From Kiritimatiellia bacterium (lineage in GTDB: Bacteria > Verrucomicrobiota > Kiritimatiellia > SLAD01), in the NCBI GenBank assembly GCA_007134735.1, contig SLKG01000166.1, forward strand, positions 1 through 37,760: DNA of 37,760 nucleotides, read 5' to 3'. The position numbers and the translations under genes are program-made. Below are positions 1 through 37,760 of the stretch, in pieces; the first letter of the stretch is position 1; each line of letters starts with the position of its first letter. Below the pieces are notes generated by a model, which ran no database searches, was not told where the DNA came from, and worked only from the letters and a program-made list of their open reading frames with translations.

Positions 1-145
1 GGCGCTCGCTCCGGACGATCCGGATGTCCGCCTGGTCGAAACTGAAATTGACCGTGGCCGGAGCCTCCGCCCGGTCCCCGGGCGCGGGCATACCAATAAC
101 GCCGGTCAGAAAGACCAGCCACACAAACAATATGCGGTTCTTCAT
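1..145 (-). CDS. N-terminal fragment of an exported protein, possibly a secretin/STN-type domain protein (runs off left edge)
   Basis: Open minus-strand frame from ATG at 145 to the window edge, absent from the ORF track because it is truncated: MKNRILFVWLVFLTGVIGMPAPGDRAEAPATVNFSFDQADIRIVRSER. Signal peptide-like start; VNFSFDQADIRIV resembles the start of STN/secretin N-domains. Confidence 0.4.
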   Translation of the reverse strand, partial: MKNRILFVWLVFLTGVIGMPAPGDRAEAPATVNFSFDQADIRIVRSER

Positions 146-156
146 CTGGGCAGGCC

Positions 157-930
157 TTATTTCACTATACCACGACGGGTCGCATCAACGAATTCAATAA
201 TATGCCTTATTTCTTCGCTCTCTTCCAGCTCCGTCTTCAGTTTCTCAACTGCCCGCGACGTTGACAACCCTTCTCGATAAAGAATCTTGTAGGCTTTTTT
301 CAGCAATTGGATGCGATCGGCGGGCATCTCCCGGCGTTTCAACCCGACCAGATTGACGCCGTGGACCGCCAGCGGATGACCATCGGCCATCATGTACGGA
401 GGAATATCCTGCGTGACCTTCGAACACCCGCCGATGATGCTTAACCGGCCTATGCGCACAAATTGATGGATCCCGCACAACCCGCCCACAATGACATGAT
501 CCTCCAGCGTGACATGGCCGGCCAGGGTTCCGCAATTGGCGATAATCACATGGTTGCCCACACGGCAATCATGCGCCACATGCGCATACGCCATGATGTG
601 GCAATCCGATCCCACCCGCGTAACATCACCATCGCCGGTCGCGCTGTTGACGGTGACATATTCGCGAAGGGTGGTACGATCCCCGATCTCTACGCGCGTG
701 TGACCGCCCGCATATTTGAGATCCTGGGTTTGCGTACCCAGGCTGGCGAACGGAAACACCGTGCAGTTCCCGCCGATTGTCGTATCGCCGTCGATATGCG
801 CATGGGCCATGACCTGCGTACCCGGGCCGATCCTTACACGGGGGCCGATGATGCTGTATGGACCGATGACCACATCGGAAGACAGTTCGGATTGCGGCGC
901 CACGACGGCAGTGGGATGAATGTTTGACAT
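157..930 (-). CDS. lpxA: Acyl-[ACP]--UDP-N-acetylglucosamine O-acyltransferase
   Basis: Left-handed beta-helix hexapeptide repeats, IHPTAVV start, HIMAYAHVAHDCRVGNHVIIANCGTLAGHV and GGLCGIHQFVRIG motifs. ATG at 930 preferred to the TTG at 942 used in the ORF track. Confidence 0.96.
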   Translation of the reverse strand: MSNIHPTAVVAPQSELSSDVVIGPYSIIGPRVRIGPGTQVMAHAHIDGDTTIGGNCTVFPFASLGTQTQDLKYAGGHTRVEIGDRTTLREYVTVNSATGDGDVTRVGSDCHIMAYAHVAHDCRVGNHVIIANCGTLAGHVTLEDHVIVGGLCGIHQFVRIGRLSIIGGCSKVTQDIPPYMMADGHPLAVHGVNLVGLKRREMPADRIQLLKKAYKILYREGLSTSRAVEKLKTELEESEEIRHIIEFVDATRRGIVK

Positions 931-938
931 ACGCGCTC

Positions 939-1373
939 TCAATCGTCCTTGCGCCCGAACATCATTTCCGCCTCCGACGCAAGCCCGCCATCCACCAGGA
1001 CCTTTCCGTGCAGCTTCGCCATCGCGGTCCGGTTTTTCAGCAGCACCACCTCGATGCGCAATTGATCGCCGGGCCGGACAATCTTCCGGAACCGGGCATT
1101 ATGAATGGCCAGGAAATACGCAATGTCGCCCTCGCGCCGCGTTACCCGGTTCAACAGGATGCCGCCCACCTGGGCCATCGCTTCGACCTGCAATACACCG
1201 GGCATGACCGGATTGCCCGGGAAATGTCCCTGGAAAAAGGGCTCGTTGACCGTTACATTCTTGATCCCTACAATCCGTTCCTTGTCGTCGCACTCGATCA
1301 CGCGATCCACAAGCAACATGGGATAGCGGTGAGGCAGAATACTCATCACGTCCACCGTTTCTATACACGCCAT
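939..1373 (-). CDS. fabZ: 3-hydroxyacyl-[acyl-carrier-protein] dehydratase FabZ
   Basis: [37 protein letters not shown] hot-dog dehydratase motifs; adjacent to lpxA. Confidence 0.96.
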
Positions 1374-1545
1374 ATGCTTCTCCCGACTAATTAAAAAGGC
1401 CTTTGTTGTTCACCCGGATGAATACCGTTCGACCGGTTTCGTGGTGATGTAAGCGACCATGTCTAACAGAAGCGGAGCCCTGTGGAAACAAAAATCCCCC
1501 CCTCCGAAAGCCTGCGTGGGGAAGATCGGAGTGAACGCCCCCGGA

Positions 1546-2184
1546 TCACTGCGCCTTGATGCGTGTGCCGGCCAGGCCGAAACGAATCGGTTCCCCCCGG
1601 CCGATCAACTCGTAGGCCACATCGACTTCCTCGTGCCAGGCGAGCGCGCGGGCGAATTTGAAAACACGAAAACTGTCGTCCCGGACAATGAAGGTCAACA
1701 TCTCTTCATCCTTGTTCATGCCGTCGAGAATCCGCCCGAACCAATCGGTCGGACCCTCCTTCTGGATGTCTTCCAGGGGATACCCCGAAACATCGGGCAA
1801 CGGATGCAAGGCCAGTTGCCCCATCAGGGCATAACTTAAATCGATGCGATACGCCTCATCCTCCACGTTTGTCCGGCTCATAAGCCCGAGCAACTGCTCG
1901 ATATTCCCATCGGTCTCAATCCGGAGATTCCTTAATGTGGTATTCGCAGTCGCCTGGAGACGATCCAGGGGAACCATGAAAAGCTGATCGTTTCGGGCCT
2001 CGATGAAAATGGGACGCTTGTCGGTTTCGCGAGCCACCGGGGTGGGAATCAGCACACGGGTTTGGGAGGCGTCAATGCCGATCAGGATGATAATCAACAC
2101 GAGCACCCCCACCAGACACGTCATGATGTCCAGGAAGGAGTCCAGGTTGATACCGCCTGCGCCTGCTTGTCCTTTACGGGCCAC
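1546..2184 (-). CDS. ExbD/TolR-like biopolymer transport protein, paralog retaining the TM Asp
   Basis: Single N-terminal TM helix NLDSFLDIMTCLVGVLVLIIILIGI, periplasmic domain; overlaps the upstream ExbD-like gene and follows a MotA/TolQ/ExbB gene. Confidence 0.75.
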   Translation of the reverse strand: MARKGQAGAGGINLDSFLDIMTCLVGVLVLIIILIGIDASQTRVLIPTPVARETDKRPIFIEARNDQLFMVPLDRLQATANTTLRNLRIETDGNIEQLLGLMSRTNVEDEAYRIDLSYALMGQLALHPLPDVSGYPLEDIQKEGPTDWFGRILDGMNKDEEMLTFIVRDDSFRVFKFARALAWHEEVDVAYELIGRGEPIRFGLAGTRIKAQ

Positions 2185-2725
2185 GGATTATCGTTCCCAT
2201 CTGTTCCATCTCCTCGCGGTCGCGACGAGCTCGCTCGTAATCGACCGGCCGGCCGGCCTCGAAGAGTTCCCAACCCAGATCGATGCCCCGATCCTCAATC
2301 GCACGCTGCAAATGACGGAAGACCGGGACCGAACCGGGCCGAATGAGCAGGACGACATATTCCTCGTCCTTGTTCTCCGACAAGTAATCCAACAACCGTT
2401 CGAAGGAATTCTGCGGCCGTTCCAAATCCCGGATGGGAACGACAATCCCCCCGGGATAGATGATGATCCGGTCCGGATACACATCCACATAAGCCGGTTC
2501 CTTGTGGATATTACCAAACGGGAACGGTTCCCCGCCCTCGGTTTCCGTACCGCCATCCACCCAGATGCCGGACCGGATAACCGACGTGATCACCGTCTGC
2601 TCGGGATTGCTGATGATAATGAGGGTGTTGGCCACCAGCAGAATAACCAGGGCCCCGATCGTCATGATCAGCACGGCCATAAAGGCCGAGAGATCCACCT
2701 TTGCCTGTGCCGCTTTCTGTGCCAT
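2174..2725 (-). CDS. ExbD/TolR-like protein lacking the TM Asp
   Basis: N-terminal TM VDLSAFMAVLIMTIGALVILLVANTLI aligns ungapped with the TM of the 1546..2184 product; C-terminal NKDEE...VF...(V/I)D...EL...G.P shared by both proteins. Confidence 0.7.
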   Translation of the reverse strand: MAQKAAQAKVDLSAFMAVLIMTIGALVILLVANTLIIISNPEQTVITSVIRSGIWVDGGTETEGGEPFPFGNIHKEPAYVDVYPDRIIIYPGGIVVPIRDLERPQNSFERLLDYLSENKDEEYVVLLIRPGSVPVFRHLQRAIEDRGIDLGWELFEAGRPVDYERARRDREEMEQMGTIIRGP

Positions 2726-2768
2726 GGCCTATCAACGTACTCCACACGACGGGTACTTGCCACTTGCC

Positions 2769-4262
2769 TCAAGATATTTCTTCACGCAACGTGATCACCC
2801 GCGGCTTGCTCAACCGTTTGCAGAATTCATCGGTATTGACCAGGTGACTCCGCAATTCCTGCATGGTTTGCTGAAACTCAGCCGATGTCGCAATCCCCTC
2901 GATCCCCTTCCGCATGGATTCCTCGATGTGCAGGAGATCTTCAATGGTCGAGGCGAGCTTGACCACCTGCTCCATCCGGGAACCCAATTCACGCGCGGCA
3001 CTCAAGGATTGCTCGGACGTTTCCCGGGTCGTTTCTCGCAGCGCATCCACGCCCGACCGGTAATCTTCCGCGACTTTCCTCGCGCTCTCGTACAGCTCTT
3101 CACTGACTTCGCGGAATTGGCGAACCTCTTCCTCGGCGGCTTGTTTCCGCCGCTCCAGCATCTGGCTGTCCTCTTCCCGCACATCGTCAACAATCTTGCG
3201 CATGGCGGCTTCCAGCGAATCGCCCACCGTCGCCATGCTCGACGTCATCCGCGCCGTCAATTCGTTCAGTGTGCTTTCGTATCCCTTGGACAGTTCGCCA
3301 AAACGTTTTTCGACGGATGAGGCCGCCCGCTCGATGGCATTGGAGAAGACCTCCTCGTACCGGTCCGGATCCGGAATGTAGCGCCGGAAGGCCGCTTCGA
3401 TCGAATCCTCAAGGTTCTCGATGACGATGGGCTGCTGTTCGGGTGAGGGAAACCGGGAAATCAGCGTATCATCCAGGTAATTGTCGATCTCCACAAAGAG
3501 ATTCTCCTCCCGGCGCTGAATCGCTGAAAGCGGGAACATCAGGACCACGGAAAGGATCAACGCCAGCAGCGTCGTATCAAACGCCACGCCGAGTCCCCGG
3601 GTCACACCGGCAATACCTTCCCGGATCTGCTCCAATCCGGCCGCTTCACCCAATACGTCCGTAAAACTTGCCACGGCGCCGCCCAGACCCATCACCGTGC
3701 CGATGAAACCCAGAATCGGAATGGCCCAGATCAACGTACGCCCGATCGCGTACGATGAATCGGACGCGCTCATATCCCGCTCCGACTCGGCCGCCGCCCA
3801 GGAAGCCACGCGCGAAATATCCTTGGAACCCAGCCACAACGCTAGAAGCCGGTCAATACGGGTCAACAGGATACTCCATTCCAGCGATTCATCCTCATGA
3901 ATCCTCCGTCGGAGCTCCATGATTTCATCGTCGTTGCTGAGATCGATGTCGGGATCAACCGGCGCCTCTACGACGCTGTTTAATTGATTGCGAACAATTC
4001 TCGTTTTCAGGAATACGAGGGCCGCCACCATGAAGGCCATGAACAATTCCACATATTGCACGGGCCCGCGGTCGTTGATGATGCTGTAGATATACGCAAC
4101 AAACCCGACGGGATGGTCTCTCAACGGGAATACGGCAAACGCTATGCCGATGGCGCCGATTAACCCAACCAGCAACTGAATGACTATATTCGCGTCCGTC
4201 GATGGGCGACTACCCGTCAGTTCCTCTTGTTCCGCCTCCAGGGCCACCTGTTCTTCAGCCAT
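2769..4262 (-). CDS. MotA/TolQ/ExbB proton channel family protein with long C-terminal helical tail
   Basis: SSYAIGRTLIWAIPILGFIGTVMGLGGAVASF and GVTRGLGVAFDTTLLALILSVVLMFPLSAIQRREE are MotA/TolQ/ExbB channel motifs; about 200 aa of E/R/K-rich helical tail. Confidence 0.88.
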   Translation of the reverse strand: MAEEQVALEAEQEELTGSRPSTDANIVIQLLVGLIGAIGIAFAVFPLRDHPVGFVAYIYSIINDRGPVQYVELFMAFMVAALVFLKTRIVRNQLNSVVEAPVDPDIDLSNDDEIMELRRRIHEDESLEWSILLTRIDRLLALWLGSKDISRVASWAAAESERDMSASDSSYAIGRTLIWAIPILGFIGTVMGLGGAVASFTDVLGEAAGLEQIREGIAGVTRGLGVAFDTTLLALILSVVLMFPLSAIQRREENLFVEIDNYLDDTLISRFPSPEQQPIVIENLEDSIEAAFRRYIPDPDRYEEVFSNAIERAASSVEKRFGELSKGYESTLNELTARMTSSMATVGDSLEAAMRKIVDDVREEDSQMLERRKQAAEEEVRQFREVSEELYESARKVAEDYRSGVDALRETTRETSEQSLSAARELGSRMEQVVKLASTIEDLLHIEESMRKGIEGIATSAEFQQTMQELRSHLVNTDEFCKRLSKPRVITLREEIS

Positions 4263-4353
4263 AGAACACCTCGCGCTCGGTTGATGAAAGTCCTACGCCC
4301 CTGTCACCGCCGGTCAAACCGGATCCGGCGGATGCGCACTCATTATCGCACGA

Positions 4354-4369
4354 ATCCATACGTATGGAT
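4354..4369. promoter_or_regulatory. 16-bp perfect palindrome in divergent intergenic region (candidate operator)
   Basis: ATCCATACGTATGGAT between the divergent genes at 4262(-) and 4512(+). Confidence 0.35.
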
Positions 4370-4511
4370 AAATATAGTCTTCCAGCCGATTATTGTCTAT
4401 AAAGGAATTATGGGATGTCAACCCATAACGACACGGGAGCGGCTCCGGCGGCACGGCATGACCCGGTTGTTCAAGAGACGGATCGGTTGAATACGCGGAA
4501 CGCGCGGACGA

Positions 4512-5495
4512 ATGATGTACGACGTCTATTTCTACGAAACGTTCAGCGAGGAAAAGGAGTTGCTGATCTCCGAAGTCGGTTGCCGCATCAAGGCGGCCTG
4601 CACGCCGTTGACCATCGCCGAATCCGGACACCGCACACCGCCGGCAAAGATCATCAGTATTCGAACCCAGTCCGCCGTGCCGCCGGAATGGAGCTCCTCG
4701 ATACACGCTGTGCTGACCCGGAGCGTCGGCTACGATCACCTGGCACACTTCCGGAAAGGAAACGACGATAACATCGCGCTCGGATATCTGCCCGACTACT
4801 GTGCCGGGGCCGTAGCCGAACAGGCCATCCTGCTCATGCTGGCGCTGATGCGGCGGCTCCACCGTCAAACGGCGCAGGTGCGCCGTTTTAACCGAAATGG
4901 ACTGACGGGGGATGAATGCGCCGGGAAGACACTGCTCGTCGTCGGCGTCGGGCGAATCGGAAAACGCGTGCTCGACCTCGTCCGCGGTCTCGGAATGCAA
5001 ACGCTCGGCGTGGATATCGACCCCCGCCATCCATCGGTGGAATACGTATCCATCCCGGACGGAATGAAGGCGGCCGATGTGATCGTGTGCGCGATGAATC
5101 TGACCCGGCACAATGCCGCCTATTTTAACCAGGAACGGTTTCGGGAACTTGCGAAACCCGCTTATTTCATCAATGTCGGTCGCGGAGAGTGTTCCCCGCC
5201 GCGGGACCTTCTCGCCGCCCTCGAGGAACGCCGCTTGAACGGCGTTGCCCTCGATGTCTTCCCGGACGAAGGTCGCTTGGCCGAAAACTGGCGGAAACGC
5301 ACCGCCGCCCCGAGCCCCGAAGCGGCCGCGCTGCTTCGGTTGGCCCGAAGAAAGGATGTCATCCTGACTCCGCACAACGCCTTTAACACGCGCGAGTCTG
5401 TAAAACGGAAAGCGGAACAGAGCGTTGCGCAAATCATGCACTACGTACAATACGGGCGATTCATCTGGGAAATACCGGCCGACGACCCGGCATGA
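4512..5495 (+). CDS. D-isomer specific 2-hydroxyacid dehydrogenase (NAD-binding)
   Basis: RSVGYDHL, LLVVGVGRIGKRVLDLVRGLGMQTLGVDIDPR Rossmann motif, FINVGRGE, GVALDVFPDEG, LTPHNAF. Confidence 0.9.
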   Translation: MMYDVYFYETFSEEKELLISEVGCRIKAACTPLTIAESGHRTPPAKIISIRTQSAVPPEWSSSIHAVLTRSVGYDHLAHFRKGNDDNIALGYLPDYCAGAVAEQAILLMLALMRRLHRQTAQVRRFNRNGLTGDECAGKTLLVVGVGRIGKRVLDLVRGLGMQTLGVDIDPRHPSVEYVSIPDGMKAADVIVCAMNLTRHNAAYFNQERFRELAKPAYFINVGRGECSPPRDLLAALEERRLNGVALDVFPDEGRLAENWRKRTAAPSPEAAALLRLARRKDVILTPHNAFNTRESVKRKAEQSVAQIMHYVQYGRFIWEIPADDPA

Positions 5496-5629
5496 TCGCA
5501 TTTGACATATCGGGCTCCCCCCGCCATATTGTGACCCGGAATGGATGAACAAACGAACGGGTGGCGCGATCGGCCCTGCCGGGTCCCGCGGTCCATCTAC
5601 ACCACCAACGATCAAGGACCTGTGACATT

Positions 5630-6724
5630 ATGAATCTGTTTCGACACCATACATGGATATGCCGCCCGGCAGGACGCCTCATTCTCGTCGTACCCGCCCT
5701 GCTGGTGCTCGGTTGGTCGCTTGCGGGATGTGAGCGGAGCCCGGATCACGATCTTCAGGACGACCTGGACATTACCCTGATGGGTGACCCATTCGCCGAT
5801 AACGGCGAGGTCCGCCCGCCGCTGGATCCCAACCGGGTCATTGTCCGCGTGGACGGAAAAGAACTTACGCAGAAGAATCTGGCCGACGAAGTGAACATCA
5901 TCGTAAGTCAGATCCGGGGACACGTTCCCCCCGAACAATTCGCGCAGATGCATGATGAAATCGTACATCAGGCCATGGAGAACCTGATCATCAAGACTCT
6001 GCTGGCCGATGAGGTGGAGAAGGAATCGGTCATCGTTGATGAAAGCGAAGTGGACGCGGCGATCAACGAATTGAAGGCCGGCATTCCCCCCGGCGATTCG
6101 CTGGACCGGTACCTTCAAGAGATGAACCTCACTCGTGAAGAATTCCGCGCGCGCATCCGGAACGACCTCCAAATCAACAGGGTCCTCGAAGAAAAGGTCC
6201 GGGACATCGCCCAACCCACGGACGAGGAAATCACCGATTTCTACGAGGAAAACATCGAGCGCTTTGATCGCCCCAAAACCGTGACCGCCCGGCATATCCT
6301 GATTGCGACTGAACCGCAGGACGACGAAACCGCCCGGGAAGAAAAGCGGGACCAGGCGGAAGATCTCCGGCAGCGCCTTCTTGCCGGGGATGACTTCGCC
6401 GCCCTGGCCGCCCAGTTTTCAGACTGCCCGAGCGGGGCCAACGGCGGCGACCTCGGGGAATTTACAGAGGGGCAAATGGTGCCCGCCTTTGAGGAAGCGG
6501 CTTTCTCCCAACCCATCGGGGAAATCGGCCCTGTCGTGGAAACCCGTTTCGGATATCACGTCATCAAGGTGACCGATCGCACACCCGCCCGGCAACTTAC
6601 GATCGAGGAAAGCCGGGAGCGGATCGCCGATCATCTGCTCAGCCAGAATCAACGCACCATCTTGCGAGCCTATATCAGCGAACTGCAGGAAAAAGCGGAC
6701 ATCGAATTCCTGGATGCGCCCTGA
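5630..6724 (+). CDS. PpiC/SurA-type parvulin peptidyl-prolyl isomerase lipoprotein
   Basis: Lipobox LAGC near the N terminus; parvulin core RHILIATEPQ...FAALAAQFSDCPSGANGGDLGEFTEGQMVPAFEEAAF...GYHVIKVTDR. ATG at 5630 preferred over the 5561 ORF start. Confidence 0.92.
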   Translation: MNLFRHHTWICRPAGRLILVVPALLVLGWSLAGCERSPDHDLQDDLDITLMGDPFADNGEVRPPLDPNRVIVRVDGKELTQKNLADEVNIIVSQIRGHVPPEQFAQMHDEIVHQAMENLIIKTLLADEVEKESVIVDESEVDAAINELKAGIPPGDSLDRYLQEMNLTREEFRARIRNDLQINRVLEEKVRDIAQPTDEEITDFYEENIERFDRPKTVTARHILIATEPQDDETAREEKRDQAEDLRQRLLAGDDFAALAAQFSDCPSGANGGDLGEFTEGQMVPAFEEAAFSQPIGEIGPVVETRFGYHVIKVTDRTPARQLTIEESRERIADHLLSQNQRTILRAYISELQEKADIEFLDAP

Positions 6725-6729
6725 ACCGG

Positions 6730-6816
6730 TGGTGCACCCGAGAGGATTCGAACCTCCACGCCCTTGCGGGCACAAGAACCTGAATCTTGCGTGTCTGCCA
6801 GTTCCACCACGGGTGC
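6730..6816 (-). tRNA. tRNA-Leu (anticodon CAG)
   Basis: Minus strand GCACCCGTGGTGGAACTGGCAGACACGCAAGATTCAGGTTCTTGTGCCCGCAAGGGCGTGGAGGTTCGAATCCTCTCGGGTGCACCA; 7-bp acceptor stem, anticodon stem CAAGA/TCTTG with loop TTCAGGT, long variable arm, GGTTCGAATCC T-arm, encoded CCA. Confidence 0.97.
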
Positions 6817-6888
6817 TTCAGCCGTTGTAGGTCTATGTGTTAGCATGTGTTCGGGCGCAAGTCAATGGACAGGCCATCGGCGCCCGGG

Positions 6889-7692
6889 TCAGTCCGAAAA
6901 GCTCGCGGTAGCGCCGTGAACCTGGACCCCTCCGTCCGGCGTCACTTCAAAACGCACCCCGGCGCCTTCCCCGGAGTAAAACGTCCTCTGGACCAACCGT
7001 CCGCGCGGAGTAAAGGTGTGATGGGCAAAACGGGCCGGACCGGTCTGATGAAGGACATGCACATTGAATTCATCATCCGTTTCCAACTGCGGCCGGAACT
7101 GCCGGACAATGCGTCCCAGATAAATGACCCCGTAACTCATGCCGGCGGAAGGGTCGTCAATCCTCAAGAACACGTGCTCGCCGCGATCCCGGTTCAGCGT
7201 CAGAATGCGGTAGGCCCGGTACGCGTCGCCGTCCGGCGCCGCCGCCGCCGCCATGCGCGTCACCTCGTAACCCGGCACCACGTCCAAATAGGCGGCCGGT
7301 GAGGCAAATGAGGACCCCGCCCAGTCCATCCGGGCCCGTATCGTATAAGGCCCCGTCGATCGAAGATCATAGGCATCCGACAGCACAACCCGAACCGTCT
7401 CCGACCGACGCGGGGGGATGACCCGGGGTTCCGCGATCACCGGCGCATCCCGACGGTCCGCCAGCCGCCCCGGAGACCGCTCGATCATGAAGCGAAGCCG
7501 GACATCGCCGGGATCATCCGATACCCGCAGGGTCTGTGCGGTGTTGTTCTGGATCCGGACCGTCGCCACAACCGGCTCATGCCGAACCACCCGCGAATGA
7601 TCAAGCCGGCACGACAATTCTATTTGAGCCGCCGCCAAATAGGGTGCGGCCATCAGCAATCCTGAAATGGCCATGATCGTTCGTATGTTCAT
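6889..7692 (-). CDS. Hypothetical secreted protein
   Basis: 267-aa ORF with signal peptide MNIRTIMAISGLLMAAPYLAAAQ; no family recognised. Confidence 0.6.
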   Translation of the reverse strand: MNIRTIMAISGLLMAAPYLAAAQIELSCRLDHSRVVRHEPVVATVRIQNNTAQTLRVSDDPGDVRLRFMIERSPGRLADRRDAPVIAEPRVIPPRRSETVRVVLSDAYDLRSTGPYTIRARMDWAGSSFASPAAYLDVVPGYEVTRMAAAAAPDGDAYRAYRILTLNRDRGEHVFLRIDDPSAGMSYGVIYLGRIVRQFRPQLETDDEFNVHVLHQTGPARFAHHTFTPRGRLVQRTFYSGEGAGVRFEVTPDGGVQVHGATASFSD

Positions 7693-7747
7693 CCTGTATT
7701 ACCATCCATTCGTTAATGAAATTCCGGAAGGAACGGTCCCTCCACGC

Positions 7748-8470
7748 CTACCGGCCCACCGCCAACCGGGCCGCGAGCCGTGCCGGAAGGCCCGAATCGA
7801 TAATTTTCTTCTGCGTAACACGATAATCGTAGGATACCCGATGCAATTCGATCTCGTTGTTCAGCAGATCGTAAATGGCATACGCCGCGCGGGGATCGCC
7901 GTCCCTCGGCTGACCTACACTACCGACATTGATGAAGTATTTCTTTCCGAGTGAAATCCGTATCTTGGCGTACAGACCGGCACGTACCACTTCCGCCTTT
8001 TCAAAAGCCAACGGAACATGCGTATGCCCGAAAAAACAAAGGGAGGTGGCCTGATACGCGAAACTCGCCTCCGCTTCCAGCTTGTCGAAAACATAACCCC
8101 ACATTTCCGGTGTATCCAGCGTGCTGTGCACAATCGTAAACGTCTCAACCCGGTCCACGTATTTCAACCCCCGTAAATAATCACGCTGTTCTTCCGACAA
8201 CTGTCTCCGCGTCCAGTCCACAACGTCCGCCGCCAGCGGATGAAAACCGTTCAGATTATCATTGTGCGAGCAGTAATGGTCGTGATTCCCCCGAACCGTC
8301 GGGCACCCCAGCTCCTGAATGACCTCCAGGCATTCCACGGGATTGGCGTTGTACCCCACGATATCGCCCAGACAAACGTATCCCGATACTTTTTTCGTAC
8401 GAGCGTCCTCCAGCACCGCCCGGAGCGCTTCAAGATTGCTGTGAATGTCCGCTAGGATGGCATACTTCAT
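7748..8470 (-). CDS. Metallophosphoesterase (YfcE/MJ0936-type calcineurin-like)
   Basis: MKYAILADIHSNLEAL, CLGDIVGYNANP, VRGNHDHY, FFGHTHVP, INVGSVGQPRDGDP. Confidence 0.94.
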   Translation of the reverse strand: MKYAILADIHSNLEALRAVLEDARTKKVSGYVCLGDIVGYNANPVECLEVIQELGCPTVRGNHDHYCSHNDNLNGFHPLAADVVDWTRRQLSEEQRDYLRGLKYVDRVETFTIVHSTLDTPEMWGYVFDKLEAEASFAYQATSLCFFGHTHVPLAFEKAEVVRAGLYAKIRISLGKKYFINVGSVGQPRDGDPRAAYAIYDLLNNEIELHRVSYDYRVTQKKIIDSGLPARLAARLAVGR

Positions 8471-8489
8471 AATCCTGCATTCCCATGGC

Positions 8490-8774
8490 TTATCCGTATC
8501 GAACCGTGAAATCCCGGTATTCTCCCGTTGCCCCGCCCCATTGAATGGATTCGTTGAATATAAAACGGCCCACCGGCGATTGCTTGACGGCCTGAATGAA
8601 ACGCAGAATCTCGCCCTCTTCGCCCTCTACGCATATACGCACACTTCCGTCCATTTCATTTTGTACAAACCCGGACACCGGGTAATCCTTCGCCACGTGA
8701 ACAACCGTGTAACGAAACCCCACCCCTTGTACACGGCCCGCATATCGAACAACAGCTCTTTTCCTTCCACTCAT
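8490..8774 (-). CDS. acyP: Acylphosphatase
   Basis: RYAGRVQGVGFRYTVVHVAKDYPVSGFVQNEMDGSVRICVEGE. ATG at 8774 preferred; ORF track start 8882 includes an unlikely extension. Confidence 0.93.
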   Translation of the reverse strand: MSGRKRAVVRYAGRVQGVGFRYTVVHVAKDYPVSGFVQNEMDGSVRICVEGEEGEILRFIQAVKQSPVGRFIFNESIQWGGATGEYRDFTVRYG

Positions 8775-8890
8775 CTCCGGCTTCACAGAATAGTATTGTG
8801 GCGGACCGGGCGCAATCGGAAACGTGCGCTTGCCCGGACCCCTCTTCAGCGGTATGTATCCGGTGTGAACCCGGTATCCCAAGGACGATC

Positions 8891-9403
8891 ATGCCCCATA
8901 GCAAAATTCATCTGATCCTGCCGGCGGTCGTTCTGGTCGGCGCCGGGGTCCTGCTGTACGCGTGGCAACACGATCGGGATGCCCGTATGATCCAGCGAAA
9001 TCTCAACCGGTTGCGCGATAACCTTGAGAAAGAAGCAACGGAAACGGGTGCGGGCGCCGTTCGACGCTCAAACCGGATCCCCGGGTTCTTCGCCCCGGAC
9101 GCCGGGTTCCGGCTGGCCCCTCATTTTCCGGTTCCCGTGGATCGGCGAGAACTCGCCGGCCATGTTTTCCGGGCCCGAAACGCCTTGGATACACTGGAAA
9201 TCGATATCCCGGACCGCGAACTGACCATCGCGGATTCACGCCGGGCCGCCGCCATGCGCGTGTTCGCACAGGCCAAAGCCCGCTTTCCCGACGGGCAAAT
9301 CGAGCGGCATGAACTCGAATTCGAGGTGGAATGGATCAAAGAAGACGGAACATGGTTGATCCGGGAAGTCATCCTGGTCCAGGGCGTCCGAAACCCGCGT
9401 TGA
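8891..9403 (+). CDS. Hypothetical N-terminally membrane-anchored protein
   Basis: ATG at 8891: MPHSKIHLILPAVVLVGAGVLLYAW TM, then a soluble domain ending FEVEWIKEDGTWLIREVILVQG, loosely NTF2-like in appearance. Confidence 0.55.
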   Translation: MPHSKIHLILPAVVLVGAGVLLYAWQHDRDARMIQRNLNRLRDNLEKEATETGAGAVRRSNRIPGFFAPDAGFRLAPHFPVPVDRRELAGHVFRARNALDTLEIDIPDRELTIADSRRAAAMRVFAQAKARFPDGQIERHELEFEVEWIKEDGTWLIREVILVQGVRNPR

Positions 9404-10199
9404 GCGGTCCGACCAGTTCGATCTGGTACAGCTTCGGCCAGAGTTTACCCGTGACAAAAATGCGCTGTCCCTCTTCGTCATACGCAATTCCGTTCAGGAC
9501 ATCCACCTGTCGGCCGGCACGATCCCCGGGCGCCAAAATTCCGCGAAGATCAATCCAGCCGACCACATCACCCGTATCCGGATCAATGCGCGCAATCCAA
9601 TCTCCGGGAAACACGTTCGCCCAAATCTCCCCCTTGAGGTACGCCAGTTCGTTCAGATTGGAGACCGGTCGACCCGCCGCCCGGACGGTCACCGTTCGAA
9701 CAGGCTCAAATGTTTCGCGATCCATGAACCTCAGACGCTCGGACCCGTCACTCATCACAAAATAGGACCCGTCCCAGGTCAATCCCCAGCCCTCCCCCTC
9801 GTATTCAAAGGTGCCCACCCGGGAAAACGATTCGACATCGTATATGAACCCGGTTTCGGATTTCCACGTCAGTTGATACAAACGTCCGTCGACATGGGCC
9901 AACCCCTCCCCGAAATAGCGGTTCGGGAGATCAACCCGGCGCAAAACGTTTCCCGTTTCCAGGTCCACCTTTCGAACCGAGGATCGCCCATGCAAACCCG
10001 TGCTCTCATACAGATATCCGTCATGAAACAGCAAACCCTGTGTAAAGGCGCGCTCATCATGCGGATACGAGGCGACAACCCGGTATCCGTAAACAGGAAT
10101 GCCGCCCGACTCGACCGGGGGAGAGAGTCGTTCAACCGGCCGGCCGCAGGATAGGCACCCAAACACGAGCGCCAGCGTAATGGTGATGGATCGCCACAT
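9369..10199 (-). CDS. Glutaminyl-peptide cyclotransferase (bacterial/plant-type beta-propeller)
   Basis: YPHDERAFTQGLLFHDGYLYESTGLHGRSSVRKVDLETGNVL, LYQLTWKS, EGWGLTWDGSYFVMSDGS, LNELAYLKGEIWANVF, VLNGIAYDEEGQRIFVTGKLWPKLYQI. Confidence 0.9.
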   Translation of the reverse strand: MWRSITITLALVFGCLSCGRPVERLSPPVESGGIPVYGYRVVASYPHDERAFTQGLLFHDGYLYESTGLHGRSSVRKVDLETGNVLRRVDLPNRYFGEGLAHVDGRLYQLTWKSETGFIYDVESFSRVGTFEYEGEGWGLTWDGSYFVMSDGSERLRFMDRETFEPVRTVTVRAAGRPVSNLNELAYLKGEIWANVFPGDWIARIDPDTGDVVGWIDLRGILAPGDRAGRQVDVLNGIAYDEEGQRIFVTGKLWPKLYQIELVGPLNAGFGRPGPG

Positions 10200-10233
10200 C
10201 GGAAAGGATCATCTGCACGGAATAATTACCGGC

Positions 10234-10920
10234 TTACACCCGCAGGATGGAAGAAGCCAGCAGCAGGTCGTCCGCTTCCACGATTTTCACGTTGCTGCGG
10301 GGTGCGGGAACCAGATGCACGGCCTTATGCGCACGCTCATACGCAATGGATTCTTCCTCATATTTCAGATTCTTCTTCCTGGCCGAACGGAGCGCCTTGC
10401 TTAACGTGTCCAGCTTGTAGGCCTGCGGGGTCTGTACCACCCACCCGGTTCGGGGCGGAATCGTTTTTGACGCTTTCAAGCCCTTGTTCACCACTTTGAC
10501 CGATTCCTCAATCCGGTAAGCCGCAATACCGCTTCCATAACGTTTGGCCGCCTTTACCGTCTGGGAAATCAATTCCGGCTGCACGCAGGGACGGGATGCT
10601 TCATGAATAACCACCACCGCGGCATCATCCTTAATGGCGTTCAGCCCGCTCTGAACGGATGCCGCGCGCTGTGTCGAGCCCGCCAAAACTTTTCTGAGCT
10701 TGGAACACCCGAACAAATTGGCCATCCCCCCCACGTGCTCCGTCCGGTCCTTGCTCACAATCAGCAAAATCCCTTCAATGTCGGCGCATTCTTCAAAAGC
10801 CAGGAGGGAATATACCAGAGTGGGCCGGTCGCCCAGATGGAGATACGCGGTTTCCGTTCCAGCGGAAAGCTCTTCCTGCTTTCCACATGCCAAGATCATA
10901 CCCCACACGCCACTTACCAT
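10234..10920 (-). CDS. IspD-like nucleotidyltransferase with divergent N-terminal loop
   Basis: VVVIHEASRPCVQPELI, VVQTPQAYKLDTL, SNVKIVEADDLLLA match IspD motifs; N terminus ILACGKQEELSAGTETAYLHLGDRP departs from the canonical loop. Confidence 0.7.
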   Translation of the reverse strand: MVSGVWGMILACGKQEELSAGTETAYLHLGDRPTLVYSLLAFEECADIEGILLIVSKDRTEHVGGMANLFGCSKLRKVLAGSTQRAASVQSGLNAIKDDAAVVVIHEASRPCVQPELISQTVKAAKRYGSGIAAYRIEESVKVVNKGLKASKTIPPRTGWVVQTPQAYKLDTLSKALRSARKKNLKYEEESIAYERAHKAVHLVPAPRSNVKIVEADDLLLASSILRV

Positions 10921-11089
10921 AACCCCTCCTTTCAGACTGCTCCGCGTGAATGACTCTACTGAAACCGAGGTAATCCGGAACGAGGGTATAAATGAATGAT
11001 AATCCCGTCAAGCGAATTTTGACCCTTCAGGCGCATGCCGCCCTCCGTAAGAGGCTTTTCCCCGCTATCGGCCGCCGATTTCTGCGTGA

Positions 11090-11734
11090 TTATCGGGGTT
11101 GAGGGGGTTTCAGGGCGGCAATTCGAGACATGACCAACTGGCCGATCCGGGCATAATCCGGTTTTCCGTCCCGCAATTCGGGCAGTTCGTCGGGCATAAT
11201 CGGCTTTCCGTAATACACGTTCACCTTTTTCGGCCTGATCAGGATGGCCCCACGGGGGAAAGCCCGGTAACTGCCGTCAATATACACGGGGATTACAGGC
11301 ACGGACGCTTTTGCAATCAACAACCCGATTCCGCCCTTGGCTTCCTGCAAACGGCCGTCCATCGTGCGCGTGCCCTCGGGAAACAGGCACAACAAGCGGC
11401 CGCTCTTAAGCAATCGAACGCCTTTTCGAAGCGCGGACAAATCTCCGCGGTCCCGGTCTATGGGGACCGTCCCCATCTTTCTGAGAAACCAGCCGAACGG
11501 TTTGAAACGAAACAGTGTGCCGCGGGCCATGAAGCGAACCGCCCGATGCCTGATGGCACTGCCTACCAGCGGCGGATCCATGTAACTGGCATGATTGGAC
11601 GCCATCAGGCATCCCCCGGACGCCGGGATATGCTCCGCTCCATGAACCTCCAGACGAAACATGAGGCGGCAGAAGCCATAGAATAACGCACGGAAAAAGC
11701 GAAAGAACCCAGGTTGTATCGTATCGTCGCTCAT
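11090..11734 (-). CDS. plsC: 1-acyl-sn-glycerol-3-phosphate acyltransferase (PlsC family)
   Basis: NHASYMDPPLVG (HX4D-type) and LFPEGTRTMDGRL motifs; directly downstream of cmk. Confidence 0.92.
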   Translation of the reverse strand: MSDDTIQPGFFRFFRALFYGFCRLMFRLEVHGAEHIPASGGCLMASNHASYMDPPLVGSAIRHRAVRFMARGTLFRFKPFGWFLRKMGTVPIDRDRGDLSALRKGVRLLKSGRLLCLFPEGTRTMDGRLQEAKGGIGLLIAKASVPVIPVYIDGSYRAFPRGAILIRPKKVNVYYGKPIMPDELPELRDGKPDYARIGQLVMSRIAALKPPQPR

Positions 11735-12417
11735 GCCCCTTCGGCCCGTTTGACTTCACGCACAATGAAATCGACGACTTCCTCGATGGCCATACGGGTC
11801 GTGTTGATGACGCGAGCCCCCAGAGGGATCTGGAGCGGAGCCGTCTTTCGCGAAGAATCTTTCAAGTCCCGCCGCTTGAGCGAATCCAGGACCTGTTTTT
11901 CATCGCCTCTACCCTCCGTTTCCAGCAATTCCCTGTATCGCCGGCGGGCCCGTTCTTCCGGATCGGCATCCAGGTAGAACTTGAACACGGCATTAGGGAA
12001 AACCACCGAACCGATATCCCGGCCTTCCATAACCAGGTCTCCGAATTCAGCAGTCTCCCGCAAACGATCCACCATGAACGCCCGCACCTCCGGAATCACC
12101 GCCACATCGCTGACCCGCTCGCGTACCGGCTCGGAACGCAACTGCGCCGTGGGATCCTCGCCGTCAATGGTGAATTTCAAGACCTTGTCATCGAGGAAAA
12201 ACTCCCAGTTCGAACACTCCATCAGCGCAATTACCCGGTCGGGTTCCTTTACATCCACGCCCTCCCGGACCGCTTTCCACGTCATGCCCCGGTATAAAGC
12301 CCCCGAGTCCACATATACGTACCCCAGCTTCTGCGCCGCCTCACGGGAAACAGTCGATTTCCCGGAGGCGGACGGCCCGTCAATGGCAACGGTGATGAAC
12401 TCGGAATTATTCGACAT
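11731..12417 (-). CDS. cmk: Cytidylate kinase
   Basis: MSNNSEFITVAIDGPSASGKSTVSREAAQKLGYVYVDSGALYR; VMEGRDIGSVVFPNAVFKFYLDADPEERARRR. ATG at 12417 preferred; the 12657 ORF start lies inside aroA. Confidence 0.95.
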   Translation of the reverse strand: MSNNSEFITVAIDGPSASGKSTVSREAAQKLGYVYVDSGALYRGMTWKAVREGVDVKEPDRVIALMECSNWEFFLDDKVLKFTIDGEDPTAQLRSEPVRERVSDVAVIPEVRAFMVDRLRETAEFGDLVMEGRDIGSVVFPNAVFKFYLDADPEERARRRYRELLETEGRGDEKQVLDSLKRRDLKDSSRKTAPLQIPLGARVINTTRMAIEEVVDFIVREVKRAEGA

Positions 12418-13735
12418 GGGCCCCCAATGTTCGCATGTCCTCCCAGAAATCCGGATAGGACGTTTCAATACACGCAATATCCTGAATGTGAACCGGAAAC
12501 GGGGTATACAGGGCCATAACCGCCATCGCCATGGCAATCCGGTGGTCCCCGTATGAATATACGCGAACCGGCTTGTCGCCTTCCGGCACGCCGCCCCGAA
12601 TGACCATGCCGTCCTCCTTCTCCTGCACATCCACGCCGATGGCCCGCAGGTTTTCAACCATGGCGGTGATTCGGTTGGCTTCCTTGACGCGCAATTCGGA
12701 GGCGTCGCGAATCACCGTTTCGCCTTCCGCAACGGCCGCCGCCACCGCCAGGACGGGGATTTCGTCGATGAGGTTCGGAATCTCATCTCCGCCGATTTCC
12801 GTGCCGTGCAGACTCGTGCCCGTAACCTTGATATCGCCGTAGGGTTCCTGTTCGTCCTTTTGACTGCGCCGGGACACCTTGATTCGCGCCCCCATGCGTT
12901 TAAGCGCATCCAGTACCGCCGTTCGACGGGGATTGAGCCCCACCCGTTTCACGGACAAGGAGGCCCGCCGAAGGCCGGCCGCGGCGACAATGGGGAAGGC
13001 CGCGGAGGAAAGATCGCCGGGAACCACCCAGTCCCGGCTCGTCAATTTCGGTCCGTCCGGCCCGAATCCCTCCATCTCAATGGTCTTGTCTTCCACGCGC
13101 ACGGAAATCCCCAGCGCCCTGAATATGCGTTCGGTATGATCCCGCGTAAACTTCGGCTCGATGACCGTGACCGTCCCCTCCGCATGAAGAGCCGCCAGCA
13201 GAACACAGGATTTGATCTGGGCCGACGCCACCGGCAATTCATAGCGGATGCCCTTCAACGGCCCCCCGGTGACGCGCACGGGCGCACTCCCCTTCGATCC
13301 CAGTAACTCGACGCGCGCGCCCATCTTCTCAAGCGGCTCCCGGATGCGGCCCATGGGGCGCGATCGTAACGATTCGTCGCCCGTCAGCGTAAATGTCCCG
13401 GCGTACCCCGCCAGTAATCCACTCAACAACCGCATGGCCGTACCGGAATTGCCCAGGTCAATCCGGTCCGCCGGTTCCATGAGGCGACCGGCCGTACCGT
13501 GAATATGAAGAATCCCGTCCCGTGAATAATGGGTGCGCGCGCCCATGGATTCCATGGCCCGCAACAGGTTCACACAATCTCCGCTGTGCAGGAAATTCCG
13601 TACCGTGGTAATGCCCGAGGAGATGGAAGCCAATATGCCGATCCGGTGCGAAATGCTCTTGTCGCCCGGGGGATAAACCACCCCTCCAAACCGGGAGGCG
13701 GGACGTACAATGGCCATCTGCGGTCTATAAAACAT
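12407..13735 (-). CDS. aroA: 3-phosphoshikimate 1-carboxyvinyltransferase
   Basis: PPGDKSISHRIGILASIS, LGNSGTAMRLLSGLLAG, DGDHRIAMA-like SYGDHRIAMAMAVMAL motifs. Confidence 0.96.
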   Translation of the reverse strand: MFYRPQMAIVRPASRFGGVVYPPGDKSISHRIGILASISSGITTVRNFLHSGDCVNLLRAMESMGARTHYSRDGILHIHGTAGRLMEPADRIDLGNSGTAMRLLSGLLAGYAGTFTLTGDESLRSRPMGRIREPLEKMGARVELLGSKGSAPVRVTGGPLKGIRYELPVASAQIKSCVLLAALHAEGTVTVIEPKFTRDHTERIFRALGISVRVEDKTIEMEGFGPDGPKLTSRDWVVPGDLSSAAFPIVAAAGLRRASLSVKRVGLNPRRTAVLDALKRMGARIKVSRRSQKDEQEPYGDIKVTGTSLHGTEIGGDEIPNLIDEIPVLAVAAAVAEGETVIRDASELRVKEANRITAMVENLRAIGVDVQEKEDGMVIRGGVPEGDKPVRVYSYGDHRIAMAMAVMALYTPFPVHIQDIACIETSYPDFWEDMRTLGAHVE

Positions 13736-13741
13736 GGGTTC

Positions 13742-14617
13742 CTATTTCCGTGATCGTGTAACCGGACTGTGCTTCATCAATTCCTTCCGCGCCGCTCGCC
13801 CGGCCTCCAGCATGCGCTTCACCCCGTCAAAATCTTCACGCTCCATGAGCTCCAGCAATTCGCCCAGCGTGCGCTCATAGGCGCGCAACTCCTCCACCAG
13901 CATGTCGGCATTTGTACTGACGATGTCGTGCCAGACCTCCGGGGAACCCTCCGCGATGCGCGAAGTATCCTGGAAACCCGTGGCGCAAAACGCCCCGGTA
14001 CGCTTTCGGTCGCCGTCCCGGCCCGCGGTCAACGCCAGCAAAACGGCCACCATGTGCGGTAAATGACTCGTGCGCGCCATGAGACGGTCATGCGCCTCCG
14101 CCTCCATGACCAGCGTATGTGAACCCAGTCGCGCCCAGAACTCCGTCACCCGGCCCGTCTGCGCCGAGGACGCTCCCGCTGTTACAATGACCAGTGCGCC
14201 TTCGTATAAATCTTCGCGCGCCGCGGCCAATCCCTGCTGTTCCGATCCCGCGACCGGATGACTTCCGATAAACGTCGCCGGCGAGTCCCCGAGTATTCCG
14301 GCCACATCCCGCATCAGCTTTGATTTCGTACTGCCGACATCGGTTACAATACAGCCTTCCGGCAACGCGGAACGACATTGGCGAACCAAATCGGGGATCG
14401 TAAGAATCGGCGTGCAGAAAATCACAAATTCCGCGCCGGCCACCGCTTCCGCGGGGTCATCAAACGCCCGGTCCACCATGCCGCGGGATACCGATTCCTC
14501 CCGGGTCTCGGCCCGCCGCGCATACCCGTGAATTGTCCCGGCATAACCCGATCGCCGCAGGGCCCATCCCAGCGAACCGCCCATCAGCCCCAACCCCATT
14601 ATGGCTACCCGTTCCAT
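13742..14617 (-). CDS. tyrA: Prephenate dehydrogenase family protein
   Basis: [72 protein letters not shown]. Confidence 0.94.
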
Positions 14618-14631
14618 TCCTCATTCCTTAA

Positions 14632-15666
14632 TTATAAAGACCGCCCCACAGCGGGGGATAACCGGCCCAGTTCTTCCATCATACCGGCAAATCGCTTCGG
14701 AAGCAGGGCTTGCGGTCCATCCGATAACGCTTCCTCCGGCCGGGGATGCAGCTCCACGATGATGCCGTCCGCACCCGCCGCCACGGCGGCATACGCCATC
14801 GGGGCGACCAGATCCCAATGACCGGTCCCATGACTCGGGTCCACCATGACCGGAAGATGACTCTCGCGCCGGATGACCGGAACCGCACTGATGTCCACCG
14901 TGTTGCGCGTAAAGGGCTCAAACGTGCGAATTCCCCGCTCACATAAAATCACCTGGTGGTTCCCCTCGCACATGACGTACTCGGCGCTCATCAACAATTC
15001 TTCAAGGGTGGCGGACATACCCCTCTTGATCAGTACCGGTTTACGGATTCTTCCCACCGCGCGCAGCAGGTTGAAATTCTGCATGTTCCGCGCCCCGATC
15101 TGCAGGATATCCGCCGTTTCCGCCACCAGGTCCACATCCTTCGTGTCCATGACCTCGGTGATGACCGGCAAGCCGACCTCCCGGCGAACCTCGGAGAGCA
15201 ACCGCAATCCCTCGGCGCCCAGTCCCTGGAACGAATACGGCGAGGTACGCGGCTTGAACGCGCCCGCCCGCAAAACGTGCGCCCCGTGTTCCTTCACAAA
15301 CTGCGCGATCTCGAACAACAGGTCGCGGTTTTCCACCGAACACGGGCCCGCGATAACCGTTACCGCCTGCCCGCCGATCTCCACCGGATCGGCGCCCTCC
15401 GTGACCGGCGGAATCCGGATCCGTGTCCGGTCCGCCCTCGCCTCCCGGCTGGCCAGTTTGTACGGTTTCAATACCCGCAACACCGATTCAACGCCGGGAA
15501 AAACCTCCAACGGCTTGTTGCGAAGAAGCGATTCGTCTCCGATGATGCCGATCACGGTGCGTTCGACGCCACGGCTGATATTCGTGTCGAACCCCCACCC
15601 CTGGACGGTATCCAGAATGTGCGTGATATCCTGGTCGCTCGCGTCTCGTTTCAATACGATAATCAT
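14632..15666 (-). CDS. aroF: 3-deoxy-7-phosphoheptulonate synthase (ferredoxin-like N-domain type)
   Basis: [86 protein letters not shown]. Confidence 0.95.
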
Positions 15667-16769
15667 GACGCTTCCGTCCTTTCCGCCAGCGCCTCATCCA
15701 GCGCCTCAATGAAACGATCGTTCTCGTCCGGGGTCCCGACGGTTACGCGCACATGATCCGGAAACCCGTAGGCATCCATCGGACGGACAATGACCCGCCG
15801 TTTCTGAAGACGCGCAAACATATCGCGTCCCTTCCCCACGCAAACCAGGATAAAATTGGCCACGGACGGCACATAATCCAGGCGGCGCTCCTCAAAGGCC
15901 CGGCTCAAACGCCGCAGGCCGTCCCGGGTCATCCGCTGCGTGTCGGCCACGTGTTCGTCATCCTCCAGCGCCGCGCGAGCCGCCACCTGCGCCATGGCAT
16001 TCACGTTGAACGGCTGTCGAACCCGGTGCAGCAACGCAGCCAGTTCGGACGGCATGATGCCGTACCCGATGCGCAAACCCGCAAGACCATAAGTCTTCGA
16101 AAAGGTGCGCAGGACGCATACCTTCCGCCCTTCCCGGACATAGCGCAACGTGTCCGGTTGCCGGTCCTCGGGCAGCAGCTCAATATACGCCTCGTCAAAC
16201 ACCACCAACGGATGGTCGGGAACCCGCTCCATGAACCCGTCAATCGCCGCCGCATCCACCATGGTGCCCGTGGGATTGTTCGGGTTCGCGATGAACACCA
16301 TGCGCGTGTCCTCCCGTATCGCTTCGCGCATCGCGTCCAGGTCATGCGTATATCGCACCATCGGCGCGGTACGCGTCTCGGCCTGGAACGCCATGGCAAT
16401 CAGCCGGTAAATGAGAAAAGCGCCGTCCGACATGACGATGCTGCTGTCCGGGCCTAGAAACACATGCCCCAACAGTTCGATCAGTTCGTTACTGCCGTTG
16501 CCGATAACCACCTGCCCCGGGTCCACACCGCATTTCCGGGCCAGGGCCTCGGTCAAATAATGACCGCTTCCATCCGGATACAGGTGCATGTCCGAAACGG
16601 CCCCGTTCATGGCCTTCATCGCTTTCGGCGACGGACCCAACGCATTCTCGTTGGACGCCAGCTTCACGATGTCCCCGATCCCGGAAAGACCGAGTTCCCG
16701 GGCCAGCTCCTCCATCGGCCGGCCCGGCTCGTACGCAGGCAGATTCTTGATCCATGGTTTAGTGTTCAC
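15663..16769 (-). CDS. hisC: Histidinol-phosphate/aromatic aminotransferase
   Basis: LASNENALGPSPKAMKAM, VFIANPNNPTGTMVD, VFDEAYIE, RTFSKTYGLAGLRIGYG. Confidence 0.94.
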   Translation of the reverse strand: MNTKPWIKNLPAYEPGRPMEELARELGLSGIGDIVKLASNENALGPSPKAMKAMNGAVSDMHLYPDGSGHYLTEALARKCGVDPGQVVIGNGSNELIELLGHVFLGPDSSIVMSDGAFLIYRLIAMAFQAETRTAPMVRYTHDLDAMREAIREDTRMVFIANPNNPTGTMVDAAAIDGFMERVPDHPLVVFDEAYIELLPEDRQPDTLRYVREGRKVCVLRTFSKTYGLAGLRIGYGIMPSELAALLHRVRQPFNVNAMAQVAARAALEDDEHVADTQRMTRDGLRRLSRAFEERRLDYVPSVANFILVCVGKGRDMFARLQKRRVIVRPMDAYGFPDHVRVTVGTPDENDRFIEALDEALAERTEAS

Positions 16770-16778
16770 TGGAAGACT

Positions 16779-17852
16779 CTATTGTTCCGCCGCCCGCGGA
16801 TACGCACCCAGCACGGTCAACACCGAGCAATGCTCACCCAATTCATCCAGGGCGGTTTTCACGCGAGGTTCCGCCACATGGCCCTCGATGTCGACGAAGA
16901 AATAATATTCCCACGCCTTGGTTTTGCTGGGACGCGACTCGATCTTCGTCATATTCAACCCGTGCTTTTTCAAAACCTCAAGCGTGCGGCACAAGGCGCC
17001 GGCCCGGTGCTTGACGCCGAACAATAACGACGTCTTGTCGTTGCCCGTCGGTTCGCCGTACGACTTCCCGATAACCAGAAAGCGCGTGGTATTGCCGCCA
17101 ATATCCTGGATGTCCCGCTCCAGAACGGTCAATCCGTACAACTCCGCCGCCAGCTCGCCCGCCAACGCGCCGCTTCCCTCTTCCCCGGCCGCCATTTCCG
17201 CCGCGCGCGCCGTGCTCGATACCGGAATCAATTCCGCTTCCGGCATATGCTGATACAACCACCGCCGGCATTGCCCGAAAACCTGGGGATTGCTGTACAA
17301 ACGCCGGATATCCCCGCGGGTTCCCTTCGCCAGCACATGATGCGCGATCGGTAAATAAATCTCCGAACAGATCTTGAGCGTGGTTCCGGCAAATTCATCG
17401 AGCGTGTGCGTAACGGCGCCCTCCGTCGAGTTTTCGATCGGCACCACCCCGTAATCCGCCGTCTGCTTCTGGACGGCGTTGAACACTTCGCCGATGGTTT
17501 CACACGCGACATACTCCACACTGCCGCCGAACCGCGCACGCGCCGCCTGGTGCGTGAACGTCGCCGAGGGGCCCAGATAAGCAATCTTCAACCGGTACTC
17601 CAACGAGAGACACGCCGACATGATCTCACGGTATATCGCCCGGACGGATTCGTCTTTCAACGGTCCTTCGTTCAACCGGATGGCCCGGTCCAGCACCGCC
17701 TTCTCGCGGGACGGAACATAGACCTCCTGAGCCCGCTCCTGCTTGAGGCGGCCGATCTCCAGCGCCATCCGGGTCCGCTCGTTCAGCAGCTGGATCAATT
17801 GCTCATCCAGCTCATCTATGCGTTTTCGTAAATCATCGAGATTCATGCGCAT
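16779..17852 (-). CDS. pheA: Bifunctional chorismate mutase/prephenate dehydratase
   Basis: N-terminal AroQ-type MNLDDLRKRIDELDEQLIQLLNERTRMALEIGRLK; LGPSATFTHQAAR; VPIENSTEGAVTHTLD; ACT domain LNMTKIESRPSKTKAWEYYFFVDIEGH. Confidence 0.96.
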   Translation of the reverse strand: MRMNLDDLRKRIDELDEQLIQLLNERTRMALEIGRLKQERAQEVYVPSREKAVLDRAIRLNEGPLKDESVRAIYREIMSACLSLEYRLKIAYLGPSATFTHQAARARFGGSVEYVACETIGEVFNAVQKQTADYGVVPIENSTEGAVTHTLDEFAGTTLKICSEIYLPIAHHVLAKGTRGDIRRLYSNPQVFGQCRRWLYQHMPEAELIPVSSTARAAEMAAGEEGSGALAGELAAELYGLTVLERDIQDIGGNTTRFLVIGKSYGEPTGNDKTSLLFGVKHRAGALCRTLEVLKKHGLNMTKIESRPSKTKAWEYYFFVDIEGHVAEPRVKTALDELGEHCSVLTVLGAYPRAAEQ

Positions 17853-17863
17853 CCCTCTTCAAT

Positions 17864-17960
17864 CGTACTCGTCCTCGTTCTCGTCCCCGTCCTCGATATG
17901 CCCTGCTCCATCCGCTTCACCATCATGCTCTTTTCGAGGACGAGAACGAGGACGAGTACG
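17864..17960. repeat. Long inverted repeat (about 27-bp arms, 37-bp spacer)
   Basis: Left CGTACTCGTCCTCGTTCTCGTCCCCGTCCTCGA (17864-17896), right TCGAGGACGAGAACGAGGACGAGTACG (17934-17960); the left arm carries a 6-nt insertion relative to the perfect complement. Confidence 0.9.
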
Positions 17961-17965
17961 AAATA

Positions 17966-18649
17966 TTATTCCTTGTCCGCTTCGTCAAACTCCTCGTCTT
18001 CAACCTCCGGCTCCCGACCTCCGCCTTCCGCCCCCTGCTCTTCCTTCTCCGCCCTCTTCAACTGTTCGTTTTCCAGTCTTCGCAACTCTTCCGTGCCCGG
18101 AAGATCGTTCAATTGCGTCAAACCGAAATGCTCCAAAAACTTCTGTGTCGTACCGAACATCCACGGCCGGCCCGGCAAGTCGCTGCGCCCGACCACCCGT
18201 ATCAATTGAAGGTCAAGAAGGTTGCGGACAATCTGGTCCACGGCCACGCCGCGAACGGCTTCGATCTCCGAACGAACGCACGGTTGACGATACGCGATGA
18301 TCGCCAGGGTCTCCAAGGCCGGCCGGGACAACCGGCTGGTCTTCCCCCGTTCCGTCAGGATCCTCAACCACGGACCGCAGGCCGGGTCGTTGATCAACCG
18401 GTAGCCGTTGGCGATCTCACGAATCTGAAGCCCCGTCTTGCGCTCCTCAAGATCCCGGCGTAACAACTCCACCGCTTCGCGAATATGGCCCTCCGTAACC
18501 GCCGCGTACTCCCGCGTCATGCCGCCCTGGGACTCGGCCGTCTGCTGGAATACCCGCCGGATCCGGGACGCCGATACCGGCTCCTTCGCCGCAAACAACA
18601 TCGCGCCGATGATCTGCTTCAATTCAGGTAACACTTCAATTTCGCTCAT
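17966..18649 (-). CDS. scpB: Segregation and condensation protein B
   Basis: IIGAMLFAAKEPVSASRIRRVF, ETLAIIAYRQPCVRSEIEAVRGVAVDQIVRNLLDLQLIRVVGRSDLPGRPWMFGTTQKFLEHFGL; acidic C-tail. Confidence 0.95.
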   Translation of the reverse strand: MSEIEVLPELKQIIGAMLFAAKEPVSASRIRRVFQQTAESQGGMTREYAAVTEGHIREAVELLRRDLEERKTGLQIREIANGYRLINDPACGPWLRILTERGKTSRLSRPALETLAIIAYRQPCVRSEIEAVRGVAVDQIVRNLLDLQLIRVVGRSDLPGRPWMFGTTQKFLEHFGLTQLNDLPGTEELRRLENEQLKRAEKEEQGAEGGGREPEVEDEEFDEADKE

Positions 18650-18719
18650 GATAATCCATTCCCGTGCAAACCATCCTGCCGCCGAGCCGGGGTCAATCCA
18701 AGCGCCTTATCCGGCTGAC

Positions 18720-18796
18720 GGCTCAGCAGGAGCTTCGCCCTCCAGATCGATCAACCACCATTGCCCTGTGATGGAGGGCGAGGCTCCCGCCGAGCC
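18720..18796. repeat. Inverted repeat element (25-bp arms, 22/25 complementary)
   Basis: Left GGCTCAGCAGGAGCTTCGCCCTCCA (18720-18744), right TGGAGGGCGAGGCTCCCGCCGAGCC (18772-18796); a further copy of GCCGAGCCGGGGTC at about 18681. Confidence 0.88.
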
Positions 18797-18838
18797 GGGG
18801 TCCCACCACGGCTGTTCTTAACGCACCCCCGCGCACTT

Positions 18839-19573
18839 TCACGCCTCTTCCGCCCGCACAATCAGGATCTCGCCGAAAGGTCCCTTCTGCCGCGCACGGA
18901 TCTGTTTCAAGCGGATCAATTCCAGCACCGCCAGGAACGTGCAAGCCACCTCGTGACGGGACGCCATCCCCGCAAACAACTCCGTGAGGGAAAAGGAATC
19001 CCGCTTGCGCATCTCGTCCAACAGCTCGTCTATCTTTTCGCCGACGGTGAAGCGCTCGGAAAATATCTCGCTGAGCTCTTCCTTCTTGACCTTGGTCAGC
19101 GCATCGTTGAACGCGGTGATCAAATCAAATATGGATACGTCCTGCAACGCCACGTCGGGTTGTGCACCCAGTTCCAGGTTTTCATCCTGCCGGGTAAAAA
19201 CGTTCTCCTGGTACATTTCCAAACCCTGAAGGTGCAAGGCCGCATCCTTGAACTTCTTGTATTCCACCAACTGCCGCACCAGGTCCCAGCGCGGATCGTC
19301 CTCTTCCTCGTCCTCTTCGTGCGTGCGTTCCTCCGCGGGCAACAGCATCCGGCTCTTGATCATCATCAGCGTCGCGGCCATCACAATGAATTCACCCGCG
19401 ATGTTCAAATCGAGCATCCGCATCAGGTCCATGTACTCCATGTACTGGGTGGTGATCGTCTCGATCGGAATATCGTGAACATCCACCTCGTTCTTCTTGA
19501 TCAGATACAAAAGAAGATCGAGAGGCCCTTCGAAAACCTCGAGCTTAACCTTATATTCTTCCTGTGGCGACAT
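18839..19573 (-). CDS. scpA: Segregation and condensation protein A
   Basis: YKVKLEVFEGPLDLLLYLIKKNEVDVHDIPIETITTQYMEYMDLM; AGEFIVMAATLMMIKSRMLLP; C-terminal FLAVLELIRLKQIRARQ. Confidence 0.96.
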   Translation of the reverse strand: MSPQEEYKVKLEVFEGPLDLLLYLIKKNEVDVHDIPIETITTQYMEYMDLMRMLDLNIAGEFIVMAATLMMIKSRMLLPAEERTHEEDEEEDDPRWDLVRQLVEYKKFKDAALHLQGLEMYQENVFTRQDENLELGAQPDVALQDVSIFDLITAFNDALTKVKKEELSEIFSERFTVGEKIDELLDEMRKRDSFSLTELFAGMASRHEVACTFLAVLELIRLKQIRARQKGPFGEILIVRAEEA

Positions 19574-19588
19574 GGCAAAAAACGTTTA

Positions 19589-19682
19589 GCGTGTCGGGTG
19601 TCGGGTGTATAATTCCAATGATTGGAAATGAAGCCTGAAAAACATTCCAACGATTGGAAGTTCCCGTCTTCACCCGACACGC
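19589..19682. repeat. Nested inverted repeats
   Basis: Outer GCGTGTCGGGTG (19589-19600) / CACCCGACACGC (19671-19682); inner palindromes TTCCAATGATTGGAA (19613-19627) and TTCCAACGATTGGAA (19645-19659). Confidence 0.85.
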
Positions 19683-19692
19683 GACACCCTTC

Positions 19693-20655
19693 TCACTCCA
19701 ACCCCACGGCTTCCCGCGCGCGTTTCAATGTTTTCACGGCTTCCGCGCGCGCCCGTTCGGCGCCGCGCCGGAGCACCGCTTCCACGGCATCCGGATTCCG
19801 GGCCAATTCCTCCCGCTTTTCGCGGAGGGGCGCGAAGCGTGCCTCGAACAACTCCAACAACTCCTTCTTGGCCTGACCGTAACCCAGCCCGCCCCGGCGG
19901 TACCGTTCCGCCAAATCCTCCTGCTGTTCCGCAGTGGCCAGCAGTCTATAGAGCGCGAAGACATTGCACTCCTCCGGATTCTTCTTGTCCTCCACCGTCT
20001 TGCTGTCGGTTACGATCCGCATGATGCTCTGTTTCGCCTGCTTGTGCGATTCGAAAATCTCGATCGTATTGCCATAGGATTTTGACATCTTGCGCCCGTC
20101 CAGACCCGGCACCACCGCCACGTCGTCCCGGATGGACGGTTCCGGGATCTTGAACACCTCGCCGAATTGATGATTGAACTTGAGCGCAAGATCCCGCGCC
20201 ACTTCCACGTGCTGTTTCTGGTCGCGGCCCACCGGCACCACGTCCGACTGCACGATGAGAATATCTGCGGCCATCAGCACCGGATAGGCAAACAACCCGT
20301 GGTTGGCCGAAATGCCGCGTGCCACCTTATCCTTGTACGAATGACACCGCTCCAACAGCCCCATGGGGGTCACGTTCGACAAAATCCATGTCAATTCCGT
20401 CACCTCCGGCACATCACTCTGGCGGTAGAACGCCGTGCGTTCCGGATCCAACCCGCAGGCCAGAAAATCAAGGGCCACGTCCAGGGTATGGCGGCGAAGA
20501 TGGGCTGCGTTCGATACCGAGGTCAGCGCGTGGTAGTTCGCGATAAAAATGAAGGCCTCGCCCTGTTGTTGCAATTCCAGGGCCGGTTTCATCATCCCCA
20601 GGTAATTGCCCAGATGCAGTTTCCCCGAGGGTTGTATGCCTGAAAGTATGCGCAT
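19693..20655 (-). CDS. trpS: Tryptophanyl-tRNA synthetase
   Basis: MRILSGIQPSGKLHLGNYLGMMKPAL; DRKQ-type VPVGRDQKQHVE; PGLDGRKMSKSYGNTI (KMSKS). Confidence 0.97.
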   Translation of the reverse strand: MRILSGIQPSGKLHLGNYLGMMKPALELQQQGEAFIFIANYHALTSVSNAAHLRRHTLDVALDFLACGLDPERTAFYRQSDVPEVTELTWILSNVTPMGLLERCHSYKDKVARGISANHGLFAYPVLMAADILIVQSDVVPVGRDQKQHVEVARDLALKFNHQFGEVFKIPEPSIRDDVAVVPGLDGRKMSKSYGNTIEIFESHKQAKQSIMRIVTDSKTVEDKKNPEECNVFALYRLLATAEQQEDLAERYRRGGLGYGQAKKELLELFEARFAPLREKREELARNPDAVEAVLRRGAERARAEAVKTLKRAREAVGLE

Positions 20656-20787
20656 GGTTCTACGAACTCCGATTCATGAATACATTTGGGAACAAATGAA
20701 AAAAGGAGGCTAATCCAAGTATCCCGACCGATCAAAGCAAAAATGTGCCGGGCACTTGGGGCGGGGCTCATCCTTCGGTCGTCTTAA

Positions 20788-20860
20788 GCACAACGCATGC
20801 TCTTGACAGGCAGGAATGCCTGTCTTACTGACTTCGTAGCGCCCTGCTCCAGCAGAGCGC
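20788..20860. repeat. Partial composite repeat: 41-bp tail of the 103-bp unit plus the GCGCCCTGCTCCAGCAGNGCGC hairpin
   Basis: 20788-20828 matches the tail of the 26977-27079 unit with 3 mismatches; hairpin at 20839-20860. Confidence 0.85.
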
Positions 20861-20937
20861 TCTTTGGATTCATTAACCCCGATTGCCCGATCCTGCCCCC
20901 CTGCCGGTTTATTGGGCGAATCCTCGGGCAGACACAG

Positions 20938-20959
20938 GGTCAGGCGAGGCCGCCTGACC
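20938..20959. repeat. Short hairpin repeat GGTCAGGCG-AGGC-CGCCTGACC
   Basis: Perfect 9-bp stem followed by TACA. Confidence 0.8.
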
Positions 20960-20993
20960 TACAGTACACGGCCTCCCGCGCAAGGCAATAGTA

Positions 20994-21014
20994 GGACAGG
21001 CGGCTCGCCTGTCC
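20994..21014. repeat. Short hairpin repeat GGACAGGCG-GCT-CGCCTGTCC
   Basis: Perfect 9-bp stem preceded by GTA. Confidence 0.8.
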
Positions 21015-21201
21015 GGAGCATGGAGAGAACAACCCGTGTGAGCGGCGATGAAGCATCCATCCTCGTTCCCACACCGGAGAACTTCTTTTCTTTCCCGGTT
21101 TCTTCCATCCCGGCTCATCGGCACACGATAGCGCGCGACGAGAACGGATTACGAGTGAAGGCAGAATCGTCTTCCGTAATAGAATCCGACTCTCCCCTTC
21201 C

Positions 21202-22431
21202 TCATCGGTCCTCCGGAAACGCGAAGGTTTTGATGACCGGCATGTGTTGCATCTCCTTCGCCCCGGAATCATCCCTGCGGATGGGGTGCGGAGGGTCTTC
21301 CCACAGGCGGCTGTCAAAAACCAGCCCTTTGGTGAAGACCTGGGTCCCCAACACATGGGGATGATGCCGCGCATCCAGACGCCGGCAGGGCAACACGTAA
21401 TCATACGGCCGGTTGCGCCTTCGGTTCGTATTCTCGTTTCCGGCCTGGTCGGCGGGACGGCGGCCGTCCGTCACCACGCCGTCCAATACGCCCATCGCCA
21501 TTTCCCCCCGCCACCGCGTATTGAGATCGGCTGCAATCACGACATAATGCTCCGGATCGAAGTATTCCCGGATATACGATTTCAACCGCTCGGCCTGCCT
21601 CCGACGGTCGGTGGCGGAACCGGTGGCCAGAAAATGCGCGCTCACCGCCTGCAGATGACGGTCGGAACCCGGAATATCAATAATCGCCCACACGAAATTA
21701 CGATTGCCGACACCCGGGTCTTCCCAGACCCCCCAGGATCGAATCGGCCATCGGCTGATGATGCCGCACGGCAACGGGGCATCGGCTTCCACGACATACT
21801 CATACTGCGCGCCAAAGACCTCATCCACAAAAGCGCGCCGTGTAATCCCGTTCGTCATCCGGAATTCCTGGATGCCGACTACGTCCGGCATCAGCCCCCG
21901 CATCAACCGTTTGCCCGGCTCCCGGTATTGCTGGCGCCGTCCGCTGGTCAGGTTCGCGGCCATGACGGTTACGCTGTCCGCGTCCCGGATACCGATATGG
22001 CATACCGCGTCTTCGCCGGGCCGATACCCCCGTCCGCCGGCCAGGACCAGGCGGGCGCGCCGCGGTCCCTCCGGCATGCCGTTCAACGGAGCGTCCAAAA
22101 CAACTTCCCGGTAAACCGGACCCGTGGCATGAAACACCAGCGAGGTTTCGGACAGGATGAAGTCCCGGCCGGGCCGCGCCGGACCCTCTTTCCGGATTTC
22201 GATACGCGCATCGGCCGGCGCGTCCAGTTTCACCCGTAATACCACGCCGGTTTGACCCTCCTCAATATGGACGTCCCGGATCTCGAACCCGGCGACCGGC
22301 TGATGCGGTTCCCCTCCGCCGAAACACATCCACGCCGCCGACAATAGAATACCGCACCACACCGACCATGCCCTGCGGGCTGTCGAGCAGGAATACAATC
22401 GTTTTTCGCCCCACAACATACAGACCACCAT
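21202..22431 (-). CDS. Exported endonuclease/exonuclease/phosphatase family protein with N-terminal Calx-beta-like region
   Basis: VMAANLTSG, DVVGIQEF, VSAHFLAT, VVIAADLNTR, RPYDYVL motifs; the ORF start at 22518 lies in a repeat, so an internal Met around 22431 is more plausible. Confidence 0.8.
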   Translation of the reverse strand: MVVCMLWGEKRLYSCSTARRAWSVWCGILLSAAWMCFGGGEPHQPVAGFEIRDVHIEEGQTGVVLRVKLDAPADARIEIRKEGPARPGRDFILSETSLVFHATGPVYREVVLDAPLNGMPEGPRRARLVLAGGRGYRPGEDAVCHIGIRDADSVTVMAANLTSGRRQQYREPGKRLMRGLMPDVVGIQEFRMTNGITRRAFVDEVFGAQYEYVVEADAPLPCGIISRWPIRSWGVWEDPGVGNRNFVWAIIDIPGSDRHLQAVSAHFLATGSATDRRRQAERLKSYIREYFDPEHYVVIAADLNTRWRGEMAMGVLDGVVTDGRRPADQAGNENTNRRRNRPYDYVLPCRRLDARHHPHVLGTQVFTKGLVFDSRLWEDPPHPIRRDDSGAKEMQHMPVIKTFAFPEDR

Positions 22432-22441
22432 ACACCAAATC

Positions 22442-22551
22442 GACAGGAATGCCTGTCCTTCTGTCTTCGTGGCGCCCTGCTCCAGCAGGGCGCTTGGATT
22501 CGTCAACCCACATGACATGGCCCTATCCGGCTCCCTGCTGGAGCAGGGAGC
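22442..22551. repeat. Composite repeat copy: GACAGGAATGCCTGTC, GCGCCCTGCTCCAGCAGGGCGC and GCTCCCTGCTGGAGCAGGGAGC hairpins
   Basis: Hairpins at 22442-22457, 22472-22493 and 22530-22551. Confidence 0.85.
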
Positions 22552-22679
22552 TAATAAGATTCGTTCTCACACACACGCATGTCTCCGCCCTCTTTCCTTC
22601 GCTTTTTTTTGCGGCTTCTTCTCCTCATTCGGAAGCACACGCTATAAACGAACAGGGCCCGAAAGGGTATGATCACGGG

Positions 22680-25600
22680 GTGTTTCGTCCTGTTCTATTA
22701 AGAGTTATTCTGTTGTTCATCGTGGTTGCGGGGGGGGCCGGTTCGGCGGCCCGGGGAGAAACACAGTCGATCGCATTGAGCATTACGCCGCTGCCGGACG
22801 GAAGCTTTGGATTGAGCTTCCCGTCGGTAACGGGTGTTTTCTACACGATCGAGCATCGCCCTAACCTCGGAGTCGAATCCCCGTGGCAGAATCTCTCCGA
22901 ATTCGATCAGGTCCCCGGCACGGGCGAAACCATGACCCATGTGGATACGGACGCCGCGGCGCCGGCCGTAACCCGACGCTATTATCGTCTCCGTATCGAA
23001 CCCGACACCGGCCCCACCGAATACATCCTCGCCCTTTATGAGTTCACGGAAACCAACCCTGTCCCGCAAGTCGTGGCTTCCGGCATTACGGCTACGGATT
23101 TTGATATTTCGTCGGGATCGCTGAATTACGGCCATTTTCACGCGGACACCTGGACCGGTTCGGGCGTTCCCTATGCCCAGGGCAATTCCGGTTGGGATAT
23201 ACTCAACGTAGAGAATGCCAAATATTTCACCTACACGATCACGGCCGATGAGAACATGGTTTTCTCGGTCACCAACCTGCGCTTCCTCGCCCGGGCGTCG
23301 ACCCACGGGCCGTCCGCGATCGGAGTCTTTCTCAACGGGGCGTTGGTACACGAACAGGATATGCCGGTGGACGAAACACTGTCCATCATCATTCCGGTAT
23401 TTGGTCAAAACAACCTCACCCAGGCCGTGATCCGCATTCCGGGGTGGGACAACGATTCGCGCGAAACCGGCGGCGGGGGACACTTCCGCATCGACGACGT
23501 GCAGGCCGAGGGCACGGTCGGCATCCAGCCGGAACAGGTACCGCCCACGGTAACGGATCCCGTATTCTTCAATATCAGCGATACGTCCGCCACGCTGGGC
23601 GGCACGGTCAGCGACGACGGGTATGCGACCGTCACCGAACGCGGCGTGTTCTGGAGCATCACCCCGGGATTTGATCCTCCTTCCGAGGGTACGAAGGTTT
23701 CAGAAACCGGCGAATTCAGTCCGGAATCCTTCACCCTCAATGTCACGGGTCTTCCTTCCGACACGAACATCTATTTCCGCGCGTTCGCCACCAATTCCGC
23801 GGGCATGGGCCTCTCGGAAGAGACCTCCTTCAAGACCACGGACGAACCCGCGCTGGCCCTTCCGGTGGTCACCGAGCCCACCGCCTTGGATATCACCGAA
23901 ACAACCGCCTGGCTGGGGGGGACGATCGAGGACGACGGCGGCGGCATCCTCGTTGAGCGCGGCGTGTACTGGAGCACGTCGGCGGACTTTGAGCCGCCCG
24001 AAGAAGGCAACAAGGTCTATGTGACGGGCGAATTCGATCTTGGAGCCTTCTCGGTATATGTAAGCGGGCTGCCGAGCGATACGGAAATTTTCTTCCGGGC
24101 TTTCGCGGCCAATGCCGAGCAGACCGGATACACCGATTTGGACTCTTTCGTGACGCCCGCCGATGACGACCTGGTCCTGTACACCTTTACCGGCTACACG
24201 GCCAACCCGGAAGCCCACCGCGAAAGCATTGCGCCCACTTCGCTGGATATATCCGCGGGCAGTTATGAATTCGGTTGGAGCGCGTCGGATGCAAGCCAAT
24301 GGGAAAGCCTGGGGGGAACTGAGCCGTACGTGGAGGGCCGCGGTGGCGGCTACTGGAACGCGAACAATCAATCAGACGCCCGGTACTTTCACTTCACCCT
24401 GACCGCCGACAGCGGTTGGATGATGACCGTTACCGGGGTCAGTTACCTGGCCTATGCCAGCCGGCAAGGCCCATCAGCGGTCGGGGTGTCCCTGAACGGA
24501 GACCCCGTTCACGCGGAAAATATGCCGCAGGATACGGTCATTCAGGTGGAGGCGCCCGTTGCCGGATATGAAGATCTTTCCACCGCTGAGATTCGTATCC
24601 AGGGTTGGGACAACGGCTCCCGCAACACCACGGGGCGCGGGGCGTATCGCATCGATACCGTCCGGGTGCACGGCTTCATGACGATGGACCCGAACATCGG
24701 CGTGCCGACCGTGACCAACCCGAGCGTGTCGGGCGTCCAGTCGTTTTCGGCAACGCTGGGCGGCACGATAACGGATGACGGCGGGGCGACGGTTACGGAA
24801 CGCGGCGTGTACTGGAGCACGGTGGAAAACTTCTCGCCTCCGGCCCAGGGCACGAAGGTGTCCGAGGCGGGAACCTTTGGTATCGGCGACTTCACCTTGA
24901 ACGTCCATCAGCTTCCGCCGGACACCCCGATCTATTTCAGGGCCTTCGCGAAGTCGGTCGCCGGCGCCGGGTTCACCGAACAGGCCTCCTTCACGACGGA
25001 ACCGTACGACGCGGAATTGTTGTCGCTGTACGAGTTTACCGATCAGGTTGTCACGCCGCACGCGCGTCATCCGCATATCGTATCATCGCATTTCGTGCAC
25101 AACACGGGCCGGCCCGGATTCGGAAGCCACAACGAGGCGACTTGGACGGGATCGGGCGTCCCCTACGCCCAGATGGCCGGCAACCTGGCGCGGACGAGCC
25201 CGACCAACGCGCGGCACTTCGTGTACTCTCTGGAGGCGCCGTGGGGAACCACGTTCGATATCAGCCACATCCGTTTTCTGGCCCGGGCCACCGACCAGGG
25301 ACCCTCGGCATTGAGCGTTTCCATCGACGGCGACATCATCCACACCCAGAACATGCCCGCCAACGAGACCCTCTCGGTCAGTGTCCCGGTCACCGGCTAC
25401 ACGGATATTGAGCTGGCCACAATCCGGATCCTGGGATGGGACAACGGCACCCGCGAGACGGCCGGAACCGGGCTGATGCAGATCGACGACGTGCGCACGG
25501 AAGGCTCGGTAAGCGGCACGGTCTCGGAACCCGTGACCGAGGGCCGCCACGTTCGGGTGGCCTCTTACAACATCGAAGACGGCATCGGACAGATCGGAAG

Positions 25601-26900
25601 CGCGAATTACACGGCGCTGACATCGGTGCTGGTAAGACTGGATGCGGACATCATCGCCTTCCAGGAAGTGTATGCCAGCGAGTACGACGACTGGGTCGCG
25701 TTGGCCGCGGCACTGGGCTACGACCATACCGCCCTGGCGCCCGAAGGCGACATCAGCGGCACGCAGCGGACCGCCTATTACAGCCGGTTCCCGATCGATT
25801 CGGTACACGCCGTCCTCTCCCCGCCGGGGGCGAGCGAAATGACGCGGGCCGTGTTGCGCGTCGTGATCGACGTGCCCGACGCGGAGAATCCGCTGGTGAT
25901 CTGGAACGCGCACAAGAAGGCGATGGGCGGCGAACTCAACCACTTCCGACGCGCCGTGGAAACCCTGCGGATCGTGCAGGATATCGAGACCTACCGGGCG
26001 GCAAATACCGCGCATGTTGAATTTGTCGTGCTCGGCGACATGAATGCGGATGTCTATACCGAAGACCAATCCGTCCTGTTTACCGAAGATTGGTATGAGG
26101 ACAACGAGTCCGATCTTCCGCAATCCTTTGTCCTCGGCGAGGACATTGATTTTCCGGTGTACTACTACCGGTTCCCGGACGACCGCTATGAACACGTGAC
26201 GGGGGGGCTGCACCGTCCGGTGGTTCGCCAGCAGGACCGGAACAGCGTGTACTCGTTCGAGAACCCGAGCTTCATCTCCCGCCTGGACTATGTCCTGGTC
26301 AGCGACGCGCTCGCCGCCCGGGCGCCGGCAGGCGAAATCTATTATTCGGGACACGACGGAACCTATGCCGGCCTGCCCAAAGCCGGCGACCCGCTTCCCG
26401 CGGTGACCAGTTGGACGGCGTCAGATCATCTGCCCATCATCATCGACCTCTACATGAGCGCCGCGGCCGGCCCAACGGAGAGGGGCGAATTCTCGGTGGA
26501 AGAAGAGCTCATCGGAAAAGAAGACAAGGAAGAACCGGATGCATTCGTGGTCCTGTCTCAAACCTGGACCGGTGACGACGAAAGCCGGGAGGAGGACACG
26601 AAATCCGATTCGGATGACCTCACGGGAATCATCACGCTGGAAGAAGTGGCTCTTGTTACCCGGCTGGAAATCGTTCCGTTAAGCGGCGGCCGGTTTGCGC
26701 TTCGGTTCCCGTCTGAGATCGGATTCACCTACACACTCGAAGCCCGGAACGGATACGGCCGGGACGCGGCGTGGAACGTGTTGGACGGGTTTCAGGCGAT
26801 CCCCGGCACAGGCGGAACCATGAGCCATGTCGATAAACCTTCGCCCGATGGCGGCATCCGGTTCTATCGCGTGCGCATCTCGCGCGACGGGATACGGTAG
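22680..26900 (+). CDS. Large modular exported EEP-domain protein with repeated beta-sandwich and FN3-like domains
   Basis: Probable GTG start at 22680 giving signal peptide MFRPVLLRVILLFIVVAGGAGSAARG. Three ~170-aa repeats ending in GWDN...R, three FN3-like repeats (TLGGT..DDGG..V.ERGVYWS), then EEP core ASYNIEDG, DIIAFQEV, VVLGDMNADV, RLDYVLVS, SDHLPIIIDL. Confidence 0.85.
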   Translation: MFRPVLLRVILLFIVVAGGAGSAARGETQSIALSITPLPDGSFGLSFPSVTGVFYTIEHRPNLGVESPWQNLSEFDQVPGTGETMTHVDTDAAAPAVTRRYYRLRIEPDTGPTEYILALYEFTETNPVPQVVASGITATDFDISSGSLNYGHFHADTWTGSGVPYAQGNSGWDILNVENAKYFTYTITADENMVFSVTNLRFLARASTHGPSAIGVFLNGALVHEQDMPVDETLSIIIPVFGQNNLTQAVIRIPGWDNDSRETGGGGHFRIDDVQAEGTVGIQPEQVPPTVTDPVFFNISDTSATLGGTVSDDGYATVTERGVFWSITPGFDPPSEGTKVSETGEFSPESFTLNVTGLPSDTNIYFRAFATNSAGMGLSEETSFKTTDEPALALPVVTEPTALDITETTAWLGGTIEDDGGGILVERGVYWSTSADFEPPEEGNKVYVTGEFDLGAFSVYVSGLPSDTEIFFRAFAANAEQTGYTDLDSFVTPADDDLVLYTFTGYTANPEAHRESIAPTSLDISAGSYEFGWSASDASQWESLGGTEPYVEGRGGGYWNANNQSDARYFHFTLTADSGWMMTVTGVSYLAYASRQGPSAVGVSLNGDPVHAENMPQDTVIQVEAPVAGYEDLSTAEIRIQGWDNGSRNTTGRGAYRIDTVRVHGFMTMDPNIGVPTVTNPSVSGVQSFSATLGGTITDDGGATVTERGVYWSTVENFSPPAQGTKVSEAGTFGIGDFTLNVHQLPPDTPIYFRAFAKSVAGAGFTEQASFTTEPYDAELLSLYEFTDQVVTPHARHPHIVSSHFVHNTGRPGFGSHNEATWTGSGVPYAQMAGNLARTSPTNARHFVYSLEAPWGTTFDISHIRFLARATDQGPSALSVSIDGDIIHTQNMPANETLSVSVPVTGYTDIELATIRILGWDNGTRETAGTGLMQIDDVRTEGSVSGTVSEPVTEGRHVRVASYNIEDGIGQIGSANYTALTSVLVRLDADIIAFQEVYASEYDDWVALAAALGYDHTALAPEGDISGTQRTAYYSRFPIDSVHAVLSPPGASEMTRAVLRVVIDVPDAENPLVIWNAHKKAMGGELNHFRRAVETLRIVQDIETYRAANTAHVEFVVLGDMNADVYTEDQSVLFTEDWYEDNESDLPQSFVLGEDIDFPVYYYRFPDDRYEHVTGGLHRPVVRQQDRNSVYSFENPSFISRLDYVLVSDALAARAPAGEIYYSGHDGTYAGLPKAGDPLPAVTSWTASDHLPIIIDLYMSAAAGPTERGEFSVEEELIGKEDKEEPDAFVVLSQTWTGDDESREEDTKSDSDDLTGIITLEEVALVTRLEIVPLSGGRFALRFPSEIGFTYTLEARNGYGRDAAWNVLDGFQAIPGTGGTMSHVDKPSPDGGIRFYRVRISRDGIR

Positions 26901-26924
26901 GGGCTTCGCAAGCGAAGCCCCTAC
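26897..26924. repeat. Perfect 13-bp hairpin overlapping the stop codon of the large EEP gene
   Basis: GTAGGGGCTTCGC-AA-GCGAAGCCCCTAC; TAG stop at 26898-26900 lies inside the left arm. Confidence 0.9.
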
Positions 26925-26976
26925 ATTCCCACGCAAGATTCATTCAATATGCGTCGGCGTGTCTGTCCTCCCCCGC

Positions 26977-27110
26977 GCATGATCAAGCGCATACGCGGAA
27001 CAAGCGCCGGGCATGGCTCGATTCCTTGTTCTTCTCATGCACAACTCATGCTCCCGACAGGCAGGAATGCCTGTCTTACGGCCTTCGTGGCGCCCTGCTC
27101 CAGCAGGGCG
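26977..27110. repeat. 103-bp unit copy 1 (26977-27079) plus GCGCCCTGCTCCAGCAGGGCG hairpin (27090-27110)
   Basis: By-eye ungapped alignment: 85/103 identical to copy 2 and 86/103 to copy 3. Confidence 0.9.
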
Positions 27111-27227
27111 TTCTCTTGGAAGCAACCCACCCGCCGTGTCCTATTCTGTTCCCTGCCGGCTTGTCAGGCGTAGTCCTGACCAAGAGGCAGAACGAAGGAG
27201 GAGTGTCACTCCGAATAAAGCCCGCGG

Positions 27228-28790
27228 TCACCGCGTAATGAGAACCCGGTAATATCGCCGATTCTCCACGGGAGGAAAGGATCCCGTTTCCGACCCGTCA
27301 TCCGTCCACCGCGCTTCTCCGCCCGTGAACGTAATGGCGGAATGGTTGGTCAGGGTGACCCAGGAAAACAGGTCCGCGGAATACAGAACCCGGTAAGGAT
27401 GCCGGTCGGGGGCATGACCCGTGGCTTTCCAGGTCAGGACCGCCCCGGACGCATCCGGCGCCACGGATGCGTTCGCTTCGGTCAGGGCCAATTGTATCGA
27501 ATACGCGGCGTTCAACCGCCCCCACCCATAATAGGGATCCCAACCGGGCACATCGGACGCATCGCCCACCTGATCCTCGGCCCCGGCGCACAGCAATGTC
27601 CTTGCGGTTTCCTGATCGAACGACGGGCACACGGACGCCAGCAGAGCGGCGACCCCCGCCACCTGGGGCGCGGAAAACGACGTGCCCCACCAGTGCTCGA
27701 GGTTGCCGCTCAAGCCCACGGTATAGATGTTGGTTCCGGGTGCGACCAGATCGATTTCATCTCCCCAATTGCTGAACGAGGAACGAACGTCGTTGGAATC
27801 CGTTGCCCCCACGGTGATGCTCTCCGGAAGATTGCCCGGATAGGTAATAATGCCGCTTGAATGATTATGCGTTATGGTCACGAAGACCACCTCGTTTGAA
27901 ACCGCATGGCGTATGGCATCGGTCAGCGCCGTCAACGACCCGCTGCCCCCGGCGGAGAGATTGATGATCTTGGCCCCGTTGGCCACGGCATAATTGATTC
28001 CGTCCGCCCACCACGAATAGTAACCCCAGTTACCCGAATTCAACACCTTGACCGGCATGAGCATGCACGTCCAATCCACGCCGGCCACCAGCCGGTCGTT
28101 ATTGGCATTCGCCGCCAACACACCGGCCACGGCGGTGCCGTGGCCATGATCATCCGATGGATCATTGTTGTCGCTGACAAAGTTGTATCCCGGTACCAGG
28201 CGTCCGGCAAACTCGGCCTCCGACAGATCGATTCCACTATCCAGGACCGCCACGATGACATTGGTGGACCCGGTGGTCGAGGCCCACGCGCCGGTCGACT
28301 GGATGGTTTCGTGATGCCATTGAAGCGCGTATGACGGATCGGACGGGATTCCTCCTCCGAAGCCGACACCGTCCGGTTCCGCATACTCGATCCAGGGATG
28401 CCGCCGCAGATGTTCCAGCATCTCCGGAACGGTTACGCTTTTGTCCAGATGGACAATCAGGTGGGAGGCCTCCAGGTTGATACTCTCCATCTTCCTGTTT
28501 TGACCGCCGGCCTTCTGTCCCCGACTCCATTGATCAAAGCCGCTTTCCCGTACGCGCACACCGGCCGGCAACTGAAGAATCCGTTCGAGATCTCGGACGG
28601 CGAGTTCCGTCCGGCCGCGAGGATCCTTGCGGGTTGCGGCATCACTCAGTTTTATGATGACACGATTATTCGCACATAGATGACCGTTGATTGTAATCAA
28701 ATGAGCAGCGTCGGACGCGGAAAGCGCCGACCGCCCACCGGCCATCACCAGTATGAGCGCGATGAGCACAGTCCTGCATAGCGTCTTCAT
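27228..28790 (-). CDS. Subtilisin-like serine protease (S8 family), exported
   Basis: Catalytic motifs VIVAVLDSGID (D), DDHGHGTAVAGVLAAN (H), GTSFSAPQVAGVAALLA (S); signal peptide MKTLCRTVLIALILVMAGGRSALSA from ATG 28790. ORF track start 29030 lies in repeats. Confidence 0.94.
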   Translation of the reverse strand: MKTLCRTVLIALILVMAGGRSALSASDAAHLITINGHLCANNRVIIKLSDAATRKDPRGRTELAVRDLERILQLPAGVRVRESGFDQWSRGQKAGGQNRKMESINLEASHLIVHLDKSVTVPEMLEHLRRHPWIEYAEPDGVGFGGGIPSDPSYALQWHHETIQSTGAWASTTGSTNVIVAVLDSGIDLSEAEFAGRLVPGYNFVSDNNDPSDDHGHGTAVAGVLAANANNDRLVAGVDWTCMLMPVKVLNSGNWGYYSWWADGINYAVANGAKIINLSAGGSGSLTALTDAIRHAVSNEVVFVTITHNHSSGIITYPGNLPESITVGATDSNDVRSSFSNWGDEIDLVAPGTNIYTVGLSGNLEHWWGTSFSAPQVAGVAALLASVCPSFDQETARTLLCAGAEDQVGDASDVPGWDPYYGWGRLNAAYSIQLALTEANASVAPDASGAVLTWKATGHAPDRHPYRVLYSADLFSWVTLTNHSAITFTGGEARWTDDGSETGSFPPVENRRYYRVLITR

Positions 28791-28849
28791 CACATATTCT
28801 CTATACCCCAAACGTAGACCGGAGGTTAGCAGCATTACGGGATAATGCC

Positions 28850-28999
28850 GGTCGGGCATTTCTATCCCGCGCTCCGCGGGGCCTGCCCGACCACGAGCAT
28901 GATGAAGCGCAGGCGCGGAGCAAATATAGGGCATAGCCCGACTCCTTGTTCTTCTCATGCGCGGCCCACGTTCCCGACAGGCAGGAATGCCTGTCTTAC
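28850..28999. repeat. Composite repeat: GGTCGGGCA...TGCCCGACC hairpin (28850-28892) plus 103-bp unit copy 2 (28897-28999)
   Basis: Direct alignment with copies 1 and 3. Confidence 0.9.
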
Positions 29000-29034
29000 T
29001 ATATTCACGGCACGCATAACCGTGGGACAAAGTA

Positions 29035-29163
29035 GGTCGGGCATTCCTGCCCGACCATGAGCATGATTAAGCGCATGCGCGGAGCAACCATGAAGCATAG
29101 CTCAATCCTTTGCTCATCTCATGCACAGCTCATGCGCCCGACAGGCAGGAATGCCTGTCTTAC
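29035..29163. repeat. Composite repeat: GGTCGGGCATTCCTGCCCGACC hairpin (29035-29056) plus 103-bp unit copy 3 (29061-29163)
   Basis: Direct alignment with copies 1 and 2; head-to-tail with copy 2. Confidence 0.9.
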
Positions 29164-29322
29164 GACAAAAAAACTACATATAGTAGTTGATTATCAAGGA
29201 CCCACTTGATACAGTATCCCCTTGGAAAAAATGCTGGCATTCGGTGACAAGTTAAATATTTTCGCTGCGGCAGCGAACGTACCGCCGGACTGATATCGAC
29301 GTCGCGCACAGGAGACTGAATC

Positions 29323-32300
29323 GTGTACCTGAAAAGTATTGAATTGTTCGGGTTTAAAAGTTTCGCGGAAAAGACGCGATTGGAGTTCGAACCGTGCATG
29401 ACGGCCATCGTCGGCCCGAACGGATGCGGCAAAAGCAACATTGCCGATGCCTTGCGGTGGGTGCTCGGGGAACAGAGCACCAAGGCCCTGCGCGGATCCC
29501 GCATGGAAGACATGATCTTCAATGGAACCGATTCCCATAAACCGCTGTCGATGGCCGAAGTCAGCCTCACGCTTGCCGGCTGCGAGGATAAACTCGGCGT
29601 GGAATACGACGAGGTGACCGTGACCCGCCGTGTGCTTCGTTCCGGTGAGGGACAATACTACATCAACAAGACCCCCTGCCGCCTGAAGGACATCCAGCGC
29701 CTTTTCATGGATACGGGAATCGGAACCAATTCCTATTCCATGATGGAACAAGGCCGGATCGACCAGATCCTGAGTTCCCGCCCCGAAGACCGACGTGCCG
29801 TGTTCGAGGAAGCCAGCGGCATCACGAAATACAAGGCCGATAAGAAGGAAGCCATACGGAAATTGGAGCATACGGAAGCCAACCTGTTGCGGTTGGCCGA
29901 TATCATGCGCGAGGTCAAGCGCCGCATTATCTCTCTGCAACGCCAGGCGGGAAAGGCGCGCCGATACAAGGCCCTGCAGGACGAACTGCGCGGTTTCGAC
30001 GTATATCTGTCGCGTCAAAAGATCCATGCGCAACAGGCCGAAATCAAGGCGCTTGAGTCCCGCCTGGCCTCATTGGACGAACAGGAGGAAGCTTTCCAGG
30101 CCGATATCCGCACACTGGAACAGGAAAGCCGGGACATCCGCGACGGGCTTGCGCGCACGGAAAACCATATCGCCGCCGCGATGGAGGCGGCCGTCCAGGC
30201 ACAAACGGAGCGGGACCGCAACCAGGAGCTCATCCGCATCAACGAGGATCGCATTCGGGAGTTGGAAGCGTTGTCCAAACGCGATAGCCGGGATGCGGAC
30301 GATGCGCGATCCCGCCTGGACGTTCATCGCAAAAAAATGGATGAACACGAAACGCAATGCGCCCGCGCGGTGGAAGCCCGCGAACAGGCGCAACAGGAAC
30401 TGGATCAAAGCAATGAACGCCTGCGGAAACAGGATGAAGCCGTCCATCAGGCCCGCGATAATCTGAATGGGCTCCGAACCGAATCCATCGATCTGGAAAG
30501 CCGCCTGGCCCGGTTGCAAAACGAGTTGTCCGAAATGGACGGCGAAGAGCGAACCGGGGTGGTCCGCCGGGAACGGTTGACCGCCGAATTGAACGAACTG
30601 CGCCGCGGCGTTGAGAAATTTGAAGCGCGTGAATCGGAAACCCGAACGCAGATTGAGACGTTGCAAGCGCAGGTTTCCCAGTGTGAAGAGCATGTCCGGG
30701 AGACGATTGACCGGCGCGATACGACCGGCCGGGAAATGGAAAAGATCCATGCGGAACGAAACGACCTGCACAATCGAATCGCCGCCCGGAAAGCCCAGTC
30801 CGAGCTATTCGAGGATCCGGGAACACATAGCGAAGGATTGCCCCCGGGCGCTCGATGGTTGATCGATGCCGCGCCTGCGGCGGCGGGGGAACCCCGTCAC
30901 ATCCTCGGAGCGTTGGCGGATCATCTGGACGCGGATCCCGAATACCAGGTGGCGCTCGAAGCCGCCCTTCGGGCCTGGCTCGATGCACTCATCGTAACGG
31001 ATGCAAACACCCTCCCCTCGATGCTGAAAGCGCTGGAGGAAGGGCGTCATGGAACCGCGCGGTTGTTGAGTCTTCCGGACCGCGCCCCGGAGGACGCAGG
31101 CGATCCCGGGGATATCCCCGGCGAGTCCTTGCTGGATCATGTCCGTTGTTCCGATACCATTCAACCGCTGGCACAGTATCTTCTGCGCCGGGTTCGGGTG
31201 GTCGATGCCGCCCATGTAATTCCCGCTCCCGCACCGAAGGACGTGACGTATGTCACACGCACCGGCGCCCTGATCCGGCCGGATGGTTCGGCGGAATTCT
31301 GGATGCCGGAAAAGAACGAATCGAATCCGATGACACGCCGTCACCTGTTATCCCGCTGGAAACAGGAGCTGGAGGAACTCACCCGCCGCGAGACGGAACG
31401 TTCCAGACAACTCGTAGACGTGCGCTCGGAATGGAACCGGCTCAATGAAGAAGTCGACCGCATGCGTGCCGACCTGGAAGAGAACAGCCGGAAATTGGCC
31501 CTTCGCGAGGGTGAATACCAGGTTAAATCCGATGAGGCAAACCAGGCCCGCGAACGTCTGGAAACGGTTTCCTACGAATTAAACGCGCTGAACGAACAAC
31601 ACACGACCAGCGGCGACCGGCGGAAAGCCATTTTAACCGAATTGGAATCCGTGCGGCATCGCCAGTCGGAAATCCGTTCCGAATATACACTCCGGTCCGA
31701 CGAGCTCAAACAGCTCGAACAAAAGCGGTCCGAATACTGGACCGAAACAACGGAAAAACGGGTTCAATTGGCGGAACAGCGCCAACAGGTGGACCATCTG
31801 ACCTCCGCGCAGGAATCGCTCGCGGCCCGCATACACGAATTGGAGGCCCTGATCCACGAACGCACCGAGGGCCTGAGCGATTATCAGCGTCGCGTACAGG
31901 AATTGGAAACGATGATCCGGTCCGCACAAGATCGGGTGCAACCCCTGGAAGCCGAGGTGGAGCGTCATAACAAAGCGCTCGCGGAATCGCGCATGCAACG
32001 CGAACAGAATTCGGCCCGGCAATCCGACTATGAATCCCGTCTTCGCGAAAAGCGGGAAGCCCTTGAAACCCACCGCAAACAGCGATCCGGGATCGAAGTC
32101 ACATTGGCGGAAGAGCGAATGCGGGTACAAAATACCCTGGAACGCCTGTCCATGGATTACCGGTTGACCCCGGAACAGCTGATGAGCGAACCGGACCCGG
32201 AGTGGAAAGACGGGGAACCGCCGGACCGCGAAACCCTGGAAACGTTTGTCGCCGAAATTCGGGCGAAGCTGGAATCCATGGGACCCGTGAACCTGGTGGC

Positions 32301-32904
32301 CATCGAAGAACACGAGGAATTGGAGGAACGCCTCCGGTTTCTCTCGGAACAACATGACGACCTCGTCCGCGCCAAGCAACAATTGCTCGACATGATCCGC
32401 CGGATCAATCGCACCACAACGGAAATGTTCACCCAGACATTTGAAGCCGTGAATAGTAATTTCCAGGAAACCTTCAAGAAATTGTTCGGCGGGGGTTCCG
32501 CGAAACTCGTCCTGGTGGACGATGAGGATGTTCTGGAATCGGGAATCGAAATGATCGCGCGGCCGCCGGGCAAGAAACTGCAATCGGTATCCCTGCTGTC
32601 CGGAGGAGAACGCACCATGACCGCCGTGGCCCTGCTTTTTGCCCTCTACAAGGTCAAACCCAGCCCCTTCTGCATGTTGGATGAATTGGACGCGGCGCTC
32701 GACGACACGAATATCGGTCGTTTTATCCGCATGCTGAAGGAATTTCTCACGGATTCTCAATTCGTGATCATCACGCACAACCGGCAAACCATCGAATCGG
32801 CCGACACGCTGTACGGCGTCACCATGGAAAAACACGGTGTGAGCAAAATCGTTTCGGTGAAATTCTCGAGAACCGGCAAGGAATACGAAACCGCCGACAC
32901 ATAG
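29323..32904 (+). CDS. smc: Chromosome segregation protein SMC
   Basis: MYLKSIELFGFKSFAEKTRLEFEPCMTAIVGPNGCGKSNIADALRWVLGEQ Walker A; coiled coils and hinge; LLSGGERTMTAVALLFALYKVKPSPFCMLDELDAALDDTNIGRF signature/Walker B. GTG start with upstream AGGAG. Confidence 0.98.
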   Translation: MYLKSIELFGFKSFAEKTRLEFEPCMTAIVGPNGCGKSNIADALRWVLGEQSTKALRGSRMEDMIFNGTDSHKPLSMAEVSLTLAGCEDKLGVEYDEVTVTRRVLRSGEGQYYINKTPCRLKDIQRLFMDTGIGTNSYSMMEQGRIDQILSSRPEDRRAVFEEASGITKYKADKKEAIRKLEHTEANLLRLADIMREVKRRIISLQRQAGKARRYKALQDELRGFDVYLSRQKIHAQQAEIKALESRLASLDEQEEAFQADIRTLEQESRDIRDGLARTENHIAAAMEAAVQAQTERDRNQELIRINEDRIRELEALSKRDSRDADDARSRLDVHRKKMDEHETQCARAVEAREQAQQELDQSNERLRKQDEAVHQARDNLNGLRTESIDLESRLARLQNELSEMDGEERTGVVRRERLTAELNELRRGVEKFEARESETRTQIETLQAQVSQCEEHVRETIDRRDTTGREMEKIHAERNDLHNRIAARKAQSELFEDPGTHSEGLPPGARWLIDAAPAAAGEPRHILGALADHLDADPEYQVALEAALRAWLDALIVTDANTLPSMLKALEEGRHGTARLLSLPDRAPEDAGDPGDIPGESLLDHVRCSDTIQPLAQYLLRRVRVVDAAHVIPAPAPKDVTYVTRTGALIRPDGSAEFWMPEKNESNPMTRRHLLSRWKQELEELTRRETERSRQLVDVRSEWNRLNEEVDRMRADLEENSRKLALREGEYQVKSDEANQARERLETVSYELNALNEQHTTSGDRRKAILTELESVRHRQSEIRSEYTLRSDELKQLEQKRSEYWTETTEKRVQLAEQRQQVDHLTSAQESLAARIHELEALIHERTEGLSDYQRRVQELETMIRSAQDRVQPLEAEVERHNKALAESRMQREQNSARQSDYESRLREKREALETHRKQRSGIEVTLAEERMRVQNTLERLSMDYRLTPEQLMSEPDPEWKDGEPPDRETLETFVAEIRAKLESMGPVNLVAIEEHEELEERLRFLSEQHDDLVRAKQQLLDMIRRINRTTTEMFTQTFEAVNSNFQETFKKLFGGGSAKLVLVDDEDVLESGIEMIARPPGKKLQSVSLLSGGERTMTAVALLFALYKVKPSPFCMLDELDAALDDTNIGRFIRMLKEFLTDSQFVIITHNRQTIESADTLYGVTMEKHGVSKIVSVKFSRTGKEYETADT

Positions 32905-32917
32905 GGGCCAACGGCTT

Positions 32918-32943
32918 CGCGACCGTTCACATGACCGGTCGCG
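32918..32943. other. GC-rich hairpin downstream of smc (possible transcription end, no clear T-tract)
   Basis: CGCGACCG-TTCACATGAC-CGGTCGCG, 8-bp perfect stem 14 bp after the smc stop. Confidence 0.4.
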
Positions 32944-33186
32944 GGCGTTTGCCGGGCGATTGAGGTCTCATTCAGTATTCTTATGGAGTGACTCCAAACA
33001 GGATGCGGCTACTGTGCAGGATGCGATTTATGCGGGTTTATTGCTTGCCAACGTTTACGGGGTTCGATAGCTTGCCGATGTGTAGCTTCTGGGTAATTCC
33101 TTGATTTCAGGAAGAACCCGAAGCAGAGCCCAAAAAGGTCTGGAGCGGTCATACGACCGAGGTCTCCGGCATAAGGGGGGGGGGTA

Positions 33187-34686
33187 GTGAAAACTGAGGC
33201 AATGGGCTTAAAGAGAAAAAGGCCTTCCGGAAAACGGCTGCTGGCAGTGACCGCGGCCATATCGGCCCTGTTTCTTACTGCCACATATGCGGATCCGTTC
33301 CGAATCGGCGTATGGGCTGAACACGATGCCGATGAAATAATCCATCTGTGGCAACCGACCGTAGATCATCTCAACCAATCCCTTCCCGGCCATGCCTTTT
33401 CCCTGCAACCGGTTAACGGGGATGAGCTGCTGGACCGGATGAGTCGCGGGGAATTGGATTTCGCCATTATTGAACCGGGCCTGCTTCTCCCGCTGAAGGA
33501 GGCGGCGGAGGCCAAGGTGCTGGCCACCGCGCTGACCCGACTGCGCGATACGCACTATGCGCACACGGCCGGGGCTCTCCTGGTACAACGGGATCGGCGC
33601 GACATCACCTCCCCGCGCGACCTGCGCGGCAGACGGATCGCATCCGGCGACAGCCGCTCGCTGGGAGATTGGCTTTCCATTAAACGGGAACTCGCCCAGC
33701 GGGGACTTTGCCCGGATCGCCACGGCATGGTGGTCCGTTTCGTGGGGGACCCTACGGCCGCGGTACAGGACGTGATGGACGGAAGAGCGGATGTTGCCGC
33801 CGTCCGAGCGGGGACCTTGGAACATATGAAAGCAGTCGGACTGGTCCCCGCGGGGACATTCAAGACGCTGCGTTTCGATCACGTGCGCCCGGAACCGCCG
33901 GCCCGGGCCATTCCGGCCGTGACCAGTACACGTGTGTATCCCGGCTACCTCTTTGTGGCCGGGACCGATCCGTCACGGGACATTCTTCACAAGGTAGCGG
34001 CGGCCCTGATCGGTATGCCCCCGGTTACACTGCGAACAACGGATCACGCCCGGCCGAACGCATGGACGGTTCCCGAATCCGATGCCCCAATTCATGACTG
34101 TTTCCGGGAATTGCGCCTTCCGCCCTACGAGCGGTACGGGGAAGCGTTATTCGTGGATGTGGTTCGGGAGCATATGTATTGGTTTATCGCCGCGGGCGCG
34201 GCATTCATCCTGTCCATCGCGGTCAACATCTATATCACCTTGCTCAACCGGGCGTTGGCGGCCGAGATCAAAGTGCGCAAGGGCGCCGAGGCTGCGCTTC
34301 GTGAAAGCATCACCCGGTTCGAACACATCGCCGCCTGCTCCTCCGACTGGATTTGGGAAACGGACGCGGAGGGGCATTACATCTATTCCAGCTCCATTGC
34401 GCAACAGATGATCGGATATACCGGGGAAGAGCTTAAGGGCATGCATTATTTTGAGTTGTTCGCCGCGGTTGAAAGAGAACGTCTTCTGGCCGAAGGAACG
34501 CTACCGCTAGCGAATGGCAGACGTGTCTTCCGTGAACGGTACCGCATGCGGACCAAGGATGGCCGGGTCGTCATTCACGAAACCACGGCGGAACCCGTGC
34601 GCGACGAAAACGGACGCCTGGCTGGATATCGCGGCGTCAACCGTGACATAACCGATCAGGTCCGTTTTGTGCGACTCCGGACATAG
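33187..34686 (+). CDS. Sensor protein: periplasmic PhnD-like binding domain, TM helix, PAS domain, no kinase domain
   Basis: DPFRIGVWAEHDADEIIHLWQPTVDHLN...LDFAIIEPG...SPRDLRGRRIASGD (PhnD-type); TM MYWFIAAGAAFILSIAVNIYITLL; PAS SSDWIWETDAEGHYIYSSSIAQQMIGYTGEEL...GYRGVNRDITDQ; the ORF ends right after PAS. Possible alternative ATG at 33202. Confidence 0.85.
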   Translation: MKTEAMGLKRKRPSGKRLLAVTAAISALFLTATYADPFRIGVWAEHDADEIIHLWQPTVDHLNQSLPGHAFSLQPVNGDELLDRMSRGELDFAIIEPGLLLPLKEAAEAKVLATALTRLRDTHYAHTAGALLVQRDRRDITSPRDLRGRRIASGDSRSLGDWLSIKRELAQRGLCPDRHGMVVRFVGDPTAAVQDVMDGRADVAAVRAGTLEHMKAVGLVPAGTFKTLRFDHVRPEPPARAIPAVTSTRVYPGYLFVAGTDPSRDILHKVAAALIGMPPVTLRTTDHARPNAWTVPESDAPIHDCFRELRLPPYERYGEALFVDVVREHMYWFIAAGAAFILSIAVNIYITLLNRALAAEIKVRKGAEAALRESITRFEHIAACSSDWIWETDAEGHYIYSSSIAQQMIGYTGEELKGMHYFELFAAVERERLLAEGTLPLANGRRVFRERYRMRTKDGRVVIHETTAEPVRDENGRLAGYRGVNRDITDQVRFVRLRT

Positions 34687-34726
34687 GCCGGGCGCCATCA
34701 AACCGGGGAATCGAGACGGTGCGGCC

Positions 34727-36616
34727 ATGAAATCCGAGAAGTATGCTGCCAATCCAATTCACGTCTTGCTGATGGAAGACGACCCGGCGGTGTCGCGGCT
34801 GATCGAGCGGCATCTCACCGATCAGGGCTTCACCGTGGATACCGCACCCGATGGGGAAAGCGGCCTCGCCATGTTCAATCCGGGTACGCACGATATTCTT
34901 CTGGTGGATCACAAAATGCCCAAACGCGCGGGGCTGGATGTGCTCCGCGAATTTAGAAAGCGGGGGCTTTCCCCCGCCGCCATCCTGATCTCCGGCCTGG
35001 GGGCGGAGGAAGTAGCCGTGGAAGCGCTTAAGCTGGGCGCTCTCGATTACGTGGCCAAGGATCCCCAAGGTCTATTTCTGAAACATCTGGGCGATTCCAT
35101 CACGAACGCCATTCAGCGACATCGGGAAAACGAAAAGTTGCGAATCGCGGACGAAGAGCAGACCCGATGGCTTCATGAGCTCAAGCAGCGCATCCGGGAA
35201 CTGGGCTGCCTGTACGGAATTGAAAAACTACTGTCCGCGGAAAGCGAATCGATCGATACCGCACTCGAAACGGCGGTCAACCTCGTGCCGTGCGCAGCCC
35301 GGAATCCCGATAACTGCTGGGTTCGTCTGCTGATGAACAATCGCGAATACCGTTCCGACGCCTATATCGATTCTCCCTGGAAAATACGCATCGATCTGGA
35401 TGTCCGGGATGGCGCCCCCTCTTTTATGGAGGTGGGCCATCGCGAACACCCCCCGGAACAGGATGAGCCGCTGTTTTCACCGGAGGAAATGGAACTCTTG
35501 AACTCGGTGGCGGATCGCCTGGCGGATTTTTATGACCGTTGGCGCACGGAATACGAATTGCACGTGACCCACGAAGAGATCCGAAAAATGCAGCGCGCAC
35601 TGGAACAAAGCGCCAGCGCGGTCATCATTACCAATCCCAAAGGCACCATCGAGTACGTCAACGCCGCGTTCACGGTCATGACGGGCTATTCCCGGGATGA
35701 AGCCGTCGGACAGACGCCGCGCTTGCTCAAGTCGGGCTTGATGCAGGAACAGGAGTACGCAGACCTTTGGCGTAATCTACGATCCGGCCGGGAATGGCGC
35801 GGAACGTTCCATAACCGAAGAAAAGACGGCTCGCTATACTGGGATCACTCCACCATCTCCCCCATTATCAATCCCGACGGGGGGGAGGTGACCCATTTTG
35901 TCGCCGTCAAGGAGGACATCACAGAGGAGAAGGAGGCCGAACAGCTTCGTTATGCCGTCCTGCAACTTTCCGCCGACGTCGCCGGATGCGCCACGGAAGA
36001 TGAAATCTGCCGGGTGGTCGTCGAAGGCATCCGCGAAAAAATGCATGTGGATCGCTGCGGCTTGTTTCTCGGCGACCCCGAAGACCCTGTCTTTCACGGA
36101 ACGTACGGGACCGACCTGAACGGACACACCACCGACGAGCATGACCACGCCTGGAATATACGGGCGGAGCGGGACGTCGAGGAGCTGTTTGCATCCGCCA
36201 CCTTTAAGTCGGGCTTTCCGCTCGGCCGACCGGAAAGCCGCCCCGGCGAAGAGGACCTGGCGAGCACTTTTGTGGCTCTCCGTCAGTCGGGACGCGTATT
36301 CGGGATCATCAGCATCGACAACCGCATGTCTCGCCGTCCGGTAACGAATAACCAGATGTCGCATATCGCACTGCTGGCCGAGGTGTTGGGCAATGCCCTG
36401 CAGGTGGCTCGGGCCCGCGAGGAAACCAACCGGGCCAATGAGGAATTGGAAGCATTCAATCGCGCCATGGTGGGCAGAGAACTCCGGGTTATCGAACTCA
36501 AGGAGGAAGTCAATGCCCTGTTGAATGAACAGGGAAAGCCGAACCGCTACGAACCGATTTGGAACAAACAAACGGAGGACCATGCTCCACGACGAGGAAA
36601 GAGCGCACGTAGATAA
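34727..36616 (+). CDS. Response regulator with REC-GAF-like-PAS-GAF architecture, no output kinase recognised
   Basis: REC: VLLMEDDPAVSRLIERHL...DILLVDHKMPKRAGLDVL...ILISG...YVAKD; PAS: SASAVIITNPKGTIEYVNAAFTVMTGYSRDEAVGQTPRLLKSG; C-terminal GAF-like VDRCGLFLGDPEDP...FGIISIDNR. ATG at 34727 preferred over the 34667 ORF start. Confidence 0.85.
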   Translation: MKSEKYAANPIHVLLMEDDPAVSRLIERHLTDQGFTVDTAPDGESGLAMFNPGTHDILLVDHKMPKRAGLDVLREFRKRGLSPAAILISGLGAEEVAVEALKLGALDYVAKDPQGLFLKHLGDSITNAIQRHRENEKLRIADEEQTRWLHELKQRIRELGCLYGIEKLLSAESESIDTALETAVNLVPCAARNPDNCWVRLLMNNREYRSDAYIDSPWKIRIDLDVRDGAPSFMEVGHREHPPEQDEPLFSPEEMELLNSVADRLADFYDRWRTEYELHVTHEEIRKMQRALEQSASAVIITNPKGTIEYVNAAFTVMTGYSRDEAVGQTPRLLKSGLMQEQEYADLWRNLRSGREWRGTFHNRRKDGSLYWDHSTISPIINPDGGEVTHFVAVKEDITEEKEAEQLRYAVLQLSADVAGCATEDEICRVVVEGIREKMHVDRCGLFLGDPEDPVFHGTYGTDLNGHTTDEHDHAWNIRAERDVEELFASATFKSGFPLGRPESRPGEEDLASTFVALRQSGRVFGIISIDNRMSRRPVTNNQMSHIALLAEVLGNALQVARAREETNRANEELEAFNRAMVGRELRVIELKEEVNALLNEQGKPNRYEPIWNKQTEDHAPRRGKSARR

Positions 36617-37760
36617 GGCGGAAAATGTTCGCCGTGTGGAGATGGCATGGATCACTCCGTTCCGTCGGTATGCCCCCGCCCTGCTGGTCGTGTGTGTGGC
36701 CGGCCTGCTTTCAGTGGCGTTCTGGGCCGCGCCCATCGAACGAGCGGCCTTTCGCAACGTCCAGGTTTTCACCGCGCTGCTGGCCGTGATCTACACGGCG
36801 TTGGCGGCACTGGTGGCACACCTCTGCGTTGAAGCCCGCCGCCAGGACACCATTGCAAAACGTGAACGCGCGGATGCGGAAAACCTGTATGGCCTGAGCG
36901 AACGGCTCGCCACCACGCTTGAGAGCATCGGGGAAGGAGTGATCACCACCGACCGGGACGGCATGATCACCTATGCGAACGGCGTCGCCGCGCACCTTAC
37001 CGGATGGCCGGTCTCCCGGGCGCTCGGCGCACCCATTCGAAAAGTCGTACGCATCATGCCCGAAAACAGCCGCAAGGCCATCGAACATCCGTTGGCCCGG
37101 GTACTCGAAGGCGGGGAACGCGTCCGTGAAGACGACGCCGTTGTGCTGTTGGATCCGAACGGCAAGAAATCTCACCTGATTGCATATCATGGGGAACCCA
37201 TCATTGATCGCGAGGGCTGGCTCGCCGGGGGTGTCCTGGTGTTACGGGACGTGACCCATTTGCGCGCCGTACAACGGCACCGCAAACAACTCATCGAAGA
37301 ATTGTCCCAGGCCAATGAACGTCTCCGCCGGGAAGTGGCCCATCGCGAGGAAGGCCGGCGCGCCGCGCTGAATATCATGCAAGATGCGCAACTCGCGCAA
37401 GCCGCTCTTCGGAAAAGCGAGGCCAACCTGCGCGAAACCAATGCCGCCCTCGAGGAATATGCACGAGTGGCCTCCCATGACCTCCAGGAGCCCCTCCGGA
37501 AAATCGAAAGTTTTGCCCAGGTGCTGGTCGAAGACTACGGCGACCGGTTCGATGAGCAGGGACGGGAATATCTGGATATCATGGTCCGCTCCACCCGTCG
37601 AATGCGTCAACTCATACGGGACATCCTTGCTTTTTCCCGGGCGGGCACTTCGGAACGCCCCTTTGTTCCTGTCGATTTGAACAATGTGCTGGCAATCGTC
37701 AAAGACCATCTCTCCGAACGCATCCAGGAACGAAACGCGCGCATTGTCACAGGCCGCCTA
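36582..37760 (+). CDS. Membrane PAS-domain sensor histidine kinase (runs off right edge)
   Basis: Open frame from ATG 36582 to window end, missing from the ORF track because it has no stop: MLHDEERAHVDKAENVRRVEMAWITPFRRYAPALLVVCVAGLLSVAFWAA...; PAS TLESIGEGVITTDRDGMITYANGVAAHLTGW; HisKA YARVASHDLQEPLRKIESFAQVLVEDYGDRFDEQGREYLDIMVRSTRRMRQLIRDILAFSR. Confidence 0.9.
   Translation, partial: MLHDEERAHVDKAENVRRVEMAWITPFRRYAPALLVVCVAGLLSVAFWAAPIERAAFRNVQVFTALLAVIYTALAALVAHLCVEARRQDTIAKRERADAENLYGLSERLATTLESIGEGVITTDRDGMITYANGVAAHLTGWPVSRALGAPIRKVVRIMPENSRKAIEHPLARVLEGGERVREDDAVVLLDPNGKKSHLIAYHGEPIIDREGWLAGGVLVLRDVTHLRAVQRHRKQLIEELSQANERLRREVAHREEGRRAALNIMQDAQLAQAALRKSEANLRETNAALEEYARVASHDLQEPLRKIESFAQVLVEDYGDRFDEQGREYLDIMVRSTRRMRQLIRDILAFSRAGTSERPFVPVDLNNVLAIVKDHLSERIQERNARIVTGRL

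Follow-up and report, generated by a model that had tools for sequence, protein, structure and literature searches.

REPs are extragenic palindromes of 20–50 nt, present in many copies, whose 5′ tetranucleotide is conserved and in most cases reads GTAG. In Pseudomonas, REPs form REPINs, inverted doublets whose spacers keep their length and their capacity to form a hairpin and show compensatory changes (PMC3116915). In Escherichia coli, TnpA-REP acts on single-stranded REPs, which it cuts and joins at a dinucleotide close to the hairpin; both the GTAG tetranucleotide and the stem-loop are needed for this, and the roles proposed for BIMEs in this species include transcription termination, mRNA protection and the provision of sites for gyrase or nucleoid proteins (PMC8266576). 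GTAG repeats are also known from the PVC superphylum, including dimers 1–2 bp apart in Opitutus terrae (PMC3733652). Beyond word matches that appear incidental, a full-text literature search returned no earlier description linking the Kiritimatiellae with REP or RAYT.

The window analysed here, a 37,760-nt stretch from the MAG of a Kiritimatiellia bacterium, contains three ungapped copies of a 103-nt unit, at exactly the coordinates given in the original prediction, which had read them as either a structured RNA or folded mobile DNA of no named repeat family. The repeat does belong to a named kind, REP/REPIN. The units can be identified, with high probability, as long REPINs (REP doublets of the BIME type), the non-autonomous mobile DNA of a RAYT/REPIN system, and a transposase whose gene lies at another place in this genome very probably copies them.

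Pairwise, the three copies agree at 85, 86 and 83 of 103 positions (81–83%), close to the 83% estimated earlier, and the invariant hairpin placed at unit positions 80–99 (GACAGGCA-GGAA-TGCCTGTC) is present. The boundary of the unit had been drawn wrongly, however, as a 132-bp element contains copy 3 as its right-hand portion (Table 1). On the other strand, the hairpin that ends the unit reads GTAA-GACAGGCA-TTCC-TGCCTGTC, and a perfect-hairpin scan found a second palindrome, GTAG-GTCGGGCA-TTCC-TGCCCGAC, at 29032–29055. Both are GTA-tagged, belong to one class and are mutually inverted, head to head, with a doublet spacing of 104 bp, which makes the 132-bp element the natural unit. Heads carry the tag GTAG (GTAGGTCGGGC...), the tail REPs in the window carry GTAA and the subtype sequence GACAGGC, and the tails of the short doublets described below have GTCAGGC.

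Table 1. Coordinates of the REPIN-related features in the window.
Feature	Position	Strand	Description
Complete long REPIN (copy 3 with head)	29032..29163	+	132 bp: head REP, 83-nt middle, inverted tail REP
Head REP of copy 3	29032..29056	+	GTAGGTCGGGCATTCCTGCCCGACC; GTAG tag and palindrome; same sequence class as the REPs flanking the C116 RAYT
Copy 3 as first predicted	29061..29163	+	103 bp; middle and tail REP
Tail REP of copy 3	29140..29163	-	GACAGGCAGGAATGCCTGTCTTAC (reverse complement GTAAGACAGGCATTCCTGCCTGTC); 24-mer
Copy 2	28897..28999	+	103 bp; middle and tail REP (28976-28999)
Remnant of copy 2 head REP	28850..28892	+	extra hairpin CCCGCGCTCCGCGGGG in the loop; without GTAG tag
Copy 1	26977..27079	+	103 bp; middle and tail REP (27056-27079); head REP not recognisable
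Truncated copy	20757..20828	+	right part of middle and tail REP (20805-20828); no head

Copy 1, which has no recognisable head, is a decayed REPIN. A truncated copy does exist where one had been suggested, although it is longer than the tail-only fragment at 20788–20828 first described and matches unit positions 33–103 at 82% identity. In a nucleotide search of the genome, the three window copies were the only full-length matches. Partial matches were found at 20759–20828 in the window (unit positions 33–103) and on contigs C163 (33–103), C121 (22–103) and C80 (59–103), and several further matches cover the terminal hairpin alone. The head REP followed by GAGCATG gave no exact-pattern match across the genome contigs. 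When the whole long element was searched as DNA against 193 relatives, the middle was found in the window's own genome only, and the 24-mer tail REP of copy 3 recurs identically in the related MAGs G104 and G165. The loops of REP palindromes at three loci (the copy 2 head remnant, L051, and L019 at 1990–2030, beside the RAYT gene) contain a nested GC-rich hairpin (CCCCGC...GCGGGG), perhaps because one REP was inserted in another or because these REPs form an extended-loop subtype.

Across the 2.58-Mb genome, the palindrome pattern GNCNGGCANNNNTGCCNGNC, in which two stem pairs are left free, matches 53 times, compared with once for the reversed control, and the tagged-REP pattern GTANGNCNGGCATTNNTGCCNGNC occurs at 50 places (control, 0). 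Among the 50 palindromes listed, 48 keep Watson–Crick pairing at both free stem pairs, in the combinations T-A/A-T (19), T-A/G-C (18) and A-T/A-T (11); the REP stems themselves show clear and significant covariation. The palindromes pair as inverted doublets with the GTA tags outside and at discrete spacings between the starts of the REP bodies: 23 bp in nine short doublets of the type GTAGGTCGGGCATTCTTGCCCGACC-NN-GTCAGGCAGGAATGCCTGACCTAC, and 102–104 bp in four long doublets (copy 3 on the window's contig C29, and one each on C121, C37 and C137). Doublets spaced 52 and 76 bp adjoin the RAYT gene. The C121 element (L061:1389–1520) is 132 bp long, as is the copy 3 element, and their middles share 16 of 83 ungapped identities. 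In G007 and G010, two genomes of the same family, long doublets total 129–130 bp and have middles of 80–81 nt whose sequence is again different. The middle thus varies less in length than in sequence.

A search for a RAYT-type transposase gene, suggested with the original prediction, returned eight IS200-like transposase genes in the genome that match Y1_Tnp (PF01797), six of them above the cut-off. REPs of this class were found at only one of the eight loci, a RAYT on contig C116 (22168–22827), which has five of them upstream and two at or just after its 3′ end; the other seven loci have none. The protein scores just under the Pfam Y1_Tnp and NCBIfam cut-offs (71 bits against 80 for NF047646, REP-associated tyrosine transposase), and its two close relatives both score 84 with the latter. 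It has the Y1 HUH domain, with the HUH motif in MPNHVHVL and the catalytic tyrosine in YIVDNPVKAGLV. Its best PDB match is 4er8, E. coli TnpA-REP (E = 0.004), and the alignment to it includes the HUH and YI..NPVK segments. The close relatives, from Lentisphaerae bacterium NC_groundwater_1095 and Kiritimatiellae bacterium CSSed162cmB_382, are 57 and 54% identical to it over the alignment, share with it the HUH motif (NHVH/NHLH) and a YI..NPVKAGLV core, and carry the same REP class on each side of their genes, where about 0.0007 REP hits per shuffled locus would be expected by chance. Locus L062 and that in G104 appear to be the same, as do L063 and that in G010, with equal gene and REP spacing, and they were counted as two relatives, not four.

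Among RAYT relatives below about 50% identity, this REP class was absent except for one isolated hit in L138, which restricts the RAYT–REP link to one clade. Among 288 genomes of the class, 21 contain the tagged REP, and the control pattern scores 0 in every one. Counts of 50, 21 and 30 tagged REPs were obtained for the three genomes whose RAYT reaches 54% identity or more, and only 4 of the other 285 have at least 15; Fisher's exact test of RAYT against REP count gives approximately 1e-5, calculated by hand with a RAYT identity threshold chosen after the data had been seen. Four genomes (G007, G120, G131 and G165) contain many REPs and no close RAYT hit, perhaps because these MAGs are incomplete. 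The tail subtype of the window, GACAGGC, was not found beside the C116 RAYT, where the subtypes are GTCAGGC and GTCGGGC, so its cognate enzyme may be another RAYT; a second, unassembled gene of this kind is possible. In G104, GACAGGC occurs often and the close RAYT has GTCAGGC types on its flanks, so that the subtypes coexist with one RAYT clade. Action of the C116 RAYT on the GACAGGC tails is something that we infer; the tag of these tails, GTAA and not GTAG, is a further point against the assignment.

The genes flanking the C116 RAYT and its REPs (L019) resemble, by eye, cofD and cofC of F420 biosynthesis, and the cofD-like frame overlaps at its 3′ end with the first REP of this locus. The Y1 genes at L013, L014 and L016 (contigs C160, C159 and C123) have unrelated paired hairpins of their own, and several RAYT/REP systems appear to coexist in this 2.6-Mb MAG. 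Many RAYT-like matches in the class sit in open frames of 700–1600 codons (e.g. G158:C114, G001:C208 and G250:C19), which may be real fusions or merely long stop-free frames.

Copy 3 lies approximately 160 bp upstream of smc, ahead of a promoter-like stretch (ACATATAGTAGTTG ... TTGATACAGTATC) that lies just downstream of the repeat, is common to relatives and can be aligned, in G004 and G006 at least, without the repeat. Seven genomes of this family, with SMC N-termini 86–90% identical, have no REP of the class ahead of their smc genes. On these alignments, the smc locus suggests the pattern left by insertion next to an old promoter, and loss in the relatives is possible too. Mobility aside, the testable defining features of REPs, REPINs/BIMEs and RAYTs are present in this genome. 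The mobile-DNA reading of the original prediction is borne out by a RAYT in the genome flanked by the same palindromes, by the recurrence of this pairing in relatives and by the absence of the repeat at orthologous loci.

The other reading held that the 103-bp unit is a structured RNA, either a small RNA or a cis-regulator, with selection on a multi-branched fold. The helices named for it are correct as sequence: positions 1–6 can pair with 59–64 and 22–27 with 50–55, and pairs 24–53 (A-T, G.T and G-C in copies 1 to 3) and 34–42 (G.T, G-C and A-T) vary compatibly, with exceptions at pair 33–43, broken in copy 3, and pair 28–49, broken in copies 2 and 3. Over six aligned copies, two of them partial, these helices pair in 92% of cells. 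The changes on both sides of a pair are nevertheless confined to two pairs and were equalled by 178 of 500 shuffles, so that covariation is not significant in this small set of copies and the changes stand at chance level; the minimum-energy alternative fold of the six copies did no better. A column-shuffle test on the three copies favoured a common fold of the middles, with a control that does not keep dinucleotides. Against dinucleotide-preserving shuffles, the middles of copies 1–3 have z scores of -2.7, -0.9 and -0.9, those of copies 2 and 3 thus folding like shuffles. Elsewhere, the middles of C121 and C37 fold strongly (-3.6 and -4.7), that of C137 does not (+1.2), and the G007 and G010 copies give -1.3, -1.9 and +0.3. 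The whole 103-bp unit does fold strongly (z about -5), largely because of the REP hairpins. Rfam returned nothing in the region at gathering or relaxed thresholds. The long elements elsewhere, with different middles of nearly equal length, likewise count against a selected fold, as do the position of copy 3 ahead of a shared promoter-like stretch and the intergenic placement of the copies, which have no gene in common. With no significant covariation in either fold and no Rfam match, a structured RNA was rejected and is very unlikely. The middle is best read as a spacer that is in part palindromic, like those of Pseudomonas REPINs. Folded as RNA into a single hairpin with head paired to tail, the copy 3 element reaches -57.8 kcal/mol and the C121 element -85.3 kcal/mol, and the doublet with its spacer can thus form one single-strand hairpin to which the spacer contributes unevenly.

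Duplication of an intergenic segment in place, with no transposition, would account for the 164 bp that separate copies 2 and 3 and for a further downstream hairpin shared by copy 1 and the truncated copy, and it may explain the copy 2–3 pair. As a sole explanation it is refuted by the copies of the middle or tail on C163, C80, C121 and other contigs and, given also the regular doublets formed by the 53 palindromes genome-wide and their RAYT linkage, it is exceedingly improbable. A third alternative is that the REP palindromes are kept for a chromosomal role (termination, mRNA protection, or gyrase or nucleoid-protein sites) and that transposition is only their past origin. Such functions have been reported for REP/BIME (PMC8266576), and the setting of copy 1 between convergent genes and of copies 2 and 3 between divergent genes would suit them. 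The window copies are decaying, however, with heads missing or distorted, and they are absent from orthologous loci, which together argue against a conserved local role. We regard this alternative as rather unlikely; it is compatible with REPIN mobility, and the two are not mutually exclusive.

As long REPINs, the elements share with those of P. fluorescens SBW25 (Bertels and Rainey 2011, PMC3116915) the inverted doublets, the discrete spacings, the hairpin spacers with compensatory changes, the proximity to RAYT genes and the occurrence of singlets as decay products. They differ in REP sequence and loop, in being heterodimers of two stem types, in their size classes (REP bodies 23 and 102–104 bp apart here, as compared with 71 and 110 bp) and in copy number, which is in the tens here and in the hundreds in SBW25. 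E. coli BIMEs and the TnpA-REP system (REPtron; PMC8266576, PDB 4er8) resemble them in the GTAG-tagged palindromes, in the combination of a REP and an inverted REP with differing stems, and in the single-copy Y1 transposase gene flanked by REPs. Unlike E. coli BIMEs, the palindromes here have a perfect 8-bp stem, a TTCC or TTCT loop and a tail tag that is often GTAA or GTAT, and the transposase is only distantly similar to TnpA-REP. The GTAG REPs of O. terrae (Verrucomicrobia) have the same PVC origin, and their head-to-head dimers recall, in arrangement, the 23-bp doublets (PMC3733652).

A mechanism can be proposed from the biochemistry of the same protein family. In single-stranded DNA, for example the lagging-strand template, each REP would fold into a hairpin, and the C116 RAYT would recognise the palindrome together with the GTA(G) tag on its 5′ side at both ends of the doublet and use its HUH/tyrosine site to cut the strand. 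Either the released element or a copy would then be joined to a new, mostly intergenic site, and decay after insertion would leave head-less copies such as copy 1 and the truncated copy. The middle would mainly set the distance between the REPs and often add hairpin pairing. The near-fixed length of the middles, about 83 nt in the window, C121, C37 and C137 and 80–81 nt in G007 and G010 despite very different sequences, could mean that the transposase measures the distance between REP hairpins or that the middle binds a host factor, in which case one RAYT would serve two functional size classes; this reading is rather unlikely.

Other repeats were noted in the window. A second family, CTTCGTGGCGCCCTGCTCCAGCAGGGCG, has 24 matches in the genome, and its window copies (27091–27110, 20836–20859 and 22472–22493) each come directly after a REPIN tail: that of copy 1, that of the truncated copy and a degraded one at 22452. 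As the distance is the same in all three cases, the two kinds of repeat form composites. A GTAG-type palindrome pair at 20938–20959 and 20994–21014 (GGTCAGGCGAGGCCGCCTGACCTAC and GTAGGACAGGCGGCTCGCCTGTCC) is probably a further REP family. The hairpin GTAGGGGCTTCGCAAGCGAAGCCCCTAC (26897–26924) lies at the 3′ end of a long ORF, and a very similar one adjoins the Y1 transposase on C123 (L016). Inverted repeats are found at 17863–17961 (27-nt arms, 96% complementary) and 18719–18797 (26-nt arms, 88%), the latter resembling GGAGGGCGAGGCTCCCGCCGAGCC repeats on contig C101 (L009).

When a palindromic repeat present in three copies seems to show compensatory changes, these should not be taken for a new RNA. 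RAYT/REPIN is a known kind of bacterial repeat, to which a system in the Kiritimatiellae is added here, with a REP class that 21 of these genomes have in common and that is linked to a single clade of transposases. As very short and long doublet classes occur in one genome with one RAYT gene, they lend themselves to a natural comparison of what determines REPIN length.
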